DNA from: an uncultured Bacteroidales bacterium
GTDB lineage: Bacteria > Bacteroidota > Bacteroidia > Bacteroidales > UBA932
NCBI GenBank assembly: GCA_900317845.1
Contig: ONII01000005.1
Coordinates: forward strand, 124,001 to 188,000
Reading direction: 5' to 3'
DNA: 64,000 bases
The notes beneath the pieces are model-generated. The model saw only the letters and a program-made list of their open reading frames with translations. It searched no databases and had not been told where the DNA came from. A program made the translations under genes and the position numbers. Shown piece after piece: positions 1 to 64,000 of the stretch; the first letter of the stretch is position 1; every line of letters starts with the position of its first letter.

Positions 1-1734
1 GGGCAGGCGGACCCAGATGGGGGCGTGCATGTCGATTACCTTTTCATTGTAGGCAATAATCACTTCCTCGGGACCGTAGAACTTGAGGCCGTCGCCCTTG
101 GCACCGGGACGCTCCTTGGTGATGTAGTACAGACCCAGCACCATATCCTGGGAAGGCACGGTAATAGGAGAACCGTTGGCCGGATTCAGGATGTTGTGCG
201 AGCCCAGCATCAGGAGCTGTGCCTCCATGATGGCGGCATTGCCCAGCGGCAGGTGGATAGCCATCTGGTCACCGTCGAAGTCTGCGTTGAAAGCGGTACA
301 GGCGAGCGGGTGCAGCTGGATGGCCTTACCCTCGATCATGCGGGGCTGGAAGGCCTGGATACCCAGACGGTGCAGGGTAGGTGCACGGTTCAGGAGCACC
401 GGATGGCCCTTCATCACGTTCTCCAGGATGTCCCAGATAACGGGATCGCGGCGGTCTACAATCTTCTTGGCGCTCTTCACGGTTTTGACGATGCCGCGCT
501 CGATGAGCTTACGGATCACAAACGGCTTGTAAAGCTCTGCAGCCATGAATTTCGGGAGACCGCACTCGTGCATGTTGAGTTCCGGACCCACGACGATAAC
601 CGAACGGGCGGAGTAGTCTACACGCTTACCCAGGAGGTTCTGACGGAAGCGGCCCTGCTTACCCTTGAGGGAATCGGACAGGGACTTGAGCGCACGGTTG
701 CTCTCGCTCTTGACGGCGGAACTCTTCTTGGAGTTGTCGAACAGGCTGTCCACGGCTTCCTGCAGCATACGTTTTTCGTTGCGCAGAATCACCTCCGGAG
801 CCTGGATCTGGATGAGTTTCTTCAGGCGGTTGTTACGGATGATGACGCGACGATAGAGGTCGTTCAGGTCACTGGTAGCGAAGCGGCCGCCATCCAGCGG
901 AACCAGCGGGCGCAGGTCCGGAGGGGTGACGGGAATCACCTTCATGATCATCCATTCCGGACGGTTCACGTCCTTGGACTCCTGGAACCACTTCACGACG
1001 CTCAGACGCTTGAGGACGTCTGCCTTGCGCTGCTGAGAGCCTTCCGAACGCATCTGGCGGCGAAGGTCGCGGCCCAGCTCGTCCACGTCGATTTCCTTGA
1101 GCAGGTCGTAGATGCCCTCGGCGCCCATCTTGGCCACCAGGTTCATCTCGTCTTCCCACACCAGGCCTTCTTCCGTCTTTTTGCGGCGGAGTTCCGCCAG
1201 ACGGTCCTGTGCGGTGAAGTACTCGTCCTCCGAGAGGAGGTCCATCTTGTGCAGACGGAACTCTTCGGCTACCTCGTCCGTACCCAGCAGGCCCGGGTTC
1301 ACTACGATGTATTTCTCGTAGTAGATAACGGATTCCAGCTTCTTGGACGGAACACCGAGCAGGGCGCTGATTTTGTTGGGAGCGCTCTTGAAGTACCAGA
1401 TATGGGCCACCGGAACGGTAAGGGTGATATGACCCATCCGTTCGCGGCGTACCTTCTTCTCCGTCACTTCCACACCGCAGCGGTCGCAAACGATACCGCG
1501 GTAGCGGATGCGCTTGTACTTGCCGCAATAGCACTCGTAATCTTTGGTGGGACCGAAGATTTTCTCGCAGAACAGACCTTCACGCTCCGGCTTGTAGGTT
1601 CTGTAGTTCACCGTTTCCGGCTTGAGAACCTCGCCGCAGGAACGCTCGGTGATGTCTTCCGGAGAAGCGAGCGAAATGGCAATGCTGGAGAAATTGCTCT
1701 TTTGCTTATTATCCTTATTGTTAAAAGCAGGCAT
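1..1734 (-). CDS. rpoC: RNA polymerase subunit beta' (partial, N-terminal part)
   Basis: This is the catalytic beta' subunit of RNA polymerase. The ATG is at 1734 and the first 578 codons are present; the frame runs open through base 1, so the C-terminal part lies outside the window. The zinc-binding cysteines appear near residue 70 ([20 protein letters not shown]). The catalytic magnesium motif [10 protein letters not shown] lies around 250-290 on the minus strand. Only 25 nt separate it from the rpoB stop, so the two are co-transcribed. No frameshift was seen. Confidence 0.97.
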
Positions 1735-1759
1735 ATTCAATACTTTTATTTGTCCACGA

Positions 1760-5578
<3,819 letters not shown>

Positions 5579-5614
5579 GTTCTGCCTTCGTTAAGGGGAA
5601 AATTTTTAAGACGG

Positions 5615-5649
5615 AAAAAAGGTTTAGAGCCTACTTTGGGCTCTAAACC
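5615..5649 (-). terminator. rplL-rpoB intergenic attenuator hairpin
   Basis: A perfect 11 bp inverted repeat (5621-5631 with 5639-5649, arm GGTTTAGAGCC) has a 7 nt loop. Read on the minus strand it is followed at once by six T (5620-5615), the form of an intrinsic terminator. It sits between the rplL stop and the rpoB start, so partial read-through is needed to express rpoBC. An attenuator at this junction is known in E. coli; function here is inferred from structure. Confidence 0.75.
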
Positions 5650-5684
5650 TGTGTTGTGCCTCCCATCTAGGGGAGCAGGCGAAG

Positions 5685-6065
5685 TTACTTAACCTCAACC
5701 TCGGCGCCGGCTTCCTCGAGGGCAGCCTTCAGGGCCTCAGCCTCTGCCTTGGAGATCTTCTCCTTCACGGCAACGGGGGCCTTGTCTACCAGCTCCTTGG
5801 CCTCTTTCAGACCAAGACCGGCATTCTCCTTAACAGCCTTGATGACCTGGAGCTTAGCCTGGCCAGCGCTGGTGAGAATCACATCGAATTCGGTCTGCTC
5901 GGCAGCAGCACCGGCGGCTTCGCCAGCGGCGGCGGGAGCGGCTACTGCAACAGCTGCAGCTGCGGGCTCAATACCATATTCTTCCTTCAGGATCTTAGCG
6001 AGTTCCTGGACATCTTTGACGGTGAGGTTTACGAGTTCCTCTGCGAGTTTTTTAACGTCTGCCAT
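5685..6065 (-). CDS. rplL: 50S ribosomal protein L7/L12
   Basis: This 126-residue stalk protein recruits and stimulates translation GTPases. An N-terminal dimerisation segment ([16 protein letters not shown]) is followed by an Ala-rich hinge (about residues 34-55) and the globular C-terminal domain, with the conserved [19 protein letters not shown] helix-loop region. It is in operon order after rplJ, with a gap of 24 nt. Confidence 0.98.
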
Positions 6066-6089
6066 AATTGTAAAATATTAAATTGTTTA

Positions 6090-6623
6090 TTATTTGTTTG
6101 CTTTTTCTTCGAGGGTCTTGACGAGGCCGGCGATCTTCTGGCCACCACCGTTCTGGAGAGCGGAGATGACGTTCTGCATAGGAGACTGCAGCATACCGAT
6201 GATTTGGCCGATGAGTTCCTCGCGGGACTTGATGTTGACAAGCTCTTCCAGTTTGTCGGCGCCGACGAAGGCGCATTCCTGTACGTAAGCGGCCTTGAGA
6301 GCGGGCTTTTCACTGCCGGCCTTGTTGTACTTCTTGATGAGCTTTGCAGGAACTGCAGGAGCCTCGGTGTACATGAGGGCGGTGTTGCCTTCCAGGGCGG
6401 GGACCAGGAGTTCCATCTCCGGATTCTGGGCGTCCTTGATGACCTTGTGCAGGAGGGTGTTCTTGACAACGGTGAGTTTGATACCTTCGTTGAAGCAGTC
6501 GCGGCGCAGAGCAGCGGTGTCACCGGCATTCAGACCGGCGATGTCAACGATGTAGAAGTTGGGATACTGGGCGATGTTGGCCTTGATGGCTGCAATAACC
6601 TGCTCTTTCAATTCTTTCTTCAT
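6090..6623 (-). CDS. rplJ: 50S ribosomal protein L10
   Basis: This 177-residue protein is the stalk base that binds L7/L12 dimers and 23S rRNA. It opens MKKELKEQVIAAIKANI and has a C-terminal helix (about residues 150-177) typical of the L7/L12-binding region. It lies between rplA and rplL. In other bacteria the L10-L12 complex represses its own mRNA leader; no leader structure was worked out here. Confidence 0.97.
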   Translation of the reverse strand: MKKELKEQVIAAIKANIAQYPNFYIVDIAGLNAGDTAALRRDCFNEGIKLTVVKNTLLHKVIKDAQNPEMELLVPALEGNTALMYTEAPAVPAKLIKKYNKAGSEKPALKAAYVQECAFVGADKLEELVNIKSREELIGQIIGMLQSPMQNVISALQNGGGQKIAGLVKTLEEKANK

Positions 6624-6641
6624 AACAATTCCTCCTACAGA

Positions 6642-7340
6642 TTATTCAGCGTTGAAACCTTTGATGTCCAGCTTGATGGCAGGGCTCATGGTGGTGCACA
6701 GGGTGCATCCCTTGAAATAGGTGCCTTTCAGGGTCTGGGGTTTGAGCTTGAGGACGGCGCCAACGAAAGCGCGGGCATTGGCCTCGATTTGCTCGGCAGT
6801 GAAGGAAGCCTTGCCAATGGCGGCATGGATAATACCGGTCTTGTCCACCTTGAAGTCAATCTTACCACCCTTCACATCCTTTACGGCGTTACCGATTTCC
6901 ATAGTAACGGTGCCGGTCTTGGGGTTGGGCATGAGGCCGCGGGGACCCAGGATACGGCCAATCTGACCGACCTTGGCCATCACGGACGGGGTGCAGATGA
7001 TTACATCTACATCGGTCCAGCCTTCTTTGATTTTGGTGATGTATTCGTCCAGACCTACGTAGTCTGCGCCGGCTTCCTTGGCCTCGGCCTCTTTGTCAGG
7101 GGTGCAGAGGACCAGCACGCGGGTAACTTTACCGGTACCGGCAGGCAGCGTGACAACGCCACGGATCATCTGGTTGGCCTTACGGGGATCCACACCCAGG
7201 TTGGTGGTGATTTCCACGGAGGCGTCGAATTTGGTGTAGGTAATCTCCTTCAGAAGCGCGCATGCCTCAGAGACGGAGTAAACCTGCGTCTTGTCGTACT
7301 TGGCAAGAACAGCTTTCTGGTTTTTGGTTAACTTACTCAT
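6642..7340 (-). CDS. rplA: 50S ribosomal protein L1
   Basis: This 232-residue protein of the mobile L1 stalk binds 23S rRNA near the E site. The signature region [14 protein letters not shown] (about residues 131-144) is intact and the length is normal. It lies between rplK and rplJ with short spacers (14 and 18 nt). L1 is an autogenous regulator of the L11 operon in some bacteria, but I did not identify its mRNA target here. Confidence 0.98.
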
Positions 7341-7354
7341 AATTCATGCGTGGT

Positions 7355-7798
7355 TTAGATGTTTTCGGGGAATTGACCTTCCACCTTGATACCCATGGAA
7401 CGGGCAGTACCGGCGACCATGCTCATGGCGCTGCGCAGCGTGAAAGCATTGAGGTCCGGCATCTTGGACTGGGCAATCTCCTTTACCTGATCCCAGGTAA
7501 CGGTTGCCACTTTCTTACGGTTGGGTTCACCGGAAGCCTTGCTAATCTTGGCAGCTTCCTTGAGCGATACGGCCACCGGGGGCTGTTTGACCTCAAACGT
7601 GAAGGACTTGTCGGAGAACACGGTGATCACCACAGGGAGAACCTTACCGGCCTGGTCCTGGGTGCGGGCGTTGAACTGCTTGCAGAAGTCCATGATGTTG
7701 AGGCCCTTGGAACCGAGTGCCGGTCCTACCGGGGGCGCAGGATTCGCTGCTCCGCCTTTGATCTGGAGCTTAATGAATCCAGTTACTTCTTTTGCCAT
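7355..7798 (-). CDS. rplK: 50S ribosomal protein L11
   Basis: This 147-residue protein of the GTPase-associated centre binds the 1058-1108 region of 23S rRNA. The proline-rich N-terminal segment ([20 protein letters not shown]) and the C-terminal rRNA-binding domain are both present. It follows nusG with a 10 nt gap in the usual order nusG-rplK-rplA. Confidence 0.98.
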
Positions 7799-7808
7799 AG
7801 TTTAATAC

Positions 7809-8369
7809 TTACTCTTTAGTTACTTGTGTAAAGCTGAGTTCCAGAAGTGTCTTTCTTCCAAAGATCACAACTACCACCTTCAATTTGCTTCTGTCCTGAA
7901 GGATTTCCTCTACGGTACCGTCGAAACCGCTGAAAGGACCGTCCGTAATGCGGACGCTCTCCCCTACGGTAAAGTTGACCTCAGTTTCTGCTGCGCTCAC
8001 TGCGTTCTCGTCCTGGACGCCAAGGATGCGCTGGGCTTCCTCGTCGCGGATGGGAACGGGAATACGGTCTTGGCCGTTGCCGGTTTTCTCCGTAAGGAAG
8101 CCGGACATGCCGGGGATGCCGTTACGAATCACATACTCAAGGTCCGGATTCAGTTCTGCATGAATGAGCACATAGCCGGGGAAGAGCAGGCGCTCCACCT
8201 CTTTGCGTTTGCCATTCTTGGTGACGATCTCCTTCTTGACAGGTACAAGAACCTGATCCACAATTGCTTGCAGATCCGGGTGTCTTTCAATTTCCTTGAC
8301 TAGGTATTCGGCGGCTTTCTTTTCCTTGGTTCCCGCGGTACGCAGAACGTACCATTTTTTGTCAGCCAT
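7809..8369 (-). CDS. nusG: Transcription termination/antitermination factor NusG
   Basis: This 186-residue elongation factor binds the beta' clamp and couples transcription to translation or Rho. The NGN domain starts KKWYVLRTAGTKEKKAAEYL. The C-terminal KOW domain (about residues 130-186) contains GESVRITDGPFSGFDGTVEE. It lies directly after secE (15 nt gap), the standard secE-nusG pairing. Confidence 0.97.
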   Translation of the reverse strand: MADKKWYVLRTAGTKEKKAAEYLVKEIERHPDLQAIVDQVLVPVKKEIVTKNGKRKEVERLLFPGYVLIHAELNPDLEYVIRNGIPGMSGFLTEKTGNGQDRIPVPIRDEEAQRILGVQDENAVSAAETEVNFTVGESVRITDGPFSGFDGTVEEILQDRSKLKVVVVIFGRKTLLELSFTQVTKE

Positions 8370-8384
8370 AAAGGTATACTTCAG

Positions 8385-8573
8385 TTACAGTGCGTAAATA
8401 AACTCCATCAGATGCTGGAAAGCATAGTCGATAACCCAAACGACAGCAGCGAGGATAATGGTGGTAACCAGGACAAGCAGTGCAGAGCTCTGCAGCTTCT
8501 CCCAAGTGGGCCACGTCACCTTCTGTGTGAGTTCGGTGAACGACTCTTTCAGATAGTTAATGAACTTTCTCAT
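8385..8573 (-). CDS. secE: Preprotein translocase subunit SecE
   Basis: This 62-residue single-span subunit clamps the SecY channel. An amphipathic N-terminal helix (about residues 1-25, containing VTWPTWEKLQ) is followed by one membrane span (about residues 28-52). This short one-TM form is normal outside enterobacteria. It lies between tRNA-Trp and nusG. Confidence 0.95.
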   Translation of the reverse strand: MRKFINYLKESFTELTQKVTWPTWEKLQSSALLVLVTTIILAAVVWVIDYAFQHLMEFIYAL

Positions 8574-8662
8574 CTTTGCTTACAATCGACTCCGGAAAAA
8601 TTGGAAGCGGGAATCCGGTGTCTTCGTTAAACATTTACCAAATCGTAACCTTTGATATTTAG

Positions 8663-8733
8663 CAGGGGAAGCAGGATTCGAACCCACATCGACGGTTTTG
8701 GAGACCGCTGAACTACCCTTGTTCTATTCCCCT
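8663..8733 (-). tRNA. tRNA-Trp (anticodon CCA)
   Basis: The cloverleaf has acceptor arm AGGGGAA/TTCCCCT, anticodon loop CTCCAAA, T-loop TTCGAAT and discriminator G. CCA is not encoded. It lies between tuf and secE in the same transcription direction, a position conserved in Bacteroidota. Confidence 0.95.
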
Positions 8734-8737
8734 GTGG

Positions 8738-8767
8738 AAGTGAGTGCCCACGTCTGGACACTCACTT
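8738..8767 (-). other. Inverted repeat between tuf and tRNA-Trp
   Basis: A 9 bp perfect stem (AAGTGAGTG at 8738-8746, CACTCACTT at 8759-8767) has a 12 nt loop. On the minus strand no T-run follows it, so it is not a good terminator for tuf. It could be a processing site or an mRNA 3' stabiliser. On the plus strand it is followed by T residues. Confidence 0.5.
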
Positions 8768-8785
8768 TTTGAATGGCTTCGAGAA

Positions 8786-9979
8786 TTACTCGATGATGCC
8801 GATCACCTGGCCGGCGCCCACGGTACGGCCACCTTCGCGGATAGCGAACTGCAGACCGTTGTTCATAGCAACCGGAGTGATGAGCTTCACGGTGATTTCC
8901 ACGTTATCGCCAGGCATAACCATCTCTACACCGTCCGGGAGGAGGATTTCGCCAGTCACATCCAGGGTGCGGATGAAGAACTGAGGACGATAGTGATTGT
9001 GGAACGGGGTGTGACGACCACCTTCTTCTTTCTTCAGAACATAGATCTGAGCCTTGAATTCGGTGTGAGGAGTGATGGACTTGGGCTTGGCCACAACTTC
9101 ACCACGCTTTACTTCCTTCTTGTCAACACCACGGAGGAGCAGACCTACATTGTCACCAGCCTCACCCTGAGGGAGGAGCTTGCGGAACATTTCCACACCG
9201 GTAACAACGGACTGACGAGGCTCATCGCCGAAACCGACGAGTTCCACAGGGTCGTTCACGTGGATGGTGCCGGACTCGATACGGCCGGTAACCACAGTAC
9301 CACGACCGGTGATGGAGAAGATGTCCTCGATAGGCATCAGGAAGTCCTTGTCCACCAGACGCTCAGGAAGCGGGATGTACTCATCCACAGCGTTCATGAG
9401 TTCCATGACTTTGTCTTCCCACTGCTTCTCACCGTTCAGAGCACCAAGTGCGGAGCCACGGATGATAGGGCAATCCTCATCGAACTTGTAGAAAGCGAGG
9501 AGGTCGCGGATCTCCATTTCTACGAGGTCGAGCATTTCTTCGTCGTCCACAAGGTCTACCTTGTTCATGAAGACGAGGATCTTAGGCACGTTCACCTGAC
9601 GGGCGAGCAGGATGTGCTCACGGGTCTGAGGCATAGGACCATCGGTGGAAGCCACCACAAGGATAGCACCGTCCATCTGGGCAGCACCGGTAACCATGTT
9701 CTTCACATAGTCGGCGTGGCCAGGGCAGTCAACGTGAGCATAGTGACGTTTTTCAGTCTCATACTCAACGTGAGCGGTGTTAATGGTGATACCGCGCTCT
9801 TTCTCTTCCGGGGCGTTGTCGATCTGGTCGAAGGACTTCACCTTGTCGGCGTTACCGGATACGCGCTCTGCGAGTACCTTGGTGATAGCGGCGGTGAGGG
9901 TGGTCTTACCGTGGTCAACGTGGCCGATAGTACCGATGTTGACATGCGGTTTGGTTCTCTGGAATGTTTCTTTTGCCAT
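8786..9979 (-). CDS. tuf: Elongation factor Tu
   Basis: This 397-residue translation GTPase delivers aminoacyl-tRNA. The G1 motif GHVDHGKTT, the DCPGHAD G3 motif and the NKVD G4 motif are all intact, followed by beta-barrel domains 2 and 3. It lies between tRNA-Thr(GGT) and tRNA-Trp, and is likely co-transcribed from the promoter at 10434-10465. Confidence 0.99.
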
Positions 9980-10039
9980 AGTAATATTATTGTTTAAACA
10001 ATTGTTGCTTGTTTACAAAGGGCATAAACCCAAAAAAAG

Positions 10040-10111
<72 letters not shown>

Positions 10112-10124
10112 TTTTTAAACTCTG

Positions 10125-10197
10125 AGCGGAAAACGAGGTTCGAACTCGCGACCCTCAGCTTGGAAGGCTGATGCTCTACCAACTGAGCTACTTCCGC
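10125..10197 (-). tRNA. tRNA-Gly (anticodon TCC)
   Basis: Acceptor GCGGAAG pairs with TTTCCGC (one G-T), anticodon loop is CTTCCAA, T-loop is TTCGAAC. CCA is not encoded. It lies 13 nt from tRNA-Thr(GGT) in the array. Confidence 0.95.
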
Positions 10198-10212
10198 GCG
10201 AAATAGTTTTTG

Positions 10213-10293
10213 TGGGAGGTGGTGGACTCGAACCACCGAACCCTGAGGGAGCGGATTTACAGTCCGCCGCAATTGCCACTATGCGAACCTCCC
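10213..10293 (-). tRNA. tRNA-Tyr (anticodon GTA)
   Basis: Class II tRNA with a long variable arm. Acceptor GGGAGGT/ACCTCCC, anticodon loop CTGTAAA, discriminator A. CCA is not encoded. Confidence 0.95.
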
Positions 10294-10326
10294 AGAACAG
10301 CTTTTCAATATTTCAAAGCTCCTTTG

Positions 10327-10400
10327 AGCCGATAGAGGGATTCGAACCCACGACCCCGAGATTACAAATCACGTGCTCTGGCCAACTGAGCTATATCGGC
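10327..10400 (-). tRNA. tRNA-Thr (anticodon TGT)
   Basis: Acceptor GCCGATA/TATCGGC, D-arm GCTC/GAGC, anticodon loop TTTGTAA, T-loop TTCGAAT. The anticodon stem (CGTGA/TCTCG) and T stem (GTGGG/CCCTC) each contain one T-T mismatch, but the overall fold is clear. It is the first gene of the tRNA-tuf-ribosomal-rpo transcript. Confidence 0.93.
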
Positions 10401-10433
10401 GCTCAATGGAATCCTTCATCGCTGAAAGGATTG

Positions 10434-10465
10434 CAAAGGTAGGGACTTTTTTTGAAACAACCAAA
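10434..10465 (-). promoter_or_regulatory. Promoter of the tRNA-tuf-rpl-rpoBC transcript
   Basis: On the minus strand TTTG (10465-10462) is followed by 20 nt and then TACCTTTG (10441-10434), an exact match to the Bacteroidota consensus TTTG-N20-TAnnTTTG. It lies 33 nt before tRNA-Thr(TGT). No other full match was found before tuf. Confidence 0.85.
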
Positions 10466-10470
10466 CTTTT

Positions 10471-12348
10471 TCAAAGATTTTTCATCATTCCTACCAAAAG
10501 TTCGTAGATGGATTCCTCGTCAAGGCCGCAAGCCGCCCACTGGGCCTTTTGGGTATCCTGGCCCACAAAGCGGTCCGGAATGCCCATACCTTTAATTATA
10601 GGGGCATTGGGACGGCCGGCGAAATATTCGCTCACGGCACCGAACAGGCCACCTTTGAGCGCACCGTCTTCCACGGTGATGATGGCCTTGCAATGGGAAA
10701 CCTCCTCCAGAATGCCGGAATCCAGCGGCTTGAGGAAGCGCATATCGTATACGGACGGCCCCACCCAATAGTCTGTTTTGTGCCGCTTGGCAGCAGCCAG
10801 GGCGCGGTTTACTACCGGTCCCAGGCCCAGGATGGCTACGTCCTTCCCTTCCATCAGCTTTTCTCCCTGTCCCACGGGAACGGCCTTGTACATGGGCTTG
10901 CGCCATTGGATTCCCTCCCCTATTCCGCGCGGGTAGCGGATAATCAGCGGCCCGCTCTTGAGATTGAGTCCCGTGAACATGAGCTGCTTGAGTTCCAGCT
11001 CATTGCGGGGAGCGGCCACAATGACCCCGGGAATGCTGCGGTAGGCAGCGAGGTCGAAGCAGCCGTGGTGCGTAGCGCCGTCTTCCCCCACCAGGCCGGC
11101 CCGGTCGAAGCAAAAGACCACCGGCAGGTTTTGCAGGGCGACATCGTGTATGATATTATCGTACGCGCGTTGCGAGAAACTGGAGTAGATGTTGCAGAAG
11201 GGTTTCATGCCGGCGGCGGCGAGGCCGGCGGAAAAGGTGACGGCATGGCCTTCTTCGATGCCCACGTCAAAGAAGCGGTCCGGGAAGGCGGCCTCCAGGC
11301 GGTTCATGCCACAGCCGGTGGCCATGGCGGGGGTGATGCCCACCACGTTAGGGTCCCGGCGGGCCAGGTCTGTAAGGACCTCCCCGAAGACATCCTGGTA
11401 GCGGTCGGCGGGATACACCGTCTTGATGCGCTCGCCGGTGGCGGGGTCGAAGCGGCCGGGGGCGTGCCAGGTGGTAGGATCGGCCTCCGCAGGGGCATAG
11501 CCGCAGCCTTTGCGGGTGTGAATATGCAGTAGACGCGGCCCGTGCAGGTTCTTCAGGCGTTCCAGTGTATCGGTCAGCTGGCCCAAATCGTTCCCGTCAA
11601 TGGGCCCGAAATAACGGAAACCCAGCGACTCGAACAGGGCGCCGCCGCTTCCCCGCACCAGGTTGGACTTGGTGTCGATGACCTTTTTTTGCACCCAGTC
11701 GCGCGTTTTTCCCTCCCCGAGGGAGTTCCAGATGGTGTTTTTGAGCTTGTTATAGAACGGGTGCGTGGTTACCTGCAGCAGGTAGTTGTGCAGGCCGCCG
11801 ATGTTTTTGTCGATGGAAATGTTGTTGTCGTTCAGGACAATCAGGATATCCGACTTGGAAGAGCCGGCGTTGTTCAGGCCTTCCCAGGCCAGGCCGCCGG
11901 TGAGGGCGCCGTCACCAATGACGGCGATGGCCTTATCCCAGCTGCCGGTGAGGCGTGCGGCCTCTGCAAAGCCCAGCGCGGCCGAAATGGACGTGGACGA
12001 ATGTCCGGCGCCAAAGGCATCGTAGGGGCTTTCGTCCCGTTTGGGGAAGCCGCTGATGCCGTCCCGGGTGCGGTTTTTCCGGAAAAGTTCCCGCCGCCCG
12101 GTAAGAATCTTGTGGGCATAGGCCTGATGGCCCACATCATAGACGATTTTGTCCTTGGGGGTGTTGAAGACGGTGTGCAGCGCCACGATGAGTTCCACGG
12201 CGCCCAGGCTGCTGCCCAGGTGACCGGGATTCACGGCACAGCACTCCACCATGTACTGCCGGACCTCCTCACAGAGTTGCACACGCTGCTCAGGGGACAG
12301 TTTTTTTACGTCCTCCGGCGAATTTATGGTATTAAGCAGCTCGTACAC
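10471..12348 (-). CDS. dxs: 1-deoxy-D-xylulose-5-phosphate synthase
   Basis: This thiamine-diphosphate enzyme joins pyruvate and glyceraldehyde-3-phosphate in the first step of the MEP isoprenoid pathway. Visible motifs are NPGHLGSSLGAVE near the N-terminus, the ThDP/Mg motif GDGALTGGLAWEGLN, and the C-terminal transketolase-like domain (GEDGATHHG, ARPRNELEL-type region). I chose GTG at 12348 (625 aa, normal length) rather than the upstream in-frame ATG. The upstream part overlaps the preceding MFS gene and contains the promoter at 12355-12386. There is no ATG near the conserved N-terminus. The polyprenyl synthetase at 23.6 kb acts later in the same general pathway. Confidence 0.95.
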   Translation of the reverse strand: MYELLNTINSPEDVKKLSPEQRVQLCEEVRQYMVECCAVNPGHLGSSLGAVELIVALHTVFNTPKDKIVYDVGHQAYAHKILTGRRELFRKNRTRDGISGFPKRDESPYDAFGAGHSSTSISAALGFAEAARLTGSWDKAIAVIGDGALTGGLAWEGLNNAGSSKSDILIVLNDNNISIDKNIGGLHNYLLQVTTHPFYNKLKNTIWNSLGEGKTRDWVQKKVIDTKSNLVRGSGGALFESLGFRYFGPIDGNDLGQLTDTLERLKNLHGPRLLHIHTRKGCGYAPAEADPTTWHAPGRFDPATGERIKTVYPADRYQDVFGEVLTDLARRDPNVVGITPAMATGCGMNRLEAAFPDRFFDVGIEEGHAVTFSAGLAAAGMKPFCNIYSSFSQRAYDNIIHDVALQNLPVVFCFDRAGLVGEDGATHHGCFDLAAYRSIPGVIVAAPRNELELKQLMFTGLNLKSGPLIIRYPRGIGEGIQWRKPMYKAVPVGQGEKLMEGKDVAILGLGPVVNRALAAAKRHKTDYWVGPSVYDMRFLKPLDSGILEEVSHCKAIITVEDGALKGGLFGAVSEYFAGRPNAPIIKGMGIPDRFVGQDTQKAQWAACGLDEESIYELLVGMMKNL

Positions 12349-12354
12349 GGTCTG

Positions 12355-12386
12355 CAAATATACAATTTTATTAGCTGTTGGGCAAA
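12355..12386 (-). promoter_or_regulatory. dxs promoter
   Basis: TTTG (12386-12383), 20 nt spacer, TATATTTG (12362-12355) on the minus strand: an exact consensus match. The box ends only 6 nt before the GTG proposed as the dxs start, so the mRNA may be leaderless. The -33 element lies inside the 3' end of the upstream MFS gene. Confidence 0.8.
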
Positions 12387-13720
12387 TCCAACTTGAGTTC
12401 CGGATGGCGGGCGGCCGTGCGGCGGAACACCAGTGCCACCACCACGGCGGCAACGCAGAGGCCCACGAACATGAGCTCCACGGAGACAGGACCGTTGCCC
12501 TCCTTGCCCAGGATGACGCCGGCCACCCACTTGAAACTCAGGAGGCCCAGGTTCTGCACCCAGTAGATGAGGGCGAAGGTGGTGCCCAGCACCTTATCCG
12601 GCACAATCTTGGGGACGGACGGCCAGAGGGCCGCCGGCACCAGCGAGTAGCCGAATCCCAGGAAAACCATGGCCAGATAGCCCCAGAACGGAACGCCGGC
12701 GGGGGCGAAGGCCAGGAGCAGATGGGCGATGAGCGCAAGGACTGCGCCAACGACCATCCAACGGGTTCCTTTGCCGGCTTTGTCTACCAGCATGCCGAAC
12801 AGCGGGGCAAAGATAACCGTGGAGAACGGCAGCATGGACACCATCCAGCCGGCCGCCTGTGCAGGAATGTCGAAGCGGGGAATAAGGATGGCCCCGGCAA
12901 ATTTCTTGAAGGCGATGATGCTGCTGTAGAAGAGTACGCAAAGAAGGCCCAGGAGCCAGAAATTCTTGTTACCCAGCACGCCCAGGACATCCTTGAAGCG
13001 GAAGGTGTCCTCGTCATGGCCGACCTGATCGGCCATCTCAGGAGATTCCCGGTCAAGCCGGGAATGACGGTCTGCACGCGCATCCAGGGCCACGAAAACG
13101 GCCCAGAGGATAAGCCCCAGGGCCATCAGGCCCATGCCCACCAGGGCCGGACGGGCGGTTTCCGCGAGGGTGTACACGTGGCCCGCCTGCTCTTTCACCA
13201 GCATGGGCGAGAGCACCAGGGCGAAGGCCGTGCCCAGACGGGCAATGGCCAGCTGGAGGCCCATGGCGAGGGCCATCGGCCCGCCTTTGAACCATTTGGC
13301 GATGCTGCGCGTGACGGCCGTGCCGGCAATTTCACTGCCCAGGCCGAAGAACATGACGCCCACATAGGCCGCCTGCAGGGACCAGGAGGCGCCGCTGAGA
13401 AGGGCCCAGAGGACCATTCCTGCGCCGGCCGCCATCATGCCCACGAACACGGAGCCGCTCACGCGGACGCCCCATTTGTCCAGGAGGATGCCGCCGATGA
13501 CCAGGCCGCCAAAGACACACAGCACGCTGTAACCGCTGGCGTAGAGGCCGTAGCCGGCCGCGTCCCAGCCAAGCTGCGTGAGCGAAGCGTTCTCGAACAG
13601 GTAGGAGATGCTGGAGAACATATCGTCAAAGTAGTACGATGCGAACATCGGCACTACCAAACAGGCCAGCGCTATCCAAGCCGCTGACCTGTAAAAGCCT
13701 TTCTTAGAGGTATTTGCCAT
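12371..13720 (-). CDS. MFS transporter (MFSD1-like), copy 1
   Basis: This 449-residue, 12-span inner membrane transporter of the major facilitator superfamily has an unknown substrate. The segment LVPAALWPSVPKIVP and the following QNLG motif resemble the MFSD1-like branch, whose animal members move dipeptides; that link is inferred from motif memory. The central cytoplasmic loop contains an extra stretch (RHSRLDRESPEMADQVGHDE) encoded by a REP-like palindrome pair. Its start codon overlaps the stop of the paralogous transporter upstream (TAATG), so the two are translationally coupled. Confidence 0.9.
   Translation of the reverse strand: MANTSKKGFYRSAAWIALACLVVPMFASYYFDDMFSSISYLFENASLTQLGWDAAGYGLYASGYSVLCVFGGLVIGGILLDKWGVRVSGSVFVGMMAAGAGMVLWALLSGASWSLQAAYVGVMFFGLGSEIAGTAVTRSIAKWFKGGPMALAMGLQLAIARLGTAFALVLSPMLVKEQAGHVYTLAETARPALVGMGLMALGLILWAVFVALDARADRHSRLDRESPEMADQVGHDEDTFRFKDVLGVLGNKNFWLLGLLCVLFYSSIIAFKKFAGAILIPRFDIPAQAAGWMVSMLPFSTVIFAPLFGMLVDKAGKGTRWMVVGAVLALIAHLLLAFAPAGVPFWGYLAMVFLGFGYSLVPAALWPSVPKIVPDKVLGTTFALIYWVQNLGLLSFKWVAGVILGKEGNGPVSVELMFVGLCVAAVVVALVFRRTAARHPELKLDLPNS
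13008..13066 (-). repeat. REP-like palindrome pair inside MFS gene
   Basis: Two adjacent palindromic units lie on the minus strand. The first is CAT-TCCCGG-CTTGA-CCGGGA-ATCTCC and the second is GAGAT-GGCCGA-TCAGG-TCGGCC-ATGACG, so the ATCTC ends face each other. They encode residues of the central loop without breaking the frame. A related pair in the opposite arrangement lies in the MFS gene at 41038-42399. Confidence 0.75.
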
Positions 13721-15345
13721 TATTCAGCCGTAATGTTGGGCAGTTCCAGGCCCAGGCCTTTCTTCTTGTCCACCACTTTGAGGACCAGGCCCAGCATCAA
13801 GGCGGCAAGGCCCAGGCAGGCCAGCATTACCAGCGGGGCGGTGTAGTTGAAGGCGGTGGGGTCCGTCACGCCCGGATTGGTCTTGTCCAGCACCTTGCCA
13901 ATCAGGAGCGGGAACAGCCACAGGCCGATGTTCTGGATCCAGAAGATGAGGGCGTAGGCGCTGCCAATCACTTTGGCGTCTACCAGCTTGGGGACGGACG
14001 GCCACAGGGCGGCGGGAACCAGGGAGAAGCTGGCGCCCAGCACCAGGATGGTCACATAGGCCACAATGACGCCGCCAAGGTCATTCCCCTTGAAGGCGGG
14101 CAGTACGAAGGCGAAGGTGAGGTGGCAGGCAATCAGGAGAATGGAGCCCAGCACCAGCATGGAGGCGCCTTTCCCCTTGTGGTCCAGGTAGTTGCCAAGG
14201 ATTGGGGTGATGAGCACGGCCAGCAGCGGGAACACCGCGAAAATGGCCTCTGCGCTCTGCCGCATGTAGCCCATATAGCAGTATACGATGAGGGCCAGCA
14301 CGGAGACGCAGAGCAGGATGTACTGGTTGGACTTCTTCTTTTGGAAGTTGCTGGCAAAACCGGCCGCGGCCACCAGCAGCATAATGAAGTACTGGATGAG
14401 GGTAACGCTGGAGCCGGCCCAGAAGGAGCCTGCCTCCGGCAGCGTAAGGGACAGGTTGCACTGCAACATGTTCACCGCATATTTCTGGAAGGGGAAGATG
14501 GCGGAATAGTACAGCACGCACAGCAGGGCCACAATCCAGAAGCCGCCGTCCGAGAGGATTTTGCCAATGTCGGACACCTTGAAAGGATCGTCCTTTTCCT
14601 CCTCCTCGCCGGTTTGCTCGTCCAGCTTCTTGTCCATGAAGAAGTACACGATGGTCATGATGAGGGCGATGCACAGGAGCACCACGCCAAAGGCAACGCT
14701 GCGGGACACATCCACCTTGCCGCCCAGCCGGGCGAAGAAGGGGCTGAAAATCATGCAGGTGGCAACGCCCAGGCGGGCCAGGGCCATCTCCGAACCCATG
14801 GCGAGGGCCATCTCCCTGCCCTTGAACCATTTGACGATACCGCGGCTCACCGTAATGCCGGCCATCTCGCAGCCGCAGCCGAAGATCATGAAGCCGCAGG
14901 CAGCCAGTTTGGCCGATGCCGGCATGCCCCGGTAGAAGGGCGAAACGCCAAGCTCGTCAAAGCCCGGGATGTAGTTGAGGTTGTTGGTGAACCAGGTTTC
15001 CAGGCTGCTGCCCATGAAGGATTCGGAAACGGCGTACCACTTGATACAGGCGCCCACCAGCATGACGGCGGCGGACAGCACGGCGGTAAAACGCACGCCC
15101 ATCTTGTCCAGGATAATGCCGGCAAAGATGAGGAAGAACACGAATACGTTCAGGAATACTTCCGAGCCCTGCATGGTACCAAAGGCGGTGGAGTCCCACC
15201 CGCGGGTCTCCTGCATCAGGTCCTTGATGGGAGAGAGGATGTCCATGAAGATGTAACTGCAGAACATTGCCAGAGCCAGGAGCAGCAGGGCGCTCCAGCG
15301 GGCCACCGGATTGTCGTTCAGGAATTTGTACACTTTTTCTGCCAT
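13720..15345 (-). CDS. MFS transporter (MFSD1-like), copy 2
   Basis: This 541-residue, 12-span transporter is paralogous to the next gene and shares the FSLVPAALWPSVPKLV and QNIGL motifs. It is longer mainly through a wide periplasmic loop near residues 85-120 and an acidic central cytoplasmic loop (DEQTGEEEEKDD). Unlike its neighbour it has no REP-like insertion. Tandem paralogues could form a heteromer or differ in substrate; neither can be decided from sequence. It is divergent from the glycerate kinase (65 nt between starts). Confidence 0.9.
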   Translation of the reverse strand: MAEKVYKFLNDNPVARWSALLLLALAMFCSYIFMDILSPIKDLMQETRGWDSTAFGTMQGSEVFLNVFVFFLIFAGIILDKMGVRFTAVLSAAVMLVGACIKWYAVSESFMGSSLETWFTNNLNYIPGFDELGVSPFYRGMPASAKLAACGFMIFGCGCEMAGITVSRGIVKWFKGREMALAMGSEMALARLGVATCMIFSPFFARLGGKVDVSRSVAFGVVLLCIALIMTIVYFFMDKKLDEQTGEEEEKDDPFKVSDIGKILSDGGFWIVALLCVLYYSAIFPFQKYAVNMLQCNLSLTLPEAGSFWAGSSVTLIQYFIMLLVAAAGFASNFQKKKSNQYILLCVSVLALIVYCYMGYMRQSAEAIFAVFPLLAVLITPILGNYLDHKGKGASMLVLGSILLIACHLTFAFVLPAFKGNDLGGVIVAYVTILVLGASFSLVPAALWPSVPKLVDAKVIGSAYALIFWIQNIGLWLFPLLIGKVLDKTNPGVTDPTAFNYTAPLVMLACLGLAALMLGLVLKVVDKKKGLGLELPNITAE

Positions 15346-15384
15346 GTCGTTTTATTTTAGCTCGTAAATATACGTATTTTTTAG

Positions 15385-15392
15385 TAATTTTG
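15385..15392 (+). promoter_or_regulatory. -7 box for glycerate kinase
   Basis: TAATTTTG matches TAnnTTTG and lies 18 nt before the ATG at 15411. No TTTG is found at the expected -33 distance, so the call is moderate. Confidence 0.45.
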
Positions 15393-15410
15393 GTTCGTAT
15401 AGCGCCCAAG

Positions 15411-16508
15411 ATGAAAATTATTGTCGCACCAGATTCGTTCAAGGAGTGCCTGACTGCCAGCGAGGTAGCCCAGGTGCTGGCATCGGCCCTGCGGGTGCGT
15501 TTTCCCGAGGCGGAAGTTGTGGAGATTCCCCTGGCCGATGGCGGAGAAGGCACGCTGGAAGTGCTTGTGAGGGCGCTCGGGGGTACCATCGTACCGGAAA
15601 AGGTGCACGATCCTTTGGACCGATGGGTCCAAGCCTGCTACGGCGTCTGGGACAATACCGCCATTCTGGAGGTGGCGCAGGCCTGTGGCATCCGGCTGGT
15701 AAAACCGGAGGAGCGCAATCCTTTTAAGGCCGATACCCGTGGCGTGGGGGAACTGCTCCTTGCCGCACGGGCGCGGGGATGCCGGCGGTTTATCGTTGGC
15801 CTGGGAGGGACGGTCACCTGCGATGGCGGACGGGGAATGCTCTCTGTTCCTGGTGTGCGGGAGTTGCTGCGGGAGGCGGAGGTGGAGCTTCTGTGCGACG
15901 TGCAGGTTCCGCTGACGGGTCCCACGGGCGCCATTCGTTTGTTCGGCCCGCAAAAAGGGGCCTCCCCTGCCCATGTGGAAGTCCTGGAGGCGGAAATGCT
16001 GCAATGGGCAGCGCAGATGCGGGAAGAGACGGGCGTGGATGTCCTTGCGAGGCCCGGCGCCGGTGCTGCAGGCGGGCTTGGAGCTGCTTTCATGGCCTAT
16101 GCCCGGCCCGTCGTGTATCCTGGCATTCAGCGCGTGCTGGATTTGTGCCACTTTGACCAGGCCCTCGCCGGCGCCTCCCTCGTCATAACCGGCGAGGGCC
16201 GCTCGGACCGCCAAACCCTGCAAGGCAAAGTCCCGCTGGGCGTGCTGCAGCGCGTACGGGACGGGGCGTCATCCCCTGGCGGGGCGGTGCCGGGCCTGGC
16301 GGCCTCCGGCAAAGATGCTAAGCCGGGCCAGGGCGCCCCGGTCGTGCTCCTCTCCGGCCGCATTGACGATGCACGCGCCCTCCAGGCCGCCGGATTTGCG
16401 CAACTCATCGAGGTTTCACCGCGTACTCTCCCCCTCCCTGAGGCCTTGGCCCCCTCCACGGCCCGTTCCAACCTCCGTGCCGCCATCCAACACCTGGTTC
16501 TGGACTAG
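15411..16508 (+). CDS. Glycerate kinase (GarK/GlxK family), atypical
   Basis: This 365-residue protein probably phosphorylates D-glycerate. The ATG at 15411 was chosen because MKIIVAPDSFKECLTA is the canonical family N-terminus. Family motifs include LADGGEGTLEVL, ADTRGVGELL, LFGPQKGA and ITGEGRSDRQTLQGK. Two oddities stand out. The region after GGTVTCDGGRGML appears shortened by roughly 30 residues compared with typical members. A Gly/Ala/Pro-rich stretch of about 25 residues (near residues 283-308) is inserted before APVVLLSGRID. Both are outside the clearest motifs, so activity is possible but not assured. Confidence 0.85.
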   Translation: MKIIVAPDSFKECLTASEVAQVLASALRVRFPEAEVVEIPLADGGEGTLEVLVRALGGTIVPEKVHDPLDRWVQACYGVWDNTAILEVAQACGIRLVKPEERNPFKADTRGVGELLLAARARGCRRFIVGLGGTVTCDGGRGMLSVPGVRELLREAEVELLCDVQVPLTGPTGAIRLFGPQKGASPAHVEVLEAEMLQWAAQMREETGVDVLARPGAGAAGGLGAAFMAYARPVVYPGIQRVLDLCHFDQALAGASLVITGEGRSDRQTLQGKVPLGVLQRVRDGASSPGGAVPGLAASGKDAKPGQGAPVVLLSGRIDDARALQAAGFAQLIEVSPRTLPLPEALAPSTARSNLRAAIQHLVLD

Positions 16509-16569
16509 TTCCGTCCTGCAAGGCCCCCATTCCACGTGATTGCCAACTCCCTGTCACACAGCCACTTCC

Positions 16570-16612
16570 TAGATAATCCTCGTTCAGATTCTGAACGAGG
16601 ATTAGTATGTAA
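16570..16612 (+). repeat. Palindromic repeat, copy 3 (diverged)
   Basis: A 31 bp perfect palindrome (16574-16604, arms of 15 nt around a central T) has the outer arm TAATCCTCGTTCAGA. It shares a 43 bp block with the reverse complement of the two repeats at 24622-24769 and 30258-30403. It differs at two mirrored positions that keep the palindrome (A-T becomes G-C). As in the other copies it lies just 3' of a gene and in the same orientation relative to it. Confidence 0.8.
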
Positions 16613-16922
16613 ATCATTGTGGGATAGTTTGTTAGCCGTCACGGCACGAGACACCGTCGCACACAGCCAGGAGCGGCGGTTACCAGCAAATGGACCCTCG
16701 GAGCCAAAAACACGACTAAAACGTCTCTGAAGATCCATCCTCTGAACCCTCAATGCCTTTCACCCCACTTACGATTTGCGACGTTTCGCGTTGGAGAGTG
16801 CGGTTAGCTGGAGAAAAAATGACCAGGTAACCACAAAATCAGCCTATTTTGGGGTTAGCTGGCGATAGAATTACCACCTAAACGCATCAGGATGCCACTG
16901 AGACAACCAAGGGGGTGAGGTA
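16613..16922 (+). other. Non-coding stretch with imperfect hairpin repeats
   Basis: I see no credible gene in this ~310 bp. Two copies of GGTTAGCTGG (about 16802 and 16853), each followed some 20 nt later by a partly complementary CCA..TAA.C arm, form related imperfect hairpins about 50 bp apart. Short open frames here match nothing and have biased composition. Confidence 0.4.
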
Positions 16923-17069
16923 TCAGGAAGGGGCATTAAAGCACGCTTTGGTGCCACAGAGAGGGAGCTGATGGGGGTGGGTGTGCTTTAACGGGGTGGA
17001 GGAAGGCTGGGCATGGGCAATAACCGTGGCCAAAAGGGCGCTGAGGGAAAGAAGGAACGATTTGGTCAT
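16923..17069 (-). CDS. Possible small secreted peptide (48 aa), or gene remnant
   Basis: A 48-codon frame starts ATG at 17069 (an in-frame ATG also lies at 17072). It opens with a clear signal peptide: MTKSFLLSLSALLATVIAHA followed by a Gln and a polar tail with two cysteines and several His/Pro. A -7 box TAATTTTG (17098-17091) lies 18-21 nt upstream, with TATG at the -33 distance. The tail has no recognisable domain and overlaps an inverted repeat (TTAAAGCAC/GTGCTTTAA). It may be a real small protein or the surviving 5' end of a lost secreted-protein gene. Confidence 0.4.
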   Translation of the reverse strand: MTKSFLLSLSALLATVIAHAQPSSTPLKHTHPHQLPLCGTKACFNAPS

Positions 17070-17090
17070 CATCTGTTTGCATTTGTCCTA

Positions 17091-17098
17091 CAAAATTA
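17091..17098 (-). promoter_or_regulatory. -7 box for the small secreted ORF
   Basis: Minus-strand TAATTTTG matches TAnnTTTG; a 3/4 match (TATG) to TTTG lies 20 nt further upstream. It is divergent from the exporter promoter at 17138-17169. Confidence 0.4.
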
Positions 17099-17137
17099 CC
17101 AAAAAGCAGGTAGCCTCGCATAATTTTTGCAAAAAAA

Positions 17138-17169
17138 TTTGGCGGTTTCAAAAAACGCATTTATATTTG
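17138..17169 (+). promoter_or_regulatory. Promoter of the tripartite exporter operon
   Basis: TTTG (17138-17141), 20 nt, TATATTTG (17162-17169): exact Bacteroidota consensus, 29 nt before the ATG of the ABC ATPase. Confidence 0.85.
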
Positions 17170-17198
17170 CAGTGTAATAGCATACTAATACAGCAGAA

Positions 17199-17915
17199 AT
17201 GGCGCTCATCGAACTCAGCGATATCAACAAAACCTACAACAACGGACAGCCCCTGCATGTCCTGAAAGGCATCAACCTGCAAATCGAGCGGGGGGAATTC
17301 GTATCCATCATGGGCGCATCCGGTTCCGGCAAGAGTACCCTCCTCAATATCCTGGGCATCCTGGACAATTACGATACCGGCACCTACACGCTGGACGGCA
17401 AGCTCATCAAGGACCTGAGCGAGAAACAGGCGGCGGACTACCGCAACCGCATGATCGGATTCATCTTCCAAAGCTTCAACCTCATTGGCTTCAAAACGGC
17501 CGTAGAGAACGTTGAGCTGCCACTCTACTACCAGGGCATCCCCCGCAAAAAGCGCCACGAGATGGCCATGGAGTACCTGGACAAGATGGGCCTCACCCCC
17601 TGGGCCCACCACTTCCCCAACGAGATGTCCGGCGGCCAGAAGCAGCGTGTGGCCATTGCCCGCGCCCTCATTACCCGTCCGCAGATTATCCTGGCCGATG
17701 AACCCACCGGCGCCCTGGATTCCAAAACCAGCGTAGAAGTAATGCAGCTCCTCAAGCAGCTGAACAAGGAAGACGGCATTACCATTATAGTAGTCACGCA
17801 CGAAGGCGGCGTGGCCAACGAAACCGACAAGATTATCCACATCAAGGACGGGCTTATTGGCAAGATTGAAGAAAACACCAAACATGAAGCCTGGCAAGGC
17901 TCGGCAATGAAATAA
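17199..17915 (+). CDS. ABC transporter ATP-binding protein (MacB/LolD type)
   Basis: This 238-residue ATPase drives the adjacent FtsX-like permeases. Walker [10 protein letters not shown], signature [15 protein letters not shown], Walker [13 protein letters not shown] and the H-loop VTHEGG are intact. It opens an operon whose start/stop overlaps (17915; ATGA at 19174-19177) indicate coupled translation with the permeases. Together with the adaptor and the TolC-like channel the system should export a substrate across both membranes or act on lipids; the substrate is unknown. Confidence 0.95.
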
Positions 17916-19177
17916 TGCGCGAACTTTTTCACGAAATAGGCAGTTCCCTGCGGCAGAACAAGCTCCGTACGGCCCTTACGGGCTTTGCGGTGAGTTGGGG
18001 CATCTTCCTCCTGATCACGCTGCTGGGCACCAGTAACGGCCTCATGAATTCCTTCACCGGGAACATGGACCAGTACGTGAGCCAGGGCATTACCGTTGAA
18101 GGCTGGCGCACCTCCAAGCCCTATGCCGGCTACAAGGAAAACCGTCTTATCCAGCTGGATACCAAAGACTTTGACTATACCCAAAGCAAAGACTGGGAAG
18201 GACGCATCCAAAACGTCATCACTTCCACCAGTGGCTCAAGCGTCATACTCACGCTGGGCAACCTCTCCGTGGAAGGCTGGATGGAAGGCAAAATGCCGCA
18301 GCACCTGGAGCAGGAAAAGCTGCAAATGTCTGCAGGCCGATACATCAACCAGGAAGACATTGATGCCGCCCGCAAGGTAATGGTGCTGAGCCTGGCGCAT
18401 GCCAAAGAACTGAGCCCCAAGGACCCGGAAGCCATTATCGGAAAGTGGGTGAACGCCGGGAAGATTGCCTTCCGCATTGTGGGCATCTATCACACCGATG
18501 AGCAAAACTGGCGCCGGAGCTGCCCCATCCCCTACTCCACCTACAAACACATCTACGACCCCACCGACAAAGTGGAAGCCATCTCCTTCAACGTAGAAGG
18601 GCCGAAGACCCTTCAGGAGCACGAGGCCTTCGAGGAGGAATATGCCGGTGCCATCAAACGCCGCCACAGCATTGCCCCGGATGACCAGCGCGGCATCTGG
18701 ATCAATAACAACTATACGCAAAACCTGCAAATGTCCAACGCCCGCCGCATCCTCCAGATTGCCATGTGGATTCTGGGCATGCTCACCCTCGTGAGCGGTA
18801 TTGTAGGCGTGTCCAACATCATGCTCATCACCGTGAAGGAGCGCACGCACGAGTTCGGCATCCGCAAATCCATAGGCGCCAAACCCGGTGACATCCTTAA
18901 GCTGATTGTTGCCGAGAGCGTATGCATCACGGCCCTTTTCGGCTACATAGGCATGTTCCTGGGCATGATGGCGTGCGAGATTCTGGGCAAGACGGTGGGC
19001 CAGAAGGGCGTGAACATCGGCTTTGAAGAAATTAAAATGCTGGTGAACCCGTCCGTGGGCCTGGATGTGGCGCTGGAAGCCACCCTGCTGCTTGTTTTGG
19101 CCGGTACCCTGGCCGGGATTATTCCCGCCTGGAAAGCGGCCCGTGTAAAACCCATTGAAGCCCTGCGTGCCGAATGA
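17915..19177 (+). CDS. MacB-like ABC permease (FtsX family), first
   Basis: This 420-residue permease has one N-terminal membrane span (about residues 20-42), a large periplasmic domain, and three C-terminal spans of the FtsX fold. [21 protein letters not shown] is the conserved coupling region facing the ATPase, and the C-terminus ends [12 protein letters not shown] as usual for the family. The start overlaps the ATPase stop by one base (TAATG). Confidence 0.93.
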
Positions 19178-20427
19178 AATGGTTTGATTCAGATACCTTC
19201 CGGGAAATTCTGGACAGCATCCTGCGCAACCGCAGCAGGAGCATCCTTACCGGTTTTGGCGTGTTCTGGGGCATCTTCATGCTCATGCTGCTCATTGGCG
19301 GCGGGCAGGGCCTCAGGCAAATCCTCATGAACGAGTTCGACGGCTTTACGCATAACACCTGTATTGTTTTTACCCGTAAAACCACCAAGCCGTACAAAGG
19401 CTTCAAGAAAGGCCGCAGATGGAACATGGTCTATGACGATGTAGACCGTCTCAAGAGCCAGATACCGGAGCTGGAGACCGTCACCCCGTCCGTGGGCCTG
19501 TGGAACAAAAGCGTCGTCCGCGGGGAAACCGTATCGTCATCGGCCGTCGTGAAAGGCCAGCGGGCAGACTACGCACGCGTTGAGACGCCACAGCTCATGT
19601 ACGGGCGCTACCTGAACGATGCCGACATTGCCCAGGAACGCAAAGTGTGCGTCATTGGCAAGAAAGTGTACAATGAACTGTTCCCGGAGGGCGGCGATCC
19701 CTGCGGACAGCGCATCAAGGTGGACGGGACCTATTACAGCGTGGTGGGCGTAGACTGGCTCGATGGCAATGGTCTTAACGTCAACGGCCGCGCGTCGGAG
19801 ACGGTAACCATCCCCATCACCCTGGCCCGGAGGGCCTACAACATGGGCACAGCCGTGCACATGATTTGCATCACCGCCAAGGAAGGGGTTGTCATGAGCG
19901 ACATCATTCCGCGCGTGCAGAAAGTAGTTGGCCAGGCACATTACATCCATCCGGAAGACGAACAAGCCATGTTCCTGCTGAATACGCAGCTGATATTTGG
20001 CATCATTGACAACCTGCTCAAGGGCGTGAATTTCCTCATCTGGCTCATCGGCCTGGGGACGCTCCTGGCCGGCGTGATTGGTGTATCCAACATTATGATG
20101 GTGAGCGTGAAGGAACGCACTACGGAGATTGGCATCCGGCGGGCCATTGGCGCCACGCCGCGGCAAATCCTGGGGCAGATTATCGCGGAGAGCACCGTGC
20201 TCACGCTGGTGGCCGGTATGGGCGGCATTGTGTTCAGCGTGCTCATCCTGCACGTGGTAGAGCTGGCGATGACCACCGACGGCATCCTGAAAGCGCCGTT
20301 CCAGGTGTCCTTTGGCGTGGCGGTGGAGGCGGCGTTGCTGCTCACCGTTCTGGGCGTGGTGGCCGGCCTGATGCCCGCCTCCCGCGCCATGCAAATCAAA
20401 CCCGTAGATGCTATGCGAGATGAATAA
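19174..20427 (+). CDS. MacB-like ABC permease (FtsX family), second
   Basis: This 417-residue paralogue of the preceding permease has the same one-plus-three span layout and the coupling motif KERTTEIGIRRAIGATPRQIL. The C-terminus ends MQIKPVDAMRDE. It overlaps the previous gene by ATGA, so the pair probably forms a heterodimer, a common arrangement in Bacteroidota. Confidence 0.93.
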   Translation: MKWFDSDTFREILDSILRNRSRSILTGFGVFWGIFMLMLLIGGGQGLRQILMNEFDGFTHNTCIVFTRKTTKPYKGFKKGRRWNMVYDDVDRLKSQIPELETVTPSVGLWNKSVVRGETVSSSAVVKGQRADYARVETPQLMYGRYLNDADIAQERKVCVIGKKVYNELFPEGGDPCGQRIKVDGTYYSVVGVDWLDGNGLNVNGRASETVTIPITLARRAYNMGTAVHMICITAKEGVVMSDIIPRVQKVVGQAHYIHPEDEQAMFLLNTQLIFGIIDNLLKGVNFLIWLIGLGTLLAGVIGVSNIMMVSVKERTTEIGIRRAIGATPRQILGQIIAESTVLTLVAGMGGIVFSVLILHVVELAMTTDGILKAPFQVSFGVAVEAALLLTVLGVVAGLMPASRAMQIKPVDAMRDE

Positions 20428-20442
20428 AAAATAAAACGCAAT

Positions 20443-21534
20443 ATGAAAAAATTCGGTAAAATTATGCTTATCGCACTGATTGTGATGCTGTTTGTGGGCA
20501 CCTTCGGTTACCTGTTCAAACGCTCCCAGCCCAAGGAAATCCGCTATCAGGAGCTCACCCCCGTCCTGGGCAATATTTCCAAGAGCACCGTGGTGACGGG
20601 CAAAATCCAGCCCCGGGACGAGGTAAACGTGAAACCGCAAATCAGCGGCATTGTGGCCGAGGTTTACAAGGAGGCCGGCCAAACCGTGCAGCAGAACGAG
20701 GTAATTGCCAAGCTCAAGGTGATTCCGGACATGAACCAGCTGGCCAGCGCCCAGAGCCGCGTGCGCCTGAGCGAGGTGAACCTGGAGCAGGCCCAAGCCA
20801 ATTACGACCGCGAAAAAGCCCTGTACGACAAGAAGCTCGTGAGCGCCGACGAGTACGAAAAGATTCGCCAGTCGCTCAAGCAGGCAAAGGAAGAGCACGC
20901 CATTGCCAAAGAGGCCCTGGAGATTATCCGCGACGGCGTGTCATCGTCCAACAAAACCGGAAGCACCACGCTCGTCCGTTCCACCATATCGGGCCTGATC
21001 CTGGACGTGCCGGTGAAGGTGGGCAACTCCGTGATTAACTCCAACACCTTCAACGACGGCACCACCATTGCCACGGTGGCCAACATGAACGACCTCATCT
21101 TCGACGGCAATATTGACGAGACGGAAGTGGGCCGCCTGCACCTGGGCCTTCCGGTGCGCATTTCCGTGGGTGCCCTGCAGGATCTGAGCTTTGATGCGGC
21201 GCTGGAATACATCGCCCCAAAAGCCACCGAAAACAACGGCACCAACCTCTTCGAGATCAAGGCATCCGTCAAAGTCCCTGCCGATGTCACCATCCGCAGC
21301 GGCTACAGCGCCAACGCGGAAATCGTGCTCCAGGAGGTCAGCGACGTGATTACCCTGCCGGAAAGCGCCATCCAGTACGAGGGCGAGCAAACCTTCGTGT
21401 ACGTGAAGAACGGTAAGGAATTCGAGCGCCGGGAAGTGAAAACAGGCCTTTCTGACGGCGTGAACATCGAAATCAAAAGCGGCCTGTCGCTGGACGACGT
21501 AGTCCGCGGTCCGCAAATCATTACTACCAAGTAA
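20443..21534 (+). CDS. Periplasmic adaptor (HlyD/MacA family)
   Basis: This 363-residue membrane fusion protein has an N-terminal anchor (about residues 5-25). A lipoyl-like half (VNVKPQISGIVAEVYKEAGQTVQQNE), a coiled-coil hairpin (about residues 100-165, rich in Gln/Glu/Ala) and a beta-barrel domain with IDETEVGRLHLGLPVRI follow. It should bridge the FtsX permeases and the TolC-like channel encoded next. Confidence 0.93.
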   Translation: MKKFGKIMLIALIVMLFVGTFGYLFKRSQPKEIRYQELTPVLGNISKSTVVTGKIQPRDEVNVKPQISGIVAEVYKEAGQTVQQNEVIAKLKVIPDMNQLASAQSRVRLSEVNLEQAQANYDREKALYDKKLVSADEYEKIRQSLKQAKEEHAIAKEALEIIRDGVSSSNKTGSTTLVRSTISGLILDVPVKVGNSVINSNTFNDGTTIATVANMNDLIFDGNIDETEVGRLHLGLPVRISVGALQDLSFDAALEYIAPKATENNGTNLFEIKASVKVPADVTIRSGYSANAEIVLQEVSDVITLPESAIQYEGEQTFVYVKNGKEFERREVKTGLSDGVNIEIKSGLSLDDVVRGPQIITTK

Positions 21535-21537
21535 GCC

Positions 21538-22857
21538 ATGACAACCCTGCTTCTTACCCTGGCGCTCGCCTTGCAGGCGCCCACAGATTCCCTGCCGGAC
21601 TTTTCCCACCCCTGGACGCTTGAGGAGTGCACCGAGTGGGCGCTGGAGCACAACCTGACCATTGCCACGCAAACCATTACCCGGGAGAAGAGCGCCGTAG
21701 ACAGGAATACGGCCGAATGGTCCTGGGTGCCCAATGCAAACGGCACGGTGAGCCAGAACTGGAACTTCGGGCGCGGTATTGGCGGGAACAACACCTACGA
21801 GCGTGGCAACACCGCCAACACCAGTTTCAGCCTGAGCAGCAGCATGCCGCTGTTCGACGGCCTGGCCACGCCCCGTCGCATCCAGTTGGCCCGCCTGAAC
21901 CTGGAGGCCGCCACCCAGGACCTGGAGAAGGCCCGGGACGACATTCGCGTGTCCGTTGCCAAGGCCTATGTGCAGGTGCTGTATAACTACGAGATTGAAG
22001 GGGTGGCCCGTCGGCAGCTGCAGATTGATTCCCTGCAGGTGGAACGCCTGCAGGGCCGATACGAGAACGGGAAAGCATCGGCAGCGGATCTGGCGCAGCA
22101 GAAGGCCTCGCAGGCCTCCAGCCACCTCACCTGGGTACAGGCGCAGAACAATGTGCGCAGCTCCCTGCTGGATCTGGCACAGCTGCTGGACCTCCACGTG
22201 TGGGAGGGTTTCCACATTGAGCGGCCGGCCGTAGAACTGGAGCAGGTGCTGCTGAGCAATCCGGACGATATTTTTGCCGACGCCGTAGGCATCCGGCCGG
22301 CCATCCGTGCCGAGGAACTGCGCCTGCAGAGCTCCTTCCGCTCTATCCAGGTGGCACACGCCCAGCACCTCCCTACCCTTTCCTTATCGGCAGGACTGGG
22401 AACCAATTATTACAGTACGTTTGCCACTACCCAAGGGTTCTGGAACCAGCTGAGCAACAACTTCAGCCAGTATGTGGGCCTCACGCTCAACATCCCTCTT
22501 TTCACGCGCTTCAGTGCCCGGAACCAGCTGCGCACCGCCCGGCTAAACCGGGTGAACCAGCAAATTCAGCTGCAACGGGTGAAAAACAACCTGTACAAAG
22601 AGATTGTCCAGGCATGGAATGGTGCTGTAGCGGCCCAGGCTAAATGGGAAAGCGCCCAGAAAGCCCGGGAGGCCGCGCAGGCAGCCTTTGAGCTGCAGGA
22701 GGCCAAGTACGAGAACGGGAAAGCCACATTCACCGAATTCAACGAAGCCCGCAACCGCCTGGTAAAGAGCGAGTCCGACGCCGCCCAGGCCACCTACGAG
22801 TACCTGTTCCAGACCCACCTGGTAGAGTTCTACCGCGGCGGGGAACTTACGCTGTAA
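21538..22857 (+). CDS. TolC-like outer membrane channel
   Basis: This 439-residue outer membrane efflux protein has a signal peptide (MTTLLLTLALALQAPTDS region). Two OEP repeats follow, each with long helices. The repeated YENGKASAADLAQQKA and YENGKATFTEFNEARNRL segments mark the two equivalent halves. The start is only 3 nt after the adaptor stop. It completes the tripartite exporter. Confidence 0.92.
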   Translation: MTTLLLTLALALQAPTDSLPDFSHPWTLEECTEWALEHNLTIATQTITREKSAVDRNTAEWSWVPNANGTVSQNWNFGRGIGGNNTYERGNTANTSFSLSSSMPLFDGLATPRRIQLARLNLEAATQDLEKARDDIRVSVAKAYVQVLYNYEIEGVARRQLQIDSLQVERLQGRYENGKASAADLAQQKASQASSHLTWVQAQNNVRSSLLDLAQLLDLHVWEGFHIERPAVELEQVLLSNPDDIFADAVGIRPAIRAEELRLQSSFRSIQVAHAQHLPTLSLSAGLGTNYYSTFATTQGFWNQLSNNFSQYVGLTLNIPLFTRFSARNQLRTARLNRVNQQIQLQRVKNNLYKEIVQAWNGAVAAQAKWESAQKAREAAQAAFELQEAKYENGKATFTEFNEARNRLVKSESDAAQATYEYLFQTHLVEFYRGGELTL

Positions 22858-22872
22858 ATTTTTTGCAAACGA

Positions 22873-22904
22873 CTTGGAAGTTTCCATAATTGTGATTACA
22901 TTTG
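22873..22904 (+). promoter_or_regulatory. Toxin-antitoxin promoter
   Basis: CTTG (22873-22876), 20 nt, TACATTTG (22897-22904). The -7 box is exact and the -33 box matches at 3 of 4 bases. It lies 17 nt before the antitoxin ATG. Confidence 0.65.
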
Positions 22905-22921
22905 CAAAAACGATAGCAGAT

Positions 22922-23197
22922 ATGGAAACGATTACAAGAACGCAAACCGTTATCAGGTTTAGGGAGGATATCCTGAACCGGGCCCGGTATAAGGCCAAGC
23001 AACAAAGTATGTCTTTGAATGCGTATCTGGAGCATGTGGTGGAGGAGGCCGTGAAGCCGCAGATCCCCAAACTCCCCAAAGAGTTCAAGGTATCAGACTT
23101 TGTAAAGTCACTTAGCGGTGTTATCACCGCTCCTTCTCAGGAAGAGTTGGAGGCCGATCCTAAATTGGCTTATATATTAGGGAAAGGAGGAGAGTAG
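22922..23197 (+). CDS. Antitoxin with ribbon-helix-helix fold (type II TA)
   Basis: This 91-residue protein starts at ATG 22922, chosen because the promoter box occupies the sequence before it. The N-terminal strand-helix-helix (TQTVIRFREDILNRARYKA, then SMSLNAYLEHVVEEAV) is typical of Arc/MetJ-type DNA-binding antitoxins. The C-terminal tail, which should wrap the toxin, contains SDFVKSLSGVI. The toxin begins 1 nt after its stop. Such pairs usually repress their own promoter through the antitoxin. Confidence 0.8.
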   Translation: METITRTQTVIRFREDILNRARYKAKQQSMSLNAYLEHVVEEAVKPQIPKLPKEFKVSDFVKSLSGVITAPSQEELEADPKLAYILGKGGE

Positions 23198-23198
23198 G

Positions 23199-23639
23199 AT
23201 GAAAGTGAAAGTTGCCTTAGACACCAATGTCCTGATGGACCTCTTGTTGGAGGGCCGTCCAGAAAAGGAAAGCGCAGAGCAAATTGTTGCTGCAGCAGAA
23301 GCCGGCTTAATTGAAGCGCAAGTCAGCACGCAGAGCATTATTGATGCAGCCTTTACATGCCGGAAACAAGGCGTAAACCGGGAAGCCTTCCGGGAAGCCA
23401 TCAATAAATTGCGCACTGTTATAAAAATCAGCACGATAGACTGGCTGGACCTCTCATGGGCACTTGCACATGATTCGGGAGACTTTGAGGATGACATGCA
23501 GTATGCAAGCGCCTACAGTAGCGTTTGCGACTTTTTTATCACGCGGGATAAAAACCTCTTTACCTACAATGAGGACCCCAACACTCCCATGACAGTAATT
23601 TCTTCGAAGGACTTTGTCGCAAAGATGACGGAAGACTAG
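23199..23639 (+). CDS. PIN-domain ribonuclease toxin (VapC-like)
   Basis: This 146-residue PIN nuclease is expected to cleave RNA when freed from its antitoxin. Acidic metal-binding residues are visible in LDTNVLMDLLL (first Asp), in GDFEDDMQYASA and in ITRDKNLF. A GGAGG-like purine stretch before the ATG is one of the few Shine-Dalgarno-like sites here. Its stop overlaps the stop of the convergent polyprenyl synthetase by 4 nt. Confidence 0.85.
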   Translation: MKVKVALDTNVLMDLLLEGRPEKESAEQIVAAAEAGLIEAQVSTQSIIDAAFTCRKQGVNREAFREAINKLRTVIKISTIDWLDLSWALAHDSGDFEDDMQYASAYSSVCDFFITRDKNLFTYNEDPNTPMTVISSKDFVAKMTED

Positions 23640-24610
23640 AAGCTGCGGCCCACCAGGGCGTGGGCAAAGCTTTTCAGGGCCTCATGGGCATAAGGAGGAA
23701 TGCCGGCATCCGTGCCCTTGAATACAGCGCGGGTGCTCAGGTCCCCAATGGCTTTCTTGGCGGCATCGGCCACGCCTACACTATCATAGATGGCCTTTAC
23801 GCGGGCAATTTTGGCGGCCTTTTCCTCCGGGGTAACCGCAGGGGCATTCAAGGCCTCTTCCAGGCCCTCCGCGCCCAGTTCCAGGGCTTTTAAGGTAAGC
23901 CAGGACTTCTTGCAGTTGAGGATGTCCCCGCCAATTGGCTTGCCAAACACTTTTTCGTTTCCGTAGGCATCCAGGTAATCGTCCGCCACCTGGAACGCCA
24001 GGCCCAGGTAGTAGCCATAGTCGTACAGGCACTCCTGACTGGGCAGGCCGGTCCCGCCAATAAGGGCGCCCAGCTGGGACGCACAGGCAATGAGGACGCC
24101 GGTTTTAAGGCCAATCATCTGCATGTACTCCTGCATGGTAACGTCGCTGCGCTTCTCAAAGTCCATGTCCATCTGCTGGCCGTCGCACACCTGGGAGGCC
24201 GTGCGGGAGAAGAGCGCCAGCGCCTCCGGCAAAACGGCCGCCGGAGCCTTGGCAATGCGCTTGTAGGCATCGATGCACATCACGTCGCCACTGAGGATGG
24301 CGGTATCCTCGTTCCATTTTTTCCAAACGGTCTCGTGGCCGCGGCGAAGAGGGCTGCGGTCCATGATATCGTCGTGGATGAGGGTGAAGGTATGGAACAC
24401 CTCCAGGCCGGCCGCAGATTCCAGAATCTGCGGCGTAAGGGTATCGGCAAAAAAGCTGTAGGTAAGCAGGCACAGGCGGGGCCGGATGCGCTTGCCGCCA
24501 ATGGCAATCATGTAGCGGAGCGGGTCATACAGCCCGGCAGGTTCTGCTTGGAACTCAATTTTGCCAAAAAGGTCCTTCAGGGCCTGGTCGATGGTGCTTT
24601 CTGGAATCAT
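23636..24610 (-). CDS. Polyprenyl (geranyl/farnesyl-type) diphosphate synthase
   Basis: This 324-residue trans-prenyltransferase condenses isopentenyl diphosphate with an allylic diphosphate. The first aspartate-rich motif (LIHDDIMDRSPLRRG) and the second (QVADDYLDAYG) are complete, as is GGKRIRP near the N-terminus. The ATG at 24610 was chosen over the upstream TTG because the promoter box lies at 24626-24633. Product chain length cannot be fixed from sequence. It likely supplies isoprenoids for menaquinone (menA at 46.3 kb) or undecaprenyl carriers. Confidence 0.92.
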   Translation of the reverse strand: MIPESTIDQALKDLFGKIEFQAEPAGLYDPLRYMIAIGGKRIRPRLCLLTYSFFADTLTPQILESAAGLEVFHTFTLIHDDIMDRSPLRRGHETVWKKWNEDTAILSGDVMCIDAYKRIAKAPAAVLPEALALFSRTASQVCDGQQMDMDFEKRSDVTMQEYMQMIGLKTGVLIACASQLGALIGGTGLPSQECLYDYGYYLGLAFQVADDYLDAYGNEKVFGKPIGGDILNCKKSWLTLKALELGAEGLEEALNAPAVTPEEKAAKIARVKAIYDSVGVADAAKKAIGDLSTRAVFKGTDAGIPPYAHEALKSFAHALVGRSF

Positions 24611-24625
24611 GGGTGGTATTTTTTG

Positions 24626-24633
24626 CAAATATA
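24626..24633 (-). promoter_or_regulatory. -7 box of the polyprenyl synthetase gene
   Basis: Minus-strand TATATTTG lies 15 nt before the ATG at 24610 and inside direct repeat copy 1. No clear TTTG lies at the -33 position, which is occupied by the terminator hairpin. Confidence 0.55.
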
Positions 24634-24635
24634 AC

Positions 24636-24657
24636 AAAAAAAACGGGAATCGCCCGT
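24636..24657 (-). terminator. Intrinsic terminator after the radical SAM gene
   Basis: On the minus strand ACGGG-CGATT-CCCGT forms a short stem followed by eight T. It lies at the downstream end of repeat copy 1 and should end the 24.8-30.1 kb transcript. Confidence 0.65.
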
Positions 24658-24799
24658 GACTGGTAAATTGTTAATACACAGGTGGTTACATACTAATCCT
24701 CGTTCAAAATTTGAACGAGGATTATCTAATAACAAACTGATTCACAGCTGATTAGCTGCCACCCTTACAACAGAAAAGGGGACTAACGGGCTGCGGCAT

Positions 24800-26302
24800 T
24801 CAGGCCATCTTCTTACGGAATACAGGCACTTCTTCTACAGGCAGGGCATCCAGGCATTCCTGGATGCTCTTGCCGTCAAGCGGGTCCAATCCCTGTTCCA
24901 TTTGCCGGCATAGTTCCATGCTTATCTGGGCTGTCAGGCAAGCGTCGCCCTTTATCTCTCTGAGCACGAACGTGCCGTCGGCGTGCTTTTCCAGCGGCTC
25001 ACCGGCATAACAGGGCACGCGGCAATACTGACAATAGTCGTGCTGGCCGCAGACGGGAAACGCCTGCTTCTGATCGGCCTGCAGCATCTGCAGGCGCTGT
25101 GGGCTCAGGATGGCCTCCCTGAGCGACAAATGATGGACATCGCCAAAGGTGAGGGGGATATTGCCGCACGCACTGACTATTCCACTGGGTGAGACGATGA
25201 TCCTGCCATTGGCAGAGCAGGGGAACCCACGCCTCCTGCCAAACGTGTAGCCTTGGGCTTTTCCATTGGCCGGTACGTGATTTTTCACAAGTGGGTCCGT
25301 CAAGATGATACGCAGCGCTTCAGGACGTGTCTGCAAATGTTCAATCAAAGATATATCGCCGTCGGCACCGGGTATCAGCAGGCACGAGACCTCATTCTCT
25401 GCACTGAGTTGGCGGGCTATTTCGCGCACTCCATAATAGGTCCGGGTGTTCAGACGGAACACGGGTGTTTTGATATTCAGGGGTACAGGCCATGCTGCCA
25501 GCTCCCTCAGCGCCTTCATCGACTGCTCCCACGAGCCGCGCCTGCGTGTTATCTGGTCATGGACCTCTGCATCGGTGCTGTAGATGGAAACGCTTACCTG
25601 CCTGAGGCCCATCCGGGCGAGGCGTCTTATCTTTTCGCTATTGTTGAGCGCCTGGGCGTTGGTATACAGGTTCACGGCCAGATTGCGCTCGTGCATATAC
25701 GCAAGGATGTCCCAGCAGTGGGGATAACTGAACGGATCGCCGCCCGTGACGGTCACCTCGGGTATTCCTAATGCTACGGCTTCATCGATGAGACGCTTGT
25801 AATCGGCCGGTTGGAGCATATTGGGACGCAGGCGGTGCTCCTCGTGCAGGTCGCTGCGGGCGGCGCCTTCGTTATAACAGTGCAGACAACGCTCGCAACA
25901 GGCATAGGTAAGTTCAAAAGTAAGAGATACCTGAAGTTCCTCAGGTAAGGAGTCCTTATAATCGTCCAAAGGCCTATAGCCCTCTGCCGCTATGCAGGGC
26001 GGATTATCCTTTCGGTACTGCCGCCACTCCTCGTCACTCCATACATGGTCGTGAACGAGTCCTATCGGCATCAGCGACGCTTGACAGAACGCGGTGACCT
26101 GTTCTTCCGTGGCACCTGTCACAGAAGCGATATGCCCGGTGTTAATGGGACATTCTCTCTTACCGGCCAGCACTTCATTGACCAGCAGGGCCGATACCCC
26201 CTCAAATGTATAGCAAGTGTCGTGCGCCGTATTGTACATTACAGCTCTTTGTGCCTGGCTGTTAAAGGCACCACAGGTGTATAGGGGGCGGATAAAGGTC
26301 AT
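24800..26302 (-). CDS. Radical SAM/SPASM peptide maturase (candidate RiPP enzyme)
   Basis: This 500-residue protein has an N-terminal region (about residues 1-100, FEGVSALLVNEVLAGK) resembling a PqqD-like peptide-binding domain. The radical SAM core has the cluster motif CX3CX2C (C135, C139, C142) and the SAM-binding TGGDP (residues 186-190). A C-terminal SPASM domain holds further cysteines (C362, C379, C418-x5-C424-x2-C427-x3-C431, C455). This layout is that of enzymes that modify ribosomal peptides by forming C-S, C-C or C-O bonds or epimers. It is last in the operon, overlapping the transporter by ATGA. The substrate is inferred to be the 46-residue peptide at 30009-30149. Confidence 0.9.
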   Translation of the reverse strand: MTFIRPLYTCGAFNSQAQRAVMYNTAHDTCYTFEGVSALLVNEVLAGKRECPINTGHIASVTGATEEQVTAFCQASLMPIGLVHDHVWSDEEWRQYRKDNPPCIAAEGYRPLDDYKDSLPEELQVSLTFELTYACCERCLHCYNEGAARSDLHEEHRLRPNMLQPADYKRLIDEAVALGIPEVTVTGGDPFSYPHCWDILAYMHERNLAVNLYTNAQALNNSEKIRRLARMGLRQVSVSIYSTDAEVHDQITRRRGSWEQSMKALRELAAWPVPLNIKTPVFRLNTRTYYGVREIARQLSAENEVSCLLIPGADGDISLIEHLQTRPEALRIILTDPLVKNHVPANGKAQGYTFGRRRGFPCSANGRIIVSPSGIVSACGNIPLTFGDVHHLSLREAILSPQRLQMLQADQKQAFPVCGQHDYCQYCRVPCYAGEPLEKHADGTFVLREIKGDACLTAQISMELCRQMEQGLDPLDGKSIQECLDALPVEEVPVFRKKMA

Positions 26303-28062
26303 GCCACGGTTCGGCTATAATTCAGATAGATGCAATTAATACCATTCATGTACTTGTGATTGATATTCTTGCACACGCGCGACAAGATGGCCCGTCGCAG
26401 ATTGTTCTCATCGATATCCGCTAACTCCTCATCCGTATATTTATAAATTGGATTTCTCAGAGGGCCCTTGCTCTTAACAACCACCGTGAGTTCTTTTTCC
26501 TTGTCGATGATACGCACATCGAAGGTTTCCTTCTCCTTGGGGGAAAGCGGTTCATGCGTCTCCACAATCTCATAGAGCAGTTCCTCCAGCGCAATGTCCA
26601 CGGCAAAACCGTCAGGAAGCTCGCATGCTTCTACAAAGGGATGAACCTGCGTCAGGAAAGCCTCGACGCCCTCTTTGGTATAAGGTACGGAGAACGTGAC
26701 GGCCGGGTTCGACGGCACCGTATTCTCCAGTGTGGGCCAGGCATAAAGCGGATTCTTGCGGTGTACTACATAGGCCATGGCAACCATCACCAGCAGCAGG
26801 AACCACGCCGTGGCGGGCAGGATGTACCAGATAAGTTCGGGGCTGTAGAGCGCCAAAAGGGCAATAATGCCGATGCTTCCCAAATTGGTTACAATCTCTA
26901 TCCACCGGCAGAGCTTCTGATGTCCCTGCACGAAGTAAAGCACGCTCAATGTCTCGGAAATGGCATTGGGCAGGAACGCGATGCTCATCAGGCGGAACGG
27001 CGTATAGCACTGTGCAATCAGGCTGTCGTCGGCTCCATAGATTCTTGCAATCAGGCCGGGGAAGAGGAATATCAGCAGGCTCACCGCCAACATTACTGGT
27101 ATCAGTATTCGAAAGATGCGTCGCGTGAGTAGTCGGAAACTGTTGTAGTCCTCTTCGCCAAGCAGAATGCCGCCGATATTCGTGATGGCCGTATTGGAGC
27201 CGGACAATGCCAGCATACAGATACCATTGATTTGAAAATAGATGGTAAAGAAATACATGGCGTCGGCACCGAGTTTCCCGATAACCAGCGAGTTCATGGT
27301 GAAGGCCATGGCCGGAGCTAACAAGGCAGATATCAGCATGGGGAGGCCGATGGAAAAGCATTCACGGTACATCTTGATGCTGCAAATCTTCTCCGGGCGC
27401 TTGAGACGGAAAATTTTACTGTTCTTGCGCATATAGCCCACCAGGGAGGTGAAGGCGAGCAGGTTGCTCAGGGCTGATGCAAGCGATGCACCGGCCATGC
27501 CCATGTCGAACACACCGCAGAGCAGCAGGTCGAACCCCACATTGAGTACCTGTGAGATGATGATGCGTCGGGTGATGAGGTTTGGACTGCCGTTGGTAAT
27601 GACGTATGAGATAGGTACGCCACAGACGGACGCTATGAAGATAGCGAACATGTCGGCATGGATGTAGGGCTTCAGCATGGGCAGCAACCGCTCGTCGGTT
27701 GTTATGAGGCCTGCCAACACGTCGAGGAAAGGCAATACAAGAGCTATGACCAGTAGGGTGGAGAAGAGGACATAGTACAGGTGATTGTTGAACACCCGGT
27801 TCACCTTGTCGTAGTTCTGGGCACCGATGCCTCGCGCGCTCAGGAAACTGGCGCCGGCACTCATCATGCCGATGATGATGAACATGCAACTCGCAATGGG
27901 TTGCCAGATACGGACAACTGACAGTGCATCGGGCGACACCAGATGAGACACTACGATGGAGTCGGTGAAACCACCCAACTGTCTCATCAGCGCTGACATG
28001 ACGGTCGCCAGAAAGAACGACCCGAACATGTTTTTCAACACATAGTCATTATGCTGCATCAT
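26299..28062 (-). CDS. MATE transporter fused to a HATPase-like domain
   Basis: This 587-residue protein has about twelve membrane spans over residues 10-435 with the two-fold MATE fold (GGFTDSIVVSHLVSPDALS near the start). A soluble C-terminal domain of about 130 residues follows. That domain contains VDIALEELLYEIVETHE, resembling the N-box of anti-sigma/histidine-kinase ATPase folds. The glycine-rich ATP lid is not obvious, so ATP binding is uncertain. The start overlaps the preceding gene's stop by 14 nt. Position between a putative peptidase and a maturase suggests export of the finished peptide. MATE proteins usually export small cationic compounds by Na+ or H+ exchange. Confidence 0.85.
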   Translation of the reverse strand: MMQHNDYVLKNMFGSFFLATVMSALMRQLGGFTDSIVVSHLVSPDALSVVRIWQPIASCMFIIIGMMSAGASFLSARGIGAQNYDKVNRVFNNHLYYVLFSTLLVIALVLPFLDVLAGLITTDERLLPMLKPYIHADMFAIFIASVCGVPISYVITNGSPNLITRRIIISQVLNVGFDLLLCGVFDMGMAGASLASALSNLLAFTSLVGYMRKNSKIFRLKRPEKICSIKMYRECFSIGLPMLISALLAPAMAFTMNSLVIGKLGADAMYFFTIYFQINGICMLALSGSNTAITNIGGILLGEEDYNSFRLLTRRIFRILIPVMLAVSLLIFLFPGLIARIYGADDSLIAQCYTPFRLMSIAFLPNAISETLSVLYFVQGHQKLCRWIEIVTNLGSIGIIALLALYSPELIWYILPATAWFLLLVMVAMAYVVHRKNPLYAWPTLENTVPSNPAVTFSVPYTKEGVEAFLTQVHPFVEACELPDGFAVDIALEELLYEIVETHEPLSPKEKETFDVRIIDKEKELTVVVKSKGPLRNPIYKYTDEELADIDENNLRRAILSRVCKNINHKYMNGINCIYLNYSRTVA

Positions 28063-29431
28063 ATTTCAATCTATAAACGGTCACGCCCATCATCGTGAAC
28101 TTATCCTTCATATAAGTGTAGGCATCCATGTCTGAAAGCCCTAATCCCTTTTCGCTGGCATGATAGAAGTGCAGTCTGCCATCTATCCATTTGGCTATCA
28201 GCAGGTGCTTGACCTCTACGCCTCTTGCCCAGCTATGCTGGTTGCACACCACCGCCAGGATGTCGCCGTCGTGAATCACGCCCAACGCTGAATCCTGTGG
28301 CATGTCCAGCAGCTCACGGGGGATATAGGTAAAACGCACGCCCTGCTGCTGGCGAAGGGCGATGGCCTTGTAGTTTTCTTCGTCATCCATCTGAGGGCGG
28401 AACAGATGCTTGTTTTGGGTCATGTAGCTCGGCTGCAGATCCATCAGCCCCGTAAAGGGAAAGGCCGGCTCATCGGGACTAATTCGCTCTACGAATCCCT
28501 CTTGGATGGCCGACTGCATAATCCAGGTGAAGTAATGGTTGCGGGTGGCAAACGAGACCACACCGTCCTGATAGTGCATGCGCCGGTAGTAGTCCTTCAG
28601 GTCTGCCAGCGTGGTTCGCCCGTCTCTGTAACATAACGCCAGTGTCAGCACATCCTCTATCACGGTGGTACAGTCCACATGACTCAGGCTCACAATCAAG
28701 TGCTCTTCCTCCAGGGGTTGTGTCAGGCTGGTAGGGATGCTGCCCTCCGTCAGTTGGCAGAAGAAGTATTCGGTCAGCGGCATCGACGGATCCACGTTTT
28801 TCATCGCACGCTGCAGGATCTGCTCGTTTTGCGCGTCAAACTGCTGCTCGTTGCGGCGCTGCCAACGGAGCTGCCTTTTCTGAAAGAACCATTTTGCCAA
28901 GCTGCCCAGCGACGTCCTTACGCAGAATACCAGCCACAGCGAGCGCAGCGCAGCCAGCTGTTCGCGCCAGTAGTAGGGATTGGCCTTCACCTTTTCATAG
29001 TCGCTGATGTCAATGCCCCAGGCATCATAACCCAGCCACCCCGCAATACGCAGTGAACGGGCCATGTGGAAGCTGCTGGTCAGGATGTAGAATCGGGTTT
29101 GATGGAAATACTGCTCCATGTTCCATAACGAGCGAAAGGTGTTATAGCCACAGGAATCCAGCACAAAGCGCTCTTCGGCGATATGGTATTCCTCTACCAG
29201 CGTGCGGTAAAGGACGGTAGTGTCGGCACGACAACCGGAGATGTAGAACAACCAGTCGGGATGGGCATTGGCAAGAACACTCACCAGCCTCACGCGCAGC
29301 TGCAGGATAGGCGACAGTGAGTTGTCGGGACGCAGTTTGGCACCTAACACCAGACATACTTTCATGCCTTCAGGTACCTGTCCGCCACTGAGCCCTTGTA
29401 AACTGTCGTTATGTAGCTTAACACACTGCAT
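28049..29431 (-). CDS. DUF218 (YdcF/SanA-like) - DUF1460 fusion protein
   Basis: The ATG at 29431 (overlapping the previous stop by 14 nt) gives 460 residues; a longer frame from 29500 lies within the preceding gene and was rejected. Residues about 24-165 match the DUF218 fold (VCLVLGAKL, DSCGYNTFRSLWNMEQYF, ILTSSFHMARSLRIAG). Residues about 200-455 look like DUF1460, an NlpC/P60-like amidase/cysteine peptidase family, with the candidate nucleophile C254 (HVDCTTVIEDVL) and histidine H299 (ATRNHYFTW). I do not know this fusion. In a peptide operon the DUF1460 part is a candidate leader peptidase or cross-link hydrolase; a cell-wall role is the alternative. Confidence 0.8.
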   Translation of the reverse strand: MQCVKLHNDSLQGLSGGQVPEGMKVCLVLGAKLRPDNSLSPILQLRVRLVSVLANAHPDWLFYISGCRADTTVLYRTLVEEYHIAEERFVLDSCGYNTFRSLWNMEQYFHQTRFYILTSSFHMARSLRIAGWLGYDAWGIDISDYEKVKANPYYWREQLAALRSLWLVFCVRTSLGSLAKWFFQKRQLRWQRRNEQQFDAQNEQILQRAMKNVDPSMPLTEYFFCQLTEGSIPTSLTQPLEEEHLIVSLSHVDCTTVIEDVLTLALCYRDGRTTLADLKDYYRRMHYQDGVVSFATRNHYFTWIMQSAIQEGFVERISPDEPAFPFTGLMDLQPSYMTQNKHLFRPQMDDEENYKAIALRQQQGVRFTYIPRELLDMPQDSALGVIHDGDILAVVCNQHSWARGVEVKHLLIAKWIDGRLHFYHASEKGLGLSDMDAYTYMKDKFTMMGVTVYRLKYDAA

Positions 29432-29999
29432 GGTCCGATTGGCGCATTTGCCTGCTGATGTCCAAAAGAAGAACAATCTGCTCTCTGACATTGGTGGCAA
29501 ACGCGTCGCTGTTTTCCAGGATGTAGGTCTTCAGTTCGGCGATGTCCTTACACTGTAAATGGTGTATCACCATGAAATGCAGTCCATCCCCTTCGCGGTT
29601 ATGACCGGCGCCGTCGAAAAAAGTGATTTTGCCATCTATCACATCCTGATTGAAGCGCTCCCACAGATGGAATATCCGGTTAAGTGCGTTGGACTTAACG
29701 TTGTCGTAATGGCAATAGCATACCAGCTCATCCGGATGTTCTTCCAGATATTGGGTAAGAACAGCCACAACCATGCGCCCCACCTCTTTGTCGGGCGCAC
29801 CGCCACGCTTCCCTTCGGCAAGATTGAGCATGAAGTAAAGCACGCGATGACCACCCATCTGTGCTACCTCAATAAAATGAAGTACATAAAGACGACCCGC
29901 GGCATTGTAAAACGCCACCGCTGAATCGCCTCTTTTCCTTAACACCAGTTTTGACAGGGTGTTTATTTTCGCTATTCCTTCTTCAGAAACAGTATTCAA
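29418..29999 (-). CDS. Unknown protein in peptide cassette (DUF6169-like?)
   Basis: This 193-residue soluble protein has no certain family. It resembles, from memory, the Bacteroidota DUF6169 group in the segment ELVCYCHYDNVKSNALNRIF followed by a Trp-Glu-Arg-Phe helix. There is no signal peptide or membrane span. The only in-frame start near the upstream gene is TTG at 29997-29999, preceded by a purine-rich AGAAGTAAAG; the next Met is about 48 codons in. It starts 9 nt after the precursor peptide stop and overlaps the DUF218-DUF1460 gene. It may be a chaperone or immunity factor for the peptide; this is a guess from position. Confidence 0.65.
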   Translation of the reverse strand: MNTVSEEGIAKINTLSKLVLRKRGDSAVAFYNAAGRLYVLHFIEVAQMGGHRVLYFMLNLAEGKRGGAPDKEVGRMVVAVLTQYLEEHPDELVCYCHYDNVKSNALNRIFHLWERFNQDVIDGKITFFDGAGHNREGDGLHFMVIHHLQCKDIAELKTYILENSDAFATNVREQIVLLLDISRQMRQSDHAVC

Positions 30000-30008
30000 T
30001 CTTTACTT

Positions 30009-30149
30009 CTAATTAGAAGTCGCGCAAATACTCCTATCCCTATCATCAAGGGTTTTAAATACATAATCGTCAAGGGTCAGCGCCTGAGCAGTAATGATAC
30101 TTTCAGGAGATTTCCTGATCTCAAACAGATTGTCATTGTTGTTAGTCAT
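30009..30149 (-). CDS. Candidate RiPP precursor peptide (46 aa)
   Basis: ATG at 30149, TAG at 30011-30009. The peptide begins MTNNNDNLFEIRKSPESIIT and continues AQALTLDDYVFKTLDDRDRS, ending ICATSN. There is no signal peptide or membrane span. The acidic/hydrophobic middle (LTLDDYVFKTLDD) looks like a leader recognition segment, and the short tail with a single Cys (C42), Thr and Ser could be the modified core. It is the first gene of an operon ending in a radical SAM/SPASM enzyme, 9 nt before the next start. The coding strand is AT-rich compared with the flanks. I cannot assign it to a known precursor family. Confidence 0.7.
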   Translation of the reverse strand: MTNNNDNLFEIRKSPESIITAQALTLDDYVFKTLDDRDRSICATSN

Positions 30150-30261
30150 AGTCTACAAATTTTTAGTTATAAAACAATTTCAAAAACTTGTGCTTTATTT
30201 TCCTTAACGGCAATTTTACGAATAATATTTTTACTTTCCAAATGTTTAACTCAAATCTTTG

Positions 30262-30269
30262 CAAATGTA
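30262..30269 (-). promoter_or_regulatory. -7 box of the peptide operon
   Basis: Minus-strand TACATTTG matches TAnnTTTG and lies in repeat copy 2, about 112 nt before the precursor ATG. The -33 position lacks a clear TTTG, so other factors may help. No other -7 match lies closer to the ATG. Confidence 0.5.
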
Positions 30270-30271
30270 AC

Positions 30272-30291
30272 AAAAAACGGGAATCGCCCGT
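30272..30291 (-). terminator. Intrinsic terminator after the amylase gene
   Basis: Minus-strand ACGGG-CGATT-CCCGT followed by six T, in repeat copy 2. It should end the sus-type operon transcript just before the peptide operon promoter. Confidence 0.65.
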
Positions 30292-30398
30292 GACTGGTAA
30301 ATTATTAATACACAGGTGGTTACATACTAATCCTCGTTCAAAATTTGAACGAGGATTATCTAATAACAAACTGATTCACAGCTAATTAGCTTCCACCC

Positions 30399-32654
30399 TT
30401 ACAGCTGAAACACCACGGAGGAGTTGGCGCCCAGTTTGAGCACGTTGCCATTGGCGGCGGCGGTGCCCAGGACAGCCACGGGGTGGGACAGGTCGTCGGA
30501 CACGGTGACCTGTTTCTCGGACGAGGCCACGTTGTGGACGACAAGGAGCTTCTCAGAGCCCGCGGTCATGTACCATGCAGCGATGGAAGTGCCGGACAGG
30601 TTGGCACTGGTCATGGTGCCGGTAGCCAGGGCCTCATAGGTGTTGCGCAGGCGGCTCCAGGTTTGGTACACCTGCAGGATGGAACCTTCCGTAGCAGACT
30701 GGGCTTCCACGGAAATATCGGCCTTGAGCATGCCTGTATCCACTTTATTCTCTACGCCCTTCTTGGCGCACTGCTTGCCTGCTTTGTCCCAGAGGATAGG
30801 GGTACGGACATATTCGTCGCCGCTGCCCTTGGTGCCATAGTAACCCAGTTCTTCACCCTGGTACACGAAGGGTTTGCCGCCACCGGAAAGGAGGATGGCG
30901 CCGGCCTGTTTCATGCGGTCCAGGTTCTTGCCCACATTGGAGGCAAAGCGGTCCTGGTCGTGGTTGGACAGGAAGAAGGAAGTGATGGCATCGGCACGTA
31001 CACCCGTGTGGTCGCTCACGTATTTGGCCGCCTGGGCAGCAAAACCGGTCGCATTCTGGTTATTGAGCATATCACGCACCTTGTAGCCATAGTCGAACTC
31101 GAAGCAGGAGGTAACGCCCTTGTAATAATTCTTTTCCGTGTCGTGACCGTCCCAAGCTTCGGCCACCATAAAGATGTCCTGCGTCTGGCCAAGGGACTTG
31201 CCGGCCGCCTTGTAGGTATCGTTACAGCGCTGGTACCACTTGTTCAGGAGGGTCTGGTTGGAAGTGTTGTTATAGGAACTGATACCGCCGCAGATGTGCT
31301 TTACGGCATCCAGACGCAGGCCGTCAATGCCCATATTGATCCATTTGTCGGCCGATGCCGCCAGGTCCTGGAAGCAGGCGTTGTTCTCCGCCACAGAGAC
31401 ATCGCCATAGTTCAGGTCCGGCATCCAGTCGCTGAAGCAGCCCATGTAGAACAGGGTTTCGGTGGTGACGTCCGTCAGTTCAATCTTATAGCGCCCATTG
31501 CCGGTGAACCACATGTCGGAGCCGTCACCCACCAGTTCTACAGGTGTGCCTTCAGTAATGGTGCCGCCGCTTTTGGCGCCAAACTTGGAGCCGGCGTCCC
31601 AGTTGTTGTACTTGCGAACCAGTATTCCCCACTTGCCGCTGATATCCATTACCAGGTAGTAGGTGCCGTCGCCCTTATCGACAAACTTCACCACTTTTCC
31701 TTCCCCGCCATCCTGCCAGGCCCAGAGGTTCCAGGTAGCGTTGCCATTAGTCACGGCCTCGGTGGTTTTGGTAACGGTGAGCTTGGGAGAGCCGCTGGTC
31801 ACCTGCTTCCATTCGCCGGAGTTATACGCAGTGCCCTTCAGCATGGGGAAATTCTTATAGTCTGCCGACGGGTTGGCGCTAAAGAAGTAATAGTCCCGAT
31901 ACTTGCTGGAAGGATCGGCCACGGCCTCTTTGAACCAGGGGTTGTTCTTGCCGCTGTGGTTGAGCACATAGTCCATGTAGATGGCGATGCCCTTGGCATG
32001 AGCGGCTTCCAGCAGTTCCTGGAAGTCCTGCTCCGCTTTGGCCGTTGTCTTCTCCCCTACCGCATACAGCGGATTCAGGGAATAGTAGTCGTTCACGTCG
32101 TAGGCGTGATAAGAGCTGGTGGGATGCGCCGGGCTCAGCCACAGGGCCGTGACCCCCAGGCCGTCCAGGTAGTCCAGCTTGCTTTGAATACCCTTGAAGT
32201 CACCAATGCCGTCGCCGTCGGAGTCTGCAAAGCTGTAGATGAGCAGCTGGTAGGCAGTGTTGGACCGTTTGGTACCGTCAAAGGAGGCCGGTGCAGGCAC
32301 CAGGGCCACCCAGTTGGAGCCCGACTGCGTCACACTCACCGGTGTCTTGAAGTTGCCGGAGGCAAAGTTCACGGTTCCCGTGCGGGCTTCTCCCTCGTTA
32401 GGCGCCACGGACACGCTCACTGAGCCATTTCCGCTGCCGGAGGTGGTGTTCAGCTTAATCCAGTCCGCGGACGCAGTGGCCGTCCAACTTCCGGAGGCTT
32501 TCACCTGCAGGAACTTAGTTGCCGTATCGGACTCCGTAAAGGACAGTGAAGTGGGCGTCACCGTAATCTCCGACGTGGGTTCAACGGGCGTTTCCTTGTT
32601 GCCGCAAGCCACCAGGGCAACGGCAGCGGCCAGTATCCAAAGGTATTTTTTCAT
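30399..32654 (-). CDS. GH13 alpha-amylase lipoprotein (SusG-like)
   Basis: This 751-residue surface lipoprotein should cut starch or related alpha-glucans. A signal peptide with lipobox (AAAVALVAC, Cys17) is followed by a BACON-type beta domain (about residues 30-112) and a GH13 barrel from about residue 135. Catalytic residues are visible in GLRLDAVKH (nucleophile Asp), MVAEAWDG (acid/base Glu) and FLSNHDQDRF (Asp). A beta-rich block of about 140 residues (including NATWNLWAWQDGGEG) interrupts the barrel, resembling a CBM41/CBM58-like starch-binding insertion. It is last in the sus-type operon, 62 nt after the SusE/F-like gene. Confidence 0.93.
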   Translation of the reverse strand: MKKYLWILAAAVALVACGNKETPVEPTSEITVTPTSLSFTESDTATKFLQVKASGSWTATASADWIKLNTTSGSGNGSVSVSVAPNEGEARTGTVNFASGNFKTPVSVTQSGSNWVALVPAPASFDGTKRSNTAYQLLIYSFADSDGDGIGDFKGIQSKLDYLDGLGVTALWLSPAHPTSSYHAYDVNDYYSLNPLYAVGEKTTAKAEQDFQELLEAAHAKGIAIYMDYVLNHSGKNNPWFKEAVADPSSKYRDYYFFSANPSADYKNFPMLKGTAYNSGEWKQVTSGSPKLTVTKTTEAVTNGNATWNLWAWQDGGEGKVVKFVDKGDGTYYLVMDISGKWGILVRKYNNWDAGSKFGAKSGGTITEGTPVELVGDGSDMWFTGNGRYKIELTDVTTETLFYMGCFSDWMPDLNYGDVSVAENNACFQDLAASADKWINMGIDGLRLDAVKHICGGISSYNNTSNQTLLNKWYQRCNDTYKAAGKSLGQTQDIFMVAEAWDGHDTEKNYYKGVTSCFEFDYGYKVRDMLNNQNATGFAAQAAKYVSDHTGVRADAITSFFLSNHDQDRFASNVGKNLDRMKQAGAILLSGGGKPFVYQGEELGYYGTKGSGDEYVRTPILWDKAGKQCAKKGVENKVDTGMLKADISVEAQSATEGSILQVYQTWSRLRNTYEALATGTMTSANLSGTSIAAWYMTAGSEKLLVVHNVASSEKQVTVSDDLSHPVAVLGTAAANGNVLKLGANSSVVFQL

Positions 32655-32716
32655 AAAGTTCGATAGTTATATTTGGCAGACGGGCGTCCGGTCAGGGGCG
32701 CCCGCCTGAAAAAAGA

Positions 32717-35700
32717 TTAGTTGGCAGGGGTCAGCGTGACCGTGGCCTTGTTCAGGTCTACAACCGCTTTGTAAGTACCCGCATCAGCGACCTCGATGTC
32801 GCCGCCATAGGCAGACAGCTTATCCAGCGCACCACCCAGGGCGTAGGCCCAGTCGCCGTTGAAGCGCACCTTGAATTTGGCGCCGGCTTCCAGGGTCACA
32901 TCACCGGAGTAGGTAAGGTCGGTAGAATTGAACGCAAGCTCCACATCGTCCGACCAGCTGTTGAAGGAGCCAATCAGGCCTACCTTGGTAATAGCCAGGG
33001 CCGTTGCCACAGGAGACTCTGCAGCGAGGTCCACCGTCCAGAAGTAGGTACCGTCGGCAATGGTCATGTTGTCACCGCCACCGATATTCAGGGCATAGGT
33101 TAGATCCGTTGCCACGCCACCAATCCAGGTGCCGTCATGCACGAACTTGAAGGAACCACCGTTCATGACCAGAGCGCCCTTGAAGACACCGTCTTTACCC
33201 TGCAGTTTGGGGTCGTTGTCCACACTCCAACCGCAACCGGAATAGTCACCGGCCACCGTGATTTCACTCTTGAAAGTGGGGGCGTCGCCTTCACCTTCGA
33301 TAGCACCGGTGCCGGCGTTGAAGTCCAGCTTCACCACCTGATTGGCCAGTGCAGGAACGCCGGGCAGTTCATCCATCAGACGAGGAACAATCTTGCCCTC
33401 GATGACGTTGAATTCGCGGGTCCACCAGCCGGAGGTAGCAATGCTGGAAGCCACATACATGCGGATGTTGGCAGCCTTGGCGACCGTAGCCTTCAAGACT
33501 TTGCCATCGGCCACAAAGCGGGCGTCTTCCATTTCTTCATCCCAACCGCCGAAAGCGTCACCGATACCGTAAACACGGGCGGGTTCAACATGCACCTTTC
33601 CGGCCTTGAAGTCGATGTGTACCAGATAGAAGCCGCTTTCCGTAACGGTGCAGTTGCCACCAGCCTCGGTGAAGCCGTCGTTGATGTCAAGGCCCCAGAA
33701 GTCACCACTCCAGGCTTTTGTTGCGCAGAACTTGAAGCCCTCACCGGCCGTGAAGTAACGGACTGTGTAGAACTGGCCTTCTGCGTCTGCGCCCCACTCG
33801 GGATTGTGCAGGACCGGAGTCATTTCCACAATGCCGTCGGAGGCCCAATCCCAGCCGCCGAATTCCGCACCGATCATGTACAGATGATCGGGGAACTCTT
33901 TGTACTCCTCAATGAGGATGGTCTGGGCAGCATAGTCGAAGGTAATGTTGTAGTTACCGGCCACACCAATCTGGATGTTCTTCTCACCCGCGGCGAAGGC
34001 TTCACCCAGGACGGGCTTGTAAACGCCGTAAGGATTGGAAGGATCGATGGTGCTGGTGGAGTTCTCCTCGGGACCGCCTACGCTGGTATTCCAGTCGTGG
34101 TCGGCGCGAATCTTGAACTCGTCATCGGCCGTGATTGCCACATTCTTCACTTCCCACTTGTCACCGCTGGTGTTGGTCATATCCACATCGGCGTCCCAGG
34201 AAGTTCCGCCAATGGTTCCGATGAGGGACCACATGGTGGGCTTTGCCGGCGGCGGAGGTACGTCTCCGCTTCCTTCGGTAAAGTAAGCGACGCCATACGT
34301 AGGATAGAGGTATACGGTGTATACACCCAGTTCTACGGACATATCGCCACCCTTCACGGTCATGACGAAGGGCTCGTTCATCGCCCAGGTACCACCACCC
34401 AGGTCATAGTCGCCCCATTCATCGTTACCACGGAACTTGAATTTGTCGGCCTGCAGAGGAATATTCATGACTGCCCAGACTTCGGGCTCGTCCTGGATCT
34501 TCTGCAGATCGGTATCGGTATTCCAACCACCGGTCTGTGCAGGGCCGATGATGCCCCAGGTATCGGCACCGGCCATTTCCGGCAGCTCGGTGAACTGGGT
34601 GAGATCAATCTCGGGAAGCTCGAAATCCACTTTGGTAATGACAACTTGCTTCGTCTCCAGGGTGAACTGGACACGGTAGTTACCGGCAGGCAGCGTGATG
34701 TCTTTACCGGGCTGGACTACCGTAAAGGCAGCTCCCATCTCAGGCGTGAAGCCGTCGGCCTCGGCACCATAGGTGTCTGCATCGGCCCAGGAGTAGTTGT
34801 GGCGGATCTTGAAGCCACCGTCGATGTAAACCACTTCACTGGTGAAAACACCCGCGTCTTCTGCCAGATCAAAGTCGGTGTCCCAGTTGGTACCGTTGAT
34901 CTTACCAATGAGGGAATACACGTCACTTACCTCGGAAATGGTGATGGTGGGATTCTCCGCATCGCTCAAATCCAGGACAATCTGATAGAAGCCTGCAGCG
35001 GCAATCTTGATGTTGTCGCCACCAGCAACGGCTGCGAAGGGCTCGCCCAGAGCCTTCATCACGCCACCGTAGTTTTCGTCCCAGCTTCCGTTCTTGCGCC
35101 ACTTGAAATCACATGAACTTTCGGCGGTAACAAATACGGACCACACGCCATCCTGTTCGGTGGCATTGATATCGTGATCCCAGTCTCCATTGAGGCCGAT
35201 GATACCCCAAACCACTTCTTCAACGGGTTCCGCAGGAACGGCAGCAAGATAACTCACCTTGGCACCTGCCGATTCGGAAATCATGGCCGTACCGGCCTCA
35301 GGATTTATCAGAAGGTCAAACTCGCCTTCCTCACCCACCTTGATGTTCGAGCCATCCTGTGTCACAGGGAATTCATTGCCCAGGCCACCGAATTCGCCAC
35401 CGAGGTTCACGGTCCAATCCTTGTCTTTACGGAACTTGAATTCGTCAGCCTTGTCCAGGGAAACGCCCAGAGCCAGGTGGCTGGTACCGTCAGAGATCAT
35501 GGCGATATCGTCGTTCCATTCAATGTGGTAGTTCTTCAGATTGCCAATAACCGACCAGTCGCTGGACTCGGTGAAGGCAGGGTACGGGTCAAATGCATCG
35601 AGGACCCAGGCCTTCTTGGTCTCTTCATTGAAGAAGATATCAAAGATACCATCCTCACCAACCTTGATGTTGGCACCGCCCTCTGTAATTTCAAACTCGG

Positions 35701-36406
35701 AATCCAGTCCGCCAAATTCGCCGCCCAGGTTTACGTCCCAGGCCATGTCCTGACGGAACTTGAATTCATCGTTCTTGCCCAGGGTTACGTGAGGAGCCAC
35801 AAAGTTATGGTTTCCGTCGGTCCACATGACCAGATCCTTGTTCCAATCCATTTCATAGGCGGCGATGCTGCCTATGACGGTCCAGTTACTCAGTTCCGTA
35901 TACTCCTTGTAAGGGCTTTCCTGAGGCAGGGACACCAGGACATCTTCCAGGTTCACGCGCTGTTCCGATTCAATGTAACCGTTGCGGCCATTGTCACGGG
36001 CCTGCTCCTGCAAAGACGCACGCAAAGAGAGCTCTACTGCGCCCACGACGTCGCCATCCACATACCCCAAGGCAGCAAGACCACGGCTCAGGTTGCGGCT
36101 GGTTACGGTGATAACATCGCCGTCGACGGAGGAAGTGAGCACACGGGAAGCGGTTTTGTCATCGGCCTTCAGAAGCACCAGGGAATGGTTCACCGGCATC
36201 TTATTATTGAAAGACTGGCCCATGGAACCAGGTGTGAAGTTCACGATGACGTCACCATCCTCGTTCACAAAGAACGAGTTGATAATGGGAGCAATGGCCT
36301 CGCTTTCGTTGTAAACGGCCCTTTCCTCCCGGACGCAGGACACGGCGGTAATACCCGCCACAAGTGCAATTAGATATAATGCAATTCTCTTCATAAGGCG
36401 ATTCAT
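32717..36406 (-). CDS. Giant SusE/SusF-like starch-binding lipoprotein
   Basis: This 1229-residue surface lipoprotein has the lipobox Cys at residue 24 (GITAVSC). A SusE-type N-terminal domain (about residues 35-165) is followed by some nine or ten related beta-sandwich modules of about 95 residues. Each opens with a W/Y-x-x-IG motif (NWTVIGS, DWSVIGN, VWGIIGL, VYSLIGK, TWGIIGP, MWSLIGT, LYMIGAE, VYGIGDA, KVGLIGS). Known SusE and SusF have about 390-490 residues and two or three binding modules, so this is a large expansion. The start could also be the Met at 36394. It begins 3 nt after the SusD stop. Confidence 0.88.
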   Translation of the reverse strand: MNRLMKRIALYLIALVAGITAVSCVREERAVYNESEAIAPIINSFFVNEDGDVIVNFTPGSMGQSFNNKMPVNHSLVLLKADDKTASRVLTSSVDGDVITVTSRNLSRGLAALGYVDGDVVGAVELSLRASLQEQARDNGRNGYIESEQRVNLEDVLVSLPQESPYKEYTELSNWTVIGSIAAYEMDWNKDLVMWTDGNHNFVAPHVTLGKNDEFKFRQDMAWDVNLGGEFGGLDSEFEITEGGANIKVGEDGIFDIFFNEETKKAWVLDAFDPYPAFTESSDWSVIGNLKNYHIEWNDDIAMISDGTSHLALGVSLDKADEFKFRKDKDWTVNLGGEFGGLGNEFPVTQDGSNIKVGEEGEFDLLINPEAGTAMISESAGAKVSYLAAVPAEPVEEVVWGIIGLNGDWDHDINATEQDGVWSVFVTAESSCDFKWRKNGSWDENYGGVMKALGEPFAAVAGGDNIKIAAAGFYQIVLDLSDAENPTITISEVSDVYSLIGKINGTNWDTDFDLAEDAGVFTSEVVYIDGGFKIRHNYSWADADTYGAEADGFTPEMGAAFTVVQPGKDITLPAGNYRVQFTLETKQVVITKVDFELPEIDLTQFTELPEMAGADTWGIIGPAQTGGWNTDTDLQKIQDEPEVWAVMNIPLQADKFKFRGNDEWGDYDLGGGTWAMNEPFVMTVKGGDMSVELGVYTVYLYPTYGVAYFTEGSGDVPPPPAKPTMWSLIGTIGGTSWDADVDMTNTSGDKWEVKNVAITADDEFKIRADHDWNTSVGGPEENSTSTIDPSNPYGVYKPVLGEAFAAGEKNIQIGVAGNYNITFDYAAQTILIEEYKEFPDHLYMIGAEFGGWDWASDGIVEMTPVLHNPEWGADAEGQFYTVRYFTAGEGFKFCATKAWSGDFWGLDINDGFTEAGGNCTVTESGFYLVHIDFKAGKVHVEPARVYGIGDAFGGWDEEMEDARFVADGKVLKATVAKAANIRMYVASSIATSGWWTREFNVIEGKIVPRLMDELPGVPALANQVVKLDFNAGTGAIEGEGDAPTFKSEITVAGDYSGCGWSVDNDPKLQGKDGVFKGALVMNGGSFKFVHDGTWIGGVATDLTYALNIGGGDNMTIADGTYFWTVDLAAESPVATALAITKVGLIGSFNSWSDDVELAFNSTDLTYSGDVTLEAGAKFKVRFNGDWAYALGGALDKLSAYGGDIEVADAGTYKAVVDLNKATVTLTPAN

Positions 36407-36409
36407 CTA

Positions 36410-37969
36410 TTATTTATAGCCTTCGTTCTGCTCCAGTTTGGAGTTGGCCAGACGGTCGCTGTCGGGGATAGGGAAGAGAACACGGTGGCTCTCAGCGTCC
36501 TTGCCCTCCTGCACATTGCCCTTCCACTGCCAATTGTAACCGGAAATAAACTTACCGAAACGGATAAGGTCGTTACGACGCCAGCACTCCTGATAGAGTT
36601 CGCGGGCGCGTTCGTCCAGAATGAGATCGGCGGTCAGGTCGCTCGCTTTAACAGCGTCCAGACCGGCACGCTGACGGACCTGGTTGAAAGCGCTCAGGCC
36701 GTCGATGCTGGCACCATGCAGCTGGCATTCAGCAGCCATCAGCAGCACGTCGGCATAACGCATCAGCGGGAAATCGGTATCTACGAAACCTTTTTCCTTG
36801 CCATAGCCGCCGTCTCTGGTACGGTTGAGGAACTTCATGAAAGCGTAGCCGTTGGTGAATTCACCGATATCGTCAATGCTTTCCTGCTGGGTAGCGGTGT
36901 AGAAGAGTTTGCGGGCATCGCTGTTGCTGAATTTCTTGTAGAATTCAGGCGTCATGCGCAAACCACCCCAACCGGAGGAGATACCCATGTCATCAGGGTT
37001 CATCTCACCACCGGTGGAAGCAAAGATGATGTAGTTGGTAACACCGTAGCTGGTGGTGTTCACACCATCCTGCTGAATGGCGAAGATAATCTCATCCGTG
37101 CACAGGTCGTTATCGGCCAGGAAGAGTTCCTGATAGGCGGAATAAACACCTCCTTTGGATTCGGTGTGAAGGCTATAGCCGTCGTCCATGAGGTCCTTGA
37201 GCACGTCGGCGCACTTTTCCCACTGGGCCGTGCCGGTGTAAACCTCCGCATTGAGGTACAGCTTAGCCAGCAGGAACTTGGCAGCGCCCATGCTAACGTG
37301 GCCATTAACAACGGCATCCTTGCCGGGCAGGTTGTTGCCCTCGATGATATCAACGAGTTCTTCCTCCAGCCAGTCATACAGTTCCTTGCGGGGCTTCTGT
37401 GCAGGGACTTCACCCACCACACTGGTTTCCAGGGAGAAAGGAACATTGCCGAAGCAGTCGATGGCATGATAGTAAGCAAGGGCACGCAGTACGCGGGCTT
37501 CGTCCGTATAACGCTTCAGCACAGCCGGATCGGAGTTCAGGCGCTTGATTTCACGGAGGAATTCATTGGCCACGGATACCTGCATGAGGATGCGGGAATA
37601 GAACGCATAGATGAAGGTGTCGTCCGTGGTCCAGTTCATATAATGGAAGTTCTTGATGGTCTGGTCGTTCCAGCCGCAGACGCTTTCATCGGTAGTAAGT
37701 TCCTGATGATGGTACAGACCGCGGATGTACTGGGAGGCGCCGCCGTCCAGACCGGAAATGGAAGCATCGCCATTGGCTCCGTAATAACCGGAAGTGGCAA
37801 AGCCCAGATACACGCCGGAAATATAGGCATCAAGGGCTGCATCATTGACGAGCACCTTGTCCACAGTATTGGCGTTGGGGTCGATCGGCGTTACATTCAG
37901 ATCACCCACGCAGGCAGTGAGGGCTGCGGCTGCAGCCAGCATGCCGAATATGTTTTTGATGGTTTTCAT
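36410..37969 (-). CDS. susD: SusD-like glycan-binding lipoprotein
   Basis: This 519-residue outer membrane lipoprotein forms the lid of the SusC channel. Lipobox AALTAC gives Cys20. The TPR-type helical body and the C-terminal RagB/SusD region (ERARELYQECWRRNDLIRFGKF, ending RVLFPIPDSDRLANSKLEQNEGY) are typical. It lies 14 nt after susC and 3 nt before the SusE/F-like gene, so the trio is one transcript. Confidence 0.95.
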   Translation of the reverse strand: MKTIKNIFGMLAAAAALTACVGDLNVTPIDPNANTVDKVLVNDAALDAYISGVYLGFATSGYYGANGDASISGLDGGASQYIRGLYHHQELTTDESVCGWNDQTIKNFHYMNWTTDDTFIYAFYSRILMQVSVANEFLREIKRLNSDPAVLKRYTDEARVLRALAYYHAIDCFGNVPFSLETSVVGEVPAQKPRKELYDWLEEELVDIIEGNNLPGKDAVVNGHVSMGAAKFLLAKLYLNAEVYTGTAQWEKCADVLKDLMDDGYSLHTESKGGVYSAYQELFLADNDLCTDEIIFAIQQDGVNTTSYGVTNYIIFASTGGEMNPDDMGISSGWGGLRMTPEFYKKFSNSDARKLFYTATQQESIDDIGEFTNGYAFMKFLNRTRDGGYGKEKGFVDTDFPLMRYADVLLMAAECQLHGASIDGLSAFNQVRQRAGLDAVKASDLTADLILDERARELYQECWRRNDLIRFGKFISGYNWQWKGNVQEGKDAESHRVLFPIPDSDRLANSKLEQNEGYK

Positions 37970-37983
37970 TGTTGCAAGCCGGA

Positions 37984-40900
37984 TTAGAAGTTAAACTTGA
38001 CACCGAGGATGAAGGTTCTCGGACGCGGGTACATGTTGTTGTCGATACCGCCATAAACTTCGGGATCGACCCCCTTGTAACCGGTGATGGTGACGATATT
38101 CTGCACGGTACCGAAAATGTTCAGCACGGCAGTACGGTTCTCGTCAACGTGGAACTGGGGGAAAGTGTAACCCAGGGTGAAATTGTCCAGTTTGAGGAAG
38201 GAACCATTCTGCAGATAGTAGTCGGACAGATACTGGGCCTGGGTGAACATGGACTTGGTAGCGGAGGAAACGCGGTTGCCCACGAAGCTGTTGGTCCACA
38301 GGTCGGCCAGCATTTCGGTGTCGGAAGCCACGTTGTTGTATACCCAGTTGCCAATGGAGGCGTGACCGGAGAGGGCGGCCGTCCAGTTCTTCCAGGTGAA
38401 GCTGGTGTTGAAGCCGATGGTCACGTCGGGATCGGCGTGATGGGTCAAGAACTTGTCATCGGCCGTGATCTTACCGTCGGGGATGACTTTATTGTTTTCA
38501 TCCTTGGCACCGGCACGGTCTACGTATACGCCGTTGATAGGATTGCCCTGCTTGTCGTACACCTGCTGATAGAGGTAGAACGAACGCATGGGATAACCCA
38601 CCTGGATGAGCTGTACATTGTTACCGGTACCACCGGAAATGCCACCAGTCTCGATACCGGCTGCATTCTCGTCGGAAGCGGTAAGTTTGGTCACCTTATT
38701 CTTATTATAGGCGGCGTTGATGCCGAAGGTCCAGCTCATGTCGCGCTTCTCAATGAGAACGGTGTTGATGTCCAGTTCCACACCCATATTGGTCATGGAA
38801 CCAATGTTGGTGTTCAGGTAGTTGGTGAGGTTGGACAGGCCGGGGACCGGGATGTAGTTGAGAATGTCGCGGGTGTCACGCTTGTAAAAATCCAAGGCAG
38901 CAGTGAAGCGGTCGTTCCAGAAGCCCAGGTCGATACCGGCGTTATACGTGGTAGTAGTCTCCCACTTGAGGTCGGCGCTGTAACCCAGAGCCACCACAGG
39001 AGCGGTATAGCTGCCGTCTTTGCTGCCTGTGAAATAATAGGAACCGGGCGTGCTCACGGTGAGGAACTGGGCGAAGGTGTCGTAGTAACCGCCCACCTCC
39101 TGCTGACCGGTTTCACCCCAGGAGAGACGCAGTTTAAAGGTGGAGAGTTTCTCCGCGTTCTTCATGAAGGACTCGTTCTTGATGTTCCAGCCCAAAGCCA
39201 CGGACGGGAAGATACCCCATTTGTGGTTCTGGAAGCGGGAAGTACCATCGGCACGCAGCGTGGCGGTAATCAGGTAACGATCACCGTAGCTGTAGTTGAA
39301 ACGGCCGAAGAAGGAAACCAGATAGAGTTCGCCGCGGCCGGTATGATCGTTGAGGACGCTCACGCCGCGTTTCTCGGGCTTGGGTTCCGACAGTTCCGTA
39401 ACGGTACGGATGGTCTTGCTGTGGCTCTCACTCCAGAAGTGCTGCCAGGAATAACCGGCCATCGCGTCAATAAAGTGCTTACCAAAGTTCTTGCTGTAGT
39501 CGGCATAGAACTCCAGGGTGGTGTTGAGACGGGTGTAGTCGTAATTGGTGTTGGAAGCACCACCGGAGAGCGTAGTGTTGTGCCAGGAAGACTCGGTATC
39601 CTCCTTGAGGGAGGAAGTGCCCTCGGACTTGGCTGCGTCTATACCCAGGTTCAGGTTGAGACGGAGGTCTTCGAGTCCGTGGATCTTATAGTCCAGCTGG
39701 GCATTTCCGAGGAAACGGGTGCTATTGGCCCTGTCGGAGTACAGGTTCGGATCCAACAGAGCCACCGGGTTCAGGGTTGCCATGGTGTTGATATTACCCT
39801 TTTTGTCCATCCACGTGGAGTAACCGTACTTGCCGTTCTCGTCGTAAATGGGCTTGGTGGGGTCATAGTGGTTGGCTGCACCGATAGCGCCCTGGTTGGC
39901 ATAGCTGTTATGGGCATAGGTGCCCTTACCGTTCACATTCAGGCTGAGGTGATTGTCCAGGAAGGTGGGCGACAGGTTCAGGCCCAGGGTCCAGCGGTCC
40001 ATTTCGGAACCCTTCAGGGTACCCTGCTGGACGGTGACGCCGGCGCCGACGCGGTAAGGCAGCCTTTCACCGATACGGCCGTACACGCTCATGTTGGCAT
40101 CCACGGAAGGAGCCACCCGGTAGATTTCCTTCTGCCAGTTGGTGTTGGCGTTGCCCAGGGCAGCCTCTGCGGCAGAATTCATGCCGTAGAAGTCGCGGAT
40201 GAGGGAACGGATGCCATTGGCGTCCAGCACATCGTTGTACTTGGCGATGGTATTAACGGAAGTGGTGACGTCCAAAGCTACGTTGACCGGATGCTCGGCC
40301 GTCTTGGAACCCTTCTTGGTGGTAATCACGATAACACCATTGGAAGCACGGGAACCGTAGATGGCGGTGGCCGATGCATCCTTGAGGACGGTGAAACTCT
40401 CGATGTCTTCCGGGTTGATGGAGGACAGAGGATCGCTCATACCGGAAATGCCGTCGTTGGAAACCGGCAGACCGTCAATCACATACAGAGGGTCGTTAGA
40501 GGCATTGATGGAGGAGCCGCCACGGATACGCACGGTAGCGCCGGAACCCGGCATACCGGAACCGGTGGTAACCACCACGCCGGCGGTCTTACCACGCATG
40601 AGGTCGGCCGGAGAGGTAACGACACCCCTGTTCACTTCGTCGGCCTTCACCGTAGAAACAGAACCGGTGAGGTCGCTCTTCTTTACGGTACCGTAACCGA
40701 TCACCACGACTTCGTCCAGGAAGTGGGTATCCTCTGCCAGGACGATGGTGGCGGGCACGGCGGAAGCCGCGAACGTCTGGTTTGCATAGCCGATGCAGCT
40801 CACCTCGATGATTGCATTGGCATTGGAAACGGTGAGGGTGAAGTCGCCATCCAGACCGGTGGAAACGCCATTGGACGTCCCTTGCTCGATCACCGAGGCT

Positions 40901-41016
40901 CCGATAACGGGGCCGATGGCGTCAACCACCACACCTTTAACCTGGTATCCGCCCTGGGCGAATACGGTAGCGCAGGCTGCAAAAAGCACTGCGATTGCGG
41001 TTAAAATCCTTTTCAT
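37984..41016 (-). CDS. susC: SusC-like TonB-dependent outer membrane transporter
   Basis: This 1010-residue TonB-dependent channel imports oligosaccharides. A signal peptide (FAACATVFAQ) is followed by a carboxypeptidase-like beta domain (VKGVVVDAIGPVIGASV). The plug has VVIGYGTVKKSDLTGSVSTV and the SusC plug motif VTSPADLMRGKTAGVVV, with a 22-strand barrel ending RTFILGVKFNF. It is paired with susD. Given the amylase and the SusE/F-like protein, alpha-glucan is the likely substrate. Confidence 0.96.
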   Translation of the reverse strand: MKRILTAIAVLFAACATVFAQGGYQVKGVVVDAIGPVIGASVIEQGTSNGVSTGLDGDFTLTVSNANAIIEVSCIGYANQTFAASAVPATIVLAEDTHFLDEVVVIGYGTVKKSDLTGSVSTVKADEVNRGVVTSPADLMRGKTAGVVVTTGSGMPGSGATVRIRGGSSINASNDPLYVIDGLPVSNDGISGMSDPLSSINPEDIESFTVLKDASATAIYGSRASNGVIVITTKKGSKTAEHPVNVALDVTTSVNTIAKYNDVLDANGIRSLIRDFYGMNSAAEAALGNANTNWQKEIYRVAPSVDANMSVYGRIGERLPYRVGAGVTVQQGTLKGSEMDRWTLGLNLSPTFLDNHLSLNVNGKGTYAHNSYANQGAIGAANHYDPTKPIYDENGKYGYSTWMDKKGNINTMATLNPVALLDPNLYSDRANSTRFLGNAQLDYKIHGLEDLRLNLNLGIDAAKSEGTSSLKEDTESSWHNTTLSGGASNTNYDYTRLNTTLEFYADYSKNFGKHFIDAMAGYSWQHFWSESHSKTIRTVTELSEPKPEKRGVSVLNDHTGRGELYLVSFFGRFNYSYGDRYLITATLRADGTSRFQNHKWGIFPSVALGWNIKNESFMKNAEKLSTFKLRLSWGETGQQEVGGYYDTFAQFLTVSTPGSYYFTGSKDGSYTAPVVALGYSADLKWETTTTYNAGIDLGFWNDRFTAALDFYKRDTRDILNYIPVPGLSNLTNYLNTNIGSMTNMGVELDINTVLIEKRDMSWTFGINAAYNKNKVTKLTASDENAAGIETGGISGGTGNNVQLIQVGYPMRSFYLYQQVYDKQGNPINGVYVDRAGAKDENNKVIPDGKITADDKFLTHHADPDVTIGFNTSFTWKNWTAALSGHASIGNWVYNNVASDTEMLADLWTNSFVGNRVSSATKSMFTQAQYLSDYYLQNGSFLKLDNFTLGYTFPQFHVDENRTAVLNIFGTVQNIVTITGYKGVDPEVYGGIDNNMYPRPRTFILGVKFNF

Positions 41017-41037
41017 TAGTGTGTAGTTAATAATTAG

Positions 41038-42399
41038 TTATTTGGTTTTGATGAATTTCACGCATACGGCTCCCAGCACCAGGAAAACGCCGGCGACCAG
41101 GAGCATGGCCGGCTGGCTGCCCCCTACCAGGGACAACACCAGGCCACCCGTTGCAGCGGCTACAATCTGCGGCAGGCAGATGGTGCAGTTGAACAGGCCC
41201 AGGTAACTGCCCATGTAGGGGCTGCCCTCCAGCGCGTTGGTGAGGAGGGTGAACGGCAGGGCCAGCATGGCGGCCCAAGCGGCGCCGATGAGGAAGTAGC
41301 TCACAAAGAGCAGGTACTGGTTGTGGATGAGGATGATGGAAGCGAAGCCCGCGGCGCCAATCAGGAGGCTCACCACATAGGCCAGCTTGAGGTTTTTGAA
41401 ACGCGGCAGGACGGCGGCCCACACCAGGGAGCCCACGGCCTGCACGGCAAAGAGCACGCCCACCCAGTTGCCGGCGGTCTGGTAGGCCGCGGAGGTTACG
41501 TCGCCGGTGTGCCATACGTTATGGGCGATGGCGCCGTTGGTGTAGGTCCACATATACAGGAAGGCGGCCCATGAGAAGAACTGCACAAGGCCCACCGTCC
41601 AGAAGGTGGCCGGCGCCTTCACAAGGAGCTTCATGAGGCCTTCAGATGCCCGGTCGGAGCCGGGCATGACGGAAGCCTTCCCGTCATTGCCGGCTTGATC
41701 GGCAATCTCGATTCCATGGAACTCCGCGTACTCCTTGGGCGGCATTTCCTTCACGCGGAGGAAGGTGTACAGCACGCACAGGATGAGGATGGCGGCGCCG
41801 CAGTAGAAGCTCCAGATGACGCTGTCCGGCACCACACCCTTGGGGGCGGTGTTGGCAATGCCTATCCAGGTGAAGAAGATGGGGAACAGGTAGCCCAGCA
41901 GGGAGCCGGCGTTGCACAGGAAGCTCTGGATGCTGTAGGCCGTGGTTTTCTGGCGCTCGTTTACCATGTCCCCCACCATCATCTTGAAGGGTTGCATGGC
42001 AATGTTGATGGAGGTGTCCAGGAAGATGAGCGAGAACAGGCCGAACCACATGGCCATGTTCAGGCCCAGGAACAGCCGGGCGCTGAACTGCAGGCTGCCG
42101 GCGTTGGGCAGGAGCAGCATTACCAGGACGGCAATGACCGCACCTACCAGCAGGTACGGTTTACGGCGACCCATCCGGCACCAGGTTCTGTCGGAATACT
42201 TGCCGATGAGCGGCTGAACAATCATTCCCATCAGCGGGGGAAGGATCCAGAAGAAACTGAGCTGGTGAGGATCGGCGCCCAGCGTGGCAAAGATACGGCT
42301 GATATTGGCGCTCTGCAGGGCATAGGCAATCTGCACCCCGAGGAAACCAAAGCTCAAATCTACCAGCTGGCGGAAGGTTAAGTCACGTTTTGTGGACAT
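41038..42399 (-). CDS. MFS maltose/maltodextrin-type transporter
   Basis: This 453-residue inner membrane protein of 12 spans starts TKRDLTFRQLVDLSFGFLGV and contains GRRKPYLLVGA. That is close to the GPH-like transporters that open maltose/sucrose operons in Bacteroidota. It probably takes up the oligosaccharides released by the GH13 enzyme. The central cytoplasmic loop carries an extra segment (IADQAGNDGKASVMPGSDRA) encoded by REP-like palindromes. It is first in the sus-type operon, 21 nt before susC. Confidence 0.9.
   Translation of the reverse strand: MSTKRDLTFRQLVDLSFGFLGVQIAYALQSANISRIFATLGADPHQLSFFWILPPLMGMIVQPLIGKYSDRTWCRMGRRKPYLLVGAVIAVLVMLLLPNAGSLQFSARLFLGLNMAMWFGLFSLIFLDTSINIAMQPFKMMVGDMVNERQKTTAYSIQSFLCNAGSLLGYLFPIFFTWIGIANTAPKGVVPDSVIWSFYCGAAILILCVLYTFLRVKEMPPKEYAEFHGIEIADQAGNDGKASVMPGSDRASEGLMKLLVKAPATFWTVGLVQFFSWAAFLYMWTYTNGAIAHNVWHTGDVTSAAYQTAGNWVGVLFAVQAVGSLVWAAVLPRFKNLKLAYVVSLLIGAAGFASIILIHNQYLLFVSYFLIGAAWAAMLALPFTLLTNALEGSPYMGSYLGLFNCTICLPQIVAAATGGLVLSLVGGSQPAMLLVAGVFLVLGAVCVKFIKTK
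41643..41711 (-). repeat. REP-like palindrome pair inside MFS gene
   Basis: On the minus strand the first unit is GAGAT-TGCCGATCAAGCCGGCA-ATGACG and the second is CGTCAT-GCCCGG-CTCCGA-CCGGGC-ATCT, so the ATGACG ends face each other. This is the reverse arrangement of the pair at 13008-13066. Both sit in frame in the loop between transporter halves. Confidence 0.75.
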
Positions 42400-42434
42400 G
42401 GTGTTACTAGTTTTAGCCTGTTATTTGGCATTTG

Positions 42435-42442
42435 CAAAAGTA
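42435..42442 (-). promoter_or_regulatory. -7 box of the sus-type operon
   Basis: Minus-strand TACTTTTG matches TAnnTTTG, 35 nt before the MFS start. No TTTG lies at the consensus distance, which may mean that an activator is needed. Confidence 0.5.
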
Positions 42443-42501
42443 AACAATCCTCGCAAACCTTTTATATACGCGCGCGCTAAATCGGGTTGAACGGATATTT
42501 T

Positions 42502-42533
42502 TTTGCGACGAACGGAATAAATACGTACCTTCG
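42502..42533 (+). promoter_or_regulatory. Histidine kinase promoter
   Basis: TTTG (42502-42505), 20 nt, TACCTTCG (42526-42533; one mismatch to TAnnTTTG). It ends 4 nt before the ATG at 42538. Confidence 0.65.
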
Positions 42534-42537
42534 CCTT

Positions 42538-43689
42538 ATGAAAAAATGGAACCATCATGTGCTCATCCATGGCTTCGCGCTCCTGCACGCGGGCACGGTA
42601 GCCTTGTGCGCCTGGCTGGGCATTCCGGATACGCTGGCCCTGACCGCCCTTACCATGCTCATGGCCGTGTTCCTGTGCTACGAAGAGAACCTCACGGTGG
42701 ATATTTCCATCATGGCCCTCATCCTGGTGAACGTGCTGGGCTTCCTGCTGGGCAACCTGGGCGCACAGGTGCTCCTGAACTTTTTGCCATCGGCCTGGAA
42801 AAACATTGTTTCCACGGTGGTAGTGACGGAAATGATGGGCTGGGCGCTGTACTGGTTCGCGCACACCTTCTCCCCTACCAATGCGGCCAGCTATGACCGC
42901 AAGCTTTCCTGGAAGCGGCGCCGGGGACTGCTGGTGGGCTCCATTGCCGTCATTTTCGGTCTGCGGGTCTATATCGACCTTTCCTATCAGGGCAATATTT
43001 TCCAGGAATCGGCCATTGTGGGCATCCTGGTCATTATTTCCGTGGTTCTGCTGGGATTCATGATCCGCTTTGCCTCCAAAATGCAGCTGGAGGCTACAGA
43101 CCAACGCACGCGGCGGCACCAGGCGGAATTCCGTTATATGACGCTCAAAAGCCAGGTGGACCCGCATTTCCTGTTCAACAGCCTCAACGTGCTGGATTCC
43201 ATTGTCCTGGAAGGAACGCCGCAGGAGGCCAGCGCCTACATTCACAAGCTCGCCAGCATTTACCGCTATCTCATGCAGCACGAGGCCAAGAAGCTGGTGC
43301 CCCTGTCGGAGGAAATCCAGTTTGCCCGCACCTACCGGGAGCTCATCCAAATCCGTTTTCCGGAAGGGCTGGTGCTGGAAGACCGCCTGGGGGCCGATAT
43401 CCCCAGCGGCTACATCATCCCCTGCACCCTGCAGCTCCTGCTGGAAAATGCCATCAAGCACAACGCCATCAGTCCGGAGAACCCGCTCATCGTGAGCGTA
43501 TTCACGGACGGGAAAAGCATTACCATGCGCAACACACGCATTCCCAAGGTATCCACGCGGCCATCTACCGGAATTGGCCTGCAGTATATCCGCAACCAGT
43601 ACAGGGACCTGGCCGACGCAGAGATAACAGTCACGCAAACGCTTGATTCCTTTGCCGTTACGGTTCCCATCTTGGAGGATTCCAAATAA
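42538..43689 (+). CDS. LytS/YehU-type sensor histidine kinase
   Basis: This 383-residue membrane kinase starts at ATG 42538, since the upstream extension is promoter. About five or six membrane spans fill residues 1-180. The His_kinase motif LKSQVDPHFLFNSLNVLDSI (phospho-acceptor His) and a HATPase domain with LLLENAIKHNAI and TGIGLQYIRNQY follow. No large periplasmic sensor domain is visible. It is paired with the LytTR regulator next to it and divergent from the sus-type operon. Confidence 0.92.
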   Translation: MKKWNHHVLIHGFALLHAGTVALCAWLGIPDTLALTALTMLMAVFLCYEENLTVDISIMALILVNVLGFLLGNLGAQVLLNFLPSAWKNIVSTVVVTEMMGWALYWFAHTFSPTNAASYDRKLSWKRRRGLLVGSIAVIFGLRVYIDLSYQGNIFQESAIVGILVIISVVLLGFMIRFASKMQLEATDQRTRRHQAEFRYMTLKSQVDPHFLFNSLNVLDSIVLEGTPQEASAYIHKLASIYRYLMQHEAKKLVPLSEEIQFARTYRELIQIRFPEGLVLEDRLGADIPSGYIIPCTLQLLLENAIKHNAISPENPLIVSVFTDGKSITMRNTRIPKVSTRPSTGIGLQYIRNQYRDLADAEITVTQTLDSFAVTVPILEDSK

Positions 43690-43702
43690 TTGACTACCTT
43701 TG
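43671..43702 (+). promoter_or_regulatory. Possible internal promoter before the response regulator
   Basis: CTTG (43671-43674), 20 nt, TACCTTTG (43695-43702), ending 8 nt before the regulator ATG at 43711. It overlaps the 3' end of the kinase gene and could give the regulator extra expression. Confidence 0.5.
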
Positions 43703-43710
43703 TTCTTTGT

Positions 43711-44457
43711 ATGAAAGCATTTATTATAGAGGACGAACCGCTCGCGCGCGGGCACATGATCAAACTGCTCACAGACCAGTTCCCTGAAACAGAGGTGGTG
43801 GGGGCGGTAGGATCGGTCACTTCCGCCGTCCAGTGGCTCAAGGCCAACCCCGCACCGGATGTCATTTTCATGGACGTGGAACTGAGCGACGGCATCTCCT
43901 TCGACATCTTCTCCCAGGTGGACGTTCCCTCCCCCGTTATCATGACCACCGCGTACGACCAATACGCCGTGCAGGCCTTTGAGGTCCATGCCATAGACTA
44001 TCTGCTCAAGCCCATTGAGGTGGCGGCCCTGCGGCGCGCCATGAGCCGGGTAGCATCCGGGGAAACTTCCAAGCCCTCCTCCGAGACCATACGCTCGCTC
44101 CTGAAGGACAGCCGGAAGGAGAAATTTATCATCCGCCTGAACGACCGTATCGTCCCCATCCGCACCTCCGAGGTAGCGTATTTTTACTCGGAGGACAAAA
44201 ATTCGTATATCGTCACATTAAACGGGTCTTCCTATATTATGGACGATTCCCTGGATACCATTGCCGCGGGGCTGAACCCTTCTATGTTCTTCCGTATTTC
44301 CCGCAGCTGCATTATCTCGGACCAGATTATAGACAGCGTGTCCCGCCTGATGGGCGGCCGCCTGCGCATCTCCCTGCGCCCGGGCATCCTTGCCGCCACG
44401 GACTTCACCGTCTCCCGCGCCCGCGTGGAGGACTTCCTCTCCTGGCTGGAGAAATAG
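43711..44457 (+). CDS. LytTR-family response regulator
   Basis: This 248-residue DNA-binding regulator starts at ATG 43711 (MKAFIIEDEPLARGHM). The receiver domain has phospho-acceptor Asp in DVIFMDVELSDG and the Lys in IDYLLKPIE. Residues about 140-245 are a LytTR domain (IVPIRTSEVAYFYSEDKNSY, then FFRISRSCIIS). It is partner to the kinase just upstream. Target genes are unknown; the divergent sus-type operon is one candidate. Confidence 0.93.
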   Translation: MKAFIIEDEPLARGHMIKLLTDQFPETEVVGAVGSVTSAVQWLKANPAPDVIFMDVELSDGISFDIFSQVDVPSPVIMTTAYDQYAVQAFEVHAIDYLLKPIEVAALRRAMSRVASGETSKPSSETIRSLLKDSRKEKFIIRLNDRIVPIRTSEVAYFYSEDKNSYIVTLNGSSYIMDDSLDTIAAGLNPSMFFRISRSCIISDQIIDSVSRLMGGRLRISLRPGILAATDFTVSRARVEDFLSWLEK

Positions 44458-44462
44458 GGTCA

Positions 44463-44494
44463 CTTGGCGAATTGCCTAAATTGCGTTATCTTTG
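44463..44494 (+). promoter_or_regulatory. lepA promoter
   Basis: CTTG (44463-44466), 20 nt, TATCTTTG (44487-44494), ending 6 nt before the lepA ATG. Confidence 0.65.
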
Positions 44495-44500
44495 CAGATT

Positions 44501-46288
44501 ATGAAGAATATCCGCAACTTTTGCATTATCGCCCATATCGACCATGGGAAAAGTACCCTGGCAGACCGTCTGTTGGAACTTACGCGCACGCTGAGCGACC
44601 GCGAGATGGAAAACCAGGTGCTGGACGACATGGACCTGGAGAAAGAGAAGGGCATTACCATCAAGAGCCACGCCATCCAGATGGACTACGTGCGTGGCGG
44701 GGAAACCTATCGGCTCAACCTCATTGATACGCCCGGACACGTGGACTTCAGTTATGAGGTGTCCCGTTCCATTGCCTCCTGCGAGGGCGCACTGCTGGTG
44801 GTGGATGCTTCGCAAGGTATTCAGGCACAGACCATTAGTAATCTGTACCAGGCTATCGACCATGGACTGGAGATTATTCCCGTGCTCAACAAGATTGACA
44901 TGGACAGCGCTCAGCCGGACCTGGTGCAGGACCAGGTCTGCGACCTTCTGGGCTGCGAGCCGGAGGACGTGCTCCGCGTGAGTGCCCGCACCGGCGTGGG
45001 TGTGCAGGAAGTGCTGGATGCCATCGTGGACAAAGTGCCCGCGCCCAAAGGGGACCCGGACGCTCCGCTGCAGGCCCTGATCTTCGACTCCGTGTTCAAC
45101 TCCTTCCGCGGCATCATTGCGTACTTTAAGGTAGTGAACGGCACCATTCGCAAGGGGGACAAAGTGAAATTCTTCTCCACCGGCAACGAGTACGAGGCCG
45201 AGGAAATCGGCAACCTGAAACTCAAGCTCAACCCTACCGGCGCGGTGCGTGCCGGGGATGTGGGCTATATCATCACGGGCATCAAGGCGGCCGTGGAAGT
45301 GAAGGTGGGCGATACCATCACGCACGTGGAACGTCCTTGTGCACAGGCCATTGCAGGTTTTGAGGAGGTAAAGCCGATGGTCTTCGCCGGCCTGTATCCG
45401 GTCGATGCCTCCAAGTTTGAGGAGCTGCGCGCTACGCTGGAAAAGTTCCAGCTCAACGACGCCTCCTTCACCTATGAACCGGAAAGTTCGCTGGCCCTGG
45501 GCTTCGGTTTCCGCTGCGGCTTCCTGGGGCTGCTACACCTGGAAATCGTCCAGGAACGCCTGTTCCGGGAGTTCAACATGGACGTCATCACCACCGTGCC
45601 CAACGTCTCGTACAAGGTGTACACCACCAAGGGGGAGGTCATCGACGTGCATAATCCGTCCGGCCTGCCGGCACCGTCTGTCATCGACCATATTGAGGAG
45701 CCCTATATCCGCGCCCAGATTATCTCCAAGGCCGATTTTTACGGCCCCATCATGAAGCTTTGCATAGACAAGCGCGGCACCCTGATCGGCCAGCATTACA
45801 TTACCACGGACCGCGTGGAGCTCAACTATGACCTGCCGCTTTCGGAGGTGGTTTTTGACTTTTACGACAAACTCAAGAGCATCTCCAAAGGCTATGCATC
45901 CTTTGACTACCACGTGACGGATTTCCGTCCGGCGCGGCTGGTGAAGCTGGATATCCTCCTGAACGGAGACCCGGCAGATGCCTTGAGCACCCTCATCCAC
46001 GAGGACCATGCCTATGACTTTGGCCGCAAGATTTGCCTCAAGCTCAAGGACCTCATTCCCCGCCAGCAGTTCGACATTGCCGTGCAGGCGGCCATCGGCG
46101 CAAAAATCATTGCCCGCGAAACGGTGCGCCAGGTGCGTAAAGACGTGACAGCCAAGTGTTACGGCGGCGACGTCACCCGTAAGCGCAAGCTGCTGGAAAA
46201 GCAGAAGGAAGGCAAAAAGCGCATGCGCCAGATTGGCACCGTCCAGGTGCCCCAAAGTGCCTTCATGGCCGTGCTTAAGCTGGATTGA
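44501..46288 (+). CDS. lepA: Elongation factor 4 (LepA), ribosomal back-translocase
   Basis: This 595-residue GTPase acts on stalled or initiating ribosomes. ATG 44501 was chosen ([19 protein letters not shown]) because the -7 box precedes it. G motifs [16 protein letters not shown] and NKIDM are intact. The LepA-specific C-terminal domain ends [23 protein letters not shown]. Length is standard for the family. Confidence 0.98.
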
Positions 46289-46325
46289 TGCCCTAAGCGT
46301 CACACACGGCTGGCCGCCGGGAAAA

Positions 46326-47234
46326 TTAGAACAGGTAAACGCAAAAGCCTATGCCTAGCAGGAGGCACAGGAGGAAAGTGGACATGACCAGCAGGGGAAG
46401 AGCGGGATCCAGCGCACGGTCTGTGCGGGTCCATACCATGTGCAAGTGCTTGATATACAGCGGTAACGTTACTACCCACAACCAGTGCCACCAGGAGGGC
46501 CAGCACAGAAGACAATAGGCAATGAGGCAAGCCCAGCCCAGGCCGATAAGCACGGTCTGGTAAACGCGCGCCCGCTGTCCGCCCAACTTGAGCGCAACAG
46601 TGGTGCGGGTTGCCGCATCCGTTTTCATGTCACGGATGTTGTTCACATTGAGCACACCCACGGAGAAAAAGCCCACGGCCGAGCCCGGCAGGAGGAGTTT
46701 CCAGTGAAGGCCTAAGCCTTTGGTACACACAAAGTAAGCGCCCAGCACAGACACCAGCCCAAAGAAAATGAACACGTAAAAATCTCCTTTGGCCCTGTAG
46801 CCGTACGGATTGGGCCCCAGGGTATATCGCATGGCGGCCACAATGGCCCCGGCGCCCAGCAGGAGCACCAGAATGGGCGTGAGGTCCAGGAGGGTGCCGA
46901 ACGCGCGCCAGGTCATAGCCGCGCCAAACACCACACACAGCCCCACAAACATGCCAATGAGCCGCTTCATCTCCCCCATGGTGAGCCCGCCGCCGTTGAG
47001 GCCATACTGCGGGCCCTGCCGCTCGGCGGTATCCGTGCCCTGCAGCACGTCTCCCAGCTCGTTGGAGAGGTTGGACAGAATCTGTAAACAAATGGTTGTA
47101 AGGACGATAAGCACCGCCGTCCACGGATCCACCTTCCAGTCCGCCACGGCCAGCAGAATACCCAGCAGCACCCCGGCCGTCGAGAGCGGCAAAGTGCGCA
47201 AACGCATCGATTGAAGAGCAGCTTGTACTTTCAT
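46326..47234 (-). CDS. menA: 1,4-dihydroxy-2-naphthoate polyprenyltransferase
   Basis: This 302-residue integral membrane enzyme attaches the isoprenoid tail to dihydroxynaphthoate in menaquinone synthesis. The start is MKVQAALQSMRLRTLPLS. The prenyl-diphosphate-binding motif NLSNELGDVLQGTD and the second Asp-rich segment NVNNIRDMKTD are visible, with about eight to nine membrane spans. The -7 box at 47239-47246 is only 4 nt before this ATG. Other men genes are not in the window. Confidence 0.95.
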   Translation of the reverse strand: MKVQAALQSMRLRTLPLSTAGVLLGILLAVADWKVDPWTAVLIVLTTICLQILSNLSNELGDVLQGTDTAERQGPQYGLNGGGLTMGEMKRLIGMFVGLCVVFGAAMTWRAFGTLLDLTPILVLLLGAGAIVAAMRYTLGPNPYGYRAKGDFYVFIFFGLVSVLGAYFVCTKGLGLHWKLLLPGSAVGFFSVGVLNVNNIRDMKTDAATRTTVALKLGGQRARVYQTVLIGLGWACLIAYCLLCWPSWWHWLWVVTLPLYIKHLHMVWTRTDRALDPALPLLVMSTFLLCLLLGIGFCVYLF

Positions 47235-47238
47235 GCCG

Positions 47239-47246
47239 CAAAATTA
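47239..47246 (-). promoter_or_regulatory. -7 box of menA
   Basis: Minus-strand TAATTTTG ends 4 nt before the menA ATG; a leaderless mRNA is implied if the box is used. No clear TTTG at -33. Confidence 0.5.
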
Positions 47247-47317
47247 GCAATTTTCCCCCGAAGCGCCACGGGGAGAATCAATTTTGTGGCGCCGGCGAGA
47301 ATTTTAGGGAAATTTTG

Positions 47318-47325
47318 TAAATTTG
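47318..47325 (+). promoter_or_regulatory. -7 box of the GH51 gene
   Basis: TAAATTTG, 34 nt before the ATG at 47360. No TTTG lies at the consensus -33 distance, so an activator may be needed. Confidence 0.45.
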
Positions 47326-47359
47326 TGAATCGACACGCTAAAACCGATAAACCCATTAT

Positions 47360-49339
47360 ATGAAAAATATCGTCCTTACCCTTGCCGCAATGCTTCTCCC
47401 CCTGTCCGGATGGGCGCAAGACCACCAGCTGGACATTAACCTGAAAAAAGCGGGTGCGCCCATTCCCTCCACCCTGTACGGGATATTCTTCGAAGACATC
47501 AACTATGCAGCCGACGGCGGTCTGTACGCAGAGCTGGTGAAAAACCGCTCTTTCGAGTTTCCGAACGATGCCCTGCAGGGCTGGAAAGCCTTCGGAAAAG
47601 TGGAAGTCAGAAACGACGGCCCCTTTGAACGCAATCCGCACTATGTCCGCCTGCAAGAGCCCGGCCACCCGCAAAGATGGACCGGTTTGGACAACGAAGG
47701 GTTCTTTGGAATCGGCGTAGAAGAAGGCAAAGCGTACCGATTCAGCGTGTGGGCCCGCGTCCCGGACGGCGGAGCATCGACCCTCCGCGTAGAACTGGCC
47801 AACACCGCCTCCATGGGCGAGAACCACTTCCTGTGCCAGGAAAACCTTACTGTTACCGGCAAGGAGTGGAAAAAATACCAGCTCATCCTCCATCCCGCAC
47901 AGACGCTGGACAAGAGCATCCTGCGCATTTTCCTGATTGGGGAACGCAACACTATAGATCTGGAGCATGTCTCCCTGTTCCCAGTAGACACCTGGATGGG
48001 CCACGTGAACGGCCTCCGAAAAGACCTTGCCCAAGCCCTGGCAGACCTTAAACCCGGCATTTTCCGCTTCCCCGGCGGCTGTATCGTGGAAGGCACGGAT
48101 CTGGTCACCCGCTATAACTGGAAAAACTCTGTGGGACCGGTAGAGAACCGCCCTCTCAACGAAAACCGCTGGGAATTCTCCTTTCCCAGCCGATTTTATC
48201 CCGACTACTACCAGAGCTACGGCCTGGGATTCTATGAATTCTTCCAGCTTAGCGAGGAAATCGGCTCGGAACCCCTGCCCATCCTCAGTTGCGGACTCGC
48301 CTGCCAGTTCCAGAACGATGACGAAAAAGCCCATTGCCCGGTAGCCGAGCTCCAACCTTTCATCCAGGACGCCCTGGACCTGATTGAGTTCGCCAACGGT
48401 GACGTTACCACTCCCTGGGGCAAGGTCCGCGCAGAAATGGGCCATCCGACCCCGTTCAACATGAAATATATCGGCATCGGCAACGAGCAGTGGGACGCCG
48501 TGTATCCGGAGCACCTGGAGCCCTTCGTCAAAGCCATCCGCGCCGCCCATCCGGAAATCAAGATTGTGGGCAGCAGCGGCCCGAATTCCGAAGGAGAGCA
48601 GTTCGATTACCTGTGGCAGGAAATGAGACGGCTCAAGGCCGACCTGGTGGACGAGCATTTCTATCGACCTTATGAATGGTTCCTCGCCCAGGGCGCCCGC
48701 TACGACAATTACGAACGCAAAGGTCCCAAGGTGTTCGCCGGAGAATACGCATGCCATGCCAATGGAAAAAAGTGGAACCACTTCTACGCTTCCCTGCTGG
48801 AAGCCGCCTTCATGACCGGCATAGAGCGCAATGCCGATATGGTGGAGATGGCCACCTACGCTCCCCTCTTCGCCCATGTGGAAGGCTGGCAGTGGCGCCC
48901 GGACCTGATCTGGTATGACAATCTGCGCAGTTTCCGTACCGTGAGCTGGCACGTGCAGCAGCTCTATGGCAAGTATCGCGGCTCCAACTGCCTCAGTCTC
49001 ACAATGAACGGCGCCAACGTTACCGGCGCAGAAGGCCAGGACGGCCTGTTTGCCAGCGCGGTGCTTGATGGCGAGAAAGTTTACGTTAAAGTAGTCAATA
49101 CCACCGGCAAAGACCAGGATATCACTTTCACCTTCACCGGTCTCAAGAAAAAAGCCCTTGTGAATGCCGGGGAAGGGATTCGTCTGAGTTCCGGCGAGAG
49201 CGAACTGTATAAAGACAACAGCCTGGACGCACCGGTCCTGTTCCAGCCCACACCCTTCAGCTTTGAGGGCGAGGGGAAGAGCATCAGTGCCACGGCCCAG
49301 TCCTATTCTTTCAGTATTTTTACTTTTGTCGTAAAATAA
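47360..49339 (+). CDS. GH51 alpha-L-arabinofuranosidase
   Basis: This 659-residue secreted or periplasmic enzyme removes arabinose from arabinoxylan or arabinan. The signal peptide ends near GWAQD. A carbohydrate-binding-like insert lies at about residues 70-205. The catalytic barrel has the acid/base Glu in IGIGNEQWDAVY and the nucleophile Glu in VFAGEYACHANGKKW. A C-terminal beta domain follows. It is divergent from menA. With the transketolase next to it and the xyl genes downstream it fits pentose use. Confidence 0.94.
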   Translation: MKNIVLTLAAMLLPLSGWAQDHQLDINLKKAGAPIPSTLYGIFFEDINYAADGGLYAELVKNRSFEFPNDALQGWKAFGKVEVRNDGPFERNPHYVRLQEPGHPQRWTGLDNEGFFGIGVEEGKAYRFSVWARVPDGGASTLRVELANTASMGENHFLCQENLTVTGKEWKKYQLILHPAQTLDKSILRIFLIGERNTIDLEHVSLFPVDTWMGHVNGLRKDLAQALADLKPGIFRFPGGCIVEGTDLVTRYNWKNSVGPVENRPLNENRWEFSFPSRFYPDYYQSYGLGFYEFFQLSEEIGSEPLPILSCGLACQFQNDDEKAHCPVAELQPFIQDALDLIEFANGDVTTPWGKVRAEMGHPTPFNMKYIGIGNEQWDAVYPEHLEPFVKAIRAAHPEIKIVGSSGPNSEGEQFDYLWQEMRRLKADLVDEHFYRPYEWFLAQGARYDNYERKGPKVFAGEYACHANGKKWNHFYASLLEAAFMTGIERNADMVEMATYAPLFAHVEGWQWRPDLIWYDNLRSFRTVSWHVQQLYGKYRGSNCLSLTMNGANVTGAEGQDGLFASAVLDGEKVYVKVVNTTGKDQDITFTFTGLKKKALVNAGEGIRLSSGESELYKDNSLDAPVLFQPTPFSFEGEGKSISATAQSYSFSIFTFVVK

Positions 49340-49340
49340 T

Positions 49341-49348
49341 TATCTTTG
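49341..49348 (+). promoter_or_regulatory. -7 box of the transketolase operon
   Basis: TATCTTTG with TTTT (3/4 of TTTG) 20 nt upstream (49317-49320), 21 nt before the ATG at 49370. It starts right after the GH51 stop. Confidence 0.55.
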
Positions 49349-49369
49349 TACATCTACATACATAATAAC

Positions 49370-50221
49370 ATGGCTAAAACAAACGAAGAACTCAAGCAGA
49401 TTGCCACACAGGTACGCAGGGACATCCTGCGCATGGTGTGCATGGCCAAAAGCGGACATCCGGGCGGTTCCATGGGCAGCACGGACATCCTCACCACCCT
49501 GTATTTCAACCAGATGAACCAGAATCCCGCCACCTGGACACGCGATGGCAAGGGACAGGACATGTTCATCCTGAGCGCCGGTCACATGACCCCGGTGTAC
49601 TATTCCGTCCTCGCCCGTGCCGGTTATTTCCCGGCCAGTGAGCTGGGCAGCTTCCGCCAGATGGGCACCCGCCTGCAGGGCCACCCGTCCGTACGCAAGG
49701 CTCTTCCCGGCATCTTCCAGGCTTCCGGTTCCCTGGGCCAGGGCCTGAGCGCCGCCTGCGGCCTGGCACTGGGCAAAAAGCTGGACAAGGACAACAATTT
49801 TGTCTACTGCCTCTGCGGAGACGGCGAATCCGAGGAAGGCCAGATTTGGGAAGCCGGCATGTTCGCCGTATTCCACAAACTGGACAACCTCATTGCCATG
49901 ACAGACTGGAACGGCAAGCAGATTGACGGTCCCGTGGACCAGGTAGCCGGCGAAGGCGACCTGGCCGCCAAATGGGAAGCCTGGGGCTGGAACGTGATTG
50001 TGGCCGACGGTCACGACTACGACTCCATCCAGAAAGCCTTTGAGCTGGCCAAGGCCGGCAAGGGCAGTGGAAAACCCAACATGATTCTGTTCAAGACAGA
50101 GATGGGTCATGGTGTAAGCTTTATGGCCGGCACCCACAAATGGCACGGTTCCGTTCCCAAGCCGGAACAGCTGGAACAGGCCCTGACCGAATTAGGTGAA
50201 ACCCCCTTAGGAGATTTTTAA
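49370..50221 (+). CDS. Transketolase, N-terminal subunit
   Basis: This 283-residue half-transketolase contains the thiamine-diphosphate-binding part (SGHPGGSMGSTDILT, then LCGDGESEEGQIWEAGM). ATG 49370 gives MAKTNEELKQIATQV, a normal start. Two-gene transketolases are common; the other half follows after 1 nt. The enzyme exchanges two-carbon units in the non-oxidative pentose phosphate pathway. Confidence 0.95.
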   Translation: MAKTNEELKQIATQVRRDILRMVCMAKSGHPGGSMGSTDILTTLYFNQMNQNPATWTRDGKGQDMFILSAGHMTPVYYSVLARAGYFPASELGSFRQMGTRLQGHPSVRKALPGIFQASGSLGQGLSAACGLALGKKLDKDNNFVYCLCGDGESEEGQIWEAGMFAVFHKLDNLIAMTDWNGKQIDGPVDQVAGEGDLAAKWEAWGWNVIVADGHDYDSIQKAFELAKAGKGSGKPNMILFKTEMGHGVSFMAGTHKWHGSVPKPEQLEQALTELGETPLGDF

Positions 50222-50222
50222 T

Positions 50223-51176
50223 ATGAAAAAATATACAGATACAGGAAAAAAAGACACCCGCAGCGGTTTTGGTGTAGGTCTTCTCAAGGCCGGACAGGCC
50301 AACCCGAACGTAGTTGCCATGACGGCGGACCTCAAAGGCTCCCTGAAAATGGATGCTTTTGCCGCTGAATTCCCGGAGCGTTTCATCCAGTGCGGCATTG
50401 CAGAAGCCAACATGGTGGGCGCCGCCGCCGGACTTGCCATCACCGGCAAAATTCCCTTCATCGGCTCCTTCGCAGAATTTGTGACCGGCCGCGTGTACGA
50501 CCAAATCCGTCAGGAAGTGGCCTATGGCAACACCAACGTCAAAATTGCCTCCTCCCACGCCGGCATCACCCTGGGTGAGGACGGTGCCACCCACCAGACC
50601 ATGGAAGACCTGGCCCTCATGCGCGCCCTTCCCGGCATGGTGGTGCTGAACCCCTGCGACTTTAACCAGACCGTGCAGGCTACCATCGCCGCCACTAAAT
50701 ACAACGGCCCCGTGTACCTGCGCTTCGGACGTCCCAGCGTGCCCAACTTTACGGACGAAAACGAGCCTTTCGTAATCGGCAAAGCCATCGTCCTCAATGA
50801 AGGGTCGGATGTCACTCTCATCGCCACCGGACACACCGTGTGGGAGAGCCTGCTGGCCGCAGAGGCCCTGGAGGCCGAGGGCATCAAGGCAGAGGTCATC
50901 AACATGGCCACCATCAAGCCTTTGGACGAAAAAGCCATCATCGCATCGGCCAAGAAGACCGGCGCCGTGGTTGTGGCCGAAGAGCACAACATGGCCGGTG
51001 GCCTGGGTGAGGCTGTTGCCGGTGTCCTGGCCCGCGAACTGCCCACGCCCGTCGTCTTTGTCAACGGCGAGGACAAATTCGGCCAGTCTGGCACGCCTTC
51101 TGCATTAATGGCCGCGTATGGCCTGGACGCCCCGCACATTGCAGAGGCCGCCAAGAAGGCCATCGCCAAAAAATAA
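50223..51176 (+). CDS. Transketolase, C-terminal subunit
   Basis: This 317-residue partner contains the pyrimidine-binding domain (FIQCGIAEANMVGAAAGLA, and SHAGITLGEDGATHQTMEDLA) and the C-terminal transketolase domain. It begins 1 nt after the N-terminal subunit stop and ends directly against the sigma factor start (TAA then ATG). Confidence 0.95.
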   Translation: MKKYTDTGKKDTRSGFGVGLLKAGQANPNVVAMTADLKGSLKMDAFAAEFPERFIQCGIAEANMVGAAAGLAITGKIPFIGSFAEFVTGRVYDQIRQEVAYGNTNVKIASSHAGITLGEDGATHQTMEDLALMRALPGMVVLNPCDFNQTVQATIAATKYNGPVYLRFGRPSVPNFTDENEPFVIGKAIVLNEGSDVTLIATGHTVWESLLAAEALEAEGIKAEVINMATIKPLDEKAIIASAKKTGAVVVAEEHNMAGGLGEAVAGVLARELPTPVVFVNGEDKFGQSGTPSALMAAYGLDAPHIAEAAKKAIAKK

Positions 51177-51692
51177 ATGGAAAACCTTGAGCAGGTATTT
51201 AACCAAATCGTAAAAGATTACAGCGAGCGCCTGTACTGGCACGTCCGCCGCATGGTGGGCACCCACGAGGATGCAGACGACCTGCTCCAGGACATTTTCC
51301 TTAAAATCTGGACTGCGCTTCCCTCTTTCCGGGGGGAGGCGCAGCTTTATACCTGGGTATGGCGCATCGCCACCAACGAAACCCTCAACTGGCTACGCCG
51401 GGAGCGGGTGCGCGCCGCCCTGCGCTTCCAGAGCATCGACGCAGAACTGGAACGCCGGATCCTGGCCGATCCATATTTTAATGGTACAGACGCCCAGCGG
51501 GAACTGTTCAAAGCGCTCTCCCGCCTGCCGGAAAAACAGCGCCAGGTGTTTGTGATGCGCTGGTGGGACGAACTCTCGTATGAGCAAATATCGGCCATTA
51601 CCGGAACATCCGTAGGCGCACTTAAAGCCTCTTATCACATCGCGCAGGAAAAATTGAAATTAAACCTTTCGCAAGCGGAAGTGTCAAAGTAA
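51177..51692 (+). CDS. ECF-type RNA polymerase sigma factor
   Basis: This 171-residue sigma factor has region 2 (ADDLLQDIFLKIWTALPSF, then YTWVWRIATNETLNWLRRER) and region 4 (LPEKQRQVFVMRWWDELSYE, then TSVGALKASYHIAQEKL). There is no spacer after the transketolase stop, so it is probably co-transcribed with it. A likely anti-sigma and a periplasmic protein follow, a frequent Bacteroidota arrangement for envelope-responsive sigma factors. Confidence 0.93.
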   Translation: MENLEQVFNQIVKDYSERLYWHVRRMVGTHEDADDLLQDIFLKIWTALPSFRGEAQLYTWVWRIATNETLNWLRRERVRAALRFQSIDAELERRILADPYFNGTDAQRELFKALSRLPEKQRQVFVMRWWDELSYEQISAITGTSVGALKASYHIAQEKLKLNLSQAEVSK

Positions 51693-51698
51693 GCAGTT

Positions 51699-52070
51699 AT
51701 GACAAAGAAAACAGGCATATCGGTCCCCGAAGGATACTTTGCTAAGCTACAAACCCGGCTGCAAAGCATTCCCGGCCAGGAGGTTAAGCCCACGGCAGTA
51801 CAAAAAGTGGCGCCTTGGCTCGCGTACGCCGCCTCCCTGGCCGTGCTGGCGGCCCTTGGTAACTTCATCTTCGGCCGTGCTGCAGCCACGGAAGAAGAAA
51901 TGGGGCTGGATTACATCTCCTATCTGTCGCAGTCATTGGATCCGGACGGACAGATTGAGCTCATGGAGATGCCTGCCCTCACCGAGGAGGACGATATCTG
52001 CAGTTTCCTGATTGCCAGCAACATTCCCGTTGAACAATTAACAGAACTTGATTATGAAGAAGATTATTAG
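51699..52070 (+). CDS. Probable anti-sigma factor (single membrane span)
   Basis: This 123-residue protein has a short cytoplasmic N-terminus (VPEGYFAKLQTRLQSIPG, typical of Bacteroidota ECF partners), one span (about residues 40-60) and an acidic periplasmic tail. No zinc-finger motif is visible. Function is inferred from its position 6 nt after the sigma gene and from topology. Confidence 0.7.
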   Translation: MTKKTGISVPEGYFAKLQTRLQSIPGQEVKPTAVQKVAPWLAYAASLAVLAALGNFIFGRAAATEEEMGLDYISYLSQSLDPDGQIELMEMPALTEEDDICSFLIASNIPVEQLTELDYEEDY

Positions 52071-52566
52071 TGTATTGTGCGCCCTGGCACTGGTGAGTGC
52101 CGCGGCCTTTGCCCAGAAAGTAGAAAAGAAAGGCGACAAAGAGCAGTGGAGAGAAAAAGCCCGCGCAGAGCAGGTAGCCCTCATTACGGAGGAGCTCAAC
52201 CTCACGGAAGCAGAAGCCCAGGCCTTCTGGCCGGTTTACAACGAGGTGCAGGCGCAGCGCCGGGAGGCTTTCAAAGTGCAGATGGACGCCATGAAGGCCC
52301 TGAAAAAGGGCGTGGAAGTAGGTGACAAAACCGCCGACCTGCTGGACACCTACCTGCAGGCCAAAGAAAAATGCCAGGAGGTGGACGCCAAGGCCATCAA
52401 GCGCTACAAGAAGGTGCTTTCCGATGAAAAAGTAGCCAAACTGGTGCTGGCCGAGGAGAAATTCCGCCACCAGCAAATTGGTAAGCTGGGCCACAAGGGC
52501 GGAGAACGTCACCCTGGCCACAAAGGCGCACAGCGTCCTTCCAAGGAGAATCCCGTAAAGGAATAA
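52054..52566 (+). CDS. Periplasmic Spy/CpxP-like protein of the ECF operon
   Basis: This 170-residue secreted protein has a signal peptide (KKIISVLCALALVSAAAFAQ). A charged helical body contains LTEAEAQAFWPVYNEVQAQR, a pattern common in small Bacteroidota proteins encoded with ECF sigma/anti-sigma pairs. ATG 52054 overlaps the anti-sigma gene by 17 nt. The tail is rich in His, Lys and Gly. It may act as a periplasmic chaperone or sensor. Confidence 0.75.
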   Translation: MKKIISVLCALALVSAAAFAQKVEKKGDKEQWREKARAEQVALITEELNLTEAEAQAFWPVYNEVQAQRREAFKVQMDAMKALKKGVEVGDKTADLLDTYLQAKEKCQEVDAKAIKRYKKVLSDEKVAKLVLAEEKFRHQQIGKLGHKGGERHPGHKGAQRPSKENPVKE

Positions 52567-53220
52567 TTACAGCCACGCACCGTCCTGCAGGGTGCAGGTG
52601 CGGTCACAAAGCTTAGCCAGACCGGCGTCATGCGTAACGATGACAATGGTCTGGCTCAGTTTTTCCCGGAGCCGGAAGAAGAGCGCATGTATTTCCTCCT
52701 TGGTGCGGGTGTCCAGGTTGCCGGTGGGTTCATCGGCAAACAGAATGGCGGGAGCATTTACCAGGGCGCGGGCAATGGCCACGCGCTGCTGCTCGCCGCC
52801 GGAGAGTTCCGAAGGCTTGTGCTGCAAGCGTTCTGCCAGGCCCACCGTACACAGGAGCTCTTCTGCCCTTTCACGGGCCTTGCGGGGTTTTTCGCCGCCA
52901 ATCAGGGCGGGAATCATCACGTTCTCCAGCGCTGTAAATTCCGGCAGCAGGTGATGCGCCTGGAATACGAAGCCAATCTTGCGGTTGCGGAAGGCCGACA
53001 AATCCTTCTGCGAGAGGCGAAGGACGTCCGTATCGGCAATCTTGAGCGAGCCCGCGTCCGGGGTGAGCAGCGTCCCCAGGATTTGCAGGAGGGTGGATTT
53101 ACCGGCACCGGAGGCGCCCACGATGGCGACCACCTCGGCGGTATCGGCACAAAAATCCACGCCCTTGAGAACAGGGAGGGCACCGAAAGTCTTTTGAATA
53201 TTCTTGGCCGCTATAATCAT
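52567..53220 (-). CDS. lolD: Lipoprotein-releasing ABC ATPase LolD-like
   Basis: This 217-residue ATPase has Walker [10 protein letters not shown], signature [15 protein letters not shown], Walker [13 protein letters not shown] and H-loop VTHD. The closest type is LolD, which powers release of lipoproteins from the inner membrane; no LolC/E permease is adjacent, as is common in Bacteroidota. It is convergent with the ECF operon (stop-to-stop with no gap) and divergent from the phospholipase D-like gene. Confidence 0.88.
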
Positions 53221-53234
53221 TTTTACTATCTTTG
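53203..53234 (+). promoter_or_regulatory. Promoter of the phospholipase D-like gene
   Basis: CTTG (53203-53206), 20 nt, TATCTTTG (53227-53234). It overlaps the 5' end of lolD on the other strand. Confidence 0.6.
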
Positions 53235-53246
53235 CATGCTATTCTA

Positions 53247-53254
53247 CAAAGATA
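53247..53254 (-). promoter_or_regulatory. -7 box of lolD
   Basis: Minus-strand TATCTTTG, 26 nt before the lolD ATG, with GTTG at the -33 distance. It mirrors the plus-strand box at 53227-53234, so the two promoters face outward across each other. Confidence 0.55.
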
Positions 53255-53263
53255 GGAACAATC

Positions 53264-54412
53264 TTGCAAACGCGCAACCTCATACTCCTTCCGCTCCTTT
53301 TAGTATGCACCCTGCTACGGGCGCAGGTAGCGGCACCCGTGGGCGGCAACAGCCTCTGGATGACCAAAAGCGGAGAGGAATACCTGAACCGCCTGCTGGA
53401 AGACATCGACCAGGCGCACAGCACTATCGAGATAGAATATTATTGGTTCGACGCCGATAAAGCCGGCCAGCTGGTGCGCGACGCCCTCATCCGCAAGGCG
53501 CAGGAGGGGGTGAAGGTGCGGGTACTCATGGACAACCTCATCACCCTGACGGCACCGGAGTACTTTTACCAGAAAATGCGCAAGGCCGGCATCGAGGTGG
53601 CCTACGTGCACGATTTTGACAAGTTGTGCCTCGGAGAGTCCGTCGCCAGCATCTTCGGCTTCCGGGACCACCGGAAAATTGTGGTGATAGACGGCGCCAT
53701 CGCGTACACCGGCGGCATCAACTTCAACAACCAGACCATCTACGTGTGGCACGACACCCAGGTGCGCATCGAAGGCCCTGCAGCGGCACAGCCGCGGGCC
53801 ATTTTCGAGCAGGGTTGGAGCCATTTCACAGGCGGAACGGCGGCACCCGCCATTGCTGCAAAAAAAGCAGGAGATGCTGTGGTACAAGCACTTAGCACGG
53901 TAAGCCGGGACACCACCCTCACGCATCTGTATGTAGAAAAGCTCAACGCAGCCAAGCACTATTTCTACCTGCAAACACCTTACTTTGGCCCTCCGCCGCA
54001 GGTGCTGCAGGCGCTCAAGGACGCCGCCGCACGCGGGGTGGATGTCCGGCTGCTGTTCCCGGCAGAGTGTGACTGGGGCTTCATGAACTCCCTCACACAG
54101 GACTACATCCCGGAGCTCATTGCCTCCGGCATGCGTGTGTTCGTGTACAACGGCGTGTACGACCACTCCAAGCTCTTTGTTACGGATGACAGCCTGGCCA
54201 GCTGCGGAACAGTGAACCTGGACGGCCGCAGTTTCCACACCAACTGGGAAGACACCCTGCTGTTCTATGACCGGGAGAGTGTGCAGCAAGTGAAGCAGTC
54301 CTATCTGGACCTGGAAGCCCAGTGCCAGGAAATGGATGCCAGCTACCCGCAAGCCAAGGGACTGAGCAAGGCCTGGCGCAAGTTCCTCAGAAAAATCTAC
54401 CGTATCTTGTAA
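53264..54412 (+). CDS. Secreted phospholipase D/cardiolipin synthase-like protein
   Basis: This 382-residue protein has two HKD motifs: FRDHRKIVVIDGA and YDHSKLFVTDDS, each with the HxKx4D pattern, separated by about 155 residues. The start is taken as TTG 53264, because the frame before it is promoter and TTG gives a clean signal peptide (NLILLPLLLVCTLLRAQ), with AGGAA 5-9 nt upstream. It should transfer or hydrolyse phosphatidyl groups outside the inner membrane. Cardiolipin synthases usually have N-terminal spans instead, so a secreted lipase-type role is possible. Confidence 0.85.
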   Translation: MQTRNLILLPLLLVCTLLRAQVAAPVGGNSLWMTKSGEEYLNRLLEDIDQAHSTIEIEYYWFDADKAGQLVRDALIRKAQEGVKVRVLMDNLITLTAPEYFYQKMRKAGIEVAYVHDFDKLCLGESVASIFGFRDHRKIVVIDGAIAYTGGINFNNQTIYVWHDTQVRIEGPAAAQPRAIFEQGWSHFTGGTAAPAIAAKKAGDAVVQALSTVSRDTTLTHLYVEKLNAAKHYFYLQTPYFGPPPQVLQALKDAAARGVDVRLLFPAECDWGFMNSLTQDYIPELIASGMRVFVYNGVYDHSKLFVTDDSLASCGTVNLDGRSFHTNWEDTLLFYDRESVQQVKQSYLDLEAQCQEMDASYPQAKGLSKAWRKFLRKIYRIL

Positions 54413-54420
54413 ATTTTTCG

Positions 54421-54428
54421 TACCTTTG
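54421..54428 (+). promoter_or_regulatory. -7 box of tRNA-Pro/xylB
   Basis: TACCTTTG, 6 nt before the tRNA-Pro 5' end. No clear TTTG at -33. If used, it would make a tRNA-xylB(AE) transcript. Confidence 0.5.
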
Positions 54429-54434
54429 TTTAAT

Positions 54435-54508
54435 CGGGGTGTGGCGCAGTTGGCTAGCGCATCTGCTTTGGGAGCAGAGGGTCGTGTGTTCGAGTCACAT
54501 CACCCCGA
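54435..54508 (+). tRNA. tRNA-Pro (anticodon TGG)
   Basis: Acceptor CGGGGTG/CACCCCG, anticodon loop TTTGGGA, T-loop TTCGAGT, discriminator A. CCA is not encoded. The 3' end lies 3 nt before the xylB ATG. Confidence 0.95.
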
Positions 54509-54511
54509 CGT

Positions 54512-55984
54512 ATGTTTCTATTAGGTTACGATGTAGGCAGTTCATCGGTGAAAGCTTCGCTGGTGAATGCAGAAACCGGAAAATGCGTTGCCACGGCCTT
54601 CTATCCCAAGACCGAGGCCCCCATCATTTCCAAACAGCCCGGCTGGGCGGAGCAGGACCCCGCCATGTGGCTGGGCAATCTTAAACTGGCCACGGCCGAT
54701 GTCCTCTCGCAGGCATCGGCAGTAAATCCCAAAGACATCAAGGCCATTGGCATCTCTTATCAGATGCACGGGCTGGTGTGCGTGGACAAAGACCTCAACG
54801 TGCTGCGTCCCGCCATTATCTGGTGCGATTCCCGCGCCGTGCCCTATGGCCAGAAGGCCTGGGAGCAGCTGGGCAAGGACTACTGCCTCCCGCACCTGCT
54901 CAACTCCCCCGGCAACTTCACCGCCGCCAAACTGGCCTGGGTGAAGGAAAACGAACCGGAGGTGTACAAGCGCATCTGGAAGGTGATGCTTCCCGGAGAC
55001 TACATTGCCATGCGGCTCACCGGTGTCACCTGCACCACGGTGAGCGGCCTGTCGGAGGGCATTTTCTGGGACTTCGCCGCCAATCGGCCTTCTGAAGAAT
55101 TACTGGACTATTTTGGCTTTGACGATACCATCCTGGCACCGGTAAAACCCACCTTCGGCGTTCAGGGAACGCTCACGGAAGCGGCCGCCGCCTCGCTGGG
55201 GCTCGCAGCCGGAACGCCGGTAACCTACCGCGCCGGGGATCAGCCCAATAATGCGCTGAGCCTCAACGTATTCAACCCGGGAGAAATTGCTTCTACAGCA
55301 GGTACCTCGGGGGTGGTGTACGGCGTTATCGGCCAGGTTCAATATGACCCGCTGTCCCGCGTGAACACCTTTGCGCACGTGAACCATACGGCCGCGGATC
55401 CGCGACTGGGCGTGCTGCTGTGCATCAACGGGACGGGCATCCTCAATTCCTGGATGCGCCGCAATGTAGTGCCGGGGCTCAGCTACCCGCAAATGAACGA
55501 GCTGGCCGCCAAGGTCCCTATCGGCAGCGAGGGCGTGAGCATCCTGCCTTTCGGCAACGGAGCGGAGCGCATGTTGGAGAACCGGGAGACCGGGTGCAGC
55601 GTGCACGGACTCAATTTTAACCGGCACAGCCAGGCGCATCTGGTGCGGGCGGCGCAGGAAGGCATCGTCTTTTCCTTCCAATACGGCATTGAGATTATGG
55701 AGCAGATGGGCCTGAAAGTGGACAAGATCCATGCGGGCCTGGCCAATATGTTCCAGTCCCAGGTGTTCCGCGAGGCGCTGTCCGGCGTGTCCGGGGCCAC
55801 CATCGAACTGTACAACACGGACGGCTCCGTGGGGGCGGCCAAGGGAGCGGGCATCGGCGCAGGCATTTACCGCAATGCGCAGGAGGCGTTTTCCACGCTG
55901 GAGCGCCTGGAAGTGGTGCTGCCGCAGCATGAGGAAGCATATCGGGCCGCCTATGCAGCCTGGAAAGAGCACCTGTCATTCTGA
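54512..55984 (+). CDS. xylB: Xylulokinase
   Basis: This 490-residue FGGY-family kinase phosphorylates D-xylulose. N-terminal GYDVGSSSVKASL (phosphate loop), MHGLVCVD, LPGDYIAMRLTG with the following SGLSEGIFWD, and C-terminal LANMFQSQVFREAL with GAAKGAGIGAG are visible. It starts 3 nt after tRNA-Pro. The last codons and stop fall inside a copy of the TGTCATTCTGAAC repeat, so the C-terminus (HLSF) may be repeat-derived. Confidence 0.96.
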   Translation: MFLLGYDVGSSSVKASLVNAETGKCVATAFYPKTEAPIISKQPGWAEQDPAMWLGNLKLATADVLSQASAVNPKDIKAIGISYQMHGLVCVDKDLNVLRPAIIWCDSRAVPYGQKAWEQLGKDYCLPHLLNSPGNFTAAKLAWVKENEPEVYKRIWKVMLPGDYIAMRLTGVTCTTVSGLSEGIFWDFAANRPSEELLDYFGFDDTILAPVKPTFGVQGTLTEAAAASLGLAAGTPVTYRAGDQPNNALSLNVFNPGEIASTAGTSGVVYGVIGQVQYDPLSRVNTFAHVNHTAADPRLGVLLCINGTGILNSWMRRNVVPGLSYPQMNELAAKVPIGSEGVSILPFGNGAERMLENRETGCSVHGLNFNRHSQAHLVRAAQEGIVFSFQYGIEIMEQMGLKVDKIHAGLANMFQSQVFREALSGVSGATIELYNTDGSVGAAKGAGIGAGIYRNAQEAFSTLERLEVVLPQHEEAYRAAYAAWKEHLSF

Positions 55985-56010
55985 ACCCACCCCTGTCATT
56001 CTGAACGAAG
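55973..56010 (+). repeat. Duplicated TGTCATTCTGAAC repeat in xylB-xylA spacer
   Basis: CCTGTCATTCTGAAC occurs twice, starting at 55973 and 55993. The second copy runs on into GAAGTGAAGAATCTT, the form widely seen as a dispersed bacterial intergenic repeat. The first copy contains the xylB stop codon. Confidence 0.75.
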
Positions 56011-56039
56011 TGAAGAATCTTATTTAATCACATATTATT

Positions 56040-57356
56040 ATGGCACAAGAATACTTCCCCACCATCGGGAAAATCCCCTTCGAGGGCACCGAAAGCAAGA
56101 ATCCCCTTGCTTTCCATTACTATGAGCCGGAGCGCATCGTCTGCGGCAAACCCATGAAAGAATGGCTCAAGTTTGCCATGGCCTGGTGGCACACGCTGGG
56201 GCAGGCATCGGCCGATCCTTTCGGCGGCCAAACCCGCAGCTATGCCTGGGATAAGGGCGAATGCCCCTACTGCCGTGCCCGTGCCAAGGCCGATGCCGGC
56301 TTCGAGATTATGCAAAAGCTGGGCATCGAGTACTTCTGCTTCCACGACATCGACCTGGTGGAAGACTGTGACGACATTGCCGAGTACGAAGCCCGCATGA
56401 AGGACATCACGGACTACCTCCTGGAGAAGATGAAGGAAACCGGTATCAAGAACCTCTGGGGCACGGCCAATGTATTCGGCCATAAGCGCTACATGAATGG
56501 CGCCGGAACCAATCCGCAGTTCGACGTAGTGGCCCGTGCCGCCGTTCAAATCAAGAACGCGCTGGACGCCACCATCAAGCTGGGCGGTGCCAACTACGTG
56601 TTCTGGGGCGGCCGTGAGGGCTATTACAGCCTCCTGAACACCCAGATGCAGCGGGAGAAGGACCACCTGGCACAATTGCTGAAGGCCGCCCGCGACTATG
56701 CCCGCGCCAATGGCTTCAAGGGCACGTTCCTGATCGAGCCCAAGCCCATGGAGCCCACCAAGCACCAGTACGACGTGGATACAGAGACTGTGCTTGGCTT
56801 CCTGCGCGCCAACGGCCTGGACAAGGACTTCAAGGTGAACATCGAGGTGAACCACGCTACTCTGGCCGGCCACACCTTCGAGCACGAGCTCACCGTGGCT
56901 CGCGAGAATGGCGTTCTTGGTTCGATCGACGCCAACCGCGGCGACGCCCAGAACGGCTGGGATACGGACCAGTTCCCTGTCGACGCGTACGAACTCACCC
57001 AGGCCATGATGCAGATCATCCTGAACGGTGGTTTCGGCAATGGCGGCACCAACTTCGACGCCAAGCTGCGCCGCTCCTCCACGGACCCGGAGGACATCTT
57101 CATCGCCCATATCAGTGCTATGGATGCCATGGCCCATGCCCTTTTGAATGCCGCCGCCGTGCTGCAGGAAAGCCCGCTGTGCCAGATGGTCAAGGAGCGC
57201 TATGCCAGCTTCGACAGCGGTCTGGGCAAACAGTTCGAGGAAGGCAAAGCCAGCCTCCTGGACCTCTATGACTATGCCAAGACGGCCGGCGAGCCCGTGG
57301 TCTCCTCCGGTAAACAGGAACTCTACGAAACCTTCCTGAACCTCTATGCAAAGTAG
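56040..57356 (+). CDS. xylA: Xylose isomerase
   Basis: This 438-residue enzyme converts D-xylose to D-xylulose. Catalytic His and Asp in [12 protein letters not shown], metal ligands in [16 protein letters not shown] and in [19 protein letters not shown], and [17 protein letters not shown] are intact. It has the length of the long (class II) form. Its 3' end overlaps xylE by 11 nt. Confidence 0.98.
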
Positions 57357-58821
57357 TCCTTACAGACAAACAGGCAGCCCGCTGTACCTGATCAGCATCG
57401 TGCTGGTGGCCGTTATCGGCGGGCTGCTGTTCGGATATGACACGGCGGTTATTTCCGGGGCCGAAAAAGGTCTGCAGCACTTCTTCCAGAGTGCCGGGGA
57501 CTTTGTCTATACGGATGGCTGGCATGGATTTACCACTTCCAGCGCGCTTATCGGCTGTGTAATCGGCGCCCTGATTTCCGGCCGGCTGGCCCATCGCTTC
57601 GGCCGTAAGAAATCGCTGTTTATAGCAGGTGTACTGTTCCTGTTGAGCGCCTTGGGCTCCTACTATCCGGAATTCCTCTTCTTCCAGAAGGGCGTTCCCA
57701 CCAAGGGTTTGCTGATGGCTTTTAATGGCTACCGCATCCTGGGCGGCGTGGGCGTAGGCTTGGCTTCGGCCATCTGTCCCATGTACATCGCCGAAATCGC
57801 CCCTGCCCGCAAACGCGGACGCCTGGTCTCCTGGAACCAGTTTGCCATTATTTTCGGCCAGCTGGTGGTGTATTTCGTGAATTACCTCATTATCCAGAGC
57901 CATGCCTCCGACCCGAACGTGGTGGCTTGGACCAATGCTATCGGCTGGCGCGTGATGTTCGTCTCCGAGGCCGTTCCGGCCGGGCTCTTCGCCCTCCTGA
58001 TCCTGCTGGTGCCGGAGACGCCGCGTTATCTGGTGCTGCGCAAACAGAACGAGAAAGCCCTGGAAATCCTGTCCAATATCAATGGTGAAGGCCGGGGCCG
58101 CAAGATTTTGCTGGATATCATCGAGACTGTAAAGGAAGAACGGGAGAGCCTCTTCTCCTATGGCGTACTGGTGATTTTTATCGGCTGTATGCTGTCCGTG
58201 TTCCAGCAGATCATCGGCATCAATGCCGTGCTGTACTTTGCACCTCGTATCTTTGAATCCATGGGCGTGAGCAACAACATGCTGTTCACGGTGATCATGG
58301 GTATCATCAATATCTCCTTCACCCTGGTGGCCGTTTTCACGGTGGAGAAACTGGGTCGCAAGCCGCTTCTGATTACCGGGTCCCTGGGTATGGCCGTGGG
58401 TGCCCTGGGCGTGGCTTTGAGCAACGTGGTTTCCATGCCTGCCGTAGTGCCCGTGATCAGCATCATGCTTTACAGTGCGTGCTTTATGTTCAGCTGGGGT
58501 CCCATCTGCTGGGTGTATATCGCCGAGCTGTTCCCCAACACCATCCGCAGCCAGGCCACGGCCATCGCCGTAGCGTTCCAGTGGATTTTCAACTTCATCG
58601 TTTCCAGCACCTTCGTGCCCATGTATAACATGAAGTTGGGCGCTATGGGAGAGAGTTTCGGCCACTTCTTCGCCTATGCCCTTTATGGTTTGATTAGTAT
58701 TGTTGCCGCCGTCTTCGTATGGCGCCTGGTGCCCGAAACCAAAGGCAAAACCCTGGAGGAGATGACCGCCCTGTGGCGGAAATCCATCCCTACCGAGGAA
58801 GCCTCGCCAGAAGCGAAGTAG
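57346..58821 (+). CDS. xylE: D-xylose:H+ symporter (MFS sugar porter)
   Basis: This 491-residue, 12-span sugar porter has family motifs [53 protein letters not shown] cut by the usual loop, [11 protein letters not shown], and C-terminal [29 protein letters not shown] is the substrate-site helix. It overlaps xylA, so xylBAE form one operon that takes in and starts to degrade xylose. No adjacent xylose regulator was seen. Confidence 0.94.
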
Positions 58822-58830
58822 TAATAGCAT

Positions 58831-58863
58831 AAAAAGACCGGCTCACGAAGAGTCGGTCTTTTT
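58831..58863. terminator. Bidirectional terminator after xylE
   Basis: GACCGGCTC (58836-58844), 5 nt loop, GAGTCGGTC (58850-58858), flanked by five A and five T, so it can work on both strands: for xylBAE (plus) and upstream of tRNA-Leu's 3' side (minus). Its reverse complement occurs exactly at 62177-62209. Confidence 0.85.
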
Positions 58864-58866
58864 GTG

Positions 58867-58949
58867 TGCGGGTGAGAAGAGTCGAACTTCCACGGGCTAA
58901 TGCCCACCACCCCCTCAAAGTGGCGTGTCTACCATTTCACCACACCCGC
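58867..58949 (-). tRNA. tRNA-Leu (anticodon GAG)
   Basis: Class II tRNA with a long variable arm. Acceptor GCGGGTG/CACCCGC, anticodon stem CCACT/GGTGG with loop TTGAGGG, T-loop TTCGACT, discriminator A. CCA is not encoded. Confidence 0.92.
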
Positions 58950-59011
58950 TTGATTTGGGACTGCAAAGATAGTGAGCATTTTTGAATTCCCAAAACTTTT
59001 TTGATACTTTT

Positions 59012-59617
59012 TTACAAGCCCCGAACAAACTGCGCAGCAGAAGGCGCTCCATTGAAAACCAGAAGCCCCGTGTCTATCCGGGCCTTGTCCTTGAAAACAT
59101 CCATGGAAAGTTTGCCGTAAATCTGGTTCCAGCCTGTTCTGGAGCCCCCTGTCTGGTAACCCAGACTGCCCATGCCGACAAACTTGCAGCTGTATCCTTC
59201 CCTTTCTGCCCGTGTGCCGCTGACGCTTACAGTCCAATCGGCATGCTGCCCCTCCTGAACGACCTCCCGGGTGGCCACAATGGAAAAACGGGTTTCGTAC
59301 GTGCTGCCTCCCATCGTAAGCTGGCCCTCATAGGTCAGGGACCAGGTGTCGTCCATCTCGTCGGCCTTGACGATGGTCATTCCCTTGAAACGGCTGTTCC
59401 AGGTCACCTCGCTCTTTTCCAGCAGAAAGGACGTTTCCAGTTCGGTGAGGGCGCCGGCGACAAGGTCATCGGCAATGGACATCATGTATTGTCCCACCGG
59501 AGAACTGTTGTACGTACTGTACCCGCCCACAGCGGCACTATCCGGGTTAACACGGCTCCCTTTGGAACAAGCGGCGGCCATAACGGCGATGGCCAGGATA
59601 TAGAGTGCTTTTTTCAT
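59012..59617 (-). CDS. Lipoprotein of unknown function
   Basis: This 201-residue protein has a lipoprotein signal peptide (YILAIAVMAAACS, Cys17). The rest is a soluble, probably beta-rich domain with many Thr/Ser/Gly and no motif I recognise. It follows the outer membrane protein gene by 11 nt, so the two are likely one operon and may act together at the cell surface. Confidence 0.75.
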   Translation of the reverse strand: MKKALYILAIAVMAAACSKGSRVNPDSAAVGGYSTYNSSPVGQYMMSIADDLVAGALTELETSFLLEKSEVTWNSRFKGMTIVKADEMDDTWSLTYEGQLTMGGSTYETRFSIVATREVVQEGQHADWTVSVSGTRAEREGYSCKFVGMGSLGYQTGGSRTGWNQIYGKLSMDVFKDKARIDTGLLVFNGAPSAAQFVRGL

Positions 59618-59628
59618 AGTTACCAGTA

Positions 59629-60234
59629 TTAAAATCTAAAACCAATGCCGATACGGCCGCCTTTAATGACACTGCCGTAGGCCAACTCCGCCGTTCCATA
59701 AACGCGCTGCCCGCCCCATTCGCAGCCGATGGGCACCACGTCCCAGGCAAACACCACGGGATCTTGGGTATAATAGTGGCCTATATTCAGCATCATGCCT
59801 ACAGCCACCTTGGCGTACAGGCGGAAATGCCTCATTCCGGGGATACGGAATTTCGCCTGGGGCAACAGGGCCACCTTATTCTTGGTGTTGGTATAGTTGG
59901 CTCGATTACCGCCCACCCGGGAGTACTGGTCCCATATAACGCGGTGATAGTTGAATTGTCCGCCTAGCACGAGCCAGTTCAGCAGGGCATAATTGTACTC
60001 CAGCGTGAGTCCGGGACCGCTCTGGATGTACCGCACCTGCGTTTCATAGAGGCCATACAAGTCCATGGTATAGTCCCTAGGCGTGTTTAGCGAGAGATAT
60101 TCGCTGCAGGCGCCACTCATGTACAGGTTAATCTCGTGCTTACCTTGCGCCCCGGAAGGGAGGCTGAAGAGCAAACAGGCCACGAGCGTGGCCAGCAACG
60201 CAGAAAATTGTTTCATCACTTGACTCATTTTCAT
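59629..60234 (-). CDS. Small outer membrane beta-barrel-like protein, unknown function
   Basis: This 201-residue secreted protein starts at ATG 60234 or, equally well, at ATG 60216 (MKQFSALLATLVACLLFSLP). The signal peptide ends near SGAQG. The body alternates aromatic and polar residues and ends in RIGIGFRF, a C-terminal Phe typical of outer membrane barrels of about eight strands. No family is recognised. It is first of a two-gene unit with the lipoprotein gene. Confidence 0.75.
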   Translation of the reverse strand: MKMSQVMKQFSALLATLVACLLFSLPSGAQGKHEINLYMSGACSEYLSLNTPRDYTMDLYGLYETQVRYIQSGPGLTLEYNYALLNWLVLGGQFNYHRVIWDQYSRVGGNRANYTNTKNKVALLPQAKFRIPGMRHFRLYAKVAVGMMLNIGHYYTQDPVVFAWDVVPIGCEWGGQRVYGTAELAYGSVIKGGRIGIGFRF

Positions 60235-60285
60235 AACTATTATCAAGATGCAACTTGACGAAAAAACGTTGCGCCTATAAAAAAG

Positions 60286-60317
60286 TTTCCCCGTATCAAA
60301 AATAATTGCTATCTTTG
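60286..60317 (+). promoter_or_regulatory. rpsP-rimM promoter
   Basis: TTTC (60286-60289; 3/4 of TTTG), 20 nt, TATCTTTG (60310-60317), 54 nt before the rpsP ATG. Confidence 0.65.
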
Positions 60318-60371
60318 CAGGCTCCCACGAGTTGGGGCAATACGTTTAATTAATTAAAAAACAGATTCACA

Positions 60372-60914
60372 ATGGCTGTTAAAATCAGACTTCAGCGCCA
60401 CGGAAAGAAGAATTTCGCATTCTTCCACATTGTAGTGGCAGACTCTCGCGCCCCGCGCGACGGTAAATTCATCGAGCAGCTCGGCTCTTACAACCCTAAC
60501 ACCAATCCTGCAACCATCGTCCTGAACAGCGACAAGGCCCTGGCTTGGCTCAACGTAGGTGCCCAGCCCACGCTCGTTGCACGCCGCATTCTCTCCTATG
60601 AGGGTGTGCTGCTGCGCAAACACCTGGCAGAAGGCGTTGCCAAGGGTGCTCTCACCGAGGCCCAGGCCGATGCCAAATTCGCTGCCTGGAAAGCCCAGCG
60701 CGACGAGAAAATCGCTGCCAAGAAGAGCGGTCTCAAGAATGAGGCCATCTCCAAGGCCCAGGCCGCTAAAAAGCACGAGGCCGAGGTAAACGAGGCTCGC
60801 GCCAAGGCTATCGCCGCCAAGAAAGCAGAAGCAGAAGCTGCCGCCGCCAAGGCCGCAGAGGAAGCTGCTGCAGAGGCTCCCGCCGCAGAACCCGTGGAAG
60901 CTCCGGCAGAATAA
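60372..60914 (+). CDS. rpsP: 30S ribosomal protein S16 with C-terminal extension
   Basis: This 180-residue S16 has a core (about residues 1-85: [41 protein letters not shown]) that is canonical. The rest is an Ala/Lys/Glu-rich helical tail ending in an [14 protein letters not shown]-type segment. E. coli S16 is about 82 residues, so the tail doubles the protein; long S16 tails are known in Bacteroidota. It overlaps rimM by 1 nt. Confidence 0.97.
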
Positions 60915-61408
60915 TGCTGCGAGTAGCCCAGGTACTCAAATCCAACGGGACCGATGGCGAACTGCTTGTAAGCTTTTTCGACGTCGCCCCGGAGGATATG
61001 GACCTTCAGGAACCGGTATTCATCGAATTCGATGGACTGCCGGTTCCCTTTTATTTTGAATCGTTTACGCCCCGGGGAAACAACCGTGCCCTGGTGCGCC
61101 TCACCGGCGTCCGCTCGCTCAAAGACGCCGACGAACTGGCAGGACAGTCTGTCTATGCCGATTATTTTGAGGAAGAAGAGGAGGAAGACCTGGTGGGCTG
61201 GATGGTCTGTAATGCGGAGGGCCAGACCGTAGGCACCGTAGTGGACTACGAAGACATCCCCGGCAATCTCTGCCTCTGGGTAGAACGCCCGGACGGCGAA
61301 CAAGTCCTGCTCCCTTTCCACGAAGATTTGATTCTCTCCATGGAGGAATCGACCCAAACCATCACCATGTCCATCCCCGAAGGGATTTTGGAGCTGGAGC
61401 ATAATTAA
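60914..61408 (+). CDS. rimM: Ribosome maturation factor RimM
   Basis: This 164-residue 30S assembly factor binds S19 and helps mature the 16S 3' domain. An N-terminal RimM barrel (VLKSNGTDGELLVSF) and a C-terminal PRC-barrel domain (LVGWMVCNAEGQTVGTVVDY, ending HEDLILSMEE..) are visible. It is translationally coupled to rpsP (TAATG). Confidence 0.93.
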   Translation: MLRVAQVLKSNGTDGELLVSFFDVAPEDMDLQEPVFIEFDGLPVPFYFESFTPRGNNRALVRLTGVRSLKDADELAGQSVYADYFEEEEEEDLVGWMVCNAEGQTVGTVVDYEDIPGNLCLWVERPDGEQVLLPFHEDLILSMEESTQTITMSIPEGILELEHN

Positions 61409-61452
61409 ATACAACAAGGCAGCTAATCCCTTGCGGCATTGTTTTTTTTATG

Positions 61453-61460
61453 TATCTTTG
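61453..61460 (+). promoter_or_regulatory. -7 box of the lipoprotein gene at 61501
   Basis: TATCTTTG follows a T-rich run and ends 40 nt before the ATG at 61501. The -33 element is not clear. Confidence 0.5.
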
Positions 61461-61500
61461 CACTACTGAGAATAACGAACTATTTAATAAACCCCTTGTT

Positions 61501-62160
61501 ATGAAAAAATTCTTTTATGTTTTTGCCTGCGTGCTGGCAATGGCCACGATGGCTTCCTGCAACAAACCCAACACCGAAGGCGGTGGCGACACCAGCTCCA
61601 AGAGCACCAAAGTGGAGATGACCCTGATTGCCGAGTACAACGCAGACTATTTCAAGTATGCGGACTTTCAGGTAAAATACACCGCCGGCGGCAAAACGGA
61701 AACCGCTACGCTTACCGCTCCTGCAGCGAACACCCGCAGCCATTGGGAGAAAACCCTCACTTTCACCGCCGCCGATAATGTTACCTATGAGGTCATCTGC
61801 ACGCCTAAGAAGGACGTTGAGTATGAGACTGCAACCAAGGAGAGCGGCAGCCGTTCAATTAAATACGTAGTAATGAACACCAACCGCGCTATCCGCGTGG
61901 TCATTAAGAATTTTGACGCCAGCGGCAAGCAGATTGACAATACGTATGGCAGTTCGTCCGTTGATGAGGTTAAGGACGAAAGCGGAAATGTTACTGAGCA
62001 ACATGGTGCCGGCGCAGAACTCAACATGGCTGCCTTGGCTATCGAAAAGGACGGGGAAGCTGTCGATAGTTTTGTATCGCGCATCCTGCGCTCCTACAAA
62101 TATGAGTACAAGATTGAGAACGATAAAGAAGACGGCCTTACCGCAAATCCGGCCAACTAA
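61501..62160 (+). CDS. Lipoprotein of unknown function
   Basis: This 219-residue protein has lipobox ATMASC (Cys20) after MKKFFYVFACVLAM. Gly/Ser/Thr linker residues follow, then a beta-rich domain with repeated Thr/Lys strands and a basic C-terminal part. No family is recognised. It is monocistronic, with its own -7 box and a strong terminator at 62175-62210. Confidence 0.8.
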   Translation: MKKFFYVFACVLAMATMASCNKPNTEGGGDTSSKSTKVEMTLIAEYNADYFKYADFQVKYTAGGKTETATLTAPAANTRSHWEKTLTFTAADNVTYEVICTPKKDVEYETATKESGSRSIKYVVMNTNRAIRVVIKNFDASGKQIDNTYGSSSVDEVKDESGNVTEQHGAGAELNMAALAIEKDGEAVDSFVSRILRSYKYEYKIENDKEDGLTANPAN

Positions 62161-62174
62161 TCCTTCATCCGTAC

Positions 62175-62210
62175 AAAAAAAGACCGACTCTTCGTGAGCC
62201 GGTCTTTTTT
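62175..62210. terminator. Bidirectional terminator between convergent genes
   Basis: GACCGACTC (62182-62190), loop TTCGT, GAGCCGGTC (62196-62204), flanked by seven A and six T. It separates the plus-strand lipoprotein gene from the minus-strand DUF2207 gene. The stem-loop is the exact reverse complement of the one at 58831-58863. Confidence 0.85.
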
Positions 62211-62222
62211 ATTGACACGAAA

Positions 62223-63887
62223 CTAGCGGGCGCCGCCGCCGAAGCCGCCGCCGGAGAAGCCGCCACCGCCGCCGAAGGAGGTGTGGCCGCCCGTGCCGGA
62301 GATGCTGCCGGTGCGCGCCGCTGCGCTATTGAAGGCGCGGGTGCTCATGCTGTTGGTCCAGTTCATGGTGTATATCATGGTGCTCACATCCATGCCGGAA
62401 GACTGCGCCACCATGGCAAACTCCGAGGGATACAGCTTCTTGAACTGCGTTGCCACCTTGTCGGCAATGCCGTAGAGCTGGGCATACACCAGGTACTCTT
62501 TCCACAGCTTGACTTCCTCCGCCCCGCGCTGGTCGCTCAGGGTGAAGTCCTTCAGAAAATTCTGGAACTCAATGACGTGACAGGCCTCCACGGCTCCCTG
62601 CGGCTTGCACACATCGTCCTTGATAAAGTATCCCTTCTTACTGAACCAGGTTTTACCCCTGACTACAGCACGGTCCGGCCAGGCGGCCATTTTGGCTGCG
62701 TTTTTCCTGCTCCATCTCTCGAACTCGTTCTTTTCCAGCAGAAGGTTGTCGCCGGCGGCACTGCGCGCCCAGTCATACAGGTCCTGTTCCACGTCATCGG
62801 CCGAAACAGTAACGCTCTTGAACAGCAGGTTCACCCGCTTGTTGTTCCTGGGATCCGGCTGGACCAGCAGGTCTCCGTTCATGATCCAACGGAGGAAAAG
62901 CGCACCGATGATGTTCTGCGCCGGGGCGGTAAAGACAAAGCGATGACCTTTTGCCAGCACGTATTCCGCCGCCAGGAGATTCCCCTCCAGCGGGATGTCA
63001 CGGTACCAGCCGTCAATCTTGCTTTTGCCGAAGAGCTTCCTCTTCCATTTGTAACCCAGGATCATCGCCACCAGCATGTACACGAGATAACCGAAGGTAA
63101 AGATGAGAACCAGGGCTATCAGGATGCCGACCCAGATGGGCATGCTGTCATCTTCCCCATAGGAACTGCCGTCCAGGGCGCGGTCCAGCAGGTCCTGGAA
63201 CGGGCCGCCGGCCTCCACGGCAGGCTGGAACATCCCCTTTTCGAACTTCACCAGGCCAATCACGGCGCTGGAGGAAGAAAGGCTCTCGGACGATTCTTCC
63301 ACCACCGTGCCATCCACTACGTTGATATCGCCATAAAAGCCGAAGCCCCATACGCGCGTATTGTCGATGGTCCATGTTGGGCACTCGAAAGCCGGGACGA
63401 TGGTCACCCGCACATGCTCCGGAGCCGGCGACATGCCGCGGTTCACGAACATGAAGTTGAAGGCGTCTGCATCGTCATAGGCCTGGACCAGCCCGGTCAC
63501 GTAAAACTTCGCGGTCCACTGGTGCCAGCCGGTAGCACCCAAGCCCCAGCAAAGCTCTACGCCGTTCTTCTTGGGGACGATACCGCACTTTCCCTCTTTC
63601 CAGCTGCGGGAGCGGTCAATGTCCCAGTCCTCCCCCAGCGCCTGGTACGGCGTGCCGTTTTCCGACACCTGCAACCCGCTCACCGTCATGGCGCCCAGGT
63701 TACTTACAGGCATGTACCACTCCGTTCCGGAGCTGTTCACTTTCACGTCCCACTGCTGGGTAATCCAGGCAGAACCGTCCTGTTGTACCTCCACGCGAAT
63801 GTCTACGTCGCGGATGCAGTCAACGCTTTGCGCCGCCGCCCCGAATCCCAGGACAGCGGCCGCTAAAAAGGCTAAAAAGCGCCTCAT
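62223..63887 (-). CDS. DUF2207 membrane protein
   Basis: This 554-residue protein has a signal peptide (FLAFLAAAVLGFGAAAQS) and an extracytoplasmic beta domain (about residues 20-240: WYMPVSNLGAMTVSGLQV, with AFNFMFVNRG). One strong membrane span (about residues 252-278) and a large cytoplasmic part follow. The C-terminus is a glycine-rich tail (about residues 530-554, GGGGGFSGGGFGGG). This layout is typical of DUF2207. Its role is unknown; the family is often encoded with LemA, as here (3 nt gap). Confidence 0.88.
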   Translation of the reverse strand: MRRFLAFLAAAVLGFGAAAQSVDCIRDVDIRVEVQQDGSAWITQQWDVKVNSSGTEWYMPVSNLGAMTVSGLQVSENGTPYQALGEDWDIDRSRSWKEGKCGIVPKKNGVELCWGLGATGWHQWTAKFYVTGLVQAYDDADAFNFMFVNRGMSPAPEHVRVTIVPAFECPTWTIDNTRVWGFGFYGDINVVDGTVVEESSESLSSSSAVIGLVKFEKGMFQPAVEAGGPFQDLLDRALDGSSYGEDDSMPIWVGILIALVLIFTFGYLVYMLVAMILGYKWKRKLFGKSKIDGWYRDIPLEGNLLAAEYVLAKGHRFVFTAPAQNIIGALFLRWIMNGDLLVQPDPRNNKRVNLLFKSVTVSADDVEQDLYDWARSAAGDNLLLEKNEFERWSRKNAAKMAAWPDRAVVRGKTWFSKKGYFIKDDVCKPQGAVEACHVIEFQNFLKDFTLSDQRGAEEVKLWKEYLVYAQLYGIADKVATQFKKLYPSEFAMVAQSSGMDVSTMIYTMNWTNSMSTRAFNSAAARTGSISGTGGHTSFGGGGGFSGGGFGGGAR

Positions 63888-63890
63888 AGG

Positions 63891-64000
63891 TTAGATGGTA
63901 GGATAGTCTTTCTTGGAAACGTCATCGGCCAGATAATCCCGCTTGGCAAAGCCCAGTATGCCGGCAACGGCGGAAGCCGGGAAGGAACGCACCTGCTGGT
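63891..64000 (-). CDS. LemA family protein (partial, C-terminal end)
   Basis: Only the last 36 codons are in the window: RSFPASAVAGILGFAKRDYL followed by an Asp/Lys-rich end and stop TAA at 63893-63891. The SFPA..AGILGF motif is the conserved LemA C-terminus. The gene continues beyond base 64000 and is the upstream partner of the DUF2207 gene. Confidence 0.8.
   Translation of the reverse strand, partial: QQVRSFPASAVAGILGFAKRDYLADDVSKKDYPTI

Follow-up and report, generated by a model that had tools for sequence, protein, structure and literature searches.

Relation to described peptide systems

Sactipeptide and ranthipeptide maturases such as SkfB, AlbA and CteB are radical SAM (rSAM)/SPASM enzymes that act on Cys-containing peptides, and ABC export is usual in these systems. 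Methanobactin is made differently, as MbnB and MbnC are not known to be rSAM enzymes. In the available portion of PMC3621798 these two are given as the methanobactin biosynthesis genes, in operons that pair a short RiPP with a MATE exporter, MbnM. The tryglysin (WGK) RaS-RiPP operons of streptococci combine a short precursor, an rSAM/SPASM maturase, an RRE and a MATE transporter, and the mature product is 7 residues long (PMC8092268, in the part available).

The locus studied here shares elements with all three. It lies in the window, a 64,000-nucleotide stretch of contig ONII01000005.1 from an uncultured Bacteroidales bacterium (GCA_900317845.1), and comprises the following features:

24638..24776, strand not given: left-hand copy of the direct repeat (139 bp) that brackets the cassette, with a palindrome
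24800..26302, minus strand: predicted radical SAM/SPASM peptide maturase with a PqqD-like N-terminal domain (Pfam, structure and profile matches)
26299..28062, minus strand: MATE exporter carrying a GHKL/HATPase_c_2-like domain at its C-terminus (Pfam; tail matched in its own genome only, of 198)
28049..29431, minus strand: fusion of DUF218 with DUF1460 (AmiA-like), probably a peptidase/amidase of the cytosol (no variation at C254, H409 and H424 across 8 aligned sequences)
29418..29999, minus strand: 193-aa protein, distantly DUF6169-like (weak match in 4 of 8 members; TTG start)
30009..30149, minus strand: 46-aa precursor ORF (leader conserved across 14 distinct versions, variable core, Cys in 14 of 14)
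30272..30410, strand not given: right-hand copy of this direct repeat (139 bp, 96% identical)

The first-pass annotation had described five minus-strand genes separated by a 9-nt gap and then overlapping by 14, 14 and 4 nt, and this arrangement was confirmed at 24800-30149; of the interval it assigned to them, 24770..30257, the gene content stands, while the end at 30257 takes in upstream DNA. The DUF218/DUF1460 ORF extends over 28049-29500 at full length in the ORF list, but the most likely start, given that homologues agree from about that point onward, is the ATG at 29431. This gives a 460-aa protein and hence the 14-nt overlap with the 193-aa gene. An Rfam scan of 23500-31500 gave no match at gathering scores.

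Distribution and flanking repeats

The same rSAM subfamily (74-97% identity) was found in 11 of the 80 loci kept from the genome scan, mostly in Prevotella, with the same partner genes as far as the contigs extend. Cassette-type rSAM genes occurred in 5 of 200 genomes, each of which (5/5) also carries the 193-aa gene. The first-pass annotation had asked whether the five genes co-occur in this order elsewhere. Prevotella sp. MA2016 (L054), whose record is not labelled as a metagenome assembly, has all five in order; in L051 and L052 the genes are kept in a rearranged, tandem order, which counts against the RiPP reading. As judged from these genome sequences, the cassette is common to a few rumen and gut Bacteroidales, and since it is kept in other genomes it is not a chance assemblage. 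Viral contigs gave one partial match, at 25%.

The window cassette is a mosaic. It sits between the two direct repeats, and at locus L158 one related repeat copy (76% over 154 nt) lies between the same neighbours with the cassette absent.

The precursor peptide

The 46-aa peptide consists of a leader, MTNNNDNLFEIRKSPESIITAQALTLDDYV, and a predicted core region, FKTLDDRDRSICATSN. It belongs to a family of 14 distinct versions with a common leader, at least five core types and Cys in every version. Were Cys frequencies 1-2% and the core types independent, the probability of all core types having Cys by chance would be about 7e-5 to 1.4e-3. Among nine type-A sequences, compared in 36 non-independent pairs, the leader (23 codons) showed 131 silent against 132 replacing changes, and the core 45 silent against 228 replacing changes. 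L051 and L052 each encode several different cores within one genome, under one leader type. The conserved leader rules out a chance ORF and marks the 46-aa reading frame as a genuine precursor gene.

The absence of a short ORF upstream in homologous operons had been named beforehand as a refutation of the RiPP reading, and the outcome did not go against that reading. A precursor ORF was present at 10 of the 11 loci that can be read both at the beginning of the 193-aa gene and upstream of it (the window, L046, L048, L051, L052, L053, L054, G894, G879 and G881). The sole readable locus without one, G912, is a decayed remnant in which the 193-aa gene continues into a stop-containing fragment of the MATE gene; G968, also without a precursor, is a decayed copy too. 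Relatives apparently lacking the precursor were rejected as such, the contigs of L047, L049, L050 and L055 ending before the site; in the genomes of L047 and L055, precursors were found on other stretches. The proposal of a RiPP-type operon is upheld by the precursor family, its conserved leader and its variable, Cys-containing core.

The diversifying cores also suggest that the peptide is used between bacteria, as a bacteriocin or signal, rather than as a cofactor. A short ORF whose product is a redox cofactor, or some other peptide with no antagonistic role, in the manner of PQQ or mycofactocin, would fit the presence of PqqE and mycofactocin maturase models among the rSAM matches, under cut-off, but is very improbable when the core changes while the leader stays and different core types occur within one genome. 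Cofactor precursors are known to keep their core.

The radical SAM enzyme

The maturase scored 76.4 bits against the Pfam Radical_SAM model (cut-off 29.5). Pfam SPASM reached 16.9 bits in the window copy, under its cut-off of 21.5, and exceeded it in relative L051 (24.9) and in L057. The CxxxCxxC motif of the SAM cluster is present together with auxiliary-cluster cysteines: C135, C139, C142, C362, C379, C418, C424, C427 and C431 are invariant in 41 rSAM sequences, C455 is found in at least 90% of them, and seven conserved cysteines fall in the SPASM region. The L055 enzyme looks frame-broken, a point against the RiPP reading. The three best-scoring solved structures were PqqE, SkfB and CteB, all of which act on peptides.

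The proposed PqqD-like N-terminus gained support from profile comparison, in which the domain resembles PqqD (Prob 84.5; score 33.3, where 60 column shuffles reached 20.7 at most), although it goes unreported by the curated PqqD models. The window copy of the domain gave no Pfam and no NCBIfam match, PF05402 gave no match on the rSAM gene, and for 26 members PqqD was absent both from the Pfam families listed (25 of 34) and from the 20 NCBIfam families.

Sequence matches link the enzyme to the sactipeptide and ranthipeptide maturases, but every NCBIfam match listed (25 of 47) fell far below its cut-off, including AlbA (56.5 against 850 bits), SkfB (46 against 300) and StsB (53.7 against 625). 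Viperin-type matches, the only ones in the defence library (50.9 and 44.2 bits), were set aside as general similarity of the rSAM core. A thioether to Cys in the sactipeptide/ranthipeptide style would be compatible with the presence of Cys in each of the 14 precursors. A sister Bacteroidales rSAM family (L057-L125), 28-35% identical and with a shared cysteine set, also adjoins short Cys peptides of ~34 aa (56 of 69 loci), which we count in favour of the RiPP reading. It differs in its unrelated leader and in having the precursor downstream, and its loci gave no match at E 1e-3 to the precursor, 193-aa, DUF218-DUF1460 or MATE queries.

The DUF218-DUF1460 fusion

Both halves of the fusion exceeded their Pfam cut-offs (AmiA-like/DUF1460, 79.3 bits against 27; DUF218, 38.6 against 27.6). 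The available portion of PMC10318531 describes DUF1460 as an NlpC/P60-type amidase family with a Cys-His-His triad. That triad is intact here, and the DUF1460 part matches solved structures 2p1g and 4h4j, with the triad residues aligning to 2p1g. Family and triad thus fit a DUF1460 amidase as the probable, predicted function. Among 198 genomes of the order, 35 others matched the fusion, none of them over the DUF218 half.

For the DUF218 proteins SanA and ElyC, the partial accounts available give a connection with biogenesis of the envelope and of peptidoglycan, and MATE pumps mainly export toxic compounds (PMC3621798, in part). Together with the amidase family, this raises the alternative that fusion and pump protect the producer from its own RiPP, from the peptidoglycan side and by efflux, and that a housekeeping protease trims the leader. 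We regard this as rather doubtful, as no export signal was seen in the fusion by eye, the gene overlaps its neighbours inside the operon, and no further gene for processing is present in the five-gene copies.

The MATE exporter and the 193-aa protein

The exporter scored 94.6 bits against Pfam MatE (cut-off 24.9). That MATE export would be unprecedented for a RiPP, as the first-pass annotation held, is wrong: MATE exporters are present in the tryglysin (WgkD, NF052396; PMC8092268) and methanobactin (PMC3621798) operons, as far as these sources were available. The cassette nevertheless falls outside the tryglysin/WGK group, since its cores lack the WGK motif and the WgkB and WgkD families stay under cut-off (34.7 bits for its MATE against a WgkD cut-off of 510). 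Moreover, its RRE is fused to the rSAM enzyme whereas that of tryglysin operons is a separate protein, WgkC, and it has the DUF218-DUF1460 and 193-aa genes, which do not feature in the tryglysin operon as described in the available part of PMC8092268.

Against HATPase_c_2 the window's pump scored 12.9 bits and its tail 16.8 bits, both under the cut-off of 27.4; nine of 10 tail sequences matched this model with E-values no higher than 1, the best being 9.8e-5. The tail was not found outside its own genome in a sample of 198 genomes of the order, nor were solved relatives at E 1. A GHKL-like domain on the pump, and the several cores under one leader type in L051 and L052, would suit a peptide signal that the producer group itself senses, with the tail or the 193-aa protein as the regulatory side, in place of an antimicrobial. 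This is unlikely, given that no regulator or receptor gene was recognised directly beside the cassette (ORF lists, by eye) and that the tail lacks the usual N-box Asn (alignment by eye).

The 193-aa protein matched DUF6169 at 17.6 bits in the window copy (cut-off 27; best E in the family 0.0041). Its predicted structure is poor (pLDDT 45) and its best solved relative, at E 0.3, is unconvincing. The gene starts with TTG in the window, and four relatives have ACG at the corresponding position.

Proposed function and significance

On comparative sequence evidence, we consider the cassette of these rumen and gut Bacteroidales likely to be a radical-SAM RiPP operon, predicted to make, trim and export a small modified peptide with a tail that differs among strains. 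The PqqD-like domain would bind the leader and the enzyme would modify the core at Cys by a thioether-type change. Removal of the leader may then fall to the DUF1460 domain, in the cytosol (no export signal was seen in it by eye), and the MATE protein would export the short product. The 193-aa protein may be an accessory that belongs to the system, with a possible part in immunity or in handling the precursor; the lack of a dedicated immunity gene counts against the RiPP reading. More tentatively, the cassette may represent a distinct RiPP class, in which the fusion acts in the cytosol as a dedicated leader peptidase or as an acyl-transfer enzyme, the nucleotide-binding-like tail of the MATE protein couples export to cell state, and interchangeable cores recombine under one leader and move between Prevotella and other rumen Bacteroidales. 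No description of this five-gene processing and export set was recognised in the literature searched, most subscription papers and supplements lying outside it.

The cassette is a candidate source, in rumen Bacteroidales, of a new leader-processing enzyme and of a MATE fusion that exports RiPPs. The cores that occur naturally behind a shared leader give a hint of what the enzyme will accept, and Prevotella sp. MA2016 is open to direct testing.

Gene layout of the cassette

The five minus-strand open reading frames proposed in the first-pass annotation, and the spacing between them, were borne out by the ORF list of the window (24800-30149). On sequence grounds, they form a real and conserved cassette of the RiPP (ribosomally made, modified peptide) type whose processing and export parts are an unusual set: a 46 aa precursor, a 193 aa protein, a DUF218-DUF1460 fusion, a MATE protein with a GHKL-like tail and a radical SAM/SPASM (rSAM) enzyme. 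In the window copies, Radical_SAM, MatE, AmiA-like (DUF1460) and DUF218 scored over the Pfam cut-off, and SPASM, HATPase_c_2 and DUF6169 under it. The third gene, encoding the DUF218-DUF1460 fusion, most likely starts at 29431, because agreement among its homologues begins around there. The likely start of the 193 aa gene is TTG in the window (29999) and in the related loci L051 and L052, and the same position is ACG in L046 (6301), L048 (6298), L053 (5537) and L054 (6306). Coding-type conservation runs from this position onward, and a non-standard start is possible.

All five genes occur in the same order in the window, L046, L048 and L054 (4 of 12 loci). In L051 and L052, all five families are present as a rearranged tandem (precursor, 193 aa scrap, MATE, rSAM, two precursors, 193 aa gene, DUF218-DUF1460, second MATE), and L053 holds a precursor, the rSAM gene, another precursor and the beginning of a 193 aa gene. 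Contig ends cut L047, L049, L050, L055 and L056, and the rSAM of L055 is split over two frames. Genes read by eye as trmD and/or trpS adjoin the cassette in L048, L050, L051, L054 and L055. An isolated piece of the MATE C-terminal domain lies at 7612-7896 of L051, and a second, broken MATE copy adjoins the cassette in L047 (3961-5373).

The precursor peptide

Fourteen distinct precursors were found (the window's, 12 others and one in genome G894), all of which contain Cys. The consensus of their conserved N-terminal leader is approximately MAKNDNPFxIRKSPxxIIxAQALxLDDYV, followed by a variable core of one of these types:

DRVSFCATTN-like, including the window core FKTLDDRDRSICATSN
KRGEFGTDFHCRSGVLDGTSKK
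KRGSWESGCVKSGVCPSSAKK
KLIPICA
KRGLDDCPVRVCASID

Between the window and L046, leader codons 1-30 carry 8 silent changes and 1 replacing change, and core codons 31-46 carry 4 silent and 8 replacing. Among the nine type-A precursors, there were 131 silent and 132 replacing changes over 23 leader codons, and 45 and 228 in the core, these counts coming from 36 non-independent pairs. These counts show the pattern of a leader that would be kept for recognition and a core that would be free to diversify.

The radical SAM enzyme

Across 41 aligned relatives, the SAM motif is invariant, as are six auxiliary cysteines, and a seventh cysteine is nearly so. Among solved structures, PqqE, SkfB and CteB scored best; next came non-peptide enzymes, among them cytosylglucuronate decarboxylase and MoaA. 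For the first 100 residues of the window enzyme, there was no match to any Pfam or NCBIfam model; across 26 members, the matches listed for this domain (for Pfam, the best 25 of 34 families) were all scattered and weak, many of them to winged-helix families. The domain aligned full-length with a profile of PqqD made from 23 Bacteroidales sequences (probability 84.5, score 33.3), the controls reaching at most 20.7 in 60 column shuffles and 8.7 when reversed, and four other pieces of the enzyme scoring at most 17.8. In a quick tree, ten cassette enzymes form one branch with a long stem (support 100).

Processing and export

The DUF218-DUF1460 protein gave profile matches to 2p1g (E 1.4e-21) and 4h4j/4q5k/4q68 (E 1.1e-15). 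Its C254, H409 and H424, invariant in 8 of 8 aligned sequences, fit the Cys-His-His triad described in PMC10318531 for amidases of the DUF1460 family. Read by eye, the protein shows neither a signal peptide nor a membrane segment. Among 198 genomes of the order, 35 others gave matches, with no alignment extending into the DUF218 half.

The MATE tail, among the same number of order genomes (198), is matched only by the window's own genome. It is GHKL-like with a score under the cut-off, and the Asn usual in the GHKL N-box is apparently replaced, as judged by eye from the alignment. Export by the MATE protein would fit a short peptide product, since tryglysin has 7 residues and methanobactin operons contain MATE pumps (excerpts of PMC8092268 and PMC3621798, respectively).

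Distribution of relatives

Within the window's family, the rSAM enzyme matched 7 of 199 genomes at E 1e-20, own genome counted, the others being three full-length matches at 33-36% identity and three partial at 26-27%. In the order, 7 of 393 genomes matched at E 1e-45, with 30-36% identity except in the own genome. Of 398 family genomes, 3 had a match to the 193 aa protein, its own among them (G701 at 79%, G175 weakly at 22%). A genome_contigs scan of 84,980 species with the rSAM alignment gave 88 relatives, of which 80 were retained, and their identities were sharply divided, 11 loci lying at 74-97% and the other 69 at 28-35%. Hosts of the 11 close loci are recorded as ten Prevotella or Prevotellaceae and a Bacteroidales MAG (L046), most from RUG or rumen-type projects, RUG denoting a rumen genome.

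Around G873, the genome of L054, 5 of 200 sampled genomes carried a cassette-type rSAM (73-100%) and 4 the 32-37% type. The 193 aa protein matched 16 of 200 genomes in a similar sample, eight with an identity of at least 67% and the other eight at 21-28%. The former eight comprise the five cassette-type rSAM genomes, G894, whose contig stops shortly beyond the precursor and 193 aa gene, and the decayed G912 and G968. G912 bears a scar (L222, 1242-1700) in which the 193 aa gene continues into a MATE scrap.

Probable gain and mosaic history

The cassette is flanked by two 139-bp direct repeats, 96% alike and with a palindrome:

24638-24776, palindromic intergenic element, approximately TAATCCTCGTTC...GAACGAGGATTA
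30272-30410, second copy of this element, which is also dispersed

Partial copies in the own genome gave at least 88 matches (40 of 65 candidates scored), many being both strands of one site. The cassette was not found in the stretch around the prenyl synthase in any of five same-genus genomes (G732, G811, G860, G854, G805). Amylase and prenyl synthase are adjacent in G811 (L158), which has a single copy related to the repeat (76% over 154 nt), and in G732 (L157), whose prenyl synthase (96%) is closer to the window than that of G811 and where the repeat was not found, the sole match being 22 nt of the amylase end. Accordingly, the cassette was probably gained at the window site, with duplication of the intergenic stretch. 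In G701 (L035), it lies between the same amylase and a toxin-antitoxin/prenyl synthase block, cassette and block both being inverted relative to the window; the repeat search found nothing of the 139-bp repeats there except 28 nt. In the window, an antitoxin-like/PIN-like pair (22874-23639), read by eye, adjoins the prenyl synthase.

Between the window and L046, dS declines along the operon, from 1.09 for the precursor through 0.80 (193 aa), 0.31 (DUF218-DUF1460) and 0.16 (MATE) to 0.07 for the rSAM. Quick trees are in line with this: the two rSAMs pair with support 100, and the window's 193 aa protein sits by itself at the end of a long branch. By these sequence measures, the precursor-side and enzyme-side halves of the cassette have separate histories, as would be expected if cores are exchanged.

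The wider family

Among the 69 loci of the sister rSAM family (L057-L125), 56 have a short Cys-containing peptide next to the enzyme, which makes peptide modification the apparent ground state of the wider family. The peptide is of about 34 aa and directly downstream of the rSAM (e.g., in L057, downstream of 11503), usually of the form ...CPKxxESxCGIxYR; L107, L117, L119 and L123 have the variant ACAYQSSCP. Five examples, one of them an inexact query sequence, had no NCBIfam match. The chemistry, trimming, export and role of the cassette's own product are inferred, and the cassette is a novel variant rather than a new principle.
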